Below are positions 1-64,000 of a stretch of DNA of 64,000 nt, piece by piece; within the stretch, counting starts at the first letter, position 1; each line of letters begins with the position of its first letter. Both the position numbers and the translations under genes were made by a program. The stretch is from Nonlabens ulvanivorans (GTDB taxonomy: Bacteria > Bacteroidota > Bacteroidia > Flavobacteriales > Flavobacteriaceae), in NCBI RefSeq assembly GCF_000732625.1, contig NZ_JPJI01000032.1, positions 186,001 to 250,000 on the forward strand. Direction: 5' to 3'. The notes below the pieces were generated by a model. The model was not told the origin of the DNA and did no database searches. It saw only the letters and a program-made list of their open reading frames with translations.

Positions 1-427
1 TAGTGACATTAGTACCATCTACAATAACGTCAAACAAATTTTTAATGCCTAACTTTTCTAAAATGGGCCTCGCGTTTTTACTAGCACTACCTAATGCGAT
101 AGGCTGATTTTTATCCTTTAACTCTAGAAGAAAGTTATGGACTCCAGGCATAATATCTGATGTATCTAATGTTTTAATTAGATCTAGATATTCTTCATTC
201 TTTTGGTCCATTTTCTCCTGAAAAACTTCAGCAGTAATTGTCTTATTTCCCCATTCAAGTATTTTCTTCAATGAGTTTACTCTAGAAACTCCTTTGAGTT
301 GCTCGTTCTCTTCATGAGTAAAGTTGATTCCTAAAGATGCTGCTAACCGTTGCCATGCAATAAAGTGAAATTTTGCAGTATCAACAATAACACCATCAAG
401 GTCAAATATGAATGCTTTTTTATTCAT
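1..427 (-). CDS. pgmB: beta-phosphoglucomutase, C-terminus cut by window edge
   Basis: HAD-superfamily phosphatase/mutase that interconverts beta-glucose 1-phosphate and glucose 6-phosphate, the step after maltose phosphorylase. The first 142 residues are visible. They begin MNKKAFIFDLDGVIVDT, with the catalytic DxDG motif (nucleophile D9, acid/base D11), followed by a helical cap and the second HAD motif region (LGSASKN). The ATG at 425-427 overlaps the end of the MFS gene by 8 bp, so the two are probably translationally coupled. The remainder lies left of the window; a GH65 maltose phosphorylase is the usual next gene in such flavobacterial loci, but it cannot be seen here. Confidence 0.9.
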   Translation of the reverse strand, partial: MNKKAFIFDLDGVIVDTAKFHFIAWQRLAASLGINFTHEENEQLKGVSRVNSLKKILEWGNKTITAEVFQEKMDQKNEEYLDLIKTLDTSDIMPGVHNFLLELKDKNQPIALGSASKNARPILEKLGIKNLFDVIVDGTNVT

Positions 428-1880
428 TATCTATAGACGGCTGATACGTAATCGCCTTTTTATTTGTGATTAATAAATTTGAAAATGCAGCAATAATTAA
501 AAATATTCCTGCGATGGTCATAGCGTGTATTGATTCCTCTCCTATTAAGTTTTGTAAGAAGACAACACCACCTATAGCGGCTATGATTTGTGGTATAACG
601 ATAAACATATTAAAAACGCCCATCATTAATCCCATTTTATGCGACTCTACTGAGCTTGAAAGCATGGCATAAGGCATAGACAAAATACTTCCCCATGCAA
701 TCCCTATTAAACTGAAAGAGATAAGCAATTTATCTGGTTCACCTGGTATGAAAAACATATATAAAAACCCTAATCCACCTAAGATTAAACTGGCCATATG
801 AATATATTTCCTATTGATACTATTGTATGCAGTATAAAAAGTTAATCCTAGTGCAAACACCATAGAGGTCAATCCATAAATACCCATTTTAGAACCTACA
901 TCATCTGAAGCTTCATTATATGATTTATCCTGTTGCTTATACTCTAATGCTTTGGCATCATTTAAAAACACCACTTCATCATTAGCATCTCGCATCGTTA
1001 TTAATTCTCCATTATCATCAGTTGTAGTTTTAGCAAACTCAATAACATCTGGCTTAGGAGCATTGTAGATATGTGAAGTTAAAGCAGGATTTGCAAGCGT
1101 CCACATAGCAAAAAAAGCAAACCAAGAAAAAAACTGCACCACACCTAATTTTTTCATAATCAGTGGCATCAGTGCATAGGTTCCTGATATGGTTTCCCAC
1201 ATTCCTTTCTTTTCTTCAGGTTCTTTTTCGGCGTCATCAAATTGTGCGAGTTCGGCTGGAGAGTATTCTTTTGTTGTAAAGATGGTCACCAAAATTGCTG
1301 TGATAAAAACAAAAGCACCAACTCCAAATGCAACCTTAACTGAATCTGGAACAACGCCAGATGGCGCTTCATTTGATATTTCTAATGTATCATTTACCCA
1401 TTTCGGTAAATTACTGGCTACCCAAGTACCGACACCTATTATTAATGTTTGAACTACAAAACCATAGCTGCGTTGAGATTCTGGTAATTTATCTGCTACC
1501 AGAGCACGGAATGGTTCCATAGAAATATTAATAGAAGCGTCTAGCACTAATAAAAGACCAGCAGCCATCCATACCTCAGAAGAATAAGGCATAAATAATA
1601 AGGCGATAGAACTGAGAATGGCACCTATTAAAAAGAAAGGTCTTCTACGCCCTAGATTTTTATGCCAGGTATTATCACTTAAATAACCTATAATAGGTTG
1701 CACGATTAAACCAGCAAGTGGAGCTGCAATCCATAGTAATGGGATCTCATCTTTATTTGCTCCTAAAGTCTCAAAAATACGTGACATGGTAGAGCCCTGT
1801 AGGGCAAAACCGAACTGAATACCCAGAAATCCGAAACTCATGTTCCAAATGTTCCAGAAACCTAACTTAGGTTTTTGCAT
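420..1880 (-). CDS. MFS sugar (maltose-type) transporter
   Basis: Integral inner-membrane carrier of 486 residues with about 12 hydrophobic segments. It resembles the GPH/sucrose-maltose branch of the major facilitator superfamily: the N-terminal region has the PIIGYLSDNTW...GRRRPFF loop, equivalent to the G-x-x-S-D-x-x-GRR/KP signature between TM2 and TM3. A long periplasmic or cytoplasmic insertion rich in Asp/Asn lies near residues 275-325. It sits between the LacI-type regulator and pgmB and opposite the SusCD genes, which points to import of maltose or short malto-oligosaccharides released in the periplasm. The substrate is inferred from context; the family is clear. Confidence 0.87.
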   Translation of the reverse strand: MQKPKLGFWNIWNMSFGFLGIQFGFALQGSTMSRIFETLGANKDEIPLLWIAAPLAGLIVQPIIGYLSDNTWHKNLGRRRPFFLIGAILSSIALLFMPYSSEVWMAAGLLLVLDASINISMEPFRALVADKLPESQRSYGFVVQTLIIGVGTWVASNLPKWVNDTLEISNEAPSGVVPDSVKVAFGVGAFVFITAILVTIFTTKEYSPAELAQFDDAEKEPEEKKGMWETISGTYALMPLIMKKLGVVQFFSWFAFFAMWTLANPALTSHIYNAPKPDVIEFAKTTTDDNGELITMRDANDEVVFLNDAKALEYKQQDKSYNEASDDVGSKMGIYGLTSMVFALGLTFYTAYNSINRKYIHMASLILGGLGFLYMFFIPGEPDKLLISFSLIGIAWGSILSMPYAMLSSSVESHKMGLMMGVFNMFIVIPQIIAAIGGVVFLQNLIGEESIHAMTIAGIFLIIAAFSNLLITNKKAITYQPSIDNE

Positions 1881-1917
1881 ATCGTTATAATTTATAATGA
1901 CGATAAGCCTTATGACT

Positions 1918-1957
1918 TATCAAAACTTAATGTGTGTGAAGAAGATAAGTTTTGATA
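1918..1957. promoter_or_regulatory. 12-bp perfect inverted repeat upstream of the MFS gene
   Basis: Arms 1918-1929 and 1946-1957 (TATCAAAACTTA and its exact complement) are separated by 16 bases. The repeat lies 38 bp upstream of the MFS start codon, in the gap after the regulator gene. It is not followed by a T-run on either strand, so it does not look like a terminator. It could be an operator or an mRNA leader hairpin for the transporter-pgmB transcript. It does not resemble the GAAAACGTTTTC operators found on the other side of the regulator. Confidence 0.5.
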
Positions 1958-2002
1958 GTTTGTCTAATTATTTACATTTTTAGACGGTCGCAAGTTAAAA
2001 AA

Positions 2003-3022
2003 TTAAGGCGTAGATTCTCTTTCAATTAATGAAGTTTTTACGATAACGGTTTCGTAAGTTTCATCTTCTTGATGATCAGATTCTAATTTTTGAATCAGCT
2101 TTGCAGCAGCTAATCCACCCATTTCTTCGCCTTTTTGTCCTATGGTTGTTAATGTAGGACTAGCATACTTAGACAACATACCATCAGTAAAAGCAACGAT
2201 TGCAACATCATCAGGCACTTTTCTACCCATTCCTTGCAATGCCTTACTAGCGGTTACCGCAAACAGTTCATTAACTGCAAGCAACCCGTCATAATTACCA
2301 GTCATTAGAAAGTCCTTTATCTTATCTCCACAATTTTCAATGTCTTCAACTTTTAAAATAGCACTTTCATCTATTTCATAACCTCTTTTCATTAATGCCT
2401 CTTTAAAACCTTGAGTACGCAACCTACCTACATTAACATAATCCGGTGTTGAGATCAGACCTAGGTTACGACGGTTTTTACGCAATAAAAAATCGGTAGC
2501 TTTATTTGCGGCCTCAACATCATCAATTATGATTTTATCACAGGCGATATCATCTGCAACACGATCAAACATGACAATAGGCATACCTTGATTAGTCACC
2601 TCTCTTAAGTGGTGGAAGTCCTGTCGCTCCATAGTCTCTTTAGAAAGACTCATTACAAAGCCATCAATACTTCCATTTGCCAGCATATCCATATTAACTA
2701 CTTCTTTATCAAAACTTTCACCAGACAGGCATATAATTACTTGATATCCTTTTTCATTTGCCACACGTTCTACACCAGAAATTACCGTCGCAAAAAAATG
2801 ATGGACTATCTCTGGAATAATCACACCTATCTTTTTAGTCTTTTGATTTTTTAAGCTTAACGCGATATTGTTAGGCTTAAAATTATACTGCTTTGCATAC
2901 TCTTGAATCTTGGTACGTGTTTCAACGCTAATCTCGTGAGAATCCCTTAAAGCCTTGGAAACAGTTGATATGGAGACCTTTAATTCTTGTGCAATTTTCT
3001 TAAGAGTTAACTTTTGAGCCAT
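2003..3022 (-). CDS. LacI-family transcriptional regulator of the maltose/starch locus
   Basis: A 339-residue regulator. Residues 4-50 form the LacI-type helix-turn-helix and hinge (TLKKIAQELKVSISTVSKAL, then NNIALSLKNQ), followed by a periplasmic-binding-protein-like effector domain (from KKIGVIIPEI to the end). It is transcribed divergently from susC, and the intergenic region carries two GAAAACGTTTTC-like palindromes, the usual operator form for this family. It probably represses or activates both arms of the locus in response to a maltose-derived ligand; the direction of control cannot be read from sequence. Confidence 0.93.
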   Translation of the reverse strand: MAQKLTLKKIAQELKVSISTVSKALRDSHEISVETRTKIQEYAKQYNFKPNNIALSLKNQKTKKIGVIIPEIVHHFFATVISGVERVANEKGYQVIICLSGESFDKEVVNMDMLANGSIDGFVMSLSKETMERQDFHHLREVTNQGMPIVMFDRVADDIACDKIIIDDVEAANKATDFLLRKNRRNLGLISTPDYVNVGRLRTQGFKEALMKRGYEIDESAILKVEDIENCGDKIKDFLMTGNYDGLLAVNELFAVTASKALQGMGRKVPDDVAIVAFTDGMLSKYASPTLTTIGQKGEEMGGLAAAKLIQKLESDHQEDETYETVIVKTSLIERESTP

Positions 3023-3053
3023 CTGATCTAAATATTTTAAAAATAAAGAGTTA

Positions 3054-3069
3054 CGCTTTCGCGAAAGCG
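3054..3069. repeat. iterated 16-bp palindrome, copy 1
   Basis: Exact copy of CGCTTTCGCGAAAGCG. Perfect dyad symmetry extends to 22 bp (3051-3072). It lies in the regulator/susC divergent intergenic region, left of the operators. Confidence 0.95.
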
Positions 3070-3102
3070 TAATATAGTATATAATAATTTACTACAAAAC
3101 AC

Positions 3103-3116
3103 CGAAAACGTTTTCG
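3103..3116. promoter_or_regulatory. LacI-type operator 1
   Basis: Perfect 14-bp palindrome CGAAAACGTTTTCG with the central CG typical of LacI/PurR-type operators. Its centre is 27 bp from that of operator 2. Binding by the adjacent LacI-family regulator is inferred. Confidence 0.75.
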
Positions 3117-3129
3117 TAGAATTACATTA

Positions 3130-3142
3130 CGAAAACGGTTTC
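3130..3142. promoter_or_regulatory. LacI-type operator 2
   Basis: CGAAAACGGTTTC, the same half-sites as operator 1 with one mismatch. It ends about 18 bp before the susC -7 element, so a bound regulator would overlap the -33 region of the susC promoter. Confidence 0.72.
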
Positions 3143-3159
3143 TTAACATAAGGTTTACA

Positions 3160-3167
3160 TATTTTTG
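3160..3167 (+). promoter_or_regulatory. -7 promoter element of susC
   Basis: TATTTTTG fits the Bacteroidota -7 consensus TAnnTTTG, 49 bp before the susC start codon. The second operator covers the expected -33 position. Confidence 0.55.
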
Positions 3168-3216
3168 GGGCGTGTGAGAAGAAGATATTAACTATTAATT
3201 TAAACTAATTTCAGTA

Positions 3217-6099
3217 ATGAATCAAAAATTTAAAACTGCTTTATTGCTCCTAATCTTACCTTTGCTAGCTGTTGCCCAAAGTGTTATCACAGGAACAATT
3301 AAAGATGCAAGTACTGGATTACCTGTCCCTAGCGCCAGTGTACTTGTTAAAGGAACCTCTAATGGTACCGCAACAGATTTCGATGGGAATTACACTCTTA
3401 ATAATGTACCAGATGGTGCAGTCATTGTTTTTTCTTACATAGGATATACTACTCAAGAAGTAGCTTATACTGGTCAAAGCACAATTGACATTGCACTAGC
3501 TGAAGATCCGTCAGAATTAGACGCGATTGTATTAATAGGTTATGGTAGTATTAAACAAGAAAATGTTACTAGTGCTCAAGAAACTATTAAGTCAGAAGAG
3601 TTTAATAAAGGTGCCATTACTTCACCAGGTCAATTAATCGCTGGTAAAGCTGCTGGTGTGCAAGTTACGGCTGCAAGTGGTCGCCCTGGAGACGGACCTG
3701 TTATACGTGTACGTCCTGGTTCTACCTTATCTGGTAGTCAAGATGCTCTTTATGTAGTAGATGGTGTGCCGCTAGATCAAAGTAATGCAAGTTTAAACTC
3801 CATTAACCCTAATGACATTGAAAGTATCACTATTTTAAAAGATGCATCTGCAACGGCTATATATGGTAATCGTGCGTCTAATGGTGTTGTTTTAATTACT
3901 ACAAAAAAGGCCAATTTCAGTAGCGATCTTAAGGTAAGATATGATGTACAGTTTGCTGTTGAAAAGGTAGACAACTATACAGATGTATTAACAGGCGATG
4001 AATTTCGTCAAATGGTAGCTGACCAAGGTCGTGACACTTCTATATTAGGAGACGCAAATACTGACTGGCAAGATGCTATCTACCAAAATGGTACTCGTGC
4101 CATTCACAACCTTACCATTGAAAAGGGATATGATAACACATCTATCAGAGCTTCTCTAGGATACAATAATGAACATGGTACATTACAGCGCTCTGGTTAT
4201 GAACGAGCAAGTTTAAGTTTGAATGTCATCCAGAAATTATTGGATAATAAGTTAAAACTAACATTCACTTCTCAATTAGCCCAAGAAGAAATAAGAAATG
4301 CAGATACAGGTGCTGTAGGTGCAGCCGTAGTTTTTGATCCTACACAACCTATCTTCAGTGGTGGTGATTTGTATGGTGGATATTTTGAGTATACAAACTC
4401 TACAGGTATAGAGCCTAATGCACCTAGAAATCCTCTAGGGCTTTTAAACAGTTTAGACTCGCAATTAGATAACTATCAGGCGAGACTTAACATGAATGCA
4501 GAATATAAGCTACCTGTTAAAGGACTTAAATTTACAGGTAATGCTGGTATCGACTATAATGAATTTGACTCTTATTCTTTAAGAGATGCAAATTCTGGGG
4601 CAGGTGATCGCGTCGCTTCTAAAAACTTCAGTCGTGGTATAAGAAGAAATAACCTTCTTGATGGTCGTTTTGATTACAAAAAGAACTTAGAAAAAATAAA
4701 TACTCAAATGGACCTTACTTTAGGTAGTAGTGTTCAAACTTTCTTTAGACAATCTTTTGACCGTGGATTAGAAAATGGGTTGCTAGTAGATTTCCTTTCT
4801 TCACCAGATGAGAATTCAATTGTAACGTTCTTTGGTAGAGCATCGTTTGACATTAATGACTTGCTTGTTCTTTCAGGAAGTTATTCTCGTAATGGTAGTT
4901 CAAGATTCTCTAAAGACAATAGATGGGCAAACTTCTACGGAGTCAGCGGAGCTTTAAAGTTGACGAACACTGACTTTGTAAAGAACAGTACCGTTCTTTC
5001 ACAATTAAAAATACGTGGTGGATTTGGTCAGACTGGTCAGCAAGAAATCAGTGCTCCATTTGCTTATTTATCTACATTTACTCCAGGTCAACAAACGGCG
5101 GCCGTTCAATTCGGTAATCAGTTTGTAACAACCATACGTCCAGAAGGATCAATAGACTTAGTTTGGGAGACAACAGACCAATGGAATGCTGGTATTGACT
5201 TAGGTTTCTTTAACAACCGTTTAACGGGTAGTGTTGATGGATTCTATAGAGAAACATCTGATCTATTATTATTCGGTCCACTTCCGGCAGGTGGATTAGA
5301 AAACGGTAGTATTCAAAATGCAGGTTCTACTTTAAGTCGTGGTATTGAAACGAGTATCAATGTAAAAGTTCTTGAGACAGAAAATATGACTTGGAACATT
5401 GGTGGAAACATTACATTCCAAGAAATTGAAATTACTGATCTTGCTGGTGCAAATGATGATCCTGTGCGAGTAGGTGGTATCTCTGGTGGAGTAGGTAATA
5501 ATATTCAAGAATGGGCCGTAGGATCTGATCCTACTACATTCCACGTGTTCCGTCAGGTATATGATCAAGATGGTGCGCCTCTTGACGGTGTCTTTGTTGA
5601 CACTAATGGTGACAATGTGATTAACGATGCTGACAGAGTACGTTACAAGAAAGCTAATCATGACGCTTATTTTGGTTTAACAACTAACTTCTCTTATAAG
5701 AGATTTGACTTAAGTGCTACTTTAAGAGGTGCCGCAGGTGGATATAATTACAACAATGTAAGCTCTAATTCAGCAAACCTTGCCACTATCTTCCCTACTA
5801 ATACTCAAAATCCGCTGTATCTTAATACTCCATCAGATTTTTTAAACACAGGATTTAGTGATCAAGAAGTGTTTTCTGATTACTATCTTCAAAAAGCTGA
5901 CTTTGTCAAATTAGATAACGTATCGTTAGGATATAACTTCCCTGGCGACAAAGTGGATATAAGAGCCTCTATTACAGGAACTAACTTACTTACAATTACA
6001 GATTATGATGGTGTAGATCCTGAGGTTTTCAATGGAATTGATAACAATCTGTTCCCTAGAAATCGCGGAATCATCTTAGGTCTAGGATTTAATTTTTAA
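3217..6099 (+). CDS. SusC-like TonB-dependent outer-membrane transporter
   Basis: A 960-residue SusC/RagA-family protein. It has a signal peptide (1-21, ending LAVAQ), a carboxypeptidase-regulatory-like domain (about 22-100, VITGTIKDASTGLPV...TDFDGNYTL), a TonB plug (about 110-240, with the family motif VVDGVPL and the NPNDIESITILKDASATAIYG signature), then a large beta-barrel ending in Phe (ILGLGFNF). It imports oligosaccharides across the outer membrane together with the SusD-like lipoprotein encoded 19 bp downstream. The neighbouring amylase, MFS carrier and pgmB make malto-oligosaccharides the likely substrate. It is the first gene of a rightward operon controlled from the operator region. 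Confidence 0.95.
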   Translation: MNQKFKTALLLLILPLLAVAQSVITGTIKDASTGLPVPSASVLVKGTSNGTATDFDGNYTLNNVPDGAVIVFSYIGYTTQEVAYTGQSTIDIALAEDPSELDAIVLIGYGSIKQENVTSAQETIKSEEFNKGAITSPGQLIAGKAAGVQVTAASGRPGDGPVIRVRPGSTLSGSQDALYVVDGVPLDQSNASLNSINPNDIESITILKDASATAIYGNRASNGVVLITTKKANFSSDLKVRYDVQFAVEKVDNYTDVLTGDEFRQMVADQGRDTSILGDANTDWQDAIYQNGTRAIHNLTIEKGYDNTSIRASLGYNNEHGTLQRSGYERASLSLNVIQKLLDNKLKLTFTSQLAQEEIRNADTGAVGAAVVFDPTQPIFSGGDLYGGYFEYTNSTGIEPNAPRNPLGLLNSLDSQLDNYQARLNMNAEYKLPVKGLKFTGNAGIDYNEFDSYSLRDANSGAGDRVASKNFSRGIRRNNLLDGRFDYKKNLEKINTQMDLTLGSSVQTFFRQSFDRGLENGLLVDFLSSPDENSIVTFFGRASFDINDLLVLSGSYSRNGSSRFSKDNRWANFYGVSGALKLTNTDFVKNSTVLSQLKIRGGFGQTGQQEISAPFAYLSTFTPGQQTAAVQFGNQFVTTIRPEGSIDLVWETTDQWNAGIDLGFFNNRLTGSVDGFYRETSDLLLFGPLPAGGLENGSIQNAGSTLSRGIETSINVKVLETENMTWNIGGNITFQEIEITDLAGANDDPVRVGGISGGVGNNIQEWAVGSDPTTFHVFRQVYDQDGAPLDGVFVDTNGDNVINDADRVRYKKANHDAYFGLTTNFSYKRFDLSATLRGAAGGYNYNNVSSNSANLATIFPTNTQNPLYLNTPSDFLNTGFSDQEVFSDYYLQKADFVKLDNVSLGYNFPGDKVDIRASITGTNLLTITDYDGVDPEVFNGIDNNLFPRNRGIILGLGFNF

Positions 6100-6118
6100 A
6101 ATTTAAAAAAGCAATAAT

Positions 6119-7714
6119 ATGAAAATGTATAAATCGATTATTTTGGTTTTCTTAGGTATGCTATTATTCACAGCTTGTGATGATGTACTTACTGTAGAGC
6201 CAGATGGAGATTCTCTAACAGAAGCTGATTTATTAAAAGACCCTACTACATATCGCGGTCTTATTGCAAAAGCCTATGCAGGATTAATGCTAGGTGGACA
6301 ATCTGGTGGTGATGGAAACGCAGATATTTCTGGAATAGATGGTGGTTTTTCAAACTACTTAAGATTATACTGGAACATGCAAGAGCTAACTACAGATGAA
6401 GCTATCATCGCATGGAACGACGGGACTATTAAAGATCTTCATGGTCACGTGTGGACAGATGGAAATGAGTTCATCAACGCTATGTTCTCTAGAATAAACT
6501 ATCAGATAGCTGTATGTAATGAGTTTATAAGACTATCATCAGATGCAAAACTTAATGAGTTCAATGTTCCTAGTGATATTAGAGCTGAAGTTGCAGATTA
6601 TAGAAATGAAGCGCGTTTCTTGAGAGCCTATTCTTACTATCATGGTATGGATCTATTTGGGACTATGCCTTTCAGTACAGAAAATACAGATGTAGCAAAT
6701 GGATTAGACGCTATAAATAGAAGCGATTTATTCAACTGGATTGAATCTGAACTTCTTGCAATAGAAGATGCTATGATGCCAGCAGGAATGAATGAATATG
6801 GAAGAGCAGATCAAGCTGCCCTACAAATGTTATTAGCAAAATTATACTTAAATGCCGAAGTGTATACTGGAACAGAAAGAAATGATGATGCTTTAATCTA
6901 TACGAATAAAGTAATTAATGGTGGATACACTATTCCTTCAGTACCATATGCTTATAGTTTCTATGCAGATAATGATAGTAATGGCGCACAAAGCGAGTTT
7001 ATATGGACTCTAAACTTTGATGGTTTAAATACACAAACATTTGGTGGAACAACTTACTTAACACACGCGCCAGTTGGTGGAGATATGGACCCTTCAGAAT
7101 TTGGTATCAACGGCGGTTGGGGTGGAATACGTACGACAAAGGAATTTGTTGAGTTATTCCCAGGAATGGAAAATAGCGCAGACCAGCGTGAAACTTTCTT
7201 TACTCAAGATCAAAATTTAGAAATTGCTGATGTTGGACGATTCAAAGATGGGTTTGCTATTCAGAAATTTAAAAACATCGACGTAAATGGTAATGCTGGT
7301 AGCGATACTGTAGGAGACTTTGTTGATATAGATTTCCCAGTATTTCGATTATCAGATGCCTATTTAATGTATGCTGAAGCTACTGTAAGAGGCGCTGCTG
7401 GCGGAGACTTAAACATAGCCGAAGGCTATATCAATCAACTACGTGAAAGAGCTTATGGAAACACTAGTGGTAATATCACAGCAAGTGATATAGACCTAGA
7501 TTTTATACTAGATGAAAGAGCTAGAGAACTCCATTGGGAAACGCATAGACGTCAAGATTTGATCCGTTTCGGAAAATTCACGACAGGTAAAGTATGGGCA
7601 TGGAAAGGAAATGTTCAATCTGGAACTACAACCGCTCCATTCCGTAATTTATTACCTATTCCAGCACAAGAAGTAAATTTAAATCCTAACCTAATCCAGA
7701 ATCCTGGATACTAA
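6119..7714 (+). CDS. SusD-like glycan-binding lipoprotein
   Basis: A 531-residue RagB/SusD-family surface lipoprotein. The signal peptide ends in the lipobox LFTAC with Cys20 as the lipidated residue. The N-terminal TPR-like part contains the conserved EARFLRAYSYYHGMDLFGTMPFST segment, and the C-terminus has the typical RELHWETHRRQDLIRFGKF block. It forms the lid over the SusC-like barrel. The 18-bp spacing to the following gene suggests one operon. Confidence 0.95.
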   Translation: MKMYKSIILVFLGMLLFTACDDVLTVEPDGDSLTEADLLKDPTTYRGLIAKAYAGLMLGGQSGGDGNADISGIDGGFSNYLRLYWNMQELTTDEAIIAWNDGTIKDLHGHVWTDGNEFINAMFSRINYQIAVCNEFIRLSSDAKLNEFNVPSDIRAEVADYRNEARFLRAYSYYHGMDLFGTMPFSTENTDVANGLDAINRSDLFNWIESELLAIEDAMMPAGMNEYGRADQAALQMLLAKLYLNAEVYTGTERNDDALIYTNKVINGGYTIPSVPYAYSFYADNDSNGAQSEFIWTLNFDGLNTQTFGGTTYLTHAPVGGDMDPSEFGINGGWGGIRTTKEFVELFPGMENSADQRETFFTQDQNLEIADVGRFKDGFAIQKFKNIDVNGNAGSDTVGDFVDIDFPVFRLSDAYLMYAEATVRGAAGGDLNIAEGYINQLRERAYGNTSGNITASDIDLDFILDERARELHWETHRRQDLIRFGKFTTGKVWAWKGNVQSGTTTAPFRNLLPIPAQEVNLNPNLIQNPGY

Positions 7715-7732
7715 TTATAAATAAGCAATACG

Positions 7733-8848
7733 ATGAAAAAGTTTTCAATATTAATACTATCGTTTTTAGCAATTGCTGCTATCACATCTTGTGATGACAA
7801 TGATTCTGAAGAATTCAATTTAAACACTAATACCGCTGGAGAAATTACATTATCTCCAGGATCTGGAGCATTTGAAGTAACAGAGTTTAATGGTGATGAC
7901 CTAGCAGAGCGTTTTACATGGAACGCTATAAGCCTTGAAGTACCTGTACAAATAGACTATACTTTACAAATGGATACTGACATGGGTGACTATAGTGCAC
8001 CACAAATATTAGGAGCTAGTACTGAGACTAATGTTGCCGTTACTTATGAAACGTTAAATGCGGCTGCGATTGCACTAGGTGGAGAAGCAACTGTTGCTAG
8101 TAATTATAAATTAAGAGTTGTAGCTACTACAGCAGACCCAGCTGTTAACCCTATAGTTTCAAATGAGGTAAACATCATTATCACTCCTTTTGCAGCATAT
8201 CCATTCTCAGACTTATATCTAGTTGGAGCAGCTACGGAAGCTGGATGGAGTAATGATAACAACAACCCTGCGTTGTTCCGTGATCCAGCAAACGAAACCG
8301 TTTATTATTACACAGGTTATTTCAACGGTGATGAATTTAAATTACTTTCTACTCTAGGATTCTGGCAGCCACAGTATGGTGAGCGCAATGGAGCTGTAGG
8401 AGTTAATGATGGTGGTGGTAGTGACCCTAATTCATTTGCTGCACCTGCTGCTGGTTACTATGACTTTGTGGTAGATGTAGATGGCGTGACCAACTCTTCA
8501 GAAGGAGCTTCTAGTTTCTCTATAACAGCTAATAGTACTGCAGCAACTGCGGCAACTTACACAACGGTTGGTATTATAGGTGATAGTACTCCTGCAGGAT
8601 GGGGCGCTAGTACAGCTATGAATCAATCCAGCTTTGATCCTCACAAATGGAGCTTAAGAAACGTTACTCTTATATCTGGTGAGATGAAGTTTAGAGCAAA
8701 CGATGATTGGGCGACTAACTGGGGAAGCGATACTGAATTCTCAGGTCAGGGAACTCAAGATGGTCCTAATGTGCCTATCGCTCCAGGAGCTTACGATATC
8801 TTCTTTAATGATTTAGATGGTCGTTACATATTAATTCCAGTTCAGTAA
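7733..8848 (+). CDS. SusE/SusF-like starch-binding lipoprotein
   Basis: A 371-residue lipoprotein (lipobox AITSC, Cys20) with an N-terminal SusE-type immunoglobulin-like domain (about 35-150) and two downstream beta-sandwich modules. Both modules carry the WSNDN.../GWG-type sequences seen in SusE/SusF starch-binding domains (YLVGAATEAGWS near 163; GIIGDSTPAGWG near 283). It probably holds alpha-glucans at the cell surface for the SusCD pair and the secreted amylase. It is the last gene before a strong terminator. Confidence 0.85.
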   Translation: MKKFSILILSFLAIAAITSCDDNDSEEFNLNTNTAGEITLSPGSGAFEVTEFNGDDLAERFTWNAISLEVPVQIDYTLQMDTDMGDYSAPQILGASTETNVAVTYETLNAAAIALGGEATVASNYKLRVVATTADPAVNPIVSNEVNIIITPFAAYPFSDLYLVGAATEAGWSNDNNNPALFRDPANETVYYYTGYFNGDEFKLLSTLGFWQPQYGERNGAVGVNDGGGSDPNSFAAPAAGYYDFVVDVDGVTNSSEGASSFSITANSTAATAATYTTVGIIGDSTPAGWGASTAMNQSSFDPHKWSLRNVTLISGEMKFRANDDWATNWGSDTEFSGQGTQDGPNVPIAPGAYDIFFNDLDGRYILIPVQ

Positions 8849-8870
8849 TAATGGACTTATAATAATTAAA

Positions 8871-8896
8871 AAGGGCTGGCAACAGCCCTTTTTTAG
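8871..8896 (+). terminator. terminator of the susCDE-like operon
   Basis: The stem AAGGGCTG/CAGCCCTT (8871-8878 with 8883-8890, loop GCAA) is followed by a run of T. It lies between the SusE-like gene and the amylase, so amylase expression depends on read-through or on its own promoter. Confidence 0.85.
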
Positions 8897-8911
8897 ATTA
8901 AAGACTTTACT

Positions 8912-11641
8912 ATGAAAAATAATTTACTTTTCTTTTTAGCGGTTATAGGATTCGCTTTCGCGAAAGCGCAGGTAACCACAAACCCTTCCACACCTACACA
9001 AACCGATCAGGTTACATTAATATTTGATTCTACTGGTACAGCTTTAGAAAATACTACAGGCACACTGTATGCCTACACAGGTGTAACGATTAACGGAAAT
9101 AGATGGCAAAACATCATTGTGCCCACATTTAATGATAATAATGGCGCACCTCAATTTGTAAATACAGGTGGAAACATTTACCAATTAACACTTGGATCTG
9201 ATATAGAATCATTTTATAATGTTACTGCTGGTGATGTCGTTAGTGAAATATGCCTAGTTGTAAGAAACGCAGCAGCAAATGCCCAAACAAGTCCAGATAT
9301 TTTTCTACCTATTTTTCAACCAGGCCTAAATGCATTAATTACCTCACCTGCAGATGGAGATATTTTTACCTTAAATCAAACCATCAATATATCAGGTGAC
9401 GCTTCTCAAAATGCAACACTTGAATTAAAGGTCAATAATACATCAATAGGCACTGCGGCTAGTTCTATGAACATCACATCACCGTATACTTTTAATACGA
9501 CAGGTGGACACACAATAGAATTAACTGCAGATAATGGAGCACAACAAATCACAGATGCTGTGAACGTTTTTGTTCCTGCGGCAACGCAAACGCAAACAAG
9601 ACCTGCTGGGCTTAAAAATGGAGTCAATGAGAATGCAGATGGTAGTGTCACTTTTTTACTCGCTGCTCCAGGAAAAACGGATGCTGCCTTAATAGGTGAT
9701 TTTACAAACTGGAACCTAGACACTAACTTTCAAATGTTTAAAGATGGTGACTACTTCTGGGTAACCGTTCCTAGTTCAAACTTTACTGCTGGACAGACTT
9801 TTCAATATCAATATATAGTTGATTATACTTTCAAAGTTGCAGATCCATTTTCTGGATTAATATTAGATCCAGATAGTGATCAATATATCAAGCCTGGTAA
9901 TTACCCTAATTTACCAACATATCCTACAGGACTTACAACTGGTGATGTATCATTATATACTTATCAAGCGACACCTTATAATTGGACGGTTAATAATTTT
10001 CAGAAACCTAATAAGGAAAACCTAGTTATTTATGAACTATTAGTACGTGACTTTTCAGAGAACGATAGTTTTCAAGAAGTAATAAATCGTATTGACTATT
10101 TAGAAACATTAGGAATCAATACGCTACAATTAATGCCAGTAAATGAGTTTGAAGGAACGGATAGTTGGGGTTATAATCCTAAGTTTCATGGAGCATTAGA
10201 TAAAGCATACGGTACCCCAGAAAAATTTAAAGAGTTAGTAGATTTATGTCATTCTAGAGGAATTGCTGTTGTAATAGATGTAGTATATAATCATGCCTTT
10301 TCGCAAAGTCCATTGTGTCAACTTTGGTGGGATGAAAATAACTTTAGACCAGCTGCAAACAACCCTTATTTAAATTCTTCTCCTACGCACGACTTTAATG
10401 TTGGTTATGATTTCAATCATGAGAGCCAGTGGACCAGAGACTATGTTAAACAGACATTACAATACTGGATCGATGAGTATCGTATCGACGGTTTTAGGTT
10501 TGATCTTTCGAAAGGATTTACTCAAAACTTCACACTAGGTAACATTAGCGCATGGAGTGCATATGATCAATCTAGAGTAGATATTCTTAACGATTATAAG
10601 AACACCATTTGGAATGCAAATAGCAATGATATATACATGATTCTTGAACATTTAGGCGATAACTCTGAAGAGACAGCCCTAGCAAATGCAGGCTTTATGC
10701 TATGGGGCAAGATGACTGATGAGTTTAATCAAAATTCTATGGGTTATTCTAGTAACAATGATGTTTTTAGATCGTACTATCTAGCTAGAGGATGGAATGA
10801 CCAGCACCTAGTTGCTTATGCAGAAAGTCATGATGAGCAACGTTTAATGTATAAGAACTTAAATTTTGGAAACGCCGCAAATTCTTCGCATAACGTACGT
10901 AGTTTACCTGTAGCATTAGATAGACAAGAGGCTATTGCTGCGATATTATACAGCATACCTGGCCCTAAAATGCTTTGGCAGTTTGGCGAGTTAGGCTATG
11001 AGATAGATATTGATCAGAACGGTCGTACAGGTCGCAAACCGATACCATGGACACTGAATTATGATACTGACCAAGACCGCTTGGACTTATATAATGTTAC
11101 TGCTACTATGATAGGTTTTAAAACTAAATATCCAGATACGTGGAACACTACAAACAACAACCTAGATGTGTCTGGAGTTACAAAACGTATTAATTTAAAT
11201 GGACCTGTCTTTGACGTCGTTGTACTGGCAAATTATGGCATTACAGCCCAAAATGTTAATCCAAATTTTAGTCAAAACGGAACTTGGTATGAATACTTCA
11301 GTAATACAACTGTAAATATTACTAATACCACTGCAATGATTAATCTACAACCTGGTGAATATCGAGTTTACTCTACTCAGCAATTACAAGATCCATTAAG
11401 TAATGAAGACAGCTCCAACTTAACGACAGGTATAAAGTTGTATCCTAATCCTGCTCAAAACTCTTTCAGATTATCTGAAGACATTCAAAGCATGAAAATT
11501 TACAACATGAAAGGACAGCAAGTACTTGATTATGAAAAGAGCTTACCCAATTACTCTATCGAGAGCCTTACAAGTGGCGTTTACATCATCACAGTTCAAA
11601 CTGTAAAAGGAAATCACCAAATAAAATTGATAAAAGAGTAG
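8912..11641 (+). CDS. secreted GH13 alpha-amylase with T9SS sorting domain
   Basis: A 909-residue extracellular starch-degrading enzyme. The signal peptide is residues 1-20 (ends FAFAKAQ, encoded by a copy of the genome palindrome). N-terminal beta-sandwich domains (about 20-340) include a CBM48/isoamylase-N-like module (AALIGDFTNW near 260). The GH13 catalytic barrel (about 365-800) has region I VVIDVVYNHAF, nucleophile D531 in DGFRFDLSKGF, acid/base E579 in MILEHLGD and transition-state D641 in AESHDEQR. A type IX secretion sorting domain ends the protein (LYPNPAQNSFRL ... GVYIITVQT ... KLIKE). It feeds the SusCDE-like uptake system. A pullulanase-like specificity is possible. Confidence 0.93.
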   Translation: MKNNLLFFLAVIGFAFAKAQVTTNPSTPTQTDQVTLIFDSTGTALENTTGTLYAYTGVTINGNRWQNIIVPTFNDNNGAPQFVNTGGNIYQLTLGSDIESFYNVTAGDVVSEICLVVRNAAANAQTSPDIFLPIFQPGLNALITSPADGDIFTLNQTINISGDASQNATLELKVNNTSIGTAASSMNITSPYTFNTTGGHTIELTADNGAQQITDAVNVFVPAATQTQTRPAGLKNGVNENADGSVTFLLAAPGKTDAALIGDFTNWNLDTNFQMFKDGDYFWVTVPSSNFTAGQTFQYQYIVDYTFKVADPFSGLILDPDSDQYIKPGNYPNLPTYPTGLTTGDVSLYTYQATPYNWTVNNFQKPNKENLVIYELLVRDFSENDSFQEVINRIDYLETLGINTLQLMPVNEFEGTDSWGYNPKFHGALDKAYGTPEKFKELVDLCHSRGIAVVIDVVYNHAFSQSPLCQLWWDENNFRPAANNPYLNSSPTHDFNVGYDFNHESQWTRDYVKQTLQYWIDEYRIDGFRFDLSKGFTQNFTLGNISAWSAYDQSRVDILNDYKNTIWNANSNDIYMILEHLGDNSEETALANAGFMLWGKMTDEFNQNSMGYSSNNDVFRSYYLARGWNDQHLVAYAESHDEQRLMYKNLNFGNAANSSHNVRSLPVALDRQEAIAAILYSIPGPKMLWQFGELGYEIDIDQNGRTGRKPIPWTLNYDTDQDRLDLYNVTATMIGFKTKYPDTWNTTNNNLDVSGVTKRINLNGPVFDVVVLANYGITAQNVNPNFSQNGTWYEYFSNTTVNITNTTAMINLQPGEYRVYSTQQLQDPLSNEDSSNLTTGIKLYPNPAQNSFRLSEDIQSMKIYNMKGQQVLDYEKSLPNYSIESLTSGVYIITVQTVKGNHQIKLIKE
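8953..8968. repeat. iterated palindrome, copy 2, inside the amylase signal peptide
   Basis: Exact 16-mer CGCTTTCGCGAAAGCG, read here in the frame giving AFAKA of the signal peptide. Confidence 0.95.
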
Positions 11642-11705
11642 TTAATCAGACAAATAAGTACTTTGACGATTAGTTTTTCTGGTTTGGTCACATTTTAAGT
11701 AAAAG

Positions 11706-11850
11706 AAGAGTATAATCAGATATTTGTAATGCTCAAATAAAGGACTTAGGTTTTCCCTAAAAATTTAAGTACCGATTTAAGTGTAACCTAATACTCTTTT
11801 CATAATTCATTCGGTTACGAAAGCCTATCTCACGATAGGCTTTCTTTTTT
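11706..11850 (+). ncRNA. structured 3' unit or small RNA ending in terminator 1
   Basis: A 145-nt non-coding stretch downstream of the amylase. It has an outer stem AAGAGTAT/ATACTCTT (11706-11713 with 11791-11798), an inner stem TTAGGTT/AACCTAA (11746-11752 with 11785-11791), and a terminator stem of 11 bp (11819-11829 with 11834-11844) followed by six T. A promoter-like GATATTTG (7 of 8 to TAnnTTTG) lies at 11719-11726. This may be the amylase 3' UTR, a separate small RNA, or both. No known family is recognised. Confidence 0.4.
11819..11850 (+). terminator. intrinsic terminator 1 downstream of the amylase
   Basis: The stem GAAAGCCTATC/GATAGGCTTTC (loop TCAC) is followed by a T-run on the plus strand, 178 bp after the amylase stop codon. 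Confidence 0.85.
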
Positions 11851-11937
11851 AACGACCTTTTGTATGAATTTTATACCGTTTATCGATATTAGAAAAAATG
11901 TAAGATTTTAATTATCTTTATGCATGCATAATAAACA

Positions 11938-12028
11938 AATTTGCAGAAGGAATAATTAATTATTCTTATAACTCTTACTCTTTTCAAAAATAGAGTTATG
12001 AAGCCCGTTTAACGACGGGCTTTTTTTA
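11938..12028 (+). ncRNA. candidate small RNA ending in terminator 2
   Basis: Between terminators 1 and 2 there is no gene, yet a second plus-strand terminator is present, implying a second transcript. Visible parts are a promoter-like CAAATTTG (one mismatch to TAnnTTTG) at about 11937-11944, an 8-bp stem ATAACTCT/AGAGTTAT (11968-11975 with 11992-11999), then the terminator. The 11-mer TACTCTTTTCA occurs both here (11976-11986) and before terminator 1 (11792-11802), at a similar distance from the terminator stem. The RNA is inferred. Confidence 0.4.
12001..12028 (+). terminator. intrinsic terminator 2
   Basis: The stem AAGCCCGT/ACGGGCTT (12001-12008 with 12015-12022) is followed by T7 on the plus strand only. 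It therefore does not serve the convergent minus-strand gene that stops at 12041. Confidence 0.8.
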
Positions 12029-12040
12029 TTGGTATATATA

Positions 12041-12970
12041 TTATTTGAAAAGTTGTCTTTCTAAAAGAAAAGTAGTGAGTACTACATCAAAATTGCGCTG
12101 TATATCAACAGGCATATATTTAATTCTATTTTGACCACAACGTACTCTCAGTTTTTCAAAATAAGCACTTACAGCTTTTTTATAAACTTCTTTTACATTA
12201 TCTGCATATAAATCGATATGCTCACCAGTCTCCACATCTGTATAACGAGCAGGTTTATTTGTAAAGTCAAAATTTACTTCAGTAGCACTATCATAGGTAT
12301 GAAAGAGGACTACATCATGTTTATTATATTTTAAATGTCTTAACGCCTCAAACAGTTCTTTTTCTTGGACGTCACTTTGGAACATATCTGTAAAAAGAAA
12401 AATGAGAGATCGTCGCTTCATTTTCTCTGCAATCTCATATAAATACTTATAGGTATTTGTTGTTGTTCCTTTAGGCTTATTCACAACCATTTTAGACAAC
12501 TGATCTAATAACATATTGTGATGTCTATCACTACCTTTTTCAGGTGCGTAATATTCATAAGAATCACTGTAAACAGATAATCCTACAGCATCCCTTTGTT
12601 TTTTGAGTACACTCATTACACTAGCAGCTGCTAGTGCGCTGTATCCTACTTTATTGAGATTTCCTAATTGTTGATTAGAAACTGAAGGATAATGCATAGA
12701 AGGGCTATTGTCTATAATCAGATGACAACGCAAATTAGTTTCTTCATCGTATCGCTTTGTGTATAGCTTATCCGTTTTAGCAAAAAGCTTCCAATCTATG
12801 TGACGTGTACTTTCTCCAGGATTATAGATCTTATGCTCTGCAAATTCTGCACTAAAACCATGGAAAGGAGATTTATGCATTCCAGATATGAAACCTTCAA
12901 CTACCTGACTGGCTAGTAGCGCAAGGTTTTTAAAGCCTGTAGTTTTATTTAACTCCTTTTGAATATCCAT
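12041..12970 (-). CDS. DUF58 / von Willebrand A-like protein
   Basis: A 309-residue DUF58 protein. The conserved N-terminal block (HKSPFHGFSAEFAEHKIYNPGESTRHIDWKLFAKTDKLYTKRY) is the family signature. It is followed by a vWA-like fold whose metal site DNSPSM (DxSxS) is intact. Family members usually sit in aerotolerance operons with a MoxR AAA+ ATPase and BatA-type proteins and are thought to act with the ATPase in envelope or stress functions. Here it stands without those neighbours in view. Start ATG at 12968-12970. Confidence 0.88.
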   Translation of the reverse strand: MDIQKELNKTTGFKNLALLASQVVEGFISGMHKSPFHGFSAEFAEHKIYNPGESTRHIDWKLFAKTDKLYTKRYDEETNLRCHLIIDNSPSMHYPSVSNQQLGNLNKVGYSALAAASVMSVLKKQRDAVGLSVYSDSYEYYAPEKGSDRHHNMLLDQLSKMVVNKPKGTTTNTYKYLYEIAEKMKRRSLIFLFTDMFQSDVQEKELFEALRHLKYNKHDVVLFHTYDSATEVNFDFTNKPARYTDVETGEHIDLYADNVKEVYKKAVSAYFEKLRVRCGQNRIKYMPVDIQRNFDVVLTTFLLERQLFK

Positions 12971-13043
12971 TTTGTGAAGATAAGAGTATCAAGAATATTT
13001 GCAAATTATCTTTTTATAAAAGTACTAAGGACTGAAAAGATTC

Positions 13044-13059
13044 CGCTTTCGCGAAAGCG
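13044..13059. repeat. iterated palindrome, copy 3
   Basis: Exact 16-mer; dyad symmetry extends to 24 bp (13040-13063). It lies between the oxidoreductase stop and the DUF58 gene, with no T-run beside it. Confidence 0.95.
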
Positions 13060-13090
13060 GAATACTTATCAACCTAATTGTTATGCATAC

Positions 13091-14089
13091 CTAATAGATT
13101 TTAACAACCATCTTACCCTTATTTTTACCATCAAACAAATCAATAAAGGCTTGTGGTATGGAATCAAATCCTTCTACAATTGTTTCTTCATGTTTTAACT
13201 TACCTTCTTTTAACCATTTAGACAGTTGTTGAACACCTTCTGGAAAATCTTCCTCGAAATTACGAACTATAAATCCTTGCATTTTAACACTTTTCTTTAC
13301 CAGTGTAGTCTCTAAACGAGGACCAGTAGGTTGCTCTGTTTCATTATAAAGCGAGATAGCACCGCAATTAATGACACGCCCAAAGCGATTTATATTTTTC
13401 ATGGCAGCATCTAAGGTATAACTACCTACATTATCAAAATAGATATCGACGCCGTCCGGTGCATATTCTTTAATAGCCGCTGCCATATCATCTGTCGTGT
13501 TATAATTAATGGCTGCGTCAAATCCCAGCTGATCAGTAAGTAGCGATACTTTTTCATCAGAGCCTGCAATCCCTATTACCCTTAATCCTTTTATTTTACC
13601 AATTTGACCTACTATGGAACCTACCGCACCAGCTGCACCAGATACTAGTAATGTCTCACCTTTTTTAGGTTCTCCTATCCTATTTAATCCAAAGTAAGCG
13701 GTTAATCCTGTTAAACCTAAAACTCCTAAATAGGCACTTAGAGAGATACTGTCACCATCTACATTACGCAAATTATCCCCAGTATGCACTTGGTATTCTT
13801 TCCAATCTAGCATTCCTGTTAAAAAATCACCTTCCTTATATTTTTCATTTTTACTCTCAACTACCTCAGCAACTACAGTGGAAGCGATTGGTTTATTGAT
13901 TTTAAATGGCTCTATATAAGACTCTTCATCACGCATGCGACCTCTTAAGTAAGGATCAACAGAAACATATTTTGCTTTTAGCAGTATTTCTCCTGATTTA
14001 ATGGATGGTTGATTTTCATTAATGATTTCAAAATCATTATTCTTAGGTGTACCATCTGGTCGTTGCTTCAATACTATAGTCTTGCTCAT
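13091..14089 (-). CDS. NADP-dependent medium-chain oxidoreductase (alkenal/one reductase type)
   Basis: A 332-residue zinc-free MDR enzyme of the double-bond reductase / leukotriene B4 dehydrogenase-like branch. The N-terminal part has VSVDPYLRGRM, the signature of this branch, and the Rossmann motif is SGAAGAVGSIVGQIGKIKG. It probably reduces the C=C bond of reactive enals and enones with NADPH. The start is taken at MSKTIV (14089); an in-frame ATG 21 bp upstream adds MKIKILI, which lacks homology to the family start. It is a single gene with a long AT-rich leader. Confidence 0.88.
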   Translation of the reverse strand: MSKTIVLKQRPDGTPKNNDFEIINENQPSIKSGEILLKAKYVSVDPYLRGRMRDEESYIEPFKINKPIASTVVAEVVESKNEKYKEGDFLTGMLDWKEYQVHTGDNLRNVDGDSISLSAYLGVLGLTGLTAYFGLNRIGEPKKGETLLVSGAAGAVGSIVGQIGKIKGLRVIGIAGSDEKVSLLTDQLGFDAAINYNTTDDMAAAIKEYAPDGVDIYFDNVGSYTLDAAMKNINRFGRVINCGAISLYNETEQPTGPRLETTLVKKSVKMQGFIVRNFEEDFPEGVQQLSKWLKEGKLKHEETIVEGFDSIPQAFIDLFDGKNKGKMVVKIY

Positions 14090-14225
14090 GATCAATATTT
14101 TTATTTTCAAGATACCGTAATAGCCATCAACGATATACTAGCATTGTATTAAATTTTAAACAAATAGGTTAAATATTTAAAAATATAAATCTTGTTAAAC
14201 TTGAAAAAAAATAAATTAAATGCAT

Positions 14226-14262
14226 AAAAAAGCCTGTTTCTTAATGGAAACAGGCTTTTTAT
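14226..14262 (-). terminator. terminator of trxA
   Basis: The stem AGCCTGTTTC/GAAACAGGCT (14231-14240 with 14247-14256) is flanked by A-runs and T-runs on both sides. It can act on the minus strand after trxA, with T-runs that could also serve plus-strand transcripts. Confidence 0.8.
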
Positions 14263-14279
14263 AAATTAAGAACTATAAT

Positions 14280-14600
14280 CTAGTTCAATAATGCGTCTAT
14301 TGCGTCTGTATATGCATTTTTAGGAGCAACACCTACTTGACGTCCTACTACTTCTCCATTTTGGAAAACTAGAACTGTAGGGATGTTACGAACACCATAT
14401 TTTGCAGCAAACTCTTGATTTGCGTCTACATCCATTTTACCTACCACGGCTTTACCGTCATAATCTGTAGCTACTTCATCAATGATAGGACCTACCATAC
14501 GACATGGTCCACACCATGCTGCCCAAAAGTCAACCAATACTGGCTTATCAGTGTTTAATACTGTTTCTTCAAAATTTGCATCTGTTATTTCTAGTGCCAT
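14280..14600 (-). CDS. trxA: thioredoxin
   Basis: A 106-residue thioredoxin with the redox motif WCGPC (residues 29-33), the buried Asp in LVDFWAAWC and cis-Pro in RNIPTVLVF. It reduces cytosolic protein disulfides and can donate electrons to the class I ribonucleotide reductase encoded 6 kb away. The length matches the family. A TAnnTTTG element lies 28 bp upstream, so it has its own promoter. Confidence 0.97.
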   Translation of the reverse strand: MALEITDANFEETVLNTDKPVLVDFWAAWCGPCRMVGPIIDEVATDYDGKAVVGKMDVDANQEFAAKYGVRNIPTVLVFQNGEVVGRQVGVAPKNAYTDAIDALLN

Positions 14601-14627
14601 CTTACTTGCTATTTAAAATTCTATATA

Positions 14628-14635
14628 CAAAAGTA
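14628..14635 (-). promoter_or_regulatory. -7 promoter element of trxA
   Basis: On the minus strand this reads TACTTTTG, a full match to TAnnTTTG, 28 bp before the trxA start. Confidence 0.6.
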
Positions 14636-14710
14636 ATCAAATCCTATTCCATATCACAGGCTGTCACCATTAGACTTATTTATAGCGATATGTTGCTTAG
14701 TGATTTGGGC

Positions 14711-17700
14711 TTAATTCACACCATAATTAATGCCTTGTTCATCTAATAGATCTAACAATTCATTAGTCACATTTACTTTCTTTAAACGACTAGGCATATT
14801 CAAAGAGATTTTTTCTTCATGATCTACTAGATTAAAAAACAATTGATGATCACCTTTATGAGTTTCTATGACATCCTTTAACCATTCCACTCTATTCTCA
14901 ACTACCTCACTAATATGAAATTGAATGGTTAGTTTTTTTGCACTGCTAGCCATTAAGTCTTGTAGTTGTTGCATCGCCATAAAATTGATACGTGGATCTG
15001 TAGGCTTACCAGTCTTTTTATCAATCCAACCTTCCTTGATTTTTATCTTACAATGGATGAAAGAATTAGGCACTAAAAAGTGTCTAAATTTCAAGTAATC
15101 TTCATTGAAAAGTCTGAACTCAAAACTGTCTTCATAATCCTCTACCGTAAACATTCCCCATCCTTTATTAGTTTTTGTAATACGATGTTGGACATCACTT
15201 ATCACTCCACAAAAGGTCAAATCTCGATTTACTAAACCATGTAAGTCTTTTAAACTAGACAGTCCTGTATTACAGAAAAATTCCATCTCCTTTTTATAAT
15301 CATCGAGTGGATGACCTGAGATATAAATACCTACAACTTCTTTTTCACGTTTCAATTTCTCCATGGTGCCCCAATCTTCACAGATAGGTAATTCTGGTTC
15401 TGGAATCTGTACATCACTAGCTTCTCCAAAAAGACTTACCTGAGCACTATTTTCATTTTCTTGATATTTTTGAGCATATTTCACAACTTGCTCTAGAAAA
15501 ATCTGACCATTATCAGATTGATGGAAATACTGTGCTCTATTCTCGCCTCCTAATCCATCAAAACCACCACTTAAGGCTAGTGCTTCAAAAGACTTCTTAT
15601 TTGCAGCACGCAGATCAATACGCTTTGCCATATCAAAGATGCTTTTGTACGGACCATCCTTTCTATTTTCAATAATCGTCATTACCGCTCCATGACCTAA
15701 GCCTTTCACTGCTCCCATCCCAAAACGTACGGCACCATGTTTATTTACGGTAAACTTATAGTTAGACTCATTAACATCTGGACCCAGTACAGGTAATCCC
15801 ATATGCTTACACTCATCCATAAATTTAGTAACGTCTTTAATCTGATTCATGTTATTAGACAAGGTTGCTGCCATAAACTCAGCAGGATAGTTAGCTTTTA
15901 AATAAGCCGTTTGATAACCTATCCATGCATAACATGTAGAGTGAGATTTATTAAATGCATAAGATGCAAACGCCTCCCAATCCTTCCATACTTTTTCAAG
16001 TATTTCACGATCATGACCATTTGATTCTCCGTTATCCAAGAACTTAGGCTTCATTTTTTGCAGTGTAGCCATTTGCTTTTTACCCATTGCCTTACGCAAG
16101 ACATCTGCTTCACCTTTTGAAAAGTTTGCAAGCTTTTGAGAAAGTAGCATTACTTGCTCTTGATAGACGGTAATACCATAGGTTTCTGAAAGATACTCTT
16201 CCATACCATCAAGATCATAGCTTATCTCTTTTACACCATGTTTTCTATCAATAAAATCTGGTATATATTCAAGCGGACCAGGACGATACAAGGCGTTCAT
16301 GGCAATTAAATCTGCAAATTGCGTCGGTTTTAAATCACGCATATACTTTTGCATACCAGCACTTTCATACTGAAATATCCCTATTGTATTACCTTCTTGA
16401 AAAAGCTCATAAGTTTTAGCATCATCTAATGGTATAGACTCGATATCGAGATCAATATGGTGTCGCTCTTTAATAATTGCAACAGTGTCTTTAATCTGAC
16501 TTAGTGTTTTAAGCCCTAAAAAGTCCATCTTCAACAATCCCGCGCTTTCTACAACCTCATTATCAAATTGGGTTACATAAAGGTCTGAATTTTTTGCGGT
16601 AGCAACTGGCACAAAATTAGTAAGTGGCGCAGGTGTTATGATCACACCACAGGCATGAACTCCAGTATTTCTTACAGAACCTTCTAAAATACGAGCTTGT
16701 CTTAAAGTTTCAGCAGCCAGGTCAGATCCTGCTGCGATACCTCTAAGCTCTTCAACCATGTCAGCATCCTCACCACGGAATTTGCTACGAATCTCATTAT
16801 CTTCAAGAGCAAAAATCTTTTTAAGCTTAGCAAAATCAGGAATTAATTTTGCAATATGATCTGCTTCATTAAGTGGTAAATCTAATGCTCTAGCGGTATC
16901 ACGTATGGAAGATTTTGCCGCCATGGTACCATAAGTAATAATTTGTGCCACCTGACTGGCTCCATATTTCTCAATGACATAATCCATCACTTTGTATCGA
17001 TTTTCATCATCAAAATCGATATCAATATCTGGCATACTTACACGATCTGGATTTAAGAAACGCTCAAAAAGTAAGTCGTAATGTATCGGGTCTACATTTG
17101 TAATCCATAAGCAATAGGCGACTACACTACCTGCCGCACTACCACGACCAGGACCTACTGCTACATCCATGTCTCTAGCAGCCTTTATAAAATCCCAAGT
17201 AATTAAGAAATATCCTGGATATCCCGTTTTACGGATCGTTTCTAGTTCAAAATCTAGACGTTCTTCAATTTCTGGTGTAATCTCACCATAACGTATTTTT
17301 GCACCTTCATAAGTTAAGTGTCTTAGGTAAGCATTCTCACCACGTTTTTCATTATCATGTTCATCTTGCGCGTCTAGAAACTGTTCTGGAATATCAAACT
17401 TAGGTAATAGTACATCTCGTGCTAGTTCAAAGGGTTCTATCTTATCTAGAACTTCGCTAATATTAAGAATCGCCTCAGGCAAATCCTTAAACAAAAGTTT
17501 CATCTCTGTAGCAGATTTGTAATAGTACTCTTGATTAGGCAATCCATATCGATAACCACGTCCACGACCTATAGGTGTCGCTTGCTTCTCTCCATCTTTT
17601 ACACATAATAAAATATCGTGTGCATTTGCATCTTCCTTATGTACGTAATAAGTATTATTAGTCGCTACCATTTTGATATTATGCTTTCGCGAAAGCGATA

Positions 17701-19063
17701 TCAAAACCTCATTTGCTCTATCTTCATCTTCCTGTCCATGACGCATGATTTCAACATATAAATCATCGCCGAATTCTTCTTTCCACCAAAGAAGTGCTTC
17801 TTCGGCTTGATTTTCTCCTATGTTGAGGATTTTTGAAGGCACTTCTCCATACATGTTACCAGTAAGGACAATAACGTCTTCTTTAAACTCTTGAATTAAT
17901 TTTTTATCAATTCTAGGAACATAATAAAACCCATCTACATAGGCTTTACTAGACATTTTTGCAATGTTGAGATAACCATTTTTATTTTTGGCCAGCAATA
18001 CGATTTGATACCCATTGTCTTTATGGGACTTATCATTCATATCCTCGCAAACAAAAAACTCACAACCTATAACAGGTTTTAATGGCTTTTTTTGTAACTC
18101 ATTATCATCATCATTTACTAGGCTCGCATTATAGGCTTTTACCGCTTTTACAAAATGAAAAGCTCCCATCATATTTGCATGGTCTGTCATGGCTACAGCA
18201 GTCATGTCATTTGCAGCAGCTGCCATTACAAGATCTTGAACACTTGCAGTAGACTGCAATATTGAAAATTGAGAATGAGAATGTAAATGCGCAAATTGTG
18301 CTTCATTAAGTTCCTCTAGATTTTCTTTAATTTCTTGTTTAGAAAGCTCTGGTGACGCAGATTCTTTTAGTTGATCTGATGCTTTCTTAAGATTAATATG
18401 AGTAATCCCTACAGGTCGTATAGGTGCCGGATTCTGTTGTTGAAAGCGTACAAAGTAATCGTCTGCAACGTCTAGTTGTTGTTTTGAATATTGTTGCTTA
18501 CGTATTAATTCTAAGAAACATCTAGTTGTCGCTTCAACATCTGCAGTGGCGTTATGGGCCTCTCCAAACGGTTGATTAAAAAGAAACTGATGTAACTCTG
18601 TAAGTGTAGGTAACTTAAATTTACCACCACGACCACCAGGTATCTGGCATAATTGTGCAGTGTGCTCTGTACAGGTATCTAGTACTGGGATCTCTTGTAA
18701 ATCGTTTGCGATTTGAGTTCTCTCAAACTCTGCACCAGTAACGTTTAAATCAAATTTTAAATTCTGACCTACTACAAATTTTGCTTTACTAAGTGCTATA
18801 TTGAATTCAGACAGCATTTCTTCTAGCGGCACACCTTGCTGATCTGCAAGTGCTGTAGAGATACCATGAATACGCTCTGCATCATAGGGTATATCAAAAC
18901 CATCTGGCTTAACTAGATAATCTTTGTGCTCAATAAGGTTACCCATTTCATCATGCAATTGCCATGCAATTTGTATCACACGTGGCCAATTGTCTACATC
19001 TGTATAAGGTGCATCCCAGCGTTTAGGTAATCCTGTAGTTTCAGTGTCAAAAATGAGATACAT
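14711..19063 (-). CDS. dnaE: DNA polymerase III alpha subunit fused to a proofreading exonuclease
   Basis: A 1450-residue replicative polymerase. Residues 1-200 are a DEDDh exonuclease of the epsilon/DnaQ type (DTETTG with D6 and E8; later HNATADVEAT). Residues from about 255 are the PHP domain (H259 and H261 in HLHSHSQFS). The polymerase palm has PDIDIDF with D679, D681 and D683, and the C-terminal part holds helix-hairpin-helix and OB-fold regions. Fusion of exonuclease and DnaE means proofreading is in cis, a known arrangement in some Bacteroidota. A near-perfect copy of the genome palindrome lies inside the gene and encodes SLSRKH. Confidence 0.95.
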   Translation of the reverse strand: MYLIFDTETTGLPKRWDAPYTDVDNWPRVIQIAWQLHDEMGNLIEHKDYLVKPDGFDIPYDAERIHGISTALADQQGVPLEEMLSEFNIALSKAKFVVGQNLKFDLNVTGAEFERTQIANDLQEIPVLDTCTEHTAQLCQIPGGRGGKFKLPTLTELHQFLFNQPFGEAHNATADVEATTRCFLELIRKQQYSKQQLDVADDYFVRFQQQNPAPIRPVGITHINLKKASDQLKESASPELSKQEIKENLEELNEAQFAHLHSHSQFSILQSTASVQDLVMAAAANDMTAVAMTDHANMMGAFHFVKAVKAYNASLVNDDDNELQKKPLKPVIGCEFFVCEDMNDKSHKDNGYQIVLLAKNKNGYLNIAKMSSKAYVDGFYYVPRIDKKLIQEFKEDVIVLTGNMYGEVPSKILNIGENQAEEALLWWKEEFGDDLYVEIMRHGQEDEDRANEVLISLSRKHNIKMVATNNTYYVHKEDANAHDILLCVKDGEKQATPIGRGRGYRYGLPNQEYYYKSATEMKLLFKDLPEAILNISEVLDKIEPFELARDVLLPKFDIPEQFLDAQDEHDNEKRGENAYLRHLTYEGAKIRYGEITPEIEERLDFELETIRKTGYPGYFLITWDFIKAARDMDVAVGPGRGSAAGSVVAYCLWITNVDPIHYDLLFERFLNPDRVSMPDIDIDFDDENRYKVMDYVIEKYGASQVAQIITYGTMAAKSSIRDTARALDLPLNEADHIAKLIPDFAKLKKIFALEDNEIRSKFRGEDADMVEELRGIAAGSDLAAETLRQARILEGSVRNTGVHACGVIITPAPLTNFVPVATAKNSDLYVTQFDNEVVESAGLLKMDFLGLKTLSQIKDTVAIIKERHHIDLDIESIPLDDAKTYELFQEGNTIGIFQYESAGMQKYMRDLKPTQFADLIAMNALYRPGPLEYIPDFIDRKHGVKEISYDLDGMEEYLSETYGITVYQEQVMLLSQKLANFSKGEADVLRKAMGKKQMATLQKMKPKFLDNGESNGHDREILEKVWKDWEAFASYAFNKSHSTCYAWIGYQTAYLKANYPAEFMAATLSNNMNQIKDVTKFMDECKHMGLPVLGPDVNESNYKFTVNKHGAVRFGMGAVKGLGHGAVMTIIENRKDGPYKSIFDMAKRIDLRAANKKSFEALALSGGFDGLGGENRAQYFHQSDNGQIFLEQVVKYAQKYQENENSAQVSLFGEASDVQIPEPELPICEDWGTMEKLKREKEVVGIYISGHPLDDYKKEMEFFCNTGLSSLKDLHGLVNRDLTFCGVISDVQHRITKTNKGWGMFTVEDYEDSFEFRLFNEDYLKFRHFLVPNSFIHCKIKIKEGWIDKKTGKPTDPRINFMAMQQLQDLMASSAKKLTIQFHISEVVENRVEWLKDVIETHKGDHQLFFNLVDHEEKISLNMPSRLKKVNVTNELLDLLDEQGINYGVN
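17682..17697. repeat. iterated palindrome, copy 4, inside dnaE (15 of 16)
   Basis: The first base is T instead of C, leaving the 14-bp core GCTTTCGCGAAAGC perfect. On the coding strand it is read in the third frame, giving LSRK. Confidence 0.93.
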
Positions 19064-19271
19064 AGTAGAATGAGTGTTGCGTTATCGAGTTGTCAAATTA
19101 TTATTATTAAGTCAAAAAAATCAGTTATACTCAACCAGTTAATTAACTTAAAAACAGTTATTTAAAAATCGATTAAAATTTAAAATCAGAATTTTAAATA
19201 TACGTGATTGAAACTCTTTTTAAAAATGTAGTTATGAACAAAAGCAGCAAAAGATTTACTTATTTACATCT

Positions 19272-19305
19272 AAAAAAAAGACCCTTTTGATGTCTCAAAA
19301 GGGTC
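19272..19305 (-). terminator. terminator of the ferritin-like gene
   Basis: The 11-bp stem GACCCTTTTGA/TCAAAAGGGTC (19280-19290 with 19295-19305) has a T-run on the minus strand (19272-19279), 23 bp after the stop codon at 19328. The rest of the 264-bp gap up to dnaE is AT-rich, with nothing else recognised. Confidence 0.85.
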
Positions 19306-19327
19306 CTCAATCAATAATCTATGGAAA

Positions 19328-19774
19328 TTATGCTATGCTTTCCATCGCACTTACTTTATTTAATGCTGTTTGCACATTATCACGATGCTTCGTTAACAAT
19401 GAATTTGTTGACGGCGGCAATGTCATATCTGCAATTATGGTATCATACTCCTCTACAGCAGCTTTCTCTCCTCTAATTGCCTCTTCTAACATGCTTTCTT
19501 CATTACCTGAGGTAAAGGTAGATTTGATGTTCATCCATGCGCGGTGCGCATCACCTTTTACACTCGTTCCTTTATCTGGAGTTGCTCCATAGTTACGGAT
19601 TTCATTTTTAAGCTCGTGACCAAAATCATATCGTTCTTGCGCTTGATTTTCAAAAAATCCTTTTAATCTTTTACTATCAACTTTTTCTTTGGCCAATTTA
19701 TATCCAGCCTCAGCATCATAATTTTTTTCTAATAATTCATTTAGCTTGTTTGCTACTTCTTCTGTGTAATTCAT
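19328..19774 (-). CDS. PA2169-type (DUF2383) ferritin-like four-helix protein
   Basis: A 148-residue helical protein. Its helix pattern fits the DUF2383/PA2169 family: an LNELLEKNYDAEAGYKLA segment, then ERYDFGHELKNEIRNYG, then EEAIRGEKAAVEEYDTIIAD. These carry the E/H residues expected of a ferritin-like di-metal bundle. The function is not established; members are often stress-induced. It is monocistronic, with its own terminator. Confidence 0.75.
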   Translation of the reverse strand: MNYTEEVANKLNELLEKNYDAEAGYKLAKEKVDSKRLKGFFENQAQERYDFGHELKNEIRNYGATPDKGTSVKGDAHRAWMNIKSTFTSGNEESMLEEAIRGEKAAVEEYDTIIADMTLPPSTNSLLTKHRDNVQTALNKVSAMESIA

Positions 19775-19955
19775 AATATTAGTTTGTATGGTTATTTAAT
19801 TAATATACCTCAATATACAGACTGAATACAGTTCAGACCGAGTGATTAACATGGGTTTACACCAAGCTTAATATAGATTTAAGTTTATAATAGCGATATA
19901 ACCCATTCTTGTTAAAAGACTTAACTTTTGGGATGTAAATAGGGCTAGTTATATA

Positions 19956-19971
19956 CGCTTTCGCGAAAGCG
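19956..19971. repeat. iterated palindrome, copy 5
   Basis: Exact 16-mer, 20-bp dyad at 19954-19973, directly beyond the nrdA terminator. Confidence 0.95.
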
Positions 19972-19974
19972 TAC

Positions 19975-20011
19975 AAAAAAAGCGACCTTACAATAATTGC
20001 AAGGTCGCTTT
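19975..20011 (-). terminator. terminator of nrdA
   Basis: The stem AGCGACCTT/AAGGTCGCT (19981-19989 with 20001-20009) is followed on the minus strand by six T (19975-19980), 23 bp after the nrdA stop. Confidence 0.85.
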
Positions 20012-20033
20012 ACATTAAGTAAATAAGTAAGTT

Positions 20034-22520
20034 TTATGAACCGCACATCTCGCAGTCATCTCCATTGCTTGCCGCTTCTTTTGCCCGCAATAGGATTTCT
20101 TTATATTCTTCAGCCGTCATTTCTTCACTCTCTGTAACGACTTTTGTATTAATAATGTCTGCAGCAGCTTCCATAACTTTTGCAGCCGCTGGAGAATGAT
20201 CTTCTATAAGTACCGGTGCTACTGCTGGTTGTGCTATTGGAGCTTTTTTAGCTTCTTTAGTTACCGTAAATTTAATAGCATCTACAGCTGCCTTAGTTCT
20301 TAAATAATACATTCCTGTTTTAAGACCACTTTTCCATGCATAGAAATGCATTGAAGTAAGCTTAGACGTTGTTACGTTTTCCATAAACAGGTTTAACGAT
20401 TGAGACTGATCAATGAAGTAACCACGTTGACGAGACATATCGATGATATCCTTCATCTTTAATTCCCATACCGTTTTATACAATTCTTTGATATCTTCTG
20501 GAATACCTTCTATCGCTTGAATAGAACCATTATTTCTCATAATCGCGTTCTTCAAACTATCATCCCAAAGTCCTAGGTCTACTAAGTCTTTCAATAAGTG
20601 CTTATTAACTACAATAAACTCACCAGACAGTGTTCTACGTGTATAGATATTTGAAGTATATGGTTCAAAGGCCTCATTGTTACCTAAGATTTGTGAGGTA
20701 CTTGCTGTAGGCATAGGCGCTACTAGAAGTGAGTTTCTCACACCATGTTCCATTACCTTAGTTCTTAAATCTGACCAATTCCAACGACCGCTTAAATCTG
20801 AATCATTGATATTCCACATATTGAACTGGAATTCTCCTTGTGACATAGGCGATCCTTCAAATGTTGAATATGCTCCTTCTTCCTGCGCCATTTCCATAGA
20901 GGCTTCACATGCTGCAAAATATAAAGTCTCAAAAATCTCTGAGTTTAATTTCTTAGCCTCGTCACTTGTAAATGGTAGACGTAACATGATAAAAGCGTCT
21001 GCAAGACCTTGAATACCTAGTCCAACAGGTCTGTGACGCATGTTAGAATTTCTCGCCTCTATTACTGGGTAATAGTTGCGATCAATTACTTTATTTAAGT
21101 TGCGTGTTACCCTTTTAGTTACTTTATAAAGTGCTTTATGATCAAACGCACCGTCCTTTATGAACATAGGTAGTGCGATAGAAGCTAGGTTACATACAGC
21201 CACCTCATCTGGAGAAGTATACTCCATGATCTCAGTACATAGGTTTGAAGACCTGATGGTTCCAAGATTCTTCTGGTTAGACTTATTATTTGCTGCATCT
21301 TTATACAACATATATGGTGTACCAGTCTCTATTTGAGATTCTAGTATCTTATCCCATAGCTCACGCGCTTGAATTGTTTTGCGACCTTTCCCTTCTTGCT
21401 CATACTTAGTATAAAGCGCTTCAAATTCATCTCCATAAACATTATAAAGGTCTGGACATTCATGTGGACACATTAAGGTCCACTTATCGTTTGCCTCAAC
21501 TCTTTTCATAAATAGATCAGACATCCACATCGCATAGAATAAATCACGCGCACGCATTTCTTCTTTACCGTGGTTTTTCTTAAGATCTAAGAAATCAAAA
21601 ATATCTGCATGCCATGGCTCCATGTAAATAGCAAAAGAACCTTTACGTTTTCCTCCACCTTGGTCTACATAACGTGCTGTATCATTATAAACCTTAAGCA
21701 TAGGCACAATTCCATTTGAAGTACCGTTAGTACCACCTATGTAAGAACCTCTAGCTCGTATGTTGTGAATAGACAACCCTATTCCACCAGCACTCTGTGA
21801 GATTTTAGCTGTTTGCTTTAATGTATCATAAATCCCTTCTATACTATCATCTTGCATCGTTAATAAGAAACAAGAAGACATCTGAGGTTTAGGCGTACCA
21901 GCGTTAAACAATGTAGGAGTTGCATGAGTAAAGTACTTTTTAGACATCAACTCATAAGTCTCTATCGCTGCATCTAAATCATCCATATGGATTCCTACAG
22001 AAACACGCATCAACATGTGTTGTGGACGCTCTGCAATTTTTCCATTAATTTTTAATAAATAACTACGTTCTAATGTTTTAAACCCAAAGTAATCGTACCC
22101 AAAATCACGATTATAAATAATGGCCGAGTTCAAGCGGTCTGCATTATCTTGTATTACTTGATACACCTCATCAGAGATCATAGGTGCTTTTTTCTCTGTA
22201 CGTGGATTTACATACTCATATAAATCAGTTACCACATCAGTGAACGTCTTTTTAGTATTCTTATGTAAGTTAGAGACAGAAATACGTGCCGCCAGACGAG
22301 CATAGTCGGGATGAGCTGTGGTCATCGTTGCAGCCGTTTCTGCAGCTAAATTATCTAATTCGCTTGTAGTAACTCCATCATACAAACCATCGATAACACG
22401 CATCGCTACTTTTACTGGGTCTACGTGATTACTTAAACCATAACATAATTTACGTACTCTCGCTGTGATTTTATCAAACATCACTGGCTCTTTGTGGCCG
22501 TCTCTTTTTACTACAAACAT
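20034..22520 (-). CDS. nrdA: class I ribonucleoside-diphosphate reductase, alpha subunit
   Basis: An 828-residue large subunit that reduces ribonucleoside diphosphates to dNDPs. The N-terminal ATP cone is present ([25 protein letters not shown]). The catalytic barrel contains [21 protein letters not shown], the active-site loop NLCTEI and [18 protein letters not shown]. The C-terminal tail carries the redox pair CEMCGS that thioredoxin re-reduces. nrdB lies 146 bp upstream in the same direction, so the order is nrdB-nrdA on one likely transcript. The C-terminal extension before the CxxC is rich in Ala/Glu. Confidence 0.97.
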
Positions 22521-22666
22521 ATTGAACTAGTTTTTTGGGTTAAGAGATAAGGATTCTAATCCCATTCTCTAATAATTGGGTTAACATTTGTGAAGAAAAC
22601 TTAATTTATCTTCAATACACTATAATGGAACAGCCCTAAGAGCTGTAGGGTTATTTAGGTTACTTA

Positions 22667-23659
22667 CTAGAAGTCAGCATCTAAGGAGAATGAATCCATT
22701 GAATCCTTATCTTCCTTAGTACTGTTCATGACACCTGCTTTTTGGTATTCACCTACTCTTTTCTCAAAGAAGTTAGTTTTACCTTCCATACCTATTAAAT
22801 CCATAAAATCAAATGGATTAGTAACATTATACACAGGATCACATTCCAGCTCACCTAATAAACGGTCAGTTACAAACTCTAGGTATTGTGTCATTAATTT
22901 TGCGTTCATACCTATTAAACTAGCCGGTAATGACTCAGTAATAAATTCACGCTCGATATTTAATGCATCAACAATAATTTCTGTGATACGTTCTTTAGGA
23001 ACTTTATTTACTAGATGATGGTTGTGTAGGTGTACTGCAAAATCACAGTGCATACCTTCATCACGTGATATCAACTCATTAGAAAAAGTAAGTCCTGGCA
23101 TAAGACCACGTTTTTTCAACCAGTAAATAGAACAAAATGCACCAGAGAAGAAGATACCTTCTACCGCAGCAAATGCGATTAAACGCTCTGCAAATGATGG
23201 GCTTTCAATCCACTTCATTGCCCAATCTGCCTTTAATTTAATAGCAGGAAAGTTCTCGATAGCTCTAAAAAGTTGATCTTTTTCTGCATCATCCTTTACG
23301 TAAGTATCGATAAGTAAAGAATAAGTCTCTGAATGAATGTTTTCCATCATGATCTGGAAACCATAGAAAAACTTAGCCTCAGAATATTGTACCTCATTCA
23401 CAAAATTCTCTGCAAGATTTTCATTCACAATACCATCACTAGCCGCAAAAAACGCAAGGATATGCTTAATAAAATAACGCTCGTCAGAATTCAATGAATT
23501 TTGCCAGTCTGTAATATCAACTTGCAGATCGATTTCTTCAGCAGTCCAAATACAAGCTTGTTGTTTCTTATACCATTCCCATAAATCATCATGTTGAATA
23601 GGAAAAATAACAAATCTGTCTGGATTCTCTTGTAAAATTGGTTCTTGAGTCGTCTGCAT
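22667..23659 (-). CDS. nrdB: class I ribonucleoside-diphosphate reductase, beta subunit
   Basis: A 330-residue radical-generating subunit. Metal ligands are seen in [18 protein letters not shown] and [14 protein letters not shown], in the ferritin-like order E...ExxH...E...ExxH. It begins [20 protein letters not shown]. It is the first gene of nrdBA. Its 370-bp upstream region has a -7-like element at 23706-23713 and is homologous to a region downstream of the repair helicase at 62.6-62.9 kb. Confidence 0.97.
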
Positions 23660-23705
23660 GTGTCCTTTTAATTTTCTCGGTTATTTCTTCTGGCTTGAAG
23701 AGTAA

Positions 23706-23713
23706 CAAATATC
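23706..23713 (-). promoter_or_regulatory. -7-like element of nrdB
   Basis: GATATTTG on the minus strand (7 of 8 to TAnnTTTG), 46 bp before the nrdB start codon and 13 bp beyond the conserved hairpin at 23727-23753. Confidence 0.45.
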
Positions 23714-23726
23714 AAAAATCATTGAG

Positions 23727-24025
23727 AGCAAATCAGCGTCTTAACAATTTGCTTTTAAACAAGTTTTCAACATCATCAAAGCTACTTTAAAATGTTAAAA
23801 ATAAATTAATTCATTATCTCAAAACACTGTATCACAGTATATTAAAATTTCGTCTAACATTCAATGCATTTAATAGAAACAAGATAATACAAGCCTATAT
23901 TTTATCACTGATAGACAGCAGTATTTAGTCTAATTCCTACATTTTATTTATAAACACAGAAGAATAAGTTATCCACGCTTTCGCGAAAGCGAAATGTTGA
24001 AAATTGAAATTTGAAAACGCAGATT
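23727..24025 (-). repeat. 299-bp dispersed repeat, copy A, upstream of nrdB
   Basis: Read on the minus strand, this segment aligns almost without gaps to 62607-62905 on the plus strand. The copies share 14 identical bases at the start (24025-24012 with 62607-62620), 15 around AAAATGTAGGAATTA and 27 near the end (23767-23741 with 62864-62890), about 70% overall by eye. It contains palindrome copy 6, an ACTGTATCACAGT dyad (23826-23838, not conserved in copy B) and a conserved end hairpin AGCAAAT/ATTTGCT. It fills the whole gap between the DUF3109 stop and the nrdB promoter. Confidence 0.85.
23976..23991. repeat. iterated palindrome, copy 6
   Basis: Exact 16-mer inside repeat copy A; the equivalent site in copy B is degenerate (62642-62653). 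Confidence 0.95.
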
Positions 24026-24033
24026 TACGATTT

Positions 24034-24600
24034 TTAGGAAAAATTTTGAGCTATTTCTTCCAACTCCTCATACCAGGCAATTCCAAATTTACGTACGAGA
24101 GCTTCCTTTAAAAATTTATAAACTGGAACACCTAATTCTTCACCTAATGTACACGCGTCATCACAAATTTGCCACTTGTGATAATTTACCGCTTTAAAAT
24201 CGGTGTATTCTTGTATACGCACCGGATAAAGATGACAAGAAATAGGTTTATAGAAAGAAGTTGCCCCATCTCGATAAGCGGCTTCAATACCGCATAATGC
24301 CGTACCATCTTCTTTAAAGGTGGTGTAAGCACATTCTGCCCCATTTACTAATGGAGTTTCTAATTCGCCATTTTCACGTTCTATCCACGTACCTTGAGCT
24401 TCTATAGCCTCAATCCCTTCAGATCTTAAATAAGGCTTCACTTTTTCATATTCTTTATCTAGAATATCTAACTCTTTTTGCTCCAATGGTGCACCAGCTT
24501 CTCCTGCAACACAGCAAACACCTTTACAAGCTGTAAGATTGCAAACAAAGTCTTTTTCTAATACATCATCTGACACGATGGTTTTTCCTAACTGAAACAT
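24034..24600 (-). CDS. DUF3109 cysteine-rich protein
   Basis: A 188-residue protein with a conserved cysteine pattern: C20, C25, C29 and C30 at the N-terminus (VCNLTACKGVCC), then single cysteines in GAECAY, ALCGIEA, PISCHLYP and ICDDACTLG. The pattern fits DUF3109, related to the YkgJ-type proteins proposed to bind zinc or an Fe-S cluster. The function is unknown. It has its own TAnnTTTG promoter element, and its stop codon lies 9 bp before repeat copy A. Confidence 0.82.
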   Translation of the reverse strand: MFQLGKTIVSDDVLEKDFVCNLTACKGVCCVAGEAGAPLEQKELDILDKEYEKVKPYLRSEGIEAIEAQGTWIERENGELETPLVNGAECAYTTFKEDGTALCGIEAAYRDGATSFYKPISCHLYPVRIQEYTDFKAVNYHKWQICDDACTLGEELGVPVYKFLKEALVRKFGIAWYEELEEIAQNFS

Positions 24601-24619
24601 AAAGGCAAATTTGAAGCTA

Positions 24620-24627
24620 CAAAGATA
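24620..24627 (-). promoter_or_regulatory. -7 promoter element of the DUF3109 gene
   Basis: Reads TATCTTTG on the minus strand, a full match to TAnnTTTG, 20 bp before the start codon. Confidence 0.55.
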
Positions 24628-24767
24628 CTAGAAGTCATATTTAATACTGATAGAATATGGCATAGTTGAAAAGAGCTTTAACACGATGCAGACCTACAAC
24701 TTAAAAGTCACAATTCGTTAATGAATATTTAACCTTTACTAATCAATACTAAACTATTAAATAGCAG

Positions 24768-24775
24768 TACTTTTG
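24768..24775 (+). promoter_or_regulatory. -7 promoter element of marC
   Basis: TACTTTTG, a full match to TAnnTTTG. It overlaps the upstream in-frame TTG at 24773, so transcription must start after that codon; this fixes the marC start at the ATG at 24794. Confidence 0.6.
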
Positions 24776-24793
24776 CGCGCTCAAAACAAGACG

Positions 24794-25396
24794 ATGGAAA
24801 GCAATTCTTTTGTAGATTTTTTTGCAGCCTTTGACCTAAAGGAGTTTTTTACAGCAACCATGATTTTATTTGCGGTAATCGATATTATAGGAAGCGTTCC
24901 TATTATAATTGACTTACGTCGTAAAGTAGGTCATGTTCAAAGTGAAAAAGCATCTGTTGTTGCTGGTGTATTAATGATTGTATTCTTATTTGTCGGTGAA
25001 AGAATGTTGAATTTAATAGGCATTGACGTCAACTCATTTGCAGTAGCCGGTGCTTTCATAATTTTCTTTATCGCATTAGAAATGATTCTAGGCGTACAAC
25101 TTTATAAAGACGAAGCGCCAGAAACTGCTGCTATTATACCTATCGCATTTCCACTTATCGCTGGTGCAGGTACCTTAACATCAGTTCTTTCTTTAAGATC
25201 AGAATACTCAGTTATTAATATTATTGCTGCTATTATCGTGAACATCATCTTTGTATACATTGTACTTAAGAACTCTGGGTACATTGAAAAACTGATTGGA
25301 AAACAAGGTATTAATGTGGTACGTAAAATTTTTGGGGTTATCTTGCTAGCCATCGCGGTAAAGCTATTTACCACAAACATTAAAGAACTTTTCTAA
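24794..25396 (+). CDS. MarC family integral membrane protein
   Basis: A 200-residue inner-membrane protein of the MarC/UPF0056 family with six hydrophobic segments. The family motifs are DIIGSVPIIIDL near the first helix and IPIAFPLIAGAGTLTSVLSL in the middle. The physiological role is not established, and the old link to antibiotic resistance is not supported. A TTG 21 bp upstream is in frame but lies in the promoter, so the ATG start is chosen. A small membrane protein gene follows without a gap. Confidence 0.9.
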   Translation: MESNSFVDFFAAFDLKEFFTATMILFAVIDIIGSVPIIIDLRRKVGHVQSEKASVVAGVLMIVFLFVGERMLNLIGIDVNSFAVAGAFIIFFIALEMILGVQLYKDEAPETAAIIPIAFPLIAGAGTLTSVLSLRSEYSVINIIAAIIVNIIFVYIVLKNSGYIEKLIGKQGINVVRKIFGVILLAIAVKLFTTNIKELF

Positions 25397-25597
25397 ATGA
25401 AAATAGTTATATACATATTAATGGCTCTTGCAGCTGCTAGCATTATATTTAACGCTACTAAACTAGATTTCTCTAATCTTTTTAAAGGTGATAGTCAAAT
25501 AGCAGTTATTAGCATACTCGCTTCTTTGTGTGTACTTATTTTACTGGCGATACTACAAGTATCTCTTAAGATAAAAGATAAGCACGAGAAACGATAG
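25397..25597 (+). CDS. small two-helix membrane protein
   Basis: A 66-residue hypothetical protein with two transmembrane segments (about 3-20 and 35-55) and a basic C-terminal tail (KIKDKHEKR). Its ATG directly follows the marC stop codon, so the two are very likely co-translated. No family is recognised; a role with MarC is only suggested by the coupling. It is convergent with the protease gene, 16 bp apart. Confidence 0.75.
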   Translation: MKIVIYILMALAAASIIFNATKLDFSNLFKGDSQIAVISILASLCVLILLAILQVSLKIKDKHEKR

Positions 25598-25613
25598 ATT
25601 AAAAATAACAGAC

Positions 25614-27188
25614 TTACTTATTAAGCTCTAGCACTTTTTGAATCATACGATCTTGTTGATTCAAGATTTTAATTTTTGCCTCAGTATCAAAAAGCTGCTC
25701 TGCAAGCGCAGATTTAATAATTGTAGAGATCTCATCTCTATAACCTGGCAACGAAATACTAGTATTGTATAACTGTGCGTATTGAATAAAATCTTCCATG
25801 ACTAATTCTGGAACACTGTAGGTTTCCATGAAATCTTTTTCAGTCATGTTGCGCAAATTAATACCATCGCCTTGTAAATACCGATTAGCAAACTGATCTG
25901 CAAATCCTGTACGAGCAAAATATTCTAGGGTTTGTAAAACATATCCATCTGCAGATGGTACAAAAACGTCTGGAATGATTCCGCCGCCACCATAAACTAC
26001 TTTACCTGCTGGCGTTGTTCTTTTTAAAGAATCATTCACCTCAATGTTAGCAGCATCTTCTAGTTCACCGTTATTATAACGATCGATATACTCTTTAAAG
26101 TAGTCTTCATTACCATTATCATATGGGCGTTGAATACTTCTACCAGTAGGTGTATAATATCTAGACACTGTTAACCTGACTGCACTACCATCACCTAGTT
26201 TAATTTCTTGTTGCACCAGACCTTTTCCAAAACTACGTCGGCCTATAATCGTTCCCACGTCATTGTCCTGCAAAGCTCCAGCGACTACCTCACTAGCACT
26301 AGCGCTATTTTCATTAATTAAAATATAAACAGGTTTATCCTCAAAATCACCATCACTAGTAGCATAAGAATCTTTGCGCTCATTATCACGATCTTTTTGA
26401 AAAAGGATTAATTTTTTACGTGGTAAAAACTCATCTGCCATAGCGATTGCAGCACTTAATACACCACCTGGATTATCTCTTAAATCGACTGTTAGGCGTT
26501 GCGCACCTTTTTCAATTAAGCCATCTATAGCAACGTTGAATTCTTTTTCCGTAGACTCTGCAAATCGATTAACTTTTATATATCCCATATTTTCATTGAG
26601 CATATAAGCCGCCTCGACACTATTAATAGGCACATTGCCTCTTACTACAGACACCTGTTGAACATCATTATCACCAGGTCGCAATACACCTAGTGTAACC
26701 TTTGAACCTTCTTCTCCTTTTAAAACATCTGTACTTACAGCACTTGTTCCAAAAAGTGGCTTCCCATCGGCATAAAGAATTTTATCACCACCTTTAATAC
26801 CAGCCTTTTTACTAGGTCCACCATCTAATACATTAAGAACAGAAATCGTGTCCTGATTTACAAAGAATCTAATACCTATACCCACAAAATCACCTCGCAT
26901 CTGATCAGCGACGTCTTCCATCTCGTCGTTAGTTATATAGATGGAATGAGGATCAAGATTAGATAATATACCATTTACAGTAATATCAACAATACTATCG
27001 GTATTCACATCATCCACATATCGCTGATCAATAATATCTATTAACTTATTAAGTTTACGCTTATTGGCGTTACTAGCCATAAGTAATCCATCACTAGACT
27101 CACCACTATGCATCGTATAGCCCAGCCCTATTCCTAGCGCTACTGCTATTCCTAAAAACAATGGAAAGTATGTCTGTGATTTTTTCAA
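25614..27188 (-). CDS. C-terminal processing protease (S41)
   Basis: A 524-residue exported serine protease. It has an N-terminal membrane anchor or signal segment (FPLFLGIAVALGIGLGYTM), a PDZ domain (about 85-175, VGIGIRF...GGPSKKAGIKGGDKI), then the S41 catalytic domain with the nucleophile region NENSASASEVVAGAL and the general-base Lys in RRSFGKGLVQQ. It cleaves C-terminal tails of periplasmic proteins. It is encoded 2 bp after the dCMP deaminase, hence in the same operon. Confidence 0.93.
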   Translation of the reverse strand: MKKSQTYFPLFLGIAVALGIGLGYTMHSGESSDGLLMASNANKRKLNKLIDIIDQRYVDDVNTDSIVDITVNGILSNLDPHSIYITNDEMEDVADQMRGDFVGIGIRFFVNQDTISVLNVLDGGPSKKAGIKGGDKILYADGKPLFGTSAVSTDVLKGEEGSKVTLGVLRPGDNDVQQVSVVRGNVPINSVEAAYMLNENMGYIKVNRFAESTEKEFNVAIDGLIEKGAQRLTVDLRDNPGGVLSAAIAMADEFLPRKKLILFQKDRDNERKDSYATSDGDFEDKPVYILINENSASASEVVAGALQDNDVGTIIGRRSFGKGLVQQEIKLGDGSAVRLTVSRYYTPTGRSIQRPYDNGNEDYFKEYIDRYNNGELEDAANIEVNDSLKRTTPAGKVVYGGGGIIPDVFVPSADGYVLQTLEYFARTGFADQFANRYLQGDGINLRNMTEKDFMETYSVPELVMEDFIQYAQLYNTSISLPGYRDEISTIIKSALAEQLFDTEAKIKILNQQDRMIQKVLELNK

Positions 27189-27190
27189 TA

Positions 27191-27640
27191 TTACAGTTGA
27201 TTAATTTGTTCTACTTCAACGCCAGCTTTTTGCAGAAATTGCAAACCGCTATCATCTTTATAGCCTTCTACATATACAACACGTTTAATGCCACTTTGAT
27301 GAATCAGCTTACTACAATCTTTGCAGGGTGACATCGTAATATATAATGTAGCACCAGCGCAAGATTGAGTTGATCCAGCTACTTTAAGAATTGCATTAGC
27401 TTCTGCATGTAATACATACCATTTTGTATACCCTTCATCATCTTCACAAAAATTCTCAAATCCACTAGGTGTACCGTTATAACCATCACTTATAATCATA
27501 CGGTCCCTAACAATTAAAGCACCTACCTGCCTGCGTTTGCAGTGCGATAACTTAGCCCATTCTGCAGCCATCTTAAGATAAGCAACATCATATTTATGCT
27601 GTTTTTGATCCTTCAAATTTTCTATTTTTAAATTTTGCAT
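27191..27640 (-). CDS. dCMP deaminase
   Basis: A 149-residue zinc-dependent deoxycytidylate deaminase that makes dUMP for dTMP synthesis. Zinc ligands and the catalytic Glu are in HAEANAIL and PCKDC (H-A-E and PCxxC motifs). The substrate-binding region is RRQVGALIVRDRMIISDGYNGTPSGFEN. The length matches the family. The spacing to the protease gene is 2 bp. Confidence 0.93.
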   Translation of the reverse strand: MQNLKIENLKDQKQHKYDVAYLKMAAEWAKLSHCKRRQVGALIVRDRMIISDGYNGTPSGFENFCEDDEGYTKWYVLHAEANAILKVAGSTQSCAGATLYITMSPCKDCSKLIHQSGIKRVVYVEGYKDDSGLQFLQKAGVEVEQINQL

Positions 27641-27676
27641 TGCATTTAATAATGCCGCACTATACTATCATTATTA

Positions 27677-27692
27677 CGCTTTCGCGAAAGCG
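27677..27692. repeat. iterated palindrome, copy 7
   Basis: Exact 16-mer between hupE-like and dCMP deaminase genes of the same operon. Confidence 0.95.
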
Positions 27693-27717
27693 AGGTCAAA
27701 AAATCATCTCATTAAAT

Positions 27718-28302
27718 CTACCACAACCACCTATCAATCAACATAGGTATAACCATTCCTAAAACAATACCAGAAATGACCTGAACCCAATCTTTTCTAC
27801 TAAAACGGAAGATCCCAGTGAATATAAAGTTTAAAATAAGAACTAATAGCACGATAACTAATTGAGCACCTTCTATACCTATTGCATATTCAAGTAATAA
27901 TAAAAACTCATTATCGCTTCCACTGGCCAACATCTTATAAGCACTAGAGAATGCAAGGCCATGTATTAACCCAAAAAATAATGAAATAGATATAGCTAGC
28001 CATGCCGCATTATCGCGGTGCCTATTACCTGCTGTAAAGATATTATACAATGCCGTGATTGCTATAGTCACAGGAATTAGAAATTCAATGTACGTACTTG
28101 AAAAGCTCACTTTTGCAAAAGCTACAAGCATTAATGAAATGGTATGACCTACCGTAAATGCTGTAACCAGCCATAATAGCTTTTTCCAACTTTTAAAGAG
28201 GTAAGGTACTGCAAGTAACATGATAAAAAGGATGTGGTCATAAGCTCTCCAATCTAGCACATGTTCAAACCCAAAAATCATGTTTCTTAAAAAATCATCC
28301 AT
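27718..28302 (-). CDS. HupE/UreJ family membrane protein
   Basis: A 194-residue protein with about six transmembrane segments. The start is typical of the family (GFEHVLDWRAYDHILFIMLL, with DHxLF), with FTVGHTISLML and FFGLIHGLAFS, the conserved His motifs of HupE/UreJ. Members are proposed to transport nickel or another metal. No hydrogenase or urease genes are nearby, so the metal is unknown. It is the first gene of a probable hupE-dCMP deaminase-protease run. Confidence 0.85.
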   Translation of the reverse strand: MDDFLRNMIFGFEHVLDWRAYDHILFIMLLAVPYLFKSWKKLLWLVTAFTVGHTISLMLVAFAKVSFSSTYIEFLIPVTIAITALYNIFTAGNRHRDNAAWLAISISLFFGLIHGLAFSSAYKMLASGSDNEFLLLLEYAIGIEGAQLVIVLLVLILNFIFTGIFRFSRKDWVQVISGIVLGMVIPMLIDRWLW

Positions 28303-28396
28303 CTATTTATAGTTTTAAGGGGTAATAATTCAAAAATAGGATTTTTAGTGATGTGGTATAAAAAAACCAGAACATTTCTGTTCTGGTTTTAAAAAG

Positions 28397-28478
28397 TACC
28401 TCAGGCCGGAATCGAACCGGCACGCCGTGAAGCATTGGATTTTGAATCCAACGTGTCTACCAATTCCACCACTGAGGC
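28397..28478 (-). tRNA. tRNA-Leu, anticodon CAA
   Basis: An 82-nt cloverleaf on the minus strand. The acceptor stem is GCCTCAG/CTGAGGT with a G-U closing pair, and the discriminator is A. The anticodon stem TTGGA/TCCAA encloses loop TTCAAAA with CAA at 28442-28444. There is a class II variable arm (about TGCTTCACGGCGT), and the T-arm has GGTTCGAATCC. The CCA is not encoded. It lies in the gap between hupE-like and prs. Confidence 0.96.
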
Positions 28479-28566
28479 CTAAAAATTGGATTGCAAAAGT
28501 ACATATAATTTTAAATCTCACACCTTATTTAGAGCTATTTTTAAGGACAAAGAATAAAAATATCTG

Positions 28567-28574
28567 TACATTTG
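28567..28574 (+). promoter_or_regulatory. -7 promoter element of prs
   Basis: TACATTTG, a full match to TAnnTTTG, followed by GCAGCC, 35 bp before the first start codon. Confidence 0.6.
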
Positions 28575-28608
28575 CAGCCTTAAAATCAGGAGTCTAATTC
28601 ATTTTAAG

Positions 28609-29550
28609 ATGATCAACACCATGACAGAAGCAAAATTATTCGGTTGTAGACAAAGTATGGACCTTGCTAAGGCAGTAGCTGAGAAGTATGGTGCCTCACT
28701 AGGCCAGGTTAACTTCTCTACTTTTAGTGATGGTGAATTTCAACCATCTTTTGAAGAATCAATACGTGGTCGTCGCATCTTTATTATAGGATCTACACAT
28801 CCTAGCAGTGATAACTTAATGGAGTTATTGTTAATGCTAGATGCTGCAAAGCGCGCAAGTGCTAGACATATTACAGCTGTAATTCCCTATTTTGGTTGGG
28901 CACGTCAAGATCGTAAAGACAAGCCTCGTGTACCGATAGGCGCAAAAATGATTGCAAAAATCTTAGAAAGTGCTGGTGCGACTCGCATTATCACCATGGA
29001 TTTACATGCAGATCAGATTCAAGGATTTTTTGAAAAACCTGTAGATCATCTATTCGGTAGTGCATTATTCATCCCTTATTTAAAGAGCCTTAATTTATCA
29101 GACCTAACTATAGCTTCACCAGATATGGGTGGTTCTAAGAGAGCATATGCCTATGCAAAAACTCTTGAAAGCGATGTAGTGGTTTGTTATAAACAGCGTC
29201 AAAAAGCAAATGTGATATCTCACATGGAATTGATAGGTGACGTAACAGGGAAAAATGTAGTCCTAGTAGACGACATGGTCGATACTGCAGGTACTTTAAC
29301 AAAAGCGGCAGATGTGATGATGGAGCGTGGAGCAAAAAGCGTAAGAGCTATTTGTACTCATGCCATCTTATCAGGTCAGGCTTATGAGAGAATTGAAAAC
29401 TCTCAACTAGAAGAACTAATTGTAACCGACTCTATCCCTTTAAGAAAAGAAAGTGGAAAAATAAGAGTTCTTACTTGCGCAGGTCTATTTGCAGAAGTAA
29501 TGACTAGTGTTCAAAACAACGAGTCTATCAGTTCTAATTTTATCATGTAA
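28609..29550 (+). CDS. prs: ribose-phosphate pyrophosphokinase
   Basis: A 313-residue PRPP synthetase supplying nucleotide, His and Trp synthesis. It has the ATP-loop and dimer motifs FSDGEFQPSFEESIRG and YFGWARQDRKDKPRVPI, DLHADQIQGFF, and the PRPP-binding loop VVLVDDMVDTAGT. Two ATGs are possible, at 28609 and 28621 (MTEAKLFG); the second fits the usual start better, but the first is kept as the longest. rplY follows 27 bp later, a common pairing in bacteria. Confidence 0.96.
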   Translation: MINTMTEAKLFGCRQSMDLAKAVAEKYGASLGQVNFSTFSDGEFQPSFEESIRGRRIFIIGSTHPSSDNLMELLLMLDAAKRASARHITAVIPYFGWARQDRKDKPRVPIGAKMIAKILESAGATRIITMDLHADQIQGFFEKPVDHLFGSALFIPYLKSLNLSDLTIASPDMGGSKRAYAYAKTLESDVVVCYKQRQKANVISHMELIGDVTGKNVVLVDDMVDTAGTLTKAADVMMERGAKSVRAICTHAILSGQAYERIENSQLEELIVTDSIPLRKESGKIRVLTCAGLFAEVMTSVQNNESISSNFIM

Positions 29551-29577
29551 TTTCAATAATTAATAAATAAACAACAA

Positions 29578-30213
29578 ATGAAATCAATCACGATCAACGG
29601 ATCTAAAAGAGAAAGCGTGGGCAAAAAGGCAACTAAGGCCCTACGTAATGCTGGATTGGTTCCTTGCGTAATTTACGGAGGAGACGAGCCAGTGCATTTT
29701 CAAGCAGAAGAAAAAGCATTTAAAAATTTGGTTTACACCTCTGACGCTATGACAGTTGTTATAGACCTAGGTAAAGATGGTCAATATGCTGCAATTGCTC
29801 AAGATATGCAATGGCACCCAGTAAAAGAGCAATTATTACACGCTGACTTTTATCAAATTTTTGATGACAAGCCAGTTACAATGGAAGTACCTGTAGTTAC
29901 TGTAGGAACTTCTCGTGGTGTACTTAATGGTGGTGTTTTACGTAGAAATAACCGTCGTTTAAAGGTTAAAGCAATTCCTGCTAACTTACCTGATCTAATT
30001 GAAGTAGACATCGCGCCTATGAAAATTGGAAATAAGAAATACGTACGTGACTTACGCGTACCTGAGTATGAAATCATGCACCCAGACAGCGTTGTGGTTG
30101 TAATGATCAAAACTTCTCGTACTGCTATTGCAGATGATGATGATGATGATGTTGAAGCTGGAGATGTACCATCTACACAAACAGATGATGTAGCTGCAGT
30201 TAAAGAAGATTAA
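29578..30213 (+). CDS. rplY: 50S ribosomal protein L25 (CTC form)
   Basis: A 211-residue L25/TL5/CTC protein. The N-terminal 5S-rRNA-binding L25 domain is present (about 1-92; [24 protein letters not shown] and LHADFYQI), followed by the beta C-terminal domain (about 98-185) and an acidic tail with consecutive Asp codons. It is in an operon with prs and closed by the terminator at 30234. Confidence 0.96.
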
Positions 30214-30233
30214 TTCTTTACTCAAATACTTAC

Positions 30234-30268
30234 AAGCCGCAAGATTTATTTCTTGCGGCTTTTTTTAT
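30234..30268 (+). terminator. terminator after rplY
   Basis: The 10-bp stem AAGCCGCAAG/CTTGCGGCTT (30234-30243 with 30252-30261) is followed by a T-run, 12 bp before the pth start. Confidence 0.88.
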
Positions 30269-30279
30269 AGCTTTGAGCC

Positions 30280-30915
30280 ATGATAAGTGAATTGAAAAAT
30301 TGGTGGGTGAACCTTTTTAAATCATCTATCGTTGAAAAAGAGAACGACATGAAAAAATTTCTAATTATAGGGTTAGGTAATATAGGAGATAAATACACTG
30401 AAACGCGTCACAATATAGGATTCAAAGTTCTAGACGAGATTTCAAAGATAAAGGACGCTTCTTTTGAGACCCTAACTTTAGGAGATGTTGCAACTATTAC
30501 TCACAAAGGAAAAAAAGTTACTTTACTTAAGCCTAGCACCTATATGAACCTAAGTGGTAAGGCAATTAAATATTATATGAATCAAGAATCTATTCCTAAG
30601 GAACAGATCTTAGTAGTTACTGATGACTTGAATCTGCCGTTTGGCACATTACGCATGAAGGCAAAAGGGACTGATGGCGGTCACAACGGATTAAAGGATA
30701 CACAGATTAAATTAAACACACCTAATTACCCAAGGTTACGCTTCGGTATCTCTGATGAATTCTCTAAAGGCCGTCAGGTTGACTACGTTTTAGGAGAATG
30801 GAACAAAGAAGAACTAAAAGCTTTACCAGAACGTATTGATAAAGCAGCAGCGGCGTGCTTATCTTTTACTCATGCTGGACTAGCTAACACCATGAATCAA
30901 TTCAACGGTAAATAG
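30280..30915 (+). CDS. pth: peptidyl-tRNA hydrolase
   Basis: A 211-residue enzyme that releases peptides from peptidyl-tRNA lost by ribosomes. The core begins MKKFLIIGLGNIGDKYTETRHNIGF (catalytic His in TRHN) and includes KPSTYMNLSGKA, VVTDDLNLPFG and GGHNGLKD. The window encodes 23 extra N-terminal residues before the core; a shorter start at 30349 would give the usual length of about 188. The stop codon abuts the stop of the convergent protease gene with no gap. Confidence 0.95.
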   Translation: MISELKNWWVNLFKSSIVEKENDMKKFLIIGLGNIGDKYTETRHNIGFKVLDEISKIKDASFETLTLGDVATITHKGKKVTLLKPSTYMNLSGKAIKYYMNQESIPKEQILVVTDDLNLPFGTLRMKAKGTDGGHNGLKDTQIKLNTPNYPRLRFGISDEFSKGRQVDYVLGEWNKEELKALPERIDKAAAACLSFTHAGLANTMNQFNGK

Positions 30916-33900
30916 CTATTCTTTAATAATCTGCTTTACTATTGTTTGATGATCTATTGTTACTTTAATTAAATACATTCCGCTAGACCAATGGCTCAAA
31001 TCGATTTGAGTGCGAGCTGCAACTATTTCTTGAGAAGTTATAAATCTTCCTGCCATATCGTAGATATCGTATTCAGCTTCTGCAAAAGCGATATTATCTA
31101 ATTGTAGAAAAACCGATTCTTTTGATGGATTCGGATATAAACTAATGTCATCAAATACATTGTCAATTGTGGAAAGAGTTTGTGTTCCACAAATATCTAC
31201 AGACCATCCGTTTAAACTACCACCATCTTGATCAGTATCATCTGCAACAGTTAATACCCAATCACCTAGTGCATTTTCTCCATTAAAAGAAGAGAACGTA
31301 TCTTCTGCTAGGATGGTTCCACTTACTGTAGGCGCTGCAAAAGTACATTGAAGTGCTGCCCCATCATCTGTAAATGTAGCTAGTAAGTCATTTCTATTAT
31401 TACATCGATCTTCTATAATCGTTATTTGAGTACCCGACGGACTGGTTAAATAAATATCAACATCACTCATCCAGGTATGCGACAAGTCTATATTTAATAC
31501 AATATCGTTAATCACTACATTATCAGTTACCGTAATGATTGTATCAAATGAAGATGGTGGACCCGAACTTATAGTTATAGGGACAACAGTTGAAGACTCG
31601 TTAAAACAAACAATATTTGCTGTTCTAAAACTACGACTCGCACTAAAAGGTCCGTCACCACATACATTTTTGTTTCTTACACGCCAATAATAAATGGTAT
31701 CCTCATCTAGACCAGTCGTTAAAGTATATGTACTTGCTGCAGTTGTTGTTGCCTCAACAATTATATTAAAACTAGAATCTGATGATACCTCTACATCATA
31801 TTCTTGAGCTCCGGTGCTAGCGTTCCATTCTAAGGTCGGAAATAACGCAACATCAATTGCCATGTCTACTGGCTCAATTAACGTCGTATTTTGAAGACTA
31901 CTCTCTAACACGTTTAGAGTTAACCCGACAGATCGCATAGTAGATCCAGCAGTTCCATCAAAGGAAAGATTATAATTACCTACCATTGAACTATTAAGAC
32001 CACTAATGGTAATATTTACCGGCGTATTGTTATTAGTAACAGTACTAGGTGTGATTACAACCGTTGAACCAACAGGTTCACCCGTTAATGAAAGCGTTGT
32101 AGGCGTGTTAAAACCATTAAATGTTCTATATGTAAAATCGTAACTGGCATTTGCTGGCAAACAAACGTTTTGCTCAAGCTCAGTGGTGCTCAAAGAAAAC
32201 TCATCGCTGGTAACTGTGAAGTTAGAAGAATTTACAGCATAATAAACATTACTATTTGCCTTTACCATTATACGCGCTTGACTGGTAGGAGAAACTACTG
32301 GCATAATAACCGTTTGAGTTCCATCATTAGGTGTCGCTACTTCAATAATATCATTAAAAGTTAAACCACCATCTGTAGACATTAAAATATCAACACTCAT
32401 TGTATTAATAGGAGATTGATCTGTACCTGCTACGTCCCAATTAACTACAAAGGCTTCTCCCGTATTGTAACTTACATTAGAATTCTGACTAGTAACAGTA
32501 AACGGACCTGCTATACCATCAACAGTAATATTCATTAAATCTGAATCATTCTGCCCTACATTATTATTATACTTACGGGCAGTGAAAGCAAATTCCATAT
32601 TTCTAGCTACCGATGGTGTTACTTCATAAGATGGTGCTAAATTCCCCTGTACAACATCTGATAAGGCAGGAAAATAACGTTCTGGAACCGTTACGGAAGG
32701 TAACGACCTATACATCGGACCTTGAACTCGTGTAGGATCTGGCCCATTATTACTTCCTGGATTTTCTGGGTCGTTTTGTTCCCAATTATAGACTACTGTC
32801 TCTGTCCCTAGATTACTCGCTGAACCGGTTAGGACAAATGCCGTGCTATAAGGTATGATATAATCTAAACCTGCATCAACTACCGGAGCTGTAAAAGGAA
32901 TATTTGTAACTACCGCACAAGAACTAGAAGGACCACTTTTAATATTTGCCGTAATATCTCTAATATTTACATAGTGGAAATAATCATCTGAATTGTTTTG
33001 AATATTGGGATTGCAAATACCAGCATAAGCCATTATGGTACTTCCGCTTCCGGGCTCTACTTCGGTCTGACCACTTCCACTTCTACAGTTACTTGATGCC
33101 ATGGAATGATAACCACCAAACTGGTGTCCCATTTCATGAGCTACATAATCAATATCAAATGGGTCACCAGTAGGGTTGGCACGACCGGTCATACCACTAC
33201 CTTTTTGACCAGTCACACATACACAACCGATACAACCGGCATTTCCTCCACCAGAGGTATTAAAATTATGACCTATATCATAATTAGCATTCCCTATACC
33301 AGGAAAGCCTTGACTTGCAAGATCGCCATCTATTAAATCTTGTGTTCTATTATTAAAATCGTTAGTGTAAGGATCTAAAGATGTATCACCAAAATATAAC
33401 AAGGAATCATTATTGGCCACAAAGATCATATTAATAGCAAGATCACGCTCATAAACACCATTCACACGATTCATCGTTATCACTTGTCTTGCTTGAATAT
33501 TTGCTCTCTTCTGCACATCTGTACCGTTACCTGCAAAAAGATTTCCATACTCTGCATTACATGAGATGGCAACCCGATAAGTGCGCAGTGAACTATCATT
33601 TGTTGATTTAGGAACCACATTTGATATGTTGAGATCAGTTCCAATTACAGAAAGCTCATCCATTAAACATTCAAAATCTTCCTTTACTTCAGGAATTGAA
33701 GATCTATCATAAACGATGTACGTATTATGATCTATAGTAAATGGGTCGATATATACTGTAGGTGCACCTGTGACAAACTCGATATTATGAAAACCATGAG
33801 AGGTAATTGAAAACCGTATAACATCTGCAGCATCATTTACATTAAGACCTAAATAGGTCTTAATACTGGGATATTTTGCAGATAACGAATTCTCCATTAT

Positions 33901-34173
33901 TTGATTTTCAAAGATTTCAAAATCATTAAAATCTCCATCAGCATTAGGCATAGACACCACTACATTTGAGTGACTTGAAGTAAACCGCATTGGCGATCCA
34001 GTAACAGATTGTTTTAAACCATCTATATCTAAATTATATGTCAAATAGTTATCAGGTGTAAAATTGCGATTTTCTAGGTTCTCAGTAGGTGTTTGTGAGA
34101 CAGATTGCCAGAAGTTTTGCGCTTTCGCGAAAGCGAAATTAAACAGCATTACAATCGTTAAAAGATATTTCAT
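30916..34173 (-). CDS. secreted reprolysin-like metalloprotease with P-domain and T9SS sorting domain
   Basis: About 1085 residues from the preferred start MKYLLTIVMLFNFAFAKAQ, a clear signal peptide; two upstream in-frame ATGs would add up to 21 residues and spoil it. The zinc site is HEMGHQFGGYH (HExxHxxGxxH) in a reprolysin-like domain of about 170-430. Next come Ig/fibronectin-type repeats, a proprotein-convertase P-domain (SHTWMSDVDIYLTSPSGTQ ... GDWVLTVADDTDQDGG) and a C-terminal Por/T9SS sorting domain (LYPNPSKESVFL ... SGMYLIKVT). It probably degrades extracellular protein. The signal peptide is encoded by a copy of the palindrome. Confidence 0.92.
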   Translation of the reverse strand: MKYLLTIVMLFNFAFAKAQNFWQSVSQTPTENLENRNFTPDNYLTYNLDIDGLKQSVTGSPMRFTSSHSNVVVSMPNADGDFNDFEIFENQIMENSLSAKYPSIKTYLGLNVNDAADVIRFSITSHGFHNIEFVTGAPTVYIDPFTIDHNTYIVYDRSSIPEVKEDFECLMDELSVIGTDLNISNVVPKSTNDSSLRTYRVAISCNAEYGNLFAGNGTDVQKRANIQARQVITMNRVNGVYERDLAINMIFVANNDSLLYFGDTSLDPYTNDFNNRTQDLIDGDLASQGFPGIGNANYDIGHNFNTSGGGNAGCIGCVCVTGQKGSGMTGRANPTGDPFDIDYVAHEMGHQFGGYHSMASSNCRSGSGQTEVEPGSGSTIMAYAGICNPNIQNNSDDYFHYVNIRDITANIKSGPSSSCAVVTNIPFTAPVVDAGLDYIIPYSTAFVLTGSASNLGTETVVYNWEQNDPENPGSNNGPDPTRVQGPMYRSLPSVTVPERYFPALSDVVQGNLAPSYEVTPSVARNMEFAFTARKYNNNVGQNDSDLMNITVDGIAGPFTVTSQNSNVSYNTGEAFVVNWDVAGTDQSPINTMSVDILMSTDGGLTFNDIIEVATPNDGTQTVIMPVVSPTSQARIMVKANSNVYYAVNSSNFTVTSDEFSLSTTELEQNVCLPANASYDFTYRTFNGFNTPTTLSLTGEPVGSTVVITPSTVTNNNTPVNITISGLNSSMVGNYNLSFDGTAGSTMRSVGLTLNVLESSLQNTTLIEPVDMAIDVALFPTLEWNASTGAQEYDVEVSSDSSFNIIVEATTTAASTYTLTTGLDEDTIYYWRVRNKNVCGDGPFSASRSFRTANIVCFNESSTVVPITISSGPPSSFDTIITVTDNVVINDIVLNIDLSHTWMSDVDIYLTSPSGTQITIIEDRCNNRNDLLATFTDDGAALQCTFAAPTVSGTILAEDTFSSFNGENALGDWVLTVADDTDQDGGSLNGWSVDICGTQTLSTIDNVFDDISLYPNPSKESVFLQLDNIAFAEAEYDIYDMAGRFITSQEIVAARTQIDLSHWSSGMYLIKVTIDHQTIVKQIIKE
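34120..34135. repeat. iterated palindrome, copy 8, inside the metalloprotease signal peptide
   Basis: Exact 16-mer, read on the coding (minus) strand as AFAKA, in the same place relative to the cleavage site as in the amylase. Confidence 0.95.
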
Positions 34174-34305
34174 AGGGAATAATAAGTTTACAAAATACTT
34201 CATGTTTGTGGTCTGTACAAACATTTTCATAAACATGCTGTTTTTTAGTGCAATTCACCGAGAATATTTTAATTTGCATCTACCTGAAAAAAGAGCTCTA
34301 ATACA

Positions 34306-35241
34306 TTGAAAATATTTGATAACATTGCCTCATATGTGGCAGAAAAAGGCGCTGTAATAACCATAGGAACTTTTGATGGTGTACATCATGGTCATCAAAA
34401 AATCCTAAGCCGAGTTACTGAAATCGCGCAGCAGCAATCCCTTACGAGTGTACTGCTTACTTTTTTTCCTCACCCTAGAATGGTATTGCAGCCAGATGGC
34501 GATCTTAAATTAATTAACACGATTGAAGAGCGACAGCAGTTGATTGCAGCAAATGGGATAGAAAACATTGTGACGCATCCATTTTCTTTAGATTTTGCCA
34601 GAACTAGCGCACATGATTATGTTAAAAATATTCTTGTCGATCAATTAAAGGCTGCTGTAGTTGTCATAGGTTATGATCACCGATTCGGCAGAAATCGTGC
34701 TGCGAGTATTACTGAATTAGAAGAATATGGTAAAGAGTTTAATTTTAAAGTTGTCCAAATCTCTAAAAAAGAAGTAGAAGAGGTTACTGTAAGCAGTACT
34801 AAAATACGTAACGCCATAGAAAATGGTGATATGGAAGTAACTGAAAATTATCTGAATAGACCCTACAGTATTAACGGTAAAATCGTTCAAGGAAAAGCAA
34901 TAGGTAGAACTATTAATTACCCTACAGCAAATTTAAAAGTGAGTGAAACCTATAAATTATTACCTAAAAACGGAGTCTATATCACTAGTAGCATCATAGA
35001 TGGAACTGAAGTTTACGGAATGACTAATATCGGTTTCAACCCTACAGTTTCTGACGGATCACAAAAAACCATTGAAACATTTTACTTAGACTTTAATGCA
35101 GATTTATACAACTCTGAAATAGAGCTGTTTTTTCATAAGAGGCTAAGAGATGAGGTTAGATTTAATTCTATTGAAGAGTTAAAAGCAGCAATGAAAGAAG
35201 ATGAATTAAAGACCAGAACCTATGTACAGCAAATGGGATAA
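34306..35241 (+). CDS. ribF: bifunctional riboflavin kinase / FAD synthetase
   Basis: A 311-residue enzyme making FMN and FAD from riboflavin. The N-terminal adenylyltransferase domain has GTFDGVHHGHQKIL and GYDHRFGRNRAA (about 17-120). The C-terminal riboflavin kinase domain has GKAIGRTINYPTANL and GVYIT (about 185-305). The next gene overlaps its end by 20 bp. Confidence 0.95.
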   Translation: MKIFDNIASYVAEKGAVITIGTFDGVHHGHQKILSRVTEIAQQQSLTSVLLTFFPHPRMVLQPDGDLKLINTIEERQQLIAANGIENIVTHPFSLDFARTSAHDYVKNILVDQLKAAVVVIGYDHRFGRNRAASITELEEYGKEFNFKVVQISKKEVEEVTVSSTKIRNAIENGDMEVTENYLNRPYSINGKIVQGKAIGRTINYPTANLKVSETYKLLPKNGVYITSSIIDGTEVYGMTNIGFNPTVSDGSQKTIETFYLDFNADLYNSEIELFFHKRLRDEVRFNSIEELKAAMKEDELKTRTYVQQMG

Positions 35242-36550
35242 ATGGTTGTTCAGGCAAGTAGATAATTCTGCTCTGGTTTTATTCCGAATGTTTTTTGGTT
35301 TCTTATTGGCTTGCGAGGCATTTGGACATATAGCCTTAGGAGCGGTTGATAAGCATTTTTTACAACCAAAATTCACGTTTACTTTCATAGGCTTTGAGTT
35401 TCTAGAACCTTTACCAGCGCCATTAATGTATGGCTTATTTGTAATGATGGGTATTGCAGGATTATTGGTGATGGTAGGTTTTAAGTACCGTACTGCGATG
35501 ATTTTTTATGCAATCACCTGGACTTATGTCTACTTATTGCAAAAAACATCTTACAACAACCACTATTATTTATTGATGTTACTTAACTACATCATGATTT
35601 TTTTACCAGCACATCGATCTGTTTCTATAGATGCAAAATGGAACCCAAGGTTACGTAAAGAACACATGAGTAGATGGATTTATTTATTCATCATAGCGTT
35701 TTTATTTATCGTTTACTCCTATGCTAGTGTTGCAAAGTTTTATCCAGACTGGATAGACACCTCATTCCCTAAGCATTTAATGAAAATAAGAGCTGGTGAT
35801 TGGAATATCTTACAGCAGGAATGGGCTCACTGGGCAATTATGATTTACGGATTGAGCTTTGACATTTTAATCGTGCCATTATTGCTTTGGAAAAGAACGC
35901 GCATGATTGCCGTTATAGCGTCTTTCTTCTTTCATATTTTTAATTCAATCATTTTTAAAATAGGGATATTCCCTTATCTAGCATTAGCATTTTTAGTTTT
36001 CTTCTTTAAACCTAAAACAATACAAAAACGATTCTTAAAAAAGAAGCAATTCTATGACGGTGACGAAATAATTGTACCATCGTACAAAAAGCCAACAATT
36101 GCTGTAACCACGGGCTTTTTAGTTATAATGATTTTATTACCATTAAGACATTGGGTAATAAATGACGACGTATTATGGACTGAGGAAGGTCATCGGTTAA
36201 GCTGGCGTATGATGTTGCGCAACAGACGTGGTTTCACTACATATTATGTGGAAAATAAAAAAACCGGCAGTCGCAAAGCGATTAATTATAATGACTATCT
36301 AACTACTAAACAATCTTACAGTGTACAAACAAAGCCTGATTTTATGTGGCAATTTGCTCAAAAATTAAAAGAATTTCACGCGATGGAAGGTGAAGATGTT
36401 GCTGTATTTATTGATGCAAAAGTCAGTATCAATGGTCGACCTTTACAGCAGTTTACAGATAAAGAAATAGACGTCGCTGCTCAAGAATGGAGTCACTGGT
36501 CACATCACGAATGGATTTTACCATCTTCTCTCTATGAGAACAAGGAATAA
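35222..36550 (+). CDS. HTTM-domain (vitamin K-dependent carboxylase-like) membrane protein
   Basis: A 442-residue multi-pass protein. The first 300 residues fit the HTTM domain, the bacterial relative of vitamin K-dependent gamma-carboxylase: RMFFGFLLACEAF, YNNHYYLLMLLNYIMIFLPAHR, YSYASVAKFYPDW and FHIFNSIIFKIGIFPYL. A further TM near 290-310 and a soluble tail follow. Bacterial roles are largely unknown. It overlaps ribF by 20 bp, implying coupling, and precedes serS by 38 bp. Confidence 0.85.
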   Translation: MYSKWDKWLFRQVDNSALVLFRMFFGFLLACEAFGHIALGAVDKHFLQPKFTFTFIGFEFLEPLPAPLMYGLFVMMGIAGLLVMVGFKYRTAMIFYAITWTYVYLLQKTSYNNHYYLLMLLNYIMIFLPAHRSVSIDAKWNPRLRKEHMSRWIYLFIIAFLFIVYSYASVAKFYPDWIDTSFPKHLMKIRAGDWNILQQEWAHWAIMIYGLSFDILIVPLLLWKRTRMIAVIASFFFHIFNSIIFKIGIFPYLALAFLVFFFKPKTIQKRFLKKKQFYDGDEIIVPSYKKPTIAVTTGFLVIMILLPLRHWVINDDVLWTEEGHRLSWRMMLRNRRGFTTYYVENKKTGSRKAINYNDYLTTKQSYSVQTKPDFMWQFAQKLKEFHAMEGEDVAVFIDAKVSINGRPLQQFTDKEIDVAAQEWSHWSHHEWILPSSLYENKE

Positions 36551-36588
36551 ATGGTAATTTTACAAGCTTAGAATTAAAAACGAATACC

Positions 36589-37860
36589 ATGTTACAAATC
36601 GCAGCTATACGCGAGCATAAAGATGCTTTTGCAAAAGCGCTTAAAAAAAGAAACATCGACGCAATGCCAATGCTAGAAAACGCTATTTCAGTAGATGAAA
36701 AAAGGCGTTCTCTACAAGCACAACTTGATGAGACACTTGCTATAAGTAATAAGCTATCTAAGCAAATAGGCGATTTATTTAAATCTGGAAAAGCTGCAGA
36801 AGCAAATCAACTTAAAACTCAAACGGGAGAACTTAAAGAAAAGTCTAAACAACTTAATGAAGAACTAACCACAGCTGTTACTGAGTTACAAAATATTCTA
36901 TATACCATTCCTAACATCCCGCAAGACAGTGTACCTACTGGGAATAGTGATGAAGATAACGAAGTTCTCTCTCAACATGGAGTGATCCCTACTTTACACG
37001 CAGGTGCAAAACCACACTGGGAACTTGTGAAGGATTATGATATAATAGATTTTGAACTTGGTACAAAAATCACCGGCGCAGGATTTCCTGTATATAAAAG
37101 AAAAGGAGCTCGTTTACAACGTGCCCTAATCAACTATTTCCTAGATAAAAACACCGCTGCTGGTTATGAAGAAATGCAGGTACCTCATCTTGTAAATGAA
37201 GCCAGTGGTTATGGAACTGGACAATTACCTGATAAAGAAGGGCAAATGTACCATGTAGGTGTTGATGACTTATACCTTATCCCAACCGCAGAAGTTCCTA
37301 TCACTAACCTTTACCGTGGTGATTTATTAGAATCAAAAGATTTACCTATCGCAATGACAGGCTACACACCATGTTTCCGTCGTGAAGCTGGTAGTTATGG
37401 AAGTGATGTACGTGGTTTGAACCGTTTGCATCAATTTGATAAAGTAGAAATTTTACGTATAGAGCATCCTGACCAAAGTGAAAGTGCACTAGACGCCATG
37501 GTTGTTCACGTAAAAAATATTTTAGAAGAACTAGAATTACCTTATCGTATTTTAAGACTATGCGGTGGTGACCTTGGATTTACCTCTACACTTACTTATG
37601 ATTTTGAGATTTATAGTACCGCACAAGATAAGTGGCTAGAAGTAAGTAGTGTCTCTAACTTTAAAACATTCCAGAGTAACCGCTTGAAATTACGTTTTCG
37701 CAATAGCGAAGGTAAAACAGAACTGGCACACACTTTGAACGGTAGCTCATTAGCTCTACCACGTATACTAGCTGGTATTTTAGAAAATTACCAGACAGAA
37801 AGTGGTATAAAAATCCCAGAAGTATTAAAACCTTACTGTGGATTTGACATCATTGATTAA
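36589..37860 (+). CDS. serS: seryl-tRNA synthetase
   Basis: A 423-residue class II synthetase charging tRNA-Ser. The N-terminal coiled-coil tRNA-binding arm is about 1-110. The catalytic core has LIPTAEVPITN, motif 2 CFRREAGSYGSDVRGLNRLHQF and motif 3 NGSSLALPRILAGILENYQ. Near the N-terminus, DAFAKALKK is encoded over a 14-bp palindrome GCTTTTGCAAAAGC (36625-36638) that differs from the iterated palindrome core by two symmetric changes. Confidence 0.97.
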   Translation: MLQIAAIREHKDAFAKALKKRNIDAMPMLENAISVDEKRRSLQAQLDETLAISNKLSKQIGDLFKSGKAAEANQLKTQTGELKEKSKQLNEELTTAVTELQNILYTIPNIPQDSVPTGNSDEDNEVLSQHGVIPTLHAGAKPHWELVKDYDIIDFELGTKITGAGFPVYKRKGARLQRALINYFLDKNTAAGYEEMQVPHLVNEASGYGTGQLPDKEGQMYHVGVDDLYLIPTAEVPITNLYRGDLLESKDLPIAMTGYTPCFRREAGSYGSDVRGLNRLHQFDKVEILRIEHPDQSESALDAMVVHVKNILEELELPYRILRLCGGDLGFTSTLTYDFEIYSTAQDKWLEVSSVSNFKTFQSNRLKLRFRNSEGKTELAHTLNGSSLALPRILAGILENYQTESGIKIPEVLKPYCGFDIID

Positions 37861-37877
37861 AACCCTATATTAGACCT

Positions 37878-39668
37878 ATGCGTCATTTATTAATTCTCTT
37901 CATACTGTTGTATAGCAGCTTTGGTTTTGCACAAAACCCGAGATTGGCAGAGAATTATATGGACCAAGGAGAATACGGTAAAGCGCTCAAGATTTATAAC
38001 AAAATCTATGAAGAAAATAAGCGCAATATCAATAACTTATATAAGGTCATTGACATTCATCAGCAATTAGAGCAATACCAGCAGGTAGACTCATTAATTA
38101 ATGATGCAGAAAAATTCATGCGCAATAATAAAAGTCTCACTATTGAACGTGGCTATAATTTAACGCTTCAAGGTAAAGATTCACTAGCTGCACCCTATTA
38201 CAATGAGGCTATTGCAATCATTGATTCCTTACCTAATTACACCTATCAAATCGCAAATCGTTTTGAGCGTCGCAATTTACTAGATGAAGCTATTATAGCT
38301 TATGAAAAAGGTATGACAGCAAATCCTAATGCTAATTTTAAAATTCAATTAGCAAATCTATATGGACAACAAGGAAACCTTGAAAAAATGTTTGATCAGT
38401 ATATAGATTTAATTGAAAGTAATGTTTCATATCGTGGTCGTGCTCAAGCTATATTTTTCAGATACATCACAGATGATCCTGATAATGAAGGCAATAAGCT
38501 TTTGAGAAAATCCTTATTATTACGCTTACGCGAAAAGCAAAACCCAATCTATAATCAGCTCTTAAGTTGGCTATTTATTCAGCAAAAAGATTTTAAGAAA
38601 GCATTCCTACAAGAAAAGGCTATTTATGTGCGTACTAAAGAAAGTACGGTAGAACTTCAAGAGCTAGCCGTGACCGCGATTGAAGAAAAAGATTTAGATG
38701 CCGCCAAAGAGATTCTCGAATATTTAGTACGAGAATCGCAAGTTAGTTCTACTCGTTATATCGCTGAAAGTTTACTGGCAAAAATTAAGGCAGACAATGC
38801 TATAGCAAGTGATTATGTGACCGTAAAATCTAATTATGAGCAACTACTAACTAAATATGGTCGCGATGGTCAGACCTTTATGTTACAATTAGATTATGCA
38901 GATTTTCTAACCTTTAAAGCTAGCGAACCTGAAACAGCTGTAACCATATTAACAGAACTTGAAAACAAAAGACTAAGCAAGTTTCAAAAGGCTGAAGTAA
39001 AAATGTTACTCGCAGATATTCTTGTATTACAAGAGCAGTTCAATCGCGCGTTAATTTTGTATAGTCAGGTTCAGACTGACTTACCTAACGATGAGCTTGC
39101 ACAAGAAGCTCAATATAGAGTAGCACGCACTAGTTATTATCAGGGCGACTTTCCATGGAGCCTGACGCAATTAAAAGTATTGCGCAGTGCTACATCAAAG
39201 CTTATCGCAAACGACGCTATGGAACTAAGCCTTACTATTAGCGATCATAGTCTAGAAGACACCACATTTGTAGCTTTAAAAGCCTTTGCTAAAGCAGATT
39301 TAAAACAATATCAAAATAAACGATCAGAAGCTATATCGCTTTATGATCAATTGTTACAAAATCATAAAGGCGATCCCATAGAAGATGAAGCATTGCTCAA
39401 TCAAGCCAAGTTATATGAAATTGAAGGCAATCTTGAAGCGGCCAAAAACAACTATCAAACAATTATCGACAACTTTGCAGATGGTATTCTAGCAGATGAT
39501 GCTTTTTATAAACTAGCATTGCTTTATGAAGAGAAATTTGACAATCCTAATAAAGCACAAGCGTTATATGAACGTATTATTTATGACTATGCAGACAGCA
39601 TACACTTTGTAGATGCTCGCAGACGATACAGACGTTTAAGAGGTGATGAAAACCTCACTGCTTTTTAA
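37878..39668 (+). CDS. exported tetratricopeptide-repeat protein
   Basis: A 596-residue protein with a signal peptide (1-19, ending FGFAQ) and TPR-like helical repeats along its length, clearest at about 20-130 (GEYGKALKIYNKIYEENKRN) and 380-590 (AQYRVARTSYYQGDF; AEALYEKIIYDYADS-like spacing near the end). It is probably a periplasmic scaffold. No enzymatic motif is seen. A DUF4286 gene follows 10 bp later, then rsmA. Confidence 0.8.
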   Translation: MRHLLILFILLYSSFGFAQNPRLAENYMDQGEYGKALKIYNKIYEENKRNINNLYKVIDIHQQLEQYQQVDSLINDAEKFMRNNKSLTIERGYNLTLQGKDSLAAPYYNEAIAIIDSLPNYTYQIANRFERRNLLDEAIIAYEKGMTANPNANFKIQLANLYGQQGNLEKMFDQYIDLIESNVSYRGRAQAIFFRYITDDPDNEGNKLLRKSLLLRLREKQNPIYNQLLSWLFIQQKDFKKAFLQEKAIYVRTKESTVELQELAVTAIEEKDLDAAKEILEYLVRESQVSSTRYIAESLLAKIKADNAIASDYVTVKSNYEQLLTKYGRDGQTFMLQLDYADFLTFKASEPETAVTILTELENKRLSKFQKAEVKMLLADILVLQEQFNRALILYSQVQTDLPNDELAQEAQYRVARTSYYQGDFPWSLTQLKVLRSATSKLIANDAMELSLTISDHSLEDTTFVALKAFAKADLKQYQNKRSEAISLYDQLLQNHKGDPIEDEALLNQAKLYEIEGNLEAAKNNYQTIIDNFADGILADDAFYKLALLYEEKFDNPNKAQALYERIIYDYADSIHFVDARRRYRRLRGDENLTAF

Positions 39669-39678
39669 AAAAATAATT

Positions 39679-40008
39679 ATGGTAATATATAATGTGACTT
39701 GCAACATGGCAAGTCATTTAGAAGAGGAATGGTTAGAATGGATACGTGAACATATTGCACACGTTTTAGGAACTGGTCTTTTTAAGGATGCAAAATTAAC
39801 ACGTGTCCTTGTAGAAGAGCAAGATGGTGCTAGCACTTTTTCAATTCAATATAAAGCAATTAGTAGAGAAACTTTAGAAACATATTACTCAAATCATGCC
39901 GAAGCATTGCGTAAAGCCGGATTAGATAAATGGGGTAATAATGTTTTATCATTCCGCACAGAATTAGATGTACTCGATGAATACACAGTGCACACTAATC
40001 TAAATTAG
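39679..40008 (+). CDS. DUF4286 family protein
   Basis: A 109-residue protein from start MVIYNVTCNM, which fits the short alpha-beta family DUF4286 (EEEWLEWIREHI...VLGTGLFKDAKLTRVL...YKAISRETLETYYSNHAEALR). An upstream in-frame ATG at 39643 lies inside the TPR gene and is not favoured. The function is unknown; it sits next to rsmA, as is common in flavobacteria (from memory). Confidence 0.75.
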   Translation: MVIYNVTCNMASHLEEEWLEWIREHIAHVLGTGLFKDAKLTRVLVEEQDGASTFSIQYKAISRETLETYYSNHAEALRKAGLDKWGNNVLSFRTELDVLDEYTVHTNLN

Positions 40009-40048
40009 GTTTAATTTTACATCTAATACTGATAATAAATACTAGCAA

Positions 40049-40891
40049 TTGGCCAAATACAACAAAAATAAATCATCTCATAAAGGAAGCGATAAAGGCG
40101 TTACCGCAAAAAAACATCTAGGACAACACTTTCTTAAAGATGAAGATGTAGCATTACGAATTGCAGAGGTATTAAGCTATGAAGGTTATGACCAAATTCT
40201 GGAAATAGGACCTGGAACTGGTGTGCTTACTAAACATGTGATACGCAAAAACATGAAGGTGACGGCACTAGAATTAGACAGTGAATCGGTGATTTATCTT
40301 AAGCACAGTTTCCCTCTGGAACATGTAAAAATTGTGAATGATCAAACTTTTCAAGTCATAGAAGCAGATTTCTTAAAGAAAGATTTGAAAGAAATTTACG
40401 GTGAGCAATCTTTTGCTATTATTGGAAACTTCCCATACAATATTAGCACACAAATTGTTTTTAAAACCATAGAGAATAGAGAACAAATCCCAGAATTTGG
40501 AGGTATGTTTCAAAAAGAAGTTGCTCAGCGTATATGCGCACCACATGGCTCTAAAACATATGGTATTCTATCAGTACTCGCGCAGGCTTACTATGAAGCA
40601 GATTATGTATTTACTGTAGGACCAGATGTTTTTGATCCACCACCACGAGTAGATAGTGGCGTACTCTTTTTAAAACGTAGAGATAATTATGATAACCTCA
40701 CTTGCTCCTACTCTATTTTAAGACAGGTCGTAAAACTTGCCTTCCAGCAACGCCGTAAAACCTTGAGAAATTCATTGAAAACATTGAATTTACCTGATGA
40801 GATGCGTGAGAAAGACATCTTCAGTTTGCGTCCAGAGCAAATAAGTGTAGATGCCTTTGTTGAGTTAGCTACACAAATTGAAAAGTTGTAA
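40049..40891 (+). CDS. rsmA: 16S rRNA dimethyladenosine transferase
   Basis: A 280-residue KsgA/RsmA methyltransferase that dimethylates two adenines near the 3' end of 16S rRNA. It has the SAM motif [13 protein letters not shown], catalytic NFPYNIST (N-x-P-Y form) and the C-terminal RKTLRNSLK region. The start is unusual: the only in-frame start before the conserved [10 protein letters not shown] is TTG at 40049 (no ATG or GTG upstream of the motif), giving a Lys/Asn/Ser-rich leader of about 20 residues. Confidence 0.93.
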
Positions 40892-41042
40892 GATTTCTAA
40901 TTGAGTTTATATCTAAGACATCATTAATTTGTTTATGGAAACATAAACTGGCTAATAACGATAGAACTATAAAAGTTGAATTGTCAGAAACAATGTGCAG
41001 TGTCAGAACTACTTCAAGTTCGCTTTCAAAATCTATAACCTT

Positions 41043-41050
41043 TATATTTG
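41043..41050 (+). promoter_or_regulatory. -7 promoter element of mgtE
   Basis: TATATTTG, a full match to TAnnTTTG, followed by CAGCAAG, 17 bp before the mgtE start. Confidence 0.6.
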
Positions 41051-41067
41051 CAGCAAGTCCATAAATC

Positions 41068-42417
41068 ATGCAGTTTAATATTACCAAAGATTTTCTAGAA
41101 GAAATATGCACGCTCATTGAAAGTGATAATAGTGTGCAACTAGAACATATTCTAGAAGAATTACACTTTGCTGATGTTGCAGAGATTATAGACGAGCTCA
41201 ATCTTGAACAAGCGGTTTACATTGTTAAGCTACTAGATTCTGAAAAGACGAGTGAAGCTTTAATGGAACTGGATGAAGACCAGCGTGATCGCGTTCTTAA
41301 TGCATTATCACCTAAAGAAATTGCAGACGAGCTCGAGGAAATGGATACTGATGATGCGGCTGACATTCTCAACGAGCTTCCTGATAACATTGCTCAAGAA
41401 GTCATTTCAGAGCTTATAGATGAACAACATGCTGAGGATATCGTAGACCTTCTACGTTATGAAGAAAATAGTGCCGGTGGATTAATGGCCAAAGAGCTCG
41501 TTAAGGTAAACGAGAACTGGACCGTTACCGGTTGTGTAAGTGAAATGCGTGCTCAAGCAGAGAATGTTACAAGAGTACACTCCATTTATGTAGTGGATAA
41601 TAACGATAAATTAAAAGGCCGCTTATCCCTTAAAGATTTATTAACCAGTCCAGCAAACACACCTATTAAAGATGTGTGTAAACCTAAGGTTGATTATGTA
41701 ACCGTTAAAACATCTGGAGAAGAAGTTTCTCGTATCATGCGTAAGTATGATCTAGAAGCCATACCTGTTGTAGATGAATTAGACCGATTAGTAGGTCGTG
41801 TAACCATCGATGATATAGTAGATTTTATAACAGAAGAAGCAGAGAAAGATTACCAACTTGCCAGTGGTATTTCTCAAGACGTTGAGGCAAATGACAGCAT
41901 CTGGGATTTAACTAAAGCACGATTACCTTGGCTAGTCCTAGGCCTAGTAGGTGGAATAGGTGCTGCAGCCATTATGGGTGGTTTTGAGCATCTGATTAAA
42001 GAATATGCTGTATTATTCTTATTCACACCGCTTATTGCTGCGATGGCAGGTAATGTAGGTGTACAATCCAGTGCGATTATTGTACAAGGTATTGCAAATG
42101 ATGATTTAAAAGGTAGTATAGGAAACCGACTATTAAAAGAAATATTACTAGCGATGCTCAATGGTGTGATTTTGGCTATTCTATTATTTGCTTACACCTT
42201 CTTTGCAGAGCGTGAATTCTTAACCTCTTTAGCCATCTCTACTTCTCTATTTGCGGTAATCATTGTGGCAGGATTAGTAGGTACTTTTGTGCCTCTAGCT
42301 TTACATAAAAGAGGTATTGACCCAGCACTTGCAACTGGTCCATTTATTACAACCAGTAATGATATATTTGGTATATTGATATACTTTTTGATTGCAAAGG
42401 CTATCATAGGTATTTAG
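41068..42417 (+). CDS. mgtE: magnesium transporter MgtE
   Basis: A 449-residue inner-membrane Mg2+ channel. It has a cytosolic helical N domain (about 1-125, repeating ALNELPDNIAQEVISELIDE-type units), two CBS domains (about 130-250, RVHSIYVVDNNDKLKGRLSLKDL and AIPVVDELDRLVGRVTIDDIVDFI) and five transmembrane segments (VLGLVGGIGAAAIMGGF onward; PLIAAMAGNVGVQSSAIIVQGIA is the conserved pore segment). Mg2+ binding between N and CBS domains gates the channel. Confidence 0.96.
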   Translation: MQFNITKDFLEEICTLIESDNSVQLEHILEELHFADVAEIIDELNLEQAVYIVKLLDSEKTSEALMELDEDQRDRVLNALSPKEIADELEEMDTDDAADILNELPDNIAQEVISELIDEQHAEDIVDLLRYEENSAGGLMAKELVKVNENWTVTGCVSEMRAQAENVTRVHSIYVVDNNDKLKGRLSLKDLLTSPANTPIKDVCKPKVDYVTVKTSGEEVSRIMRKYDLEAIPVVDELDRLVGRVTIDDIVDFITEEAEKDYQLASGISQDVEANDSIWDLTKARLPWLVLGLVGGIGAAAIMGGFEHLIKEYAVLFLFTPLIAAMAGNVGVQSSAIIVQGIANDDLKGSIGNRLLKEILLAMLNGVILAILLFAYTFFAEREFLTSLAISTSLFAVIIVAGLVGTFVPLALHKRGIDPALATGPFITTSNDIFGILIYFLIAKAIIGI

Positions 42418-42422
42418 AATTA

Positions 42423-42438
42423 CGCTTTCGCGAAAGCG
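42423..42438. repeat. iterated palindrome, copy 9
   Basis: Exact 16-mer, 20-bp dyad at 42421-42440, just after the mgtE stop and 20 bp before the next start. Confidence 0.95.
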
Positions 42439-42459
42439 TATATAACATCAAACAACTAC

Positions 42460-42936
42460 ATGAAAACGGCCAGCGTTAAAGAACTCAAAGACGAACTTAA
42501 ATACAAGGACGAAAAAGAGCTCATGGAAATCGTCCTGCGTTTATCTCGTTTCAAAAAAGAAAATAAAGAACTGCTCACTTATTTACTGTTTGAAGCGCAT
42601 CATGAAGATGATTATGTAGATAGTGTAAAAGCAAATCTAGATAAGCAATTTCTATCTGTTAACACACGCAATATTTACTACGCAAAAAAAGGAATACGTA
42701 AGGTATTAAAAGACGCAAAAAAATTTATACGGTACTCTGGTAATAAGGAGACCGAAGTTGCTATACTCATTCATTTTTGTAAATTACTTCAAGACTTTCA
42801 ACCCTATTACTCACAAAGTAAAGTGTTGAGAGATATTTGCACTAGACAAATTGTTCTCATTAAAGTGCGTATAAGCACTCTACATGAGGATTTACAATAT
42901 GATTTTGAACAAGAATTGAACATGATTGATTATTAA
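42460..42936 (+). CDS. helical hypothetical protein
   Basis: A 158-residue protein predicted to be almost all helix and highly charged (MKTASVKELKDELKYKDEKELMEIVLRLSRFKKENKELLTYLLFE...). It has no signal peptide, membrane segment or recognised motif. It may belong to the DUF6155-type proteins, but that is uncertain. It lies 42 bp after mgtE with the palindrome between; there is no visible promoter of its own. Confidence 0.7.
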   Translation: MKTASVKELKDELKYKDEKELMEIVLRLSRFKKENKELLTYLLFEAHHEDDYVDSVKANLDKQFLSVNTRNIYYAKKGIRKVLKDAKKFIRYSGNKETEVAILIHFCKLLQDFQPYYSQSKVLRDICTRQIVLIKVRISTLHEDLQYDFEQELNMIDY

Positions 42937-42960
42937 TAAAATCAACTTATTAATAGTCCC

Positions 42961-42975
42961 TACGTAATTTACGTA
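42961..42975. promoter_or_regulatory. 15-bp palindrome upstream of the 2-hydroxyacid dehydrogenase
   Basis: TACGTAATTTACGTA is perfectly symmetric around 42968 and overlaps a second dyad, ACGTACGT. It is placed 58 bp before the dehydrogenase start, so it could be an operator; no regulator is identified. Confidence 0.35.
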
Positions 42976-43032
42976 CGTTATTCCATCCTATACCCTACAT
43001 TAATCCATATTTATAAATTGTATTTTTAAACC

Positions 43033-43971
43033 ATGAAAGTATTGCACCTAGATTCTAATCATGATATTCTAGCCTCCATGCTAGAAGATGCTGGTTATAC
43101 TAATCACTACGACTACACATCTTCAAAAGAAAATATATTAAAAGTTATCAGTGATTACGATGGTCTCATTGTGCGCAGTAGGTTCCCTATTGATCAAGAG
43201 TTTTTAAAAGCCGCACAAAAACTTAAATTCATAGGTCGCGTAGGTGCTGGATTAGAAAACATAGATTTAGATGTCGCCCAAAAGCTTCATATCGCATGCT
43301 ACAATGCACCTGAAGGTAATCGTAATGCGGTAGGTGAACATGCATTAGGAATGCTGTTATCTCTATTTAATCACCTGAATAGAGCAGATCAAGAAGTGCG
43401 AAATGGTATATGGCTGCGAGAAGAAAACCGTGGATTAGAACTAGAAGGAAAAACAGTAGGACTGATAGGTTATGGTAATATGGGAAAATCTTTTGCGAGA
43501 AAGCTTTCTGGTTTTGATTGTAAAGTCATTTTTTATGATCTTAAAAATGGATTAGAAGATAAGAACGCCACGCAAGTGTCTTTAAAAGAATTACAATCTC
43601 AGGCAGATGTGTTAAGCTTACACACACCACAAACTACCTTAACCACAGGTATGGTTAATAAAGAATTTATTGCTGGGTTTAAAAAACCTTTCTATCTTAT
43701 TAATACTGCAAGAGGCAAATCTGTTATCATAGCAGATCTGGTAGAGGCTTTGGAATCTGGTAAAGTAAAAGGTGCTGGATTAGATGTTTTAGAATATGAA
43801 AAAAGCTCGTTTACATCCTTATTTGATAAGGAAATGCCTTTACCCTTTAAAAAACTATTGAAGATGGACAATGTTTTATTAAGTCCGCACGTAGCAGGTT
43901 GGACCATTGAATCTAAATATAAACTAGCACATGTGATTGCTAGTAAAATCATTAAAAACCACGGATTATGA
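43033..43971 (+). CDS. D-isomer-specific 2-hydroxyacid dehydrogenase
   Basis: A 312-residue NAD-dependent dehydrogenase of the phosphoglycerate/hydroxypyruvate family. The NAD motif is GKTVGLIGYGNMGKSFARKL (GxGxxG). Catalytic residues are Arg in INTARGKSV, Glu in LDVLEYEKSS and His in SPHVAGW. It lacks the C-terminal ACT domain of classic SerA, so the substrate (3-phosphoglycerate or another 2-hydroxyacid) is open. It overlaps the next gene by 4 bp (ATGA). Confidence 0.9.
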   Translation: MKVLHLDSNHDILASMLEDAGYTNHYDYTSSKENILKVISDYDGLIVRSRFPIDQEFLKAAQKLKFIGRVGAGLENIDLDVAQKLHIACYNAPEGNRNAVGEHALGMLLSLFNHLNRADQEVRNGIWLREENRGLELEGKTVGLIGYGNMGKSFARKLSGFDCKVIFYDLKNGLEDKNATQVSLKELQSQADVLSLHTPQTTLTTGMVNKEFIAGFKKPFYLINTARGKSVIIADLVEALESGKVKGAGLDVLEYEKSSFTSLFDKEMPLPFKKLLKMDNVLLSPHVAGWTIESKYKLAHVIASKIIKNHGL

Positions 43972-44357
43972 AGGCAAAAGTAACAGGTATAGGAGGCGTT
44001 TTTTTCAAATGTGAAGATGTTGCTGCCACTAAAGCATGGTATCAAGAACACCTAGGTCTTCCGGTAGATGATTACGGCTGTACCTTCTGGACAGGACCTA
44101 CAGAAGAAAAAGCTTCTCAACAATGGAGTCCTTTTAAGAAAGACAGTACTTATTTCAACCCAGGTAACCAAGAATTTATGATTAATTATCGGGTGGATGA
44201 TCTTGTAAAATTAATAGAACAGTTAAAGGATGCTGGAGTTGAAATTGCTGGAGAAATAGAAGAATTTGATTACGGGAAATTTGGCTGGATTATAGATATA
44301 GATGGTCGTAAAGTTGAGCTTTGGGAACCTGCTAATGAAGAGTTATTTGAAAAATAG
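43968..44357 (+). CDS. VOC (glyoxalase/dioxygenase fold) protein
   Basis: A 129-residue vicinal-oxygen-chelate protein with paired beta-alpha-beta-beta-beta units: GIGGVFFKCEDVAATKAWYQEHLGLPV at the start and FGWIIDIDGRKVELWEP at the end, the usual final metal Glu being in VELWEP. The reaction is unknown. Translation is coupled to the preceding dehydrogenase by a 4-bp ATGA overlap. Confidence 0.85.
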   Translation: MKAKVTGIGGVFFKCEDVAATKAWYQEHLGLPVDDYGCTFWTGPTEEKASQQWSPFKKDSTYFNPGNQEFMINYRVDDLVKLIEQLKDAGVEIAGEIEEFDYGKFGWIIDIDGRKVELWEPANEELFEK

Positions 44358-44388
44358 AACATTCTTAATACCTTTAAATTAAAAAAGT

Positions 44389-44763
44389 ATGAGCGATCAT
44401 GGATACGATAGTACAAAAGATAGTTTTAATAGTGCAAAAGAGGCTGCCAAAGAAAGTTTTGAAGAGGCAAAAGAAGCTGCTTCAAATGCTGCAGATGATT
44501 TCAAGAGAGAATATGATAATTTTACTAAAGACACTAACAATAAAAGAATACTTGCTGGAGTATTAGGCATATTCTTCGGTTACTTAGGAATTCATAAATT
44601 TGTTCTAGGCTATAATAAAGAAGGTATTATACTTCTTATCGCAGGTGTTTTAACTTGTGGTGGCGCTGGCATCATAGGGATCATAGAAGGAATTATTTAT
44701 CTAACAAAATCTGAAGAAGAATTTTATCAAACCTATCAACTCAACAAAAAACCTTGGTTTTAG
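44389..44763 (+). CDS. TM2 domain protein
   Basis: A 124-residue protein with a charged, Ala/Glu-rich helical N-terminus (about 1-52, with FNSAKEAAKESFEEAKEAA) and a C-terminal TM2 domain (RILAGVLGIFFGYLGIHKFVLGYNKEGIILLIAGVL) forming two membrane helices with a short loop. The function is unknown. It is monocistronic or the last gene of the preceding run. Confidence 0.85.
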   Translation: MSDHGYDSTKDSFNSAKEAAKESFEEAKEAASNAADDFKREYDNFTKDTNNKRILAGVLGIFFGYLGIHKFVLGYNKEGIILLIAGVLTCGGAGIIGIIEGIIYLTKSEEEFYQTYQLNKKPWF

Positions 44764-44794
44764 TAATTATTTGTAAAACAACACATTAACAAGT

Positions 44795-44862
44795 TTAATG
44801 TTAAGGTTTAAATTATTTATTGTGTAACATAAATAGTCGTCTTAACTTTGGCTTAACATTAA
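44795..44862. promoter_or_regulatory. 11-bp inverted repeat and Pho-box-like tandem repeat
   Basis: Arms TTAATGTTAAG (44795-44805) and its exact complement (44852-44862). Within the right side, CTTAACTT and CTTAACAT (44841-44848, 44852-44859) are separated by 3 bp, an 11-bp period like PhoB/PhoP boxes. It lies 33-100 bp upstream of the phosphatase-like gene. Regulator binding is inferred only. Confidence 0.35.
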
Positions 44863-44895
44863 CCTAGTACTTATTACTAATCTAGTGAATCCTCA

Positions 44896-45375
44896 ATGCT
44901 TCATATACTAGTTCTTTCTATATCTAACGCCACTGCTGGTCAAATGGCACATGGATTTATGGATTATTTCACCAATGAGCGTGCTCAAATTTATAGTGCT
45001 GGACTAGAGCCTCAATCTATTCACACCAATGTAATAGACAGCATGGATGTGGTAGGAATTGATGTGTCAGACTACTCTTCAAATCACATTAATGACTATC
45101 AGAAAATTTCTTTTGATTACATCATTACAATTGGAGATGACTTAGCAAGTCGTATTCCTAAAACGATTGCTGAAAAGGCTAGCATTATTGACTTTCCTAT
45201 TGCAAATATAAGTGAGCTTAATGACGGTAATGAAGACACGTTTGCAAAAGCTAGAAAAAAAATCCAAGCTTATTGTGAAGAGTTCATCGAATCTGAATTA
45301 AAAAAGATAGAAAAAACAAAAGCAATCAAAAAGGTCAAAAAAAGACTTAATAAAAAGAAGAAAAAACAAGATTAA
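44896..45375 (+). CDS. low-molecular-weight phosphatase/arsenate-reductase-like protein lacking the catalytic residues
   Basis: A 159-residue protein with the LMW-PTP/ArsC fold pattern. The N-terminal loop ILVLSISNATAGQMAHGFM aligns to the family C-x5-R loop (VLFVCTHNSARSQMAEGF), but the nucleophile Cys is Ser and the phosphate-binding Arg is Ala. The following segment (IYSAGLEPQSIHTNVIDSMDVVGIDVSDYSSNHIND, then YIITIGDD) keeps the family layout. The final 25 residues are a very basic tail (KTKAIKKVKKRLNKKKKKQD). It is probably a non-catalytic binding protein. The start is firm; its stop overlaps that of the convergent gene by 3 bp. Confidence 0.75.
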   Translation: MLHILVLSISNATAGQMAHGFMDYFTNERAQIYSAGLEPQSIHTNVIDSMDVVGIDVSDYSSNHINDYQKISFDYIITIGDDLASRIPKTIAEKASIIDFPIANISELNDGNEDTFAKARKKIQAYCEEFIESELKKIEKTKAIKKVKKRLNKKKKKQD

Positions 45376-46427
45376 TCTTCTTGAGGTTTAAAATCTAGAG
45401 GTAACATTCCACCTACTCTCAATTCTGCCATAAAACCATTAAATTTTATAGCCTTACCTGACAGATTGTTACCGTGTTGATCAACTATAATTTGCTCACC
45501 TGTCAGATATATATCTGTTCTATTATTTTTGGAATCCATAATTGGATATTTATCATGCCTAAATCCAACGACGGAGTAAGTTTCAAATTGCTTTACTCGT
45601 ATATGGTTTTCAACACTTACTGCAAATTTATCATAAAAAAGCACATATCCTTTATCCTGTAATTGATCCGAAGCTAAGGCTCTAAAAAACCTCAACTCAC
45701 TTACTTTATATAAGTCATTCCTTCTACTTAAATACTTTCTACGTCTTGATGGTTTATCACTAAGTTCTTGAAAAAATGAAGACCCTAAATAATAGGCCTC
45801 TTTAAGATGAAAACTTTCTAAGATGGGAACATCATTAGGCAAAACAATACCAGGTCCTGCTCTTAAAACTCTTTTCTCAAACTGTAGTTCAAAATCTATC
45901 AAGTCATAACTAATTAAATAGCCTAAATGCTTATTTCTAACCATAATGGGCTTATTGCACCGAGCTGTCATTAAACCTGTTACTGGATTAAAACGCATTT
46001 TCACGTCATCTAGATTAAGTATCTTACAGTCAGCAGCAATGGCTGAGGTACCTAGAAAGTATTTTTTAAAATATTGTTCTTTCTTTTTACGCGACCATGG
46101 ATCTGGATTAATCATCACTGGATCTAACTCATCTGCTTTTTGAGCAAGAGCTACTCTGCTCAAATCAGCTTCTAGCGGATTAGAAAATCTAATGGTTTTA
46201 TATCCCATCATTCTAATCACTAATGCTGATTTTACATTATCAGGATAATTAAATTTGAAGTTACCATCTAAATCGGTAATAACACACTTTGAAGTTCCAT
46301 CGATATAGACGGATACACCGCTAACGGCCTCTTGTGTTAAGGAATCAACGACCTTTCCTTTAAGAACTTGCGCATTGCAATAATGGTGAAAAAAGAATAT
46401 GGATATTACCAGAAAGAATAATCTCAT
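45372..46427 (-). CDS. exported carboxypeptidase-regulatory-like domain protein
   Basis: A 351-residue protein from start MRLFFLVISIFFFHHYCNAQ, a signal peptide. Residues about 20-95 form a CarboxypepD_reg-like beta-sandwich (VLKGKVVDSLTQEAVSGVSVYIDG...ITDLDGNFKF); the rest is a beta-rich domain of unknown function often attached in Bacteroidota. The chosen ATG lies 1 bp after the stop of the upstream acyltransferase; a longer start at 46448 would overlap that gene and disturb the signal peptide. The operon with the acyltransferase suggests an envelope role. Confidence 0.8.
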   Translation of the reverse strand: MRLFFLVISIFFFHHYCNAQVLKGKVVDSLTQEAVSGVSVYIDGTSKCVITDLDGNFKFNYPDNVKSALVIRMMGYKTIRFSNPLEADLSRVALAQKADELDPVMINPDPWSRKKKEQYFKKYFLGTSAIAADCKILNLDDVKMRFNPVTGLMTARCNKPIMVRNKHLGYLISYDLIDFELQFEKRVLRAGPGIVLPNDVPILESFHLKEAYYLGSSFFQELSDKPSRRRKYLSRRNDLYKVSELRFFRALASDQLQDKGYVLFYDKFAVSVENHIRVKQFETYSVVGFRHDKYPIMDSKNNRTDIYLTGEQIIVDQHGNNLSGKAIKFNGFMAELRVGGMLPLDFKPQED

Positions 46428-46428
46428 A

Positions 46429-48249
46429 TTATTCTTCGCTGTCTTCATTATCTCTGAAATATCGCGCCTCCATCTCGGCTTGAAATTCTTCCATAACTGG
46501 TTTTACAGTACTTTCAGGCAAGTCTGCAATACGTATATACATTAGACCATCAATCGCATTATTGAATAATGGATCAACATTAAACGCTATTACTTTTGCG
46601 TTTTGTTTGACATACTTTTTAATGAGAACTGGTAAACGCAGCTCGTTAGGTTCTAATTCATCTATTAACCTATCAAATTTATTTAAGTCAGCCTCAGACT
46701 CATCAAAAATAAAATCCTTATCAGCATCTTCTAGCTTTACTTTAAACTCTTGCTTAGGCGTGATGTATTGTGCAATGTATGGATCATAGTAATTGCTTTT
46801 CATAAACTCGATCATCAATGATTTTGAGAAATTTGAAAACTTGTTACTTATACTTACACCACCTATTAAATATTTATGCTCTGGAAAACGCAAAGTACAA
46901 TGAACAATACCTTTCCATAAAAGAAATAAAGGCATCGGTTTAAGTTGATACTCTGGTATGATAAACGCACGTCCCATTTCTATAGACTGATTCATCATTT
47001 TATATAACTCAGGTTCAAATTTAAACAGCTCGTTAAGGTAAAAACCTTCAATACCACGAGCCTCATAAATCTCACTACCCATTCCCATACGATATGCACC
47101 AGCTATCGCTTTTGCCTCACTATCCCATAGAAACATTTGATGATAATAATTATCGTAGTGATCTAGATCTATCGCCTTATTAGTTCCTTCACCTATTTTT
47201 CTAAATGTAATTTCACGCAGTCTACCTATCTCAGTCATTACATGAGGCATTTTATCGCTTTTAGCTAGAAATACTTCATAATTTTTAGATTGTAAAAGAC
47301 GTTTATCTTCTCTTCTTAACTGGTCGACTTCTTTTATCATTTTTGCAGGATCAACCTGCTTTATGATCTTTTTAGGGCTTTTAGGAAGCTTTATTGTTTT
47401 AGGTATATCCTTTAGTTTAGTAGACTCTTTATCATATGCCTTAGAAAGCATATAAGTTTTACGCCTCAAAAAATCAGTAAAACCAGTTAGGTTCTCGTGC
47501 TCTTTTTGATCTTTTACAGAAATAGCATTACCGATACGCACCTTTATAACACGGCGTTTTTGCGTTAAGGTTTCTGAAGGCAGTTTTGCCGTTCTGAAAG
47601 TATCAGATATTTTTGCTAGTCTATAAAATAACCTGCTATTTTTTGCATGAAAATATATCGGGATCACAGGCACCTCAGCACGTTGAATTAATTTCATCGC
47701 AGCCTCTTCCCATGGTTTATCTACCACTAATTTACCATCCTTATATGTAGACACTTCTCCTGCAGGAAAAACACCTAAAGGCATATCAGATTTAAGGTGT
47801 CTAATCGCCTGCATAAAACCAGCCGTAGAAGACTTTACATCTTTACGATCCTCAAATGGGTTTACCGGCATTATAAAAGGTTTTAGAGGCTCTATACGAT
47901 GCAATAAAAAATTTGCTATAATCTTATAGTCTGGTCTTTTATCCAGTAATAATTTCATCAACAAGATACCGTCAATTCCTCCCAGAGGATGATTAGATAT
48001 CGTTATAAAAGCACCTGTCTTAGGAATACGTCTTAAGTCTTCCTCAGGAATTTCAAACTCTATTTGTAAATCCTCGAGTAGAGCTGTTAGAAACTCTACA
48101 TCTTTTAAATGCTTATGTCTGTTATAAAGTTTATTGAGCGTGGAAATGCGCAATAATTTCATAAGTGACCAGCCACCAAGAGTACCAAGGAAACCATATT
48201 TATCTATATGAATCGCTTTTGCGACCTCTTTTGCTGTTACCAGACCCAT
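46429..48249 (-). CDS. OlsF-like bifunctional aminolipid acyltransferase
   Basis: A 606-residue cytoplasmic-membrane enzyme. The N-terminal half is a PlsC-type O-acyltransferase (ISNHPLGGIDG as the H-x-x-x-x-x-D box; FPAGEVSTYKDG as block III). The C-terminal half (about 310-520) is an acyl-ACP-dependent N-acyltransferase of the hemolysin/OlsB type (GMGSEIYEARGIEGFYLNELF; EMGRAFIIPEYQ). This two-domain order matches OlsF, which makes ornithine or related amino-acid lipids in Serratia and flavobacteria. Glycine lipid is the alternative product. The family call is strong; the product is inferred. Confidence 0.85.
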   Translation of the reverse strand: MGLVTAKEVAKAIHIDKYGFLGTLGGWSLMKLLRISTLNKLYNRHKHLKDVEFLTALLEDLQIEFEIPEEDLRRIPKTGAFITISNHPLGGIDGILLMKLLLDKRPDYKIIANFLLHRIEPLKPFIMPVNPFEDRKDVKSSTAGFMQAIRHLKSDMPLGVFPAGEVSTYKDGKLVVDKPWEEAAMKLIQRAEVPVIPIYFHAKNSRLFYRLAKISDTFRTAKLPSETLTQKRRVIKVRIGNAISVKDQKEHENLTGFTDFLRRKTYMLSKAYDKESTKLKDIPKTIKLPKSPKKIIKQVDPAKMIKEVDQLRREDKRLLQSKNYEVFLAKSDKMPHVMTEIGRLREITFRKIGEGTNKAIDLDHYDNYYHQMFLWDSEAKAIAGAYRMGMGSEIYEARGIEGFYLNELFKFEPELYKMMNQSIEMGRAFIIPEYQLKPMPLFLLWKGIVHCTLRFPEHKYLIGGVSISNKFSNFSKSLMIEFMKSNYYDPYIAQYITPKQEFKVKLEDADKDFIFDESEADLNKFDRLIDELEPNELRLPVLIKKYVKQNAKVIAFNVDPLFNNAIDGLMYIRIADLPESTVKPVMEEFQAEMEARYFRDNEDSEE

Positions 48250-48273
48250 TCTTTAATTTAGATAGTAGAACTA

Positions 48274-48281
48274 CAAATATA
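48274..48281 (-). promoter_or_regulatory. -7 promoter element of the OlsF-like gene
   Basis: Reads TATATTTG on the minus strand, a full match to TAnnTTTG, 25 bp before the start. Confidence 0.6.
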
Positions 48282-48304
48282 GTATAATTGATAAGTGCTC
48301 AACT

Positions 48305-49585
48305 CTATCCTTTAACGACTAGCTGTAAAGTTTCTTGAGTACGCTGTCTTAAAAGCACCTCTTTTCCATTTTCTATAGATTCAATTGCATTATCACTATG
48401 GTGTCTAATAGTGTAAAGCGATACATCACTTACCGCATTTACTTTATACCTAGCCTCTAGGTCGTCTAATAATTCAGATAGTTTACCATACTTATCTTCT
48501 ACACATATCGTAAAACTTATAGCAGAGTTCTGTAACAATCCTACCTCCATTTTACTCTCACTTAATTGATGAAAAATGTCGCTGATATTATGTTCTCCAA
48601 TAAAACTAAAATCACGTGCAGATATTTCTAAAAAAACAAGATTCTTGCGCACGATATAACAAGGTGTCATAGGCTTCAAAGCATCTCCATCTTTAATAAC
48701 GGTCCCTTGCGATTGTGGATCAAGGAAAGAATTTACTCTCAACTCAATTTGCTTACCTTGAAGCGGTTGTAGGGTTTTTGGGTGTATAACACTAGCTCCA
48801 TAAAATGCTAATTCTATGGCCTCGCGATATGAAATTTGCTCTAAAAGAACTGTGTTTTCAAACACACGTGGATCGCCATTTAATACACCAGGCACATCCT
48901 TCCAAATGGTTACGTGGCTAGCGTCAAGAGCGTAAGCTAGAATAGCCGCAGTATAATCACTACCTTCTCTACCTAAGGTTGTGGTAAAACCATTATCATC
49001 AGACCCTATAAAACCTTGTGTTAAAAACAGTTTTCCTGTACAGTTATTTTTAATTAATTTCTCAGTTTTTTTCCAGTCTACAGCAGCATCTCTATACTTT
49101 TGATCAGTCTTGATCAATTGACGTGCATCCATCCAATCTACGGGAATCTCATTTGCATTAAAATAACTTGCTACAATTTTAGTAGAAAGTAATTCTCCAT
49201 GACTTACCACTTGATCATAAATAAACGCGTGATTTTTACTTTGATTACGTAACATGGTACCTTTCAAAGATTCTATGGTTGCCTTAAGGTTTTTTTTAAG
49301 TTCGCTTTCGCGAAAGCGTATCAAAACATCCTCACCAGCGCCATTAGTTTCTAGATCAGATACAATTTCTAGATGTTTAGTAAATAATTCGTCAATAAGA
49401 GTCAAGTATGCTTGATCATTATTTTGATAACAATTAATAATATCCTCTAAAGCATTAGTCGTTTTACCCATTGCAGAAACCACAATCCCTAGGCCATCAT
49501 AGCCCATCGTTTGAACTACTTGTACAACATTGCGCACACCAGCGGCGTCCTTTACTGACGCACCACCAAATTTAAATATCTTCAT
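48305..49585 (-). CDS. lysC: aspartate kinase
   Basis: A 426-residue monofunctional aspartokinase, the first step of Lys/Thr/Met synthesis. It has the amino-acid-kinase motifs KFGGASVKDA, FTTTLGREGSDYTAAILA and VSAMGKTTNALED, with an ACT-like regulatory region after about 300 that would give feedback control. It overlaps the upstream GNAT gene by 14 bp. A copy of the genome palindrome is embedded in the gene and encodes RFRES at residues 90-94. Confidence 0.93.
   Translation of the reverse strand: MKIFKFGGASVKDAAGVRNVVQVVQTMGYDGLGIVVSAMGKTTNALEDIINCYQNNDQAYLTLIDELFTKHLEIVSDLETNGAGEDVLIRFRESELKKNLKATIESLKGTMLRNQSKNHAFIYDQVVSHGELLSTKIVASYFNANEIPVDWMDARQLIKTDQKYRDAAVDWKKTEKLIKNNCTGKLFLTQGFIGSDDNGFTTTLGREGSDYTAAILAYALDASHVTIWKDVPGVLNGDPRVFENTVLLEQISYREAIELAFYGASVIHPKTLQPLQGKQIELRVNSFLDPQSQGTVIKDGDALKPMTPCYIVRKNLVFLEISARDFSFIGEHNISDIFHQLSESKMEVGLLQNSAISFTICVEDKYGKLSELLDDLEARYKVNAVSDVSLYTIRHHSDNAIESIENGKEVLLRQRTQETLQLVVKG
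49303..49318. repeat. iterated palindrome, copy 10, inside lysC
   Basis: Exact 16-mer, read on the coding strand as RFRES. Confidence 0.95.
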
Positions 49586-50057
49586 TTCTTAATACATAAT
49601 TATGAAGCGATTCCTCGTCCATTTGTGCAAGATGCCAATCCTCTAAAATTGTTGCTCCTGTATTTTTATAAAATTCTATTGCTCCTTCATTCCAATCCAG
49701 CACGACCCATTCTACTCGACGTACTTTTTCCTCAAATGCATATTTCATCACCTGATTATATAAAGCTTTTCCTAAACCTTTCCCTCTTAATTTTTGGGTC
49801 ACGATGAGATCTTCCAGATGAATTGTCTTCCCTTTCCAAGTTGAAAATCTAGGATAACAAAGTGCAATTCCTTCAATCTTATCATTATAAAAGCATACAA
49901 AACATTTAAAAAGTGGATGATCTCCACTACCGTTTTTTATTAAATCGTCAACGGTTATCTCTACCGCATCAGGTTCTTTTTCAAAAGTGGCTAACTCTTG
50001 AATAAGCTCTAATACTCTAGGGTAATCATTTATACTAGCTTCTTTTATCTGTATCAT
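49572..50057 (-). CDS. GNAT N-acetyltransferase
   Basis: A 161-residue acetyltransferase from start MIQIKEASINDYPRVLELIQEL; the ATG 39 bp upstream adds a non-homologous leader. The acetyl-CoA motif A is VTQKLRGKGLGKALYNQVM (R-G-x-G-L-G), with WNEGAIEFYKNTGA near the C-terminus. It resembles diamine or small-molecule acetyltransferases, but the substrate is unknown. It overlaps lysC by 14 bp. Confidence 0.88.
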   Translation of the reverse strand: MIQIKEASINDYPRVLELIQELATFEKEPDAVEITVDDLIKNGSGDHPLFKCFVCFYNDKIEGIALCYPRFSTWKGKTIHLEDLIVTQKLRGKGLGKALYNQVMKYAFEEKVRRVEWVVLDWNEGAIEFYKNTGATILEDWHLAQMDEESLHNYVLRNEDI

Positions 50058-50148
50058 AATCTTAAAATTAAGTAAATATATAATAGAGTTAGACACAAAT
50101 TCTTAAAACTATCTTACTACATCGTTATATGTATGAAGAATATTTTAG

Positions 50149-50156
50149 GATATTTG
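50149..50156 (+). promoter_or_regulatory. -7-like element of fbp
   Basis: GATATTTG (7 of 8 to TAnnTTTG), followed by CAATAC, 19 bp before the fbp start. Confidence 0.45.
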
Positions 50157-50175
50157 CAATACACCTCAAACCAAC

Positions 50176-51186
50176 ATGGCACGTAAAAATCAAACCTTAG
50201 GAGAATTTATTATTGAAAACCAATCTGAATTTCAATATTCTAGTGGCGAACTATCTAGACTCATCAACTCTATAAGATTAGCTGCTAAAATGGTTAATCA
50301 TGAGGTTAACAAAGCTGGACTTGTAGATATTACCGGTAGCGCTGGTGAGATTAATACTCAAGGTGAAGATCAACAAAAATTAGATGTTCTTGCAAATGAC
50401 ACATTTATAAGAACACTTACTAATCGCGAGATCGTATGTGGTATAGCTAGTGAAGAAAATGATGACTTTATTACCATAGAAGGTCATAAAGAGAATCATA
50501 GTAACAAGTATGTAGTTTTAATGGATCCTTTAGACGGTAGTTCAAATATAGATGTCAATGTCTCTGTAGGAACTATTTTCTCTATATATAGACGTGTAAC
50601 ACCTGTCGGTACTCCAGTACAGTTAGAAGATTTTTTACAGCCTGGTAATTTACAAGTCGCTGCGGGATATATTGTTTACGGTACCTCTACAATGCTAGTT
50701 TACACAACTGGCCATGGTGTGAATGGATTTACATTAAATCCTGCATTAGGGACTTATTATCTATCACATCCTAATATGAAATTTTCTGAAGATGGAAATA
50801 TTTATAGCGTTAATGAAGGTAATTACAATAATTTCCCACAAGGTGTCAAGGATTATATTAAATACTGTCAACAAGATGAAGATGACAGACCTTACACTAG
50901 TCGTTATATAGGTAGTTTAGTATCTGATATTCATAGAAATATGATAAAAGGTGGGATTTACATGTATCCACAAAGTGCTAAATCGCCAAATGGTAAATTG
51001 CGTCTTTTATATGAATGCAACCCAATGGCTTTTATTGCCGAACAAGCTGGTGGTACAGCCAGTGATGGTCATACACGTATCATGGATTTAAAACCGACAG
51101 AGCTTCACCAAAGAGTACCTTTCTTCTGTGGAAGTAAAAACATGGTTGCCAAACTAGAGGAATTCATTCAAAAGCACGATAAGTAA
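50176..51186 (+). CDS. fbp: class I fructose-1,6-bisphosphatase
   Basis: A 336-residue gluconeogenic phosphatase. The metal-binding core [26 protein letters not shown] is intact, with [28 protein letters not shown] and [19 protein letters not shown] of the sugar-phosphate site. The length is normal. It is followed 34 bp later by the four-gene signalling operon; no terminator is seen between them, so read-through is possible. Confidence 0.96.
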
Positions 51187-51220
51187 TATTTTTCTAGTAT
51201 TTTTACTTCTCAAATGAGAA

Positions 51221-51580
51221 ATGAAAATGAGTAAAATATCTAAAACCCAAAATGCTGCAACTGAAGGTGTAGATAGCAACTCAAAAATAGAGGCCATAAA
51301 GAACCTCATTTTTGGAGAAAACATCCAACAGTATAATACGGAGTTTGATGAACTAAAAGCGGACTTGCTGAAGAAAAAGCAAGAATTACAAAGCTTTATA
51401 GACGATACACGTGATGAGCTTAGCAAAAGCATTGACAGTCTTTCTACAGATTTAAACATTCGTATTACTGATTTAGAGAATAAGTTGGAAGATAGACTAG
51501 ACACTATAGAAGATGAAAAAACTAGTAGAGACATGCTAGGCGAAGCTCTTATAGAGTTAGGTAAAAAAATCAAAGCTTAA
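51221..51580 (+). CDS. coiled-coil protein of the GTPase operon
   Basis: A 119-residue soluble protein. Residues about 40-105 are a continuous heptad-like coiled coil (FDELKADLLKKKQELQSFIDDTRDELSKSIDSL...NKLEDRLDTIEDEK). It begins MKMSKISKTQ; an ATG two codons on is an alternative. The segment IKNLIFGENIQQYNTEFDELKADLL recalls the start of the cytosolic part of some OmpA-family proteins in other phyla (memory, unverified). It is the first gene of a run with gaps of 15, 1 and -1 bp. Confidence 0.75.
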   Translation: MKMSKISKTQNAATEGVDSNSKIEAIKNLIFGENIQQYNTEFDELKADLLKKKQELQSFIDDTRDELSKSIDSLSTDLNIRITDLENKLEDRLDTIEDEKTSRDMLGEALIELGKKIKA

Positions 51581-51595
51581 TAACACAATACCGCC

Positions 51596-52423
51596 ATGAC
51601 AGAAGATGAAAAGCTGGCGTTATTGAAGACGATCTTACTTACGGATGATAGAGAATACGCAGAAAGTATTACTCACAAAATCAATGTTCTAGAAGAAATT
51701 TTAAGAGAACGCCATAGGCTATCTGAAAAAGTTTCTCCTATCATAAAGGAACAGTTAGACGATTTCACAAAAAACATTCCTCAAAACTTAGGGCCAGCAA
51801 TTACTGAGTCATTGAAAATTCAAATTGAAAATTCAAAAGATGAAGTTGTTGAAGCGCTCTATCCTATTTTAGGTAAGATGATAAAAAAGTACATCTCGCA
51901 AGAGATAAAAGTACTTTCTGAGCAAGTGAATAAAACGGCCAAAGACACATTTTCAATGCAAGGCATTAAACGCAAAATGAAATCAATTTTTACTGGAGTA
52001 AGTGAAAACGAAATCATAATTAGCGATTTAGGAAATGCTAAAGTAGAGCAAGTGTTTATTATCGAGAAAGGCTCTGGTATATTAATAGGTAGTTTTCACT
52101 TAAAGGAAACAGTAGATGAGGACATGATTAGTGGCATGTTAACGGCAATTAAAGGCTTTGTAGAAGATGCTTTCAAGCAGTCCAACCATGATTTACAGTC
52201 TATCGAGTACGATTTATACGAAATACACTTACATAATTTTCATAAGTATTATATTGCAACTGCCGTAAGTGGTACATTTACAGAGACTCTAGAAAATGAA
52301 CTTGAAAACTTTAACCTTGAAGTCTCACAAGAAATCAATAAAAAGAATCTATTAGATTCAAGAGAAGCACTAGAAGAATTACTATTAACCAGGTATAGTG
52401 CTCTTAAATTCAGTAACCAATAA
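51596..52423 (+). CDS. protein of unknown function with C-terminal regulatory-like domain
   Basis: A 275-residue soluble protein. The N-terminal part is helical (ERHRLSEKVSPIIKEQLDDFTKNIPQNLGPAITESLK ... ALYPILGKMIKKYISQEIK); from about 150 it is an alpha/beta domain (KVEQVFIIEKGSGILIGSF ... DEDMISGMLTAIKGFVEDAFKQ ... IEYDLYEIHLHNFHKYYIATAVSG). This combination resembles, from memory, the non-OmpA portion of certain proteobacterial and cyanobacterial OmpA-family proteins; here it stands alone with no membrane segment. The C-terminal fold could be roadblock/longin-like, which would suit partnership with the GTPase next door. Confidence 0.65.
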   Translation: MTEDEKLALLKTILLTDDREYAESITHKINVLEEILRERHRLSEKVSPIIKEQLDDFTKNIPQNLGPAITESLKIQIENSKDEVVEALYPILGKMIKKYISQEIKVLSEQVNKTAKDTFSMQGIKRKMKSIFTGVSENEIIISDLGNAKVEQVFIIEKGSGILIGSFHLKETVDEDMISGMLTAIKGFVEDAFKQSNHDLQSIEYDLYEIHLHNFHKYYIATAVSGTFTETLENELENFNLEVSQEINKKNLLDSREALEELLLTRYSALKFSNQ

Positions 52424-52424
52424 T

Positions 52425-52904
52425 ATGATATCAAAAAAAATCGTCATCGTAGGACATTTTGGAGTTGGGAAAACTTCACTTATAAGGCGTTTTGTAGAAG
52501 ATGTATTCTCTGCAGACTACAAAGTAACTATAGGCGTTCATATTCTTAAGAAAACTGTTCATGTTAACGATAAAGAAGTTAACTTAATTCTATGGGACAC
52601 AGAAGGTACAGATGACATTGAAGAAATTAGAAAAGCGTATTTACTGGGAACACACGGATTCATATTTGTGTGTGATGTGACGCGCCCTGTAACATATCAA
52701 AATATTGAATCACAAACTCAATATCTAAAGGATAACTTCAATAAAGTACCTATTTTAAGTATTGGTAACAAATCTGACCTTTTACCTAAAGGAAGTATAT
52801 CCGAGAAAAAGGAGGAACTTGAGTTTCTAGATATGCTAGTAAGCGCAAAAGAAGGAAACAACGTTCAGCGCTTATTTGAAAAAATTGCTAAAATTTTATC
52901 CTAA
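52425..52904 (+). CDS. Ras-like small GTPase
   Basis: A 159-residue small GTPase with all five G motifs: P-loop GHFGVGKT (10-17), switch I T35 in YKVTIGV, DTEG (58-61), NKSD (115-118) and SAK (140-142). The catalytic Gln after DxxG in Ras/Rab is Thr62, so intrinsic hydrolysis may be slow or need a partner. There is no lipidation motif. The start is the ATG 1 bp after the preceding stop; a GTG 27 bp upstream lies inside that gene. It is closest in look to Rab/Rup-type bacterial Ras-like GTPases, and it overlaps the kinase-like gene by 1 bp. Confidence 0.9.
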   Translation: MISKKIVIVGHFGVGKTSLIRRFVEDVFSADYKVTIGVHILKKTVHVNDKEVNLILWDTEGTDDIEEIRKAYLLGTHGFIFVCDVTRPVTYQNIESQTQYLKDNFNKVPILSIGNKSDLLPKGSISEKKEELEFLDMLVSAKEGNNVQRLFEKIAKILS

Positions 52905-54433
52905 TGGCGATGCATGAACTACAACGTGACTACAGCACAAAAGATTTGCAGTTTATCTCTATTGATAAACAAGGGACCATCCTCACAACTGACCAGCAAC
53001 TTTTTGAGCTAAAGAAAGACTCTTCGATAAAAAGTTTTCATCCATTTTTTGAAGGAATAGATACTTATTTCTTAGAAAAAAGCGATCATATCAAACTAGA
53101 GTGTGTTCATCTAAATGATCGCGTTTTTGATATAGATTTTATAAAAAATGATGATGATACCGCTGTCATCATTTTTAGAGAAGGAACTGATTTCTATAAT
53201 AGAGTACAACTAATTGCTCAAAAACGCAATGAGTCTATTATATTTCAGGAAACACTGGAACTTAAAAACCAAATATTAAAAGAACAAGAAGAGTTTAAAA
53301 ACAGGTTCATTGGCAACTTTTCTCACGAACTGCGCAATCCACTAACTTTGGTAAGTTCATTTTCATCAATGCTGCTTAAGACAGAGCTTAACTTAGATCA
53401 AGAAATGCTAGTAGGAGCTATAAAAGATCAAAGTGACAAGTTAAGAGACATCCTAAATGACATTATTGATTTATCCATACTAAAAAACAGCTCTTTATCT
53501 CTAGAAAGCGAACCTTTTTCCTTAAGGAAACTTCTTAAAAATGTTCATTTAAACTATTCTACAACTTCTACCACAAAGGATCTTAGTATCAATCTAAAAA
53601 TAGATGAATCTGTCCCTAAGACTATTATTGGTGACAAGAGACGTTTTGAACAAATCATTACTAACTTCTTAGACAATGCATTAAGGCATAACAAAGGAGA
53701 TAGTATTGAAATTAACATTAAAGAAAATCAAAGAAGAGCAAATAAAGTTAGTCTTAGAATAGAGGTCATTAACAATGACGGTTTAATACCCGATTTCTTA
53801 GGTGATCAAGAAATCGAGACGTACACTAATCTTGATAATGGGGACATAGAAAAAACAACCAGCTTAAGCTTCTCAATTGCAAGAGAACTAGCGCAATTAA
53901 TGGACGGCGAGATTCTCATAAAACCACTAGAAACAGGTGGAACCTTGCAGGTTGCAAATATCAAATTAGTATTCCCTATACACGATAAAGAAATTATAGA
54001 GGAAACTGAAGAAACTACTAAAAACAGTAAAATACATCTTACAGATAAAGTAAGAACTATCATTGCCGAAGATAATAGCGTCACACAAATGACAGCTTTA
54101 AAGATATTGGTAAGTACAGGTAACTTTGACAATCGTGTTTTTACTGACCCTAAAGATTTACTAGAAGCAGTTGATAAAGATGATTACGACCTTATACTAA
54201 TGTCCTCATCAATATCACAAGTCGACGCCTTAGAACTGATTAGTCTGATAAAAGAATTTGCAAATGATCATAACAAGAAAATACCGATCATTGCTGTAAC
54301 AACAAAAACATCTGCCCCAGAATTAGTAGAATACCGCAAGGCTGGATTTAAAGATGTAGTAAAAAAGCCTTATACAGATGATGAGTTGTTAAACACCATT
54401 TATAAAAGGCTTAATCTTAAAAAGTTTAAGTAA
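52904..54433 (+). CDS. hybrid histidine-kinase-like protein with degenerate ATP-binding and receiver residues
   Basis: A 509-residue cytosolic protein. It has a PAS-like N-terminus (about 10-110), a coiled linker, a DHp domain with an intact H-box (H141 in FSHELRNPLT), an HATPase domain and a receiver-like domain (about 383-505). The N-box NFLDNALRH (N254, N258) is present, but the G1 box DxGxG reads NDGLI and the G2 box GLGL reads SLSF. In the receiver, the acidic pair E389/D390, the Thr in IIAVTT and the Lys in VVKKPY remain, but the phospho-acceptor Asp is Ser434. It may be a signalling scaffold rather than a phosphorelay enzyme. It is translationally coupled to the GTPase gene. Confidence 0.85.
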   Translation: MAMHELQRDYSTKDLQFISIDKQGTILTTDQQLFELKKDSSIKSFHPFFEGIDTYFLEKSDHIKLECVHLNDRVFDIDFIKNDDDTAVIIFREGTDFYNRVQLIAQKRNESIIFQETLELKNQILKEQEEFKNRFIGNFSHELRNPLTLVSSFSSMLLKTELNLDQEMLVGAIKDQSDKLRDILNDIIDLSILKNSSLSLESEPFSLRKLLKNVHLNYSTTSTTKDLSINLKIDESVPKTIIGDKRRFEQIITNFLDNALRHNKGDSIEINIKENQRRANKVSLRIEVINNDGLIPDFLGDQEIETYTNLDNGDIEKTTSLSFSIARELAQLMDGEILIKPLETGGTLQVANIKLVFPIHDKEIIEETEETTKNSKIHLTDKVRTIIAEDNSVTQMTALKILVSTGNFDNRVFTDPKDLLEAVDKDDYDLILMSSSISQVDALELISLIKEFANDHNKKIPIIAVTTKTSAPELVEYRKAGFKDVVKKPYTDDELLNTIYKRLNLKKFK

Positions 54434-54440
54434 AGAAATA

Positions 54441-54872
54441 TTACTTACGATTCTTATTCAATAAGTATCTGTAATCTTCTAGATTTAAATGACCAGAGAA
54501 AATCTCGACTGATCTATCTACTAGATATTTAGCATCTTCATCATTGTAACCGATAGCGGTAGCATATCTTCTCAACAGTTTATGCTCGTTTTCATCCATC
54601 GCATGATCAGCAAAAACTATTTTAAATAAATCGTGCAACCACTGGATGCGTTCCTCACTGTCTGTTGGAGGCGTTACTGGATATGCAGATGGGTTTTTAA
54701 GTATCGCCGCATAATCCGAATCAGATATATCCAGTTTAGACTTTAAACGCTCTAAAACTACCGTTTCTTGAGCGCTCATATTTTCATGCGACTGCGCAAT
54801 ACTTACTATAGTAGCAAAATGACTTTTATTTCTGGCACTTTCACCAGATTCAAATAAACTTGAGAATGACAT
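54441..54872 (-). CDS. TerB-like helical protein
   Basis: A 143-residue soluble protein with the TerB/DjlA-like helical fold (HENMSAQETVVLERLKSKLDISDSDYAAIL ... LHDLFKIVFADHAMDENEHKLLRRYATAIGYNDEDAKYLV, with Asp/Glu residues of the metal-binding type). A role in tellurite resistance cannot be inferred from one gene. It converges on the kinase-like gene, 7 bp apart, and has its own promoter. Confidence 0.8.
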   Translation of the reverse strand: MSFSSLFESGESARNKSHFATIVSIAQSHENMSAQETVVLERLKSKLDISDSDYAAILKNPSAYPVTPPTDSEERIQWLHDLFKIVFADHAMDENEHKLLRRYATAIGYNDEDAKYLVDRSVEIFSGHLNLEDYRYLLNKNRK

Positions 54873-54891
54873 ATCTATTAATTTAATACCG

Positions 54892-54899
54892 CAAATATA
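54892..54899 (-). promoter_or_regulatory. -7 promoter element of the TerB-like gene
   Basis: Reads TATATTTG on the minus strand, a full match to TAnnTTTG, followed by CGG, 20 bp before the start. Confidence 0.6.
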
Positions 54900-54925
54900 A
54901 TAAACACAGTAAGTGTATAAGAGAC

Positions 54926-55864
54926 TTATTTAAGGTTATCTAGCATTTCTTTAACCATTTTCTCTAGGTCATAATCATGGCTCCATGACCAGTCCTCTCG
55001 AGCCACACTATCATCTATTGATCCAGGCCAGCTATCAGCAATAGACTGCCTAAAATCTGGTTGATAAGTCACTGTAAAATCAGGCAAGTGCTTAGTAATT
55101 TCACTAGCAATCTCTGCAGGCGTAAATGTCATTCCAGCAAGGTTATAAGAACTGCGTTGCTTAATATTTTCTGATTTAGTCTGCATAATAGATACAGTTG
55201 CTTTAATTGCATCTTCCATAAACATCATGGGCAAGCTAGTATCTTCTTTTAAAAAACAATCATAGTGATTATTCTTAAGGGCTTCATGAAATATCTCAAC
55301 AGCATAATCTGTTGTTCCACCACCAGGCAATGTTTTCCAAGATATTAATCCAGGATATCTTATGGAGCGCACATCAACACCATATTTATTATAATAATAT
55401 TCACACCAGCGTTCACCCGTTTGTTTTGAAATTCCATATACTGTACTAGGCTCCATAACGGTTTGTTGTGGCGTATTCTCCTTAGGTGTTGTAGGTCCAA
55501 AAACAGCAATACTTGAAGGCCAGAAAATTTTATCAATCTTACCTTCCTTTGCAATATTAAGTATATGAAAAAGGGAATCCATGTTTAAATTCCATGCCTT
55601 TTTAGGATACTTCTCTGCAGTAGCACTTAACATGGCAGCCATCAAATACACTTCATTTATCTCATAATGCAAACACACATCTTCAATAGAAGTCCTATTC
55701 ATAGCATCAACTATTTCAAAAGGACCAGATTGCATTAATTCTTCACTTCCTTCTCTTATGTCTCCAGCAATCACGTTATCATTTCCATAAATCTCACGTA
55801 ATCGAATTGTTAGCTCTGTGCCTATCTGCCCACAGGCACCTATAATCAGTATTTTAGTCGCCAT
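54926..55864 (-). CDS. SDR-type L-threonine 3-dehydrogenase
   Basis: A 312-residue extended SDR enzyme from start MATKILIIGACGQIGTELT; an upstream ATG adds 10 residues without homology. It has NAD motif GACGQIG, catalytic Ser in WPSSIAVFG and YxxxK in YGISK; GGGTTDYAVEIF and RSIRYPGLISW are features of the SDR-type threonine dehydrogenase described from Flavobacterium frigidimaris. It oxidises threonine to 2-amino-3-oxobutyrate. A nucleotide-sugar epimerase is less likely because of the GGGTTDYA motif. Confidence 0.88.
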   Translation of the reverse strand: MATKILIIGACGQIGTELTIRLREIYGNDNVIAGDIREGSEELMQSGPFEIVDAMNRTSIEDVCLHYEINEVYLMAAMLSATAEKYPKKAWNLNMDSLFHILNIAKEGKIDKIFWPSSIAVFGPTTPKENTPQQTVMEPSTVYGISKQTGERWCEYYYNKYGVDVRSIRYPGLISWKTLPGGGTTDYAVEIFHEALKNNHYDCFLKEDTSLPMMFMEDAIKATVSIMQTKSENIKQRSSYNLAGMTFTPAEIASEITKHLPDFTVTYQPDFRQSIADSWPGSIDDSVAREDWSWSHDYDLEKMVKEMLDNLK

Positions 55865-55949
55865 AATTAATTTTAAGAATGGTAAAGATACCAACTCTCT
55901 ATTCTCAAAATCTTAAAATTTACTTGTAATAATTAACATTTTCACATCT

Positions 55950-55965
55950 CGCTTTCGCGAAAGCG
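55950..55965. repeat. iterated palindrome, copy 11
   Basis: Exact 16-mer in the divergent gap between the threonine dehydrogenase and lipoprotein genes. The rest of this 224-bp gap is very AT-rich with TTAAC-type repeats. Confidence 0.95.
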
Positions 55966-56058
55966 TAAGAGTAATAATTAGTTAACATAATTAAGAATTC
56001 TTATTTTTTATTAACTATTATTTAGTTATTATTAGTTTTTATACTAATTAATTGAACT

Positions 56059-56066
56059 TACATTTG
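56059..56066 (+). promoter_or_regulatory. -7 promoter element of the coiled-coil lipoprotein gene
   Basis: TACATTTG, a full match to TAnnTTTG, 22 bp before the start codon. Confidence 0.6.
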
Positions 56067-56088
56067 TCTTAACATTAAAAACCATACT

Positions 56089-56766
56089 ATGAAAAAGACA
56101 CTAATTATCGCAGTTTTTGCGACCGTAACCTTAATAGCTTGTAAAGACAAGGAAAATAAAGAACTTGAAGAAATGGTAGAAGACACTACAGAACAAGTTG
56201 AAGAAACTACAGAAGACGCCGAAGACGCTATTCAAGATACAATGACTTATACTAGAGAGAATGTTTCCCAATTAGCTAACGACTTTGAAAGTAATGTAGA
56301 GGTTAATGATGATAAAATTGTCTCGATAAAAGGATATGACTCTTATACTGTTTTAAGAACCAATATCTCAGAATTATCAGCGACCACAGAAGAGAATATC
56401 AATACCAAATCAGAAAGCTTAAGAACTAGCTTTAATTCATTTAAGTCTACTATTCCAGCATACTTGCGCATTGATGATGTACAAGATGCGATTGAAGATG
56501 TAGAGAAAGAAATTGCTGAATTTGAAGAAGAACGTATGGGAGAAAAAGCTTCTACTAAAAACAATAAGGAAAACATGGAAGAGATTCAGGAAGCTTTTGA
56601 CGATTTAGAAAAAGAAATTATCCAAGCTCGTAAAAAATATGTTGATAATAAAGAAGATGCAATGGAGGAATATATGGAAGAAATCAATAGCAATAGAAAA
56701 CAAAGTACAACAGAAAAGTACCTAGACGCTACTGAAGAATATAATGAAGAGATGAAGGATAAATAA
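56089..56766 (+). CDS. acidic coiled-coil lipoprotein
   Basis: A 225-residue lipoprotein with lipobox LIAC (Cys18). The mature part is strongly acidic and helical, with an EETTEDAEDAIQDT segment near the start and long Glu/Lys coiled coil from about 120 to the end (DVQDAIEDVEKEIAEFEEERMG). No enzyme motif is seen. It is probably a periplasmic or surface spacer or stress lipoprotein. A second small lipoprotein gene follows behind a terminator. Confidence 0.8.
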   Translation: MKKTLIIAVFATVTLIACKDKENKELEEMVEDTTEQVEETTEDAEDAIQDTMTYTRENVSQLANDFESNVEVNDDKIVSIKGYDSYTVLRTNISELSATTEENINTKSESLRTSFNSFKSTIPAYLRIDDVQDAIEDVEKEIAEFEEERMGEKASTKNNKENMEEIQEAFDDLEKEIIQARKKYVDNKEDAMEEYMEEINSNRKQSTTEKYLDATEEYNEEMKDK

Positions 56767-56792
56767 TCTTAACCTTTTTATTAAAATTAAAT

Positions 56793-56824
56793 AAGTATCT
56801 TGATTCTATCAGGATACTTTTTTT
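56793..56824 (+). terminator. terminator of the acidic lipoprotein gene
   Basis: A 12-bp stem, AAGTATCTTGAT with ATCAGGATACTT (56793-56804 with 56808-56819, one G-T pair), runs into a T-run. Confidence 0.82.
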
Positions 56825-56868
56825 ATGTCTACAATATAATCATCTTTGTAATTATACGTTTTAAAACT

Positions 56869-57387
56869 ATGCGTTACCTATTCATATTACTGCTCCTTAT
56901 TTCCTGTGGTGAGACTCCAGAAACAGCACCTGTAGTCGAGCAAAGCACAGAAATCTCTTTTGACCCAGCGACATCACGCATGGTTTTAAGAGGTGAAGCC
57001 CAGCAATTATCAACTAAATGGGATGCATACCAGACCTTTACAACAGAATTAGAAAACTTTGACCACTCCACGGCGGCGGCACAACGTCTGGCTACCTCAA
57101 TCGATGATATGATTGTGAGTATACCAGATGAAATTGCAAGTCAACCAGTTAAGTCACGATTAAAAGTTCTAGAAACTAGAATAAAATCTTACCATGCTCT
57201 ACTAACTCATAATGCTTACAGCACTAAGGATCAACAAAAACGCTATGATCAGGTAATAATAGCTCTAGACGAATTTAAAATCCAGATGATGGAAGTATTT
57301 GCTCAGCAAAAATCTAAAGAGAATCTGTTAAAGAATCTAGAAGCAATGGAATTAGAGCTAGAAGAAAAAGACAGTATCAATCCCTAA
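56869..57387 (+). CDS. small helical lipoprotein
   Basis: A 172-residue lipoprotein; start MRYLFILLLLISCGE gives a short signal peptide with lipidated Cys13. The in-frame ATG at 56800 lies in the preceding terminator and is rejected. The mature part is helical (LEARIKSYHALL-like and MELELEEKDS coil) and of unknown function. It resembles the upstream lipoprotein in size class and helical content, but not clearly in sequence. Confidence 0.75.
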   Translation: MRYLFILLLLISCGETPETAPVVEQSTEISFDPATSRMVLRGEAQQLSTKWDAYQTFTTELENFDHSTAAAQRLATSIDDMIVSIPDEIASQPVKSRLKVLETRIKSYHALLTHNAYSTKDQQKRYDQVIIALDEFKIQMMEVFAQQKSKENLLKNLEAMELELEEKDSINP

Positions 57388-57441
57388 TAAAATTCTCTTA
57401 ATCATACATACTTTCTCAAAACCAGTGCTTAATTTTAAGCA

Positions 57442-58503
57442 ATGGGTAAACCTCTACTACAATTTACTAAGAAAGGAATTTATTGCGCTGCTGCTAGAGT
57501 CTATCTTGATCCATGGCAACCAGTTGATAAAGCGCTTATAACCCATGGACATGCAGATCACTCTCGATGGGGACATAAAAATTACATTACACAACACGAT
57601 AATGTACCCATAATAAAACATCGCCTGAGTGACATCAATGTATCTAGTATCGCTCACGGCGAAAACCTGCTCATCAATAACGTAAAATTCTCATTTCATC
57701 CTGCTGGTCACATCCCAGGCTCTAGTCAGATACGTGTAGAACACAATGACGAAGTTTGGGTATTTACAGGAGATTATAAAACCGAAGATGACGGAATCTC
57801 AACACCATACCAGCCTGTTAAATGCAACACCTTCATAACAGAATGCACTTTTGGACTGCCTGCTTTTAAATGGCAACAGCAAGCACAAGTAATGGACGAT
57901 GTAAACAATTGGTGTGCTCAAAATCACGCAGATGGTAAGACATCTGTACTATTTGCTTATTCGCTAGGTAAAGCACAGCGGCTCATCAAACATCTTGACA
58001 CGTCGCAAATGAAAATATACTGTCATGGCGCTGTTTTTAAAATGACTGAAGTACTTAGAGAACTCATAAACTTCCCGCCTACTTATTTAATCACTAAAGA
58101 AACGACTAAAGAAGAACTCGCAGGTAATATAGTAGTAGCGCCACCGAGTGCCCATGGTAGTACATGGATGCGCAAAATGGTACCTTATGTTACCGCAAGC
58201 GCTAGTGGTTGGATGGCATTTAGAGGAGCACGACGCAGACGCGCAATCGATAAAGGTTTTGTATTATCTGATCACTGCGATTGGGATGGATTATTAAACA
58301 GTATTGACGCAACCGGATGCGAAAATGTCATCACTACACACGGTTATCAAGATATCTTTGCCCGTTATTTAAGAGAAGAAAAAGGCCTTAACGCCATCAG
58401 TGAACGTACTCAATATGAAGGTGAAAATTTAAATGAAGCCGAAAAACCCATCATTGAGAATGAGTCAAAGCCATCTAACACAAACTTTTCATCATCTAAA
58501 TAG
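57442..58503 (+). CDS. ligase-associated MBL-fold exonuclease
   Basis: A 353-residue metallo-beta-lactamase/beta-CASP-type nuclease of the ligase-associated DNA-damage-response set. Metal ligands are in LITHGHADHSRWGH (HxHxDH) and HPAGHIPGS; TGDYKTEDDG and SDHCDWDGLL carry further ligands. It is the first of three genes with spacings of 5 bp and then an 8-bp overlap, so it probably processes DNA ends before the ligase acts. Confidence 0.92.
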   Translation: MGKPLLQFTKKGIYCAAARVYLDPWQPVDKALITHGHADHSRWGHKNYITQHDNVPIIKHRLSDINVSSIAHGENLLINNVKFSFHPAGHIPGSSQIRVEHNDEVWVFTGDYKTEDDGISTPYQPVKCNTFITECTFGLPAFKWQQQAQVMDDVNNWCAQNHADGKTSVLFAYSLGKAQRLIKHLDTSQMKIYCHGAVFKMTEVLRELINFPPTYLITKETTKEELAGNIVVAPPSAHGSTWMRKMVPYVTASASGWMAFRGARRRRAIDKGFVLSDHCDWDGLLNSIDATGCENVITTHGYQDIFARYLREEKGLNAISERTQYEGENLNEAEKPIIENESKPSNTNFSSSK

Positions 58504-58508
58504 GCGCC

Positions 58509-60146
58509 ATGAAACAGTTTGCAGAGCTCATAAGAACCATAGACGGCACTAATAAAACTACTCTAAAAGTGGCAGCACTAACAGAGTACTTTAAAACCGC
58601 TACAGACGAGGATAAACTCTGGACCATTGCCATTCTTTCACATAGACGACCTAAACGCCCTGTAAACACAACACTGATGCGAGAATGGGCGACAGAAATT
58701 AGTGGTATTCCCTTATGGCTATTTGAAGAATCCTATCACATTGTTGGTGACCTAGCCGAAACTATTGCTCTAATTCTACCTACCACAAATGAATCTTCTG
58801 AAAAATCACTTTCTCAAATCATTCAAGAACTCATTGAGTTGCGTAAAAAGGAAGATTCAGAAAAGAAAGCATATTTACAAGAAAACTGGTTGAAACTCAA
58901 TTATTATGAGCGATTTGTTTTTAATAAAATAATGACTGGTGGCTTTAGAATAGGAGTTTCTCAAAAATTAATGACTCGTGCGTTATCACAGGCTACAGAT
59001 ATTGATCAAGACGTTCTAGCACATAAACTTATGGGAAGCTGGACCGGAGAAAACACTACTTTTAAAGAACTAGTTTATGAAGATAACGAAGTCGCCATGC
59101 GTGGCAAACCGTATCCATTTTATCTAGCCTATGCAGTAGAAAATGAAGTTTCAGACTTAGGCGATGTAACACAATGGAGCGCAGAGCATAAATGGGATGG
59201 AATCCGATCGCAAACCATTATAAGAGCTGGAGAAATTTTTGTGTGGTCACGTGGAGAAGAACTAGTGACTGATAAATATCCAGAATTTCAAAAATTTCTA
59301 GATGTTATTCCAGATGGAACTGTCATTGATGGCGAGATATTACCTTATAAAAATGGACAAATACTTAATTTTAATGACCTACAGACTAGAATAGGCCGCA
59401 AAACTGTTGGTAAGAAATTACTTTTAGATGTACCAGTAGTAATTGTTGCTTATGACTTACTAGAGTGGCAAGGAAAAGACATTAGAGAATTACCTTTTCA
59501 AGAACGTAGAGCTTTATTAGATAAATTAGTTTTAGACAGTAATGAGAAAGCAAATTTGATTAAAAGTGATTCTATGTTTCCGCTACTTATTTCAGAAACG
59601 ATGAGCTTCACAACTTGGGAAGATATTGCCAAGGAAAGAGAACGCAGTGCAGATCGTAAATCTGAAGGATTAATGCTTAAACGCAAAGACAGTCCATATC
59701 TAGTAGGTCGCAAAAAAGGAGACTGGTGGAAATGGAAAGTAGATCCTTTTACTATCGACGCAGTGCTCACCTATGCTATGCGAGGTCATGGTCGTAGAGC
59801 AAATCTCTATACAGACTACACCTTTGGTCTATGGAACGATGGTGATCTCGTCACTTTTGCAAAAGCCTACTCTGGTCTTACCGATGCAGAGTTTAGAAAA
59901 ATAGACGCTTGGATTAAAAAAAACACTTTAGAACGTTTTGGTCCGGTAAGATCTGTAACTCCTCATCACGTTTTTGAAATTGCCTTTGAAGGAATCGCAC
60001 CTAGTAAGCGTCATAAATCTGGAGTTGCAACACGTTTCCCTAGAATTTTAAGATGGCGTAAAGATAAACCTATAGAGGAAGCAAATACTTTAGATGATTT
60101 AAAAGCTTTAATCCCTAAAGACGGCGGATTTTTAAAGGATGAATAA
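58509..60146 (+). CDS. ATP-dependent DNA ligase (ligase-associated repair set)
   Basis: A 545-residue ATP-dependent ligase distinct from replicative LigA. It has an N-terminal DNA-binding domain (about 1-200), the adenylation motif EHKWDGIRSQ with nucleophile K228, motif III/IIIa-type FVWSRGEE and DGEILPYK, motif IV EGLMLKRKDSPY, motif V DWWKWK and a C-terminal OB domain. Such ligases join repair intermediates with the neighbouring nuclease and helicase. It overlaps the helicase start by 8 bp. Confidence 0.95.
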   Translation: MKQFAELIRTIDGTNKTTLKVAALTEYFKTATDEDKLWTIAILSHRRPKRPVNTTLMREWATEISGIPLWLFEESYHIVGDLAETIALILPTTNESSEKSLSQIIQELIELRKKEDSEKKAYLQENWLKLNYYERFVFNKIMTGGFRIGVSQKLMTRALSQATDIDQDVLAHKLMGSWTGENTTFKELVYEDNEVAMRGKPYPFYLAYAVENEVSDLGDVTQWSAEHKWDGIRSQTIIRAGEIFVWSRGEELVTDKYPEFQKFLDVIPDGTVIDGEILPYKNGQILNFNDLQTRIGRKTVGKKLLLDVPVVIVAYDLLEWQGKDIRELPFQERRALLDKLVLDSNEKANLIKSDSMFPLLISETMSFTTWEDIAKERERSADRKSEGLMLKRKDSPYLVGRKKGDWWKWKVDPFTIDAVLTYAMRGHGRRANLYTDYTFGLWNDGDLVTFAKAYSGLTDAEFRKIDAWIKKNTLERFGPVRSVTPHHVFEIAFEGIAPSKRHKSGVATRFPRILRWRKDKPIEEANTLDDLKALIPKDGGFLKDE

Positions 60147-62595
60147 AACCCAACTTCATAAAATAGCTGAGGATTACTTCGACCATCAAGGTTGGGAAGC
60201 TTTTCCATTTCAAAAAAAGACTTGGGATGCCTTCTTAGCTGGTAAGCATGGATTATTAAACGCACCTACTGGTAGTGGAAAAACCTATGCACTTTGGGTT
60301 GCCGTAATTCTAGATTACATAAAAAAGCATCCCGATTATAAGAAGAAACCTAAAAAAGGGCTCAAAGCGATATGGATTACTCCGTTGCGGTCGTTAAGTC
60401 AGGAAATCGCACAGGCATCACAACGATTTGTAGATGGTATCGATTTGCCTTTTACTGTTGGAATACGTAGTGGTGATACGTCTACAAAAGAACGTACAGC
60501 TCAACGTAAATCTATGCCCGATTTACTCATTACCACACCAGAAAGTTTACATCTTTTGCTGGGCTCAAAAGACCACGCAAAGATTTTTAAAGATTGTCAA
60601 GCTATCATTATTGATGAGTGGCACGAACTTCTGGGAACTAAACGTGGTGTTCAAATGGAACTTGGTATTTCTCGACTTCTAGGCTTGAGTAAAAATATCA
60701 GAGTTTGGGGAATTAGTGCTACGATTGGTAATCTAGAGCAAGCTCGTGAAGTGTTGCTAGGTGTTGATGAAAACCGCTTTCGCGAAAGCGTATTAATTAA
60801 AGCCAACATCAAAAAAGACATCAAAGTACAATCCATTATTCCGGCAAGTATGGATAAATTTCCATGGCGTGGTCACCTAGGATTGCATTTACTTGAAGAT
60901 GTCGTTAAAATCATCAATTCTAGTCGTTCCACACTGATTTTTACAAATACACGAGCGCAGTGTGAGTTATGGTTCCAATCCTTAATGACAAAACATCCTG
61001 AGTTTGCTGGTGAAGTAGCAATGCATCACGGATCGATTAATAAAGAAACGCGCATATGGGTAGAAAACGCGATTAGAAACGAAAGCTTAAAAGCTTGTGT
61101 TTGTACCTCATCGCTGGATTTAGGTGTTGATTTCGCACCTGTAGAAACCATCATTCAAGTAGGCGGACCTAAAGGTGTGGCACGTTTTCTACAACGTGCA
61201 GGACGTTCTGGTCACAGACCTGGAGAGACCAGTGTGATTCATTTTTTACCTACGCATGCGTTAGAACTCATAGAAGCTAGTGCGCTGCAAAAGGCTGTCG
61301 CAACACAAGCCGTAGAGGATCGACTGCCTTATATTTTATGTTATGACGTGTTAATTCAGTACCTGTGCACACTCGCAGTGTCTGGTGGCTTTTATCCCGA
61401 TGAGATTTTTCCTGAGGTAAAAAACACATTCTGCTTTGCAGCGATTACAGATGAAGAATGGAAATGGTGTCTGGATTTTATAGTTTACGGTAGTTCCTCT
61501 CTACAATCCTATGATGAATATAAAAAAGTAAAAATTGATGATACCGGTCGGTATTTAATTGATGATAGAAAGATAGCCATGCGTCATCGCTTGCAAATGG
61601 GAACTATTGTAGGAGCAACACTGGTAACGGTAAAATATCAATCTGGTGGTTATATAGGTAGTGTAGAAGAATATTTTATAAGTAAAATGGATCGTGGTGA
61701 CGTATTTATTTTTGCTGGTCGCACGCTAGAATTTATTCGTTTAAAAGGGATGATTGCTCATGTCAAAAACACGACCAAAAAAACTAATACGGTTTCTAGT
61801 TGGCAAGGTAGTCGCCTGCCGTTAAGTGCACAATTAGGAGAGTTACTACGTGACGAAATGGAAAACTTTCAAACGGGCAAAAAACGCACACCAGAAGTAA
61901 AAGCACTTAAAGAAATTATACAGCGACAGCAATTAGAAAGCATCGTACCGCAAAAGAGTGAGTTTTTAATCGAGACTTTTAAAACTCGTGAAGGTTATCA
62001 TGCCGTTTTTTATCCTTTTGAAGGACGTTTTGTACACGAGGCTATGGCAGGAATAATCGCTTATCGAGTCAGCTTATTAAAACCTATCACATTCTCACTG
62101 GCTTTTAATGATTATGGATTTGAAATATTAAGTGACCAAGCCTTTGACATGCAGGAGATTCTGGACAACGATTTACTCACACCAGAGATGTTATCACAAG
62201 ACTTACAGGCTAGCATGAATGCCACAGAAATGGCTCGTAGGCAGTTTAGAGATATTGCCGTCATATCTGGATTAGTATTCACGGGTTATCCTAATAAAGC
62301 GGTAAAAACAAAACACCTGCAAAATAGCAGTCAGCTACTTTTTGAAGTCTTCCGTGATAATGAGCCTGATAATTTATTATTTAGACAAGCGTATACCGAG
62401 ACCTTTGAACAAGCCATCCAAGAATACCGCTTGCGTGAGGCACTAGAACGAATCCAGGAACAAGAAATCATCTGGAAAGCCTGTGAAAAACCTACACCAT
62501 TCTCTTTTCCGATCATCACAGACCGCTTACGCGAAAAATTAAGCAGTGAAAAGCTCGCGGATAGAATCAAGCGGATGCAGTTGAAATGGGAATAG
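60139..62595 (+). CDS. ligase-associated DExH helicase (Lhr-like)
   Basis: An 818-residue superfamily 2 helicase. It has Walker A APTGSGKT (K48), DExH box DEWH (159-162), motif III SATIGN, motif V/VI region CTSSLDLGVDFAP and QRAGRSGHRPGE, then Lhr-core-like winged-helix and C-terminal regions. It belongs to the ligase-associated damage-response family. In many bacteria a phosphoesterase (pdeM) is the fourth member; none follows within the window. An exact copy of the palindrome encodes RFRES starting at residue 213. Confidence 0.94.
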   Translation: MNKTQLHKIAEDYFDHQGWEAFPFQKKTWDAFLAGKHGLLNAPTGSGKTYALWVAVILDYIKKHPDYKKKPKKGLKAIWITPLRSLSQEIAQASQRFVDGIDLPFTVGIRSGDTSTKERTAQRKSMPDLLITTPESLHLLLGSKDHAKIFKDCQAIIIDEWHELLGTKRGVQMELGISRLLGLSKNIRVWGISATIGNLEQAREVLLGVDENRFRESVLIKANIKKDIKVQSIIPASMDKFPWRGHLGLHLLEDVVKIINSSRSTLIFTNTRAQCELWFQSLMTKHPEFAGEVAMHHGSINKETRIWVENAIRNESLKACVCTSSLDLGVDFAPVETIIQVGGPKGVARFLQRAGRSGHRPGETSVIHFLPTHALELIEASALQKAVATQAVEDRLPYILCYDVLIQYLCTLAVSGGFYPDEIFPEVKNTFCFAAITDEEWKWCLDFIVYGSSSLQSYDEYKKVKIDDTGRYLIDDRKIAMRHRLQMGTIVGATLVTVKYQSGGYIGSVEEYFISKMDRGDVFIFAGRTLEFIRLKGMIAHVKNTTKKTNTVSSWQGSRLPLSAQLGELLRDEMENFQTGKKRTPEVKALKEIIQRQQLESIVPQKSEFLIETFKTREGYHAVFYPFEGRFVHEAMAGIIAYRVSLLKPITFSLAFNDYGFEILSDQAFDMQEILDNDLLTPEMLSQDLQASMNATEMARRQFRDIAVISGLVFTGYPNKAVKTKHLQNSSQLLFEVFRDNEPDNLLFRQAYTETFEQAIQEYRLREALERIQEQEIIWKACEKPTPFSFPIITDRLREKLSSEKLADRIKRMQLKWE
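60775..60790. repeat. iterated palindrome, copy 12, inside the helicase
   Basis: Exact 16-mer read as R213-F-R-E-S, in the linker after motif III. Confidence 0.95.
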
Positions 62596-62606
62596 TTGAA
62601 AGGTTC

Positions 62607-62905
62607 AATCTGCGTTTTCAGAAATCACTTTTTAACAATTTGCTTTCGCGAAACCATGAATAACTTCTTCCTATATTAACATATCAAAAATGTAGGAATT
62701 ATACTAAAAATTGTGGTTTATCAGTTATAAAACTTGGACTTCCAACATCTTGCTTCTATTTAATGCACTGAACGCTAGACAAAATTCTAATCAGCTATCT
62801 ATCAATACTTAAGCTAAGTAGATTAGTTTTTTTTAACAATGTAATTTACTGTTAATGATGTTTAAAACTTGTTTAAAAGCAAATTGTTAATACTACCCAT
62901 TTGCT
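62607..62905 (+). repeat. 299-bp dispersed repeat, copy B, after the repair helicase
   Basis: Inverted counterpart of copy A (23727-24025), the same length with single-base indels. Its palindrome position is degenerate (GCTTTCGCGAAA, 62642-62653). The end hairpin AGCAAAT/ATTTGCT (62878-62884 with 62899-62905) is kept although the loop sequence differs. Twelve bases further on, TACTTTTA (62918-62925) takes the place of the nrdB -7 element. It begins 11 bp after the helicase stop. Confidence 0.85.
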
Positions 62906-62937
62906 CTTAATACAAACTACTTTTATACCTCACTAAC

Positions 62938-62998
62938 GGTAAAAAGCCAGAGATGGACTCTGGCTCTTAGATTTTACCATAAAAAATACTTTTTATGG
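62938..62998 (+). promoter_or_regulatory. two leader stem-loops before the 20-codon ORF
   Basis: Stem 1: GGTAAAA/TTTTACC (62938-62944 with 62972-62978) continuing into AGCCAGAG/CTCTGGCT (62945-62952 with 62958-62965). Stem 2: CCATAAAAA/TTTTTATGG (62977-62985 with 62990-62998). The ATG of the small ORF (62995-62997) lies in the 3' arm of stem 2, so translation could be hidden. The two stems share two bases and could alternate. Confidence 0.55.
62941..62965 (-). terminator. minus-strand terminator facing the helicase
   Basis: On the minus strand, AGCCAGAG/CTCTGGCT (loop TCCAT) is followed by TTTTT. It could end an antisense RNA from 63079 or read-through from the REase/WGR gene. Confidence 0.65.
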
Positions 62999-63057
62999 AA
63001 GGGATAAACACCTTTTTACTTTTAGTACTTTTAATCTTAGTACAATTCAAAAAATAA
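62995..63057 (+). CDS. 20-residue hydrophobic peptide (candidate toxin-like small protein)
   Basis: The complete short ORF ATG...TAA encodes MEGINTFLLLVLLILVQFKK: a short polar start, a 10-residue run of Leu/Val/Ile and a Lys-Lys end, like a single membrane helix. The size and composition resemble type I toxin peptides such as Ibs. It is not supported by homology. Support comes from context: a promoter-like region shared with nrdB upstream, sequestering hairpins and antisense signals. Similar ORFs can occur by chance in AT-rich DNA. Confidence 0.4.
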   Translation: MEGINTFLLLVLLILVQFKK

Positions 63058-63078
63058 TTATATCCGTAAGTTGCATTA

Positions 63079-63086
63079 CAAATATA
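63079..63086 (-). promoter_or_regulatory. antisense -7-like element
   Basis: Reads TATATTTG on the minus strand, a full match to TAnnTTTG. A transcript from about 63072 would run antisense through the small ORF to the terminator at 62941, about 130 nt. No clear -33 element is seen. Confidence 0.4.
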
Positions 63087-63103
63087 ATTATTAAAGACAA
63101 ACG

Positions 63104-63135
63104 GCTGTTAATCTAAAAACAATAATGTTAACAGC
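63104..63135. other. 8-bp inverted repeat
   Basis: GCTGTTAA (63104-63111) and TTAACAGC (63128-63135), loop 16. It adds to the structured nature of the region between the helicase and the REase/WGR gene. Confidence 0.5.
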
Positions 63136-63173
63136 GTTCAATTCTCAGTTGATTCTGAATACTATAATAAATG

Positions 63174-63211
63174 GGCTATTAATCGATCTAAGCGTTAATA
63201 GCCTTTTTTTT
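63174..63211 (+). terminator. plus-strand terminator at the end of the structured region
   Basis: The 9-bp stem GGCTATTAA/TTAATAGCC (63174-63182 with 63195-63203) is followed by T8. It ends plus-strand transcription (helicase read-through or the small-ORF transcript) before the convergent gene. Confidence 0.82.
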
Positions 63212-63288
63212 GTTAAAAACTTTTAAGCAAAAAATAGAATTTTTTTATGGTAACGGTGGAATTCCATTAATGTAAATTAAGATTATAA

Positions 63289-64000
63289 TTAAACCGGTCG
63301 ATAACCTTTCCTAGTCTTTACTCCTATCAATCGCATTTCTTCTTTAAGAACCGCAACTTGATCATCAAGACTCTTACGATTTTCTTGAGGTTTGTTACCT
63401 ATACGACCATATCTGGTTATGATATCAAATCCATCTACGGCGATTTCCCAGTATTTATTACTAGAACCTTCTACAAATTCATAACGCTTAAAAGTAAGGT
63501 TGCCTTGAGGTCTTTGTGCCGTTTCAGGTTCAAGTTCCGTTTCAAGTACTTCAGGTATTAAAGTGTTTGAGCTTTCATCATTAGACTTTATTTCTTCAAC
63601 AGCATCTATTTGATTCTCACGTTCGAGTTCAGATTCAAGTTCTTCTGGATCTTCTGGATCTTCTTCTTTCCCTTCTAGTTTTTGACGAATTTTTTCTAGC
63701 ACACGCTCTGGTTGCTCGAGCCAGTCCTTACTATAGATATGTTGTAATTTCCACCCAAATGCTTTAAGAACTGCTGGTTTTTGACTGTATTGTTCTAAAA
63801 TATCATCAGTAGCATAGTGTGTAGAACGATCTATTAAAATAGCAAGCTCATAAGACTCACTATCACTTTTACGCAAGGCGAGATCACATTTAAAATGCGA
63901 TTGACCTATAGCTCTATCAACGATATAACCATCTTTTTCAAGAACAGTTTTAAGTTGATTAATAATTGGTAAGCGTTTTGTTCTTTCTTCTTCGTCGTCA
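63289..64000 (-). CDS. REase-fold/WGR protein, N-terminal part beyond window
   Basis: The last 236 residues of a larger minus-strand protein; the reading frame stays open to the window edge. Residues near the start of the visible part (GQSHFKCDLALRKSDSESYELAILIDRSTHYATDDILEQYSQKPAVLKAFGWKLQHIYSKDWLEQPERVLEKI) match the Vsr-like nuclease domain found at the end of large DUF3320/DNA2-type helicases. After an acidic linker comes a WGR domain (KYWEIAVDGFDIITRYGRIGNKPQ). It is probably a DNA repair or defence helicase-nuclease. The helicase part is inferred, not seen. Confidence 0.8.
   Translation of the reverse strand, partial: DDEEERTKRLPIINQLKTVLEKDGYIVDRAIGQSHFKCDLALRKSDSESYELAILIDRSTHYATDDILEQYSQKPAVLKAFGWKLQHIYSKDWLEQPERVLEKIRQKLEGKEEDPEDPEELESELERENQIDAVEEIKSNDESSNTLIPEVLETELEPETAQRPQGNLTFKRYEFVEGSSNKYWEIAVDGFDIITRYGRIGNKPQENRKSLDDQVAVLKEEMRLIGVKTRKGYRPV

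Follow-up and report, generated by a model that had tools for sequence, protein, structure and literature searches.

A four-gene operon of Nonlabens ulvanivorans that fits the Group 1 Rup neighbourhood combines a Rab/Ras-like GTPase with a predicted longin-type protein

The window, by which we mean the whole analysed stretch of 64,000 nucleotides from Nonlabens ulvanivorans (contig NZ_JPJI01000032.1), carries four genes on its forward strand, P0001 to P0004, which are separated by gaps of 15, 1 and -1 bases. A preliminary description of this DNA had reported four tightly packed genes, and its coordinates and gaps match the open reading frames. The genes and the regions within them are as follows.

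51221-51580, + strand: P0001 gene, 119 aa
51596-52423, + strand: P0002 gene, 275 aa; N-terminal helices (residues 1 to ~133) and a predicted C-terminal longin-type domain (residues ~149-274)
52040-52417, + strand: region encoding the predicted longin-type domain, residues 149-274 of P0002 (AlphaFold2 model, structure comparison, conservation)
52425-52904, + strand: P0003 gene, 159 aa; Rab/Ras-like small GTPase, Rup type (motifs, Pfam, relatives)
52904-54433, + strand: P0004 gene, 509 aa; PAS-HisKA-HATPase_c-receiver protein, a pseudokinase by motif (Pfam, motif residues)
52904-53308, + strand: predicted N-terminal PAS domain and exit helix, residues 1-135 of P0004 (structure prediction, alignment)
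53219-53221, + strand: codon of Gln106, which alone is invariant across 88 aligned N-termini of fourth-gene proteins

Homologues of all four genes lie in the same order at 80/80 Flavobacteriaceae loci. These were the top 80 among 127 relatives found with P0002 as the query, so that the set is biased to close relatives. With this order kept, the four-gene cluster is more than chance packing, and the earlier claim, which would have fallen had the neighbourhood not been conserved in relatives, was not refuted on this count. The neighbouring fbp gene was not found at 17 of the 80 loci, one of which (L067) extends too short a way upstream for a decision. One copy of the operon was found in the genome of N. 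ulvanivorans. No membrane-spanning stretch is apparent in the four proteins (maximum 19-residue hydropathy mean, 1.40), and no OmpA domain occurs among the Pfam families listed for P0001-P0004 (25 of 28 families for P0003), as had been noted from the sequence. P0001, whose family adjoins the P0002 family at 80/80 of these loci, has no transmembrane stretch and is coiled-coil-like and cytoplasmic, with a proline-free helical part; its residues 35-115 have a hydrophobic period of 3.58 (p 0.007) by a periodicity test, which is not a dedicated coiled-coil predictor.

P0003 possesses the complete set of GTPase motifs, namely G1 (GHFGVGKT), Thr35 in switch I, G3 (WDTEG), G4 (NKSD) and G5 (SAK), and matches the Pfam family Ras at 4.2e-35; among PDB chains, its closest solved structures are Rabs. 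Thr62 occupies the position of the catalytic Gln, as previously read, and this Gln is absent from 81/81 Flavobacteriaceae members and from 11/11 members outside the family. The G3 Asp (Asp58) is present in 81/81 GTPases. MglA, by contrast, has Thr in place of the conserved G3 Asp (PMC3000849), and Robl_LC7 (PF03259) has no match in the N. ulvanivorans genome, which upholds the earlier view that the operon is not an MglAB system.

The C-terminal domain of P0002 was modelled by AlphaFold2 with medium confidence (mean pLDDT 71.4, pTM 0.43 for P0002). In this model the succession of elements (E149-157, E163-168, H175-194, E202-205, E208-214, E218-225, H230-249 and H256-268) follows the longin topology of strand-strand-helix-three strands-two helices, and the helix at 175-194 is the most conserved element of the domain (0.82; the two C-terminal helices score 0.49 and 0.48). 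The structure comparison matched the domain to 9ddt_B (Z 13.8, 114 aligned, rmsd 2.3), to Sec22b, 1ifq_A (Z 12.8, 118 aligned, rmsd 2.8), and to 5ldd_E (Z 12.4, 130 aligned, rmsd 3.2). The 50 best matches by Z (10.9-13.8) are longin folds: AP/COPI subunits, SNARE longins, Mon1-Ccz1, TRAPP and Fuzzy/Inturned. MglB is not among these 50, which still leaves room for a Roadblock fold.

Sequence comparisons gave weak signals for this domain. In a Pfam scan of 46 domain members, Fuz_longin_1 matched 4 and Intu_longin_1 matched 3, with a best value of 0.0087, below the cut-offs; among the best 25 of 27 families in the same scan, single members matched unrelated families with better E (Pox_D5, 1.8e-4). 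No longin family exceeded the Pfam cut-off, the P0002 of the window matched none, and ten longin-region proteins scanned singly, eight of them already in A6, gave one longin match at 0.13. In a control scan of 88 PAS-region members (best 25 of 38 families), 4 members matched one unrelated family, so repeated weak matches are not rare, and no longin and no PAS family appeared. The weak Pfam matches alone were therefore rejected as proof of a longin, since unrelated families match single members, some with better E. Against PDB sequences, a profile of the domain placed TRAPP Bet5 first at a weak E of 0.25, followed by serine racemase at 0.47; profile A4 gave mostly matches to the N-terminal helices (RIG-I and others), which were taken as chance, with Bet5 at 0.54.

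Some of the comparisons lead towards a different assignment, in which the P0002 domain is a divergent Roadblock of the MglB type and the operon an MglAB-like pair of GTPase and GAP with extra parts, rather than a longin/Rab module. In a profile-profile comparison, a Roadblock alignment matched the domain with a probability of 85 and a pairwise E of 5.9e-6. From rank 4 onwards, the Foldseek list mixes longins with Rag/Ragulator, dynein Roadblock and further Roadblock-containing chains, and MglB (6izw_C) stands at rank 47 (E 6.4e-3). In addition, a short helix (137-146) precedes the first strand in the model, so a Roadblock topology is still compatible with it. However, by the difference between longin and Roadblock topologies given in PMC10933270, the two helices after the last strand are as in longins. 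The 50 highest Z values and the lack of a Robl_LC7 match in the genome likewise argue against a Roadblock, and we consider this assignment somewhat unlikely. The C-terminal domain of P0002 is thus predicted to be of the longin/Roadblock type and, in a model of medium confidence, is best matched by longins.

P0002 has no OmpA or transmembrane part (Pfam, hydropathy). OmpA was found in 11/11 scanned P0002 relatives outside the Flavobacteriaceae, L111 lying just under the Pfam cut-off, and the remark in the preliminary description that the first two proteins resemble the cytosolic part of OmpA-family proteins was apt for P0002. Its picture of a soluble, GTPase-centred module, probably serving signalling, also holds, given the conserved neighbourhood and the kinship of P0002 with the cytosolic part of OmpA-family proteins. 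Among 296 Bacteroidota genomes, the families of P0002 (P2) and P0003 (P3) occur in the identical 13, which are spread over 8 families; the cut-off of the P3 search (E 1e-18) was set to keep out other Ras-like proteins. In a draw of 299 Flavobacteriaceae genomes, P3 is present in 62 and P2 in 65, and all 62 genomes with P3 also have P2. Outside the Flavobacteriaceae, P1 (the P0001 family) adjoins P2 at 13/14 places, and at 14/14 a fourth-family (P4) protein comes after the GTPase, even with P1-P2 elsewhere or divergent; only 7/14 have P2 and P3 side by side on the same strand. Both P2 and P3 are present, though not adjacent, in L105, L106 and L109; L143 has one P1-P2 pair and then two tandem GTPase-PAS pairs, and L142 retains P1/P2 only as fragments. 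Genome G467 (L141) has kept P1-P2 without P3-P4, so that P1-P2 can serve a GTPase-independent role.

This last arrangement speaks for another reading, in which the P0002 domain is a small-molecule sensor of the PAS superfamily that makes no contact with the GTPase, the genes being clustered only through co-regulation. Longin, Roadblock and PAS domains do have a common core (PMC3521125). It is nevertheless quite improbable that the domain is such a sensor, because P2 and P3 share one set of 13 among the 296 genomes, including genomes in which they are not adjacent, and because one and the same structure aligner gave PAS for the P4 domain and longins for the P2 domain.

The PAS assignment by this aligner concerns a model made from the N-terminus of the window's P0004 only. 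With the same model, Foldseek returned no match below 0.001 and mixed PAS with dynein and Ragulator chains. P0004 is predicted from this model to begin with a PAS domain, with Gln106 in the exit helix. Gln106 is the sole invariant column (88/88 rows) in a MAFFT alignment of fourth-gene N-termini; it is also aligned in L100 and L101 and is kept in 9/9 Nonlabens P0004 proteins. Outside the Flavobacteriaceae, the fourth-gene N-termini are only 7-17% identical to that of the window, and the first profile of this region found no significant match there (best E 0.12, L100), so that homology and the alignment of the Gln in those lineages rest on the MAFFT alignments. Invariant residues apart, the N-terminal region is fast-evolving in four of four genera compared (dN ratio 2.06-2.96). 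Gln16, invariant in 81/81 Flavobacteriaceae rows, was rejected as the key residue, being Glu in L100 and L102-L104. Gln106 is a candidate for the catalytic Gln that is absent from the GTPase; alternatively, its conservation could serve signal transmission, as the site lies in the PAS exit helix.

In P0004 of the window, Pfam recognises HisKA, HATPase_c and Response_reg behind the PAS unit; H141 and N254 are kept, D290, G292, G294 and G320 of the G1/G2 boxes are lost, and the phospho-acceptor position of the receiver (434) is Ser instead of Asp. The earlier term "degenerate" hybrid kinase is therefore correct for the window, but it does not extend to the system, since the six tested kinase residues are intact in 72/72 relatives outside Nonlabens and in 0/9 Nonlabens proteins, and the receiver Asp is kept in 67/67 non-Nonlabens relatives that have a receiver. 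The Nonlabens P0004 is full length in the window and in L006-L013. Because dS is near saturation in most pairs, the comparison relied on dN ratios and on the closest pairs: between the window and L006, dN/dS is 0.003-0.046 across four regions of P0004, and it is at most 0.165 in any listed pair with a finite value. Thus, the Nonlabens pseudokinase is under purifying selection, and the kinase is, by motif, dead in this genus yet conserved.

The intact kinases and receivers of the relatives would also be consistent with an ordinary phosphorelay built on a hybrid kinase, which the GTPase regulates as an accessory and which is in simple decay in Nonlabens. There, the DHp and catalytic regions do evolve relatively faster (ratios of 1.50 and 2.74, versus 0.76-1.03 and 1.49-2.15 in three other genera). 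On the other hand, the domains behind the PAS unit in relatives are kinases, some of them without a receiver, sigma-54 activators or adenylate/guanylate cyclase, so phosphotransfer is not the common denominator of the outputs, and a full-length Nonlabens protein under purifying selection with Gln106 in 9/9 members does not look like decay. An ordinary phosphorelay is thus an unlikely explanation.

A four-gene neighbourhood, that of Group 1 Rup, has already been described from sequence (Wuichet and Sogaard-Andersen, 2014; PMC4316618). The operon fits this neighbourhood, and the statement of the preliminary description that it matches no known system is not supported. As in that paper, there are a coiled-coil protein, a protein with an unknown domain, a Ras-like GTPase without the Gln, and an output protein with an invariant N-terminal Gln, of which we take Gln106 to be the candidate counterpart. 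The two differ in that the second protein "often" has an OmpA or membrane part in PMC4316618, whereas P0002 has none; the 11 scanned outside relatives have the domain followed by OmpA. The outputs given there are histidine kinases and diguanylate cyclase/phosphodiesterases, to which the relatives considered here add sigma-54 activators and adenylate/guanylate cyclase, and, unlike in that description, the Nonlabens kinase is inactive by motif. The P0002 domain is equated with the domain of PMC4316618 by neighbourhood and architecture, not by that paper's alignment. The same authors speculated that some GAP supplies the missing Gln and, in that connection, drew attention to the output protein's invariant Gln. 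Our searches of open-licence papers, which do not prove absence, found no experimental study of Rup and no report of a longin encoded by such operons. Among the points added here is a predicted fold for the formerly unassigned domain of the second protein.

The operon also resembles, in part, other GTPase modules. The actinobacterial conservon/AGPS (CvnA-D; PMC13343842) likewise joins a kinase-like protein, a Roadblock/longin-type protein, a small protein and a small GTPase in one operon. In the conservon, the kinase is a sensor kinase, the Roadblock protein is of the MglB type, the GTPase is placed in the MglA family by PMC4316618, and the fourth component differs. No Roadblock match was obtained in the genome of N. 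ulvanivorans, and no Roadblock or CvnC-type (DUF742) family is listed for P0001-P0004. MglA/MglB similarly couples a small GTPase to a longin/Roadblock-superfamily partner; P0003 differs from MglA in keeping the G3 Asp and in having Rabs as its closest solved relatives. With a predicted longin-type P0002 beside the GTPase, the pair is reminiscent of Rabs and their Mon1-Ccz1 or TRAPP partners. Such Rab-like GTPases with a longin-fold partner, predicted in the present case, include Mon1-Ccz1/Ypt7, TRAPP/Ypt1 and the Asgard longins, and longin-Rab modules are otherwise discussed for Asgard archaea and eukaryotes (PMC10933270). The Nonlabens module differs in being bacterial and in sharing its operon with a PAS output protein, and its GTPase binding and exchange are putative. 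"Longin/Roadblock" is already listed as one class present in Bacteria in Table 1 of PMC4917890, which cites among others a 2014 longin/GAF review, and this counts against novelty.

We consider it probable that this operon represents the Group 1 Rup system in a soluble version of the Flavobacteriaceae type, which would work as follows. P0001 and P0002 would form one subcomplex, a platform for P0003. Longin/Roadblock platforms set the nucleotide state of their GTPases in TRAPP, Mon1-Ccz1 and MglB, and by analogy the P0001-P0002 platform may do so for P0003. Loaded P0003 would then dock on P0004, at its PAS domain and exit helix, where Gln106 may complete the GTPase active site in trans, docking and hydrolysis being coupled to the output domain behind PAS. 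Outside the Flavobacteriaceae, the signal would come from the envelope, given the OmpA of the P0002 relatives there, whereas in the Flavobacteriaceae, which have lost the OmpA part, the platform would be cytosolic. As the Nonlabens output is a pseudokinase, its signal would probably pass by GTPase-dependent binding or scaffolding and not by phosphorylation. A bolder proposal, which is possible but tentative, is that a true bacterial longin in an operon with a Rab-like GTPase constitutes a free-standing counterpart of Mon1-Ccz1/TRAPP and Rab, ancestrally linking the cell wall, through OmpA, to swappable outputs with PAS giving the Gln in trans, and that the Nonlabens version has become free of phosphorylation and is run purely by the GTPase.

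Should the regular partner of the GTPase prove to be a longin, bacteria would share the Rab-longin partnership, which would bear on the origin of eukaryotic membrane-traffic switches. The invariant Gln makes the old speculation that a catalytic residue is supplied in trans directly testable. The Nonlabens operon offers a clean test case, with soluble parts only, one copy found and the kinase motifs removed by evolution, so that the coupling between GTPase and effector can be studied without phosphotransfer.

The four open reading frames, their coordinates and the gaps of 15, 1 and -1 bases between them agree with the preliminary description, as does the soluble nature of the module; none of the four proteins contains a clearly membrane-spanning hydrophobic stretch. 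The operon and its immediate surroundings are as follows:
50176-51186, + strand, fructose-1,6-bisphosphatase gene (fbp), 34 bases upstream of the operon and on the same strand
51207-51220, perfect inverted repeat TTCTCA AA TGAGAA, ending just ahead of the P0001 start codon
51221-51580, + strand, P0001, coiled-coil-like protein
51596-52423, + strand, P0002, protein with a predicted longin-type domain
52425-52904, + strand, P0003, Rab/Ras-like GTPase
52904-54433, + strand, P0004, PAS-HisKA-HATPase_c-receiver protein
54441-54872, - strand, TerB-like protein (PF05099, 2.1e-10), convergent with the operon
It is possible that fbp is co-transcribed with the operon, and the inverted repeat may be a candidate operator or hairpin. 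A TerB-like relative is present at 61 of 80 related loci. The window corresponds to positions 186001-250000 of contig 32 in a genome of 3.2 Mb, and the closest fetched relative is Nonlabens ulvanivorans JCM 19298 (100 % over P0002). At 56089-57387 (+), two adjoining genes encode lipoprotein-like products of 225 and about 172-195 aa.

A scan with P0002 yielded 127 relatives, and at all of the best 80, kept as related loci, the four genes occur in the same order, the neighbourhood conservation that the preliminary description had proposed to survey; the gaps range from 6 to 101 (P0001/P0002), -17 to 95 (P0002/P0003) and -32 to 18 bases (P0003/P0004). The fbp gene was found at 63 of these loci and not at 17 (at one of these, L067, the upstream sequence is too short to judge); therefore, the four-gene order is not merely inherited surroundings. 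Among 296 Bacteroidota genomes, the P0002 profile was found in 13, belonging to eight families, and the P0003 profile (E <= 1e-18) in the same 13, an overlap with a hypergeometric chance of 6e-23, uncorrected for shared ancestry. Among 299 Flavobacteriaceae genomes, P0002 occurs in 65 and P0003 in 62, all within the 65. The three remaining genomes carry a P0002 fragment with internal stops (G355, where locus L142 holds only P0001 and P0002 remnants), a 50-residue match at a contig edge (G372), or P0001 and a divergent P0002 kept without GTPase or output protein (G467; L141 5294-6566).

The preliminary description saw a match neither to MglAB nor to a known two-component system. The four genes fit the Group 1 Rup neighbourhood described in PMC4316618, which compares that system to the actinobacterial conservon; the operon thus belongs to a type of system already on record. 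It has the same four genes and differs in being soluble, that is, it is a soluble variant of Group 1 Rup. The open frames of P0002 relatives measure 598-738 aa in Bacteroidota of other families, and 763 and 1023 aa in L100 and L101, respectively; OmpA was detected in all 11 outside relatives scanned (L100, L102, L104-L107 and L109-L113; L111 just under the Pfam cut-off), three of which also contain BON. By contrast, P0002 comprises only 263-284 aa at the 80 family loci, which leaves no room for these parts.

Outside the family, P0001 adjoins P0002 at 13 of 14 places (the exception is L113). A fourth-family protein comes after the GTPase at all 14 (the L108 copy is cut by the stretch end), whereas P0002 and P0003 form an uninterrupted same-strand pair at only seven, are divergent at four and apart at three. 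We thus infer that the system consists of two units, P0001-P0002 and P0003-P0004. One locus (L143 2251-5484, G366) carries two tandem GTPase-PAS pairs behind a single P0001-P0002 pair, the first PAS protein having an open frame of only 220 aa. At L138, L139 and L140, two proteins with PAS-Gln-like N-termini follow the GTPase, one kinase-like and the other of about 310 aa, in which a Pfam scan (L138 member) found no domain.

Pfam does not recognize the P0002 domain itself. In an AlphaFold2 model built on 92 sequences (mean pLDDT 71.4), residues 149-268 are predicted to form two strands, a helix, three strands and two helices. The best 50 matches listed by a second structure aligner (Z 10.9-13.8) are entries with a longin fold, namely AP-complex and COPI subunits, SNARE longins, Mon1-Ccz1, TRAPP subunits, Fuzzy/Inturned and a Lokiarchaeal longin. 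Foldseek gave a best E of 2.2e-4, with Rag/Ragulator chains intermixed from rank 4. Sequence matches are weak: among 46 domain members, Pfam found Fuz_longin_1 in four, Intu_longin_1 in three (best 0.0087) and Sybindin in one; the P0002 of the window has no longin-family match, and single members match unrelated families at better values. Against PDB sequences, the profile gave TRAPP Bet5 (E 0.25) and then serine racemase (0.47). A Roadblock profile matched the domain with probability 85. Taken together, these matches suggest that the domain belongs to the longin/Roadblock superfamily and is more likely a longin than a Roadblock. Conservation within the domain peaks in the first helix (175-194), at 0.82 compared with 0.49 and 0.48 in the final two helices, as would be expected of a contact-forming helix. 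A table in PMC4917890 lists "Longin/Roadblock" as present in Bacteria; the literature found on Rup and bacterial longins, as far as available, describes neither this assignment nor the two pairings.

The G motifs and Thr62 of P0003 are as previously stated, and its nearest solved relatives among the best 60 of 872 are Rabs (YPT6, 1e-25; Rab23; Sec4). The catalytic Gln is missing in 81/81 family GTPases and 11/11 outside; position 62 in the 81 is occupied by H (28), T (26), K (11), Y (8), N (7) or S (1). Position 60, which is Ala in Ras and Rab, is Glu in all 81 and in four of the 11. It has been speculated that the missing Gln comes in trans from an unknown GAP, and an invariant Gln of the output protein was remarked on in that light (PMC4316618).

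A model of P0004 residues 1-135 (pLDDT 85.5) predicts a PAS fold followed by a long exit helix (best Z, photoactive yellow protein 10.8 and ThkA 10.6); Foldseek returned nothing below 0.001, with dynein and Ragulator chains among its matches. Gln106, in this helix, is the sole invariant column in 88 aligned fourth-gene N-termini, and is aligned in L100 and L101 too. With the exception of invariant residues, this region changes rapidly in each of the four genera examined (dN ratio 2.06-2.96). N-termini from other families have diverged strongly (7-17 % identity), and a first profile of the region gave no significant match to them. Behind the PAS unit, HisKA-HATPase-receiver is found at 75/80 family loci, and the other five lack the receiver. 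Outside, the output is a kinase alone (L107, L110-L113), kinase-receiver-Hpt (L100), an adenylate/guanylate cyclase (L101 9429-10499, a Mesorhizobium plasmid), or a PAS-sigma-54 activator-HTH, assigned by Pfam in L102 and L104 and solely from the N-terminal alignment in L103.

The degenerate hybrid kinase noted in the preliminary description extends to the whole Nonlabens group, namely the window and L006-L013 (L008, named Flavobacteria bacterium BBFL7, was placed here by 94 % P0002 identity). Asp290 and Gly294 occur in 0/9 of these proteins vs 72/72 each elsewhere, and the receiver Asp434 in 0/9 vs 67/67 (five have no receiver), while His141 is retained in 8/9 and Gln106 in 9/9. Between the window and L006, dN/dS of P0004 is 0.003-0.046 over four regions, and the highest finite value of any listed pair is 0.165 (N-terminal region, L009-L011); such low values argue against a decaying gene. 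Neither this pseudokinase nor the sigma-54 and cyclase outputs are described in the available portions of the Rup literature found. A feasible model may be that P0002 acts as an exchange or activating platform, and that P0004 serves as an effector or, through Gln106, as a GAP; in Nonlabens, the system would then signal without phosphotransfer.
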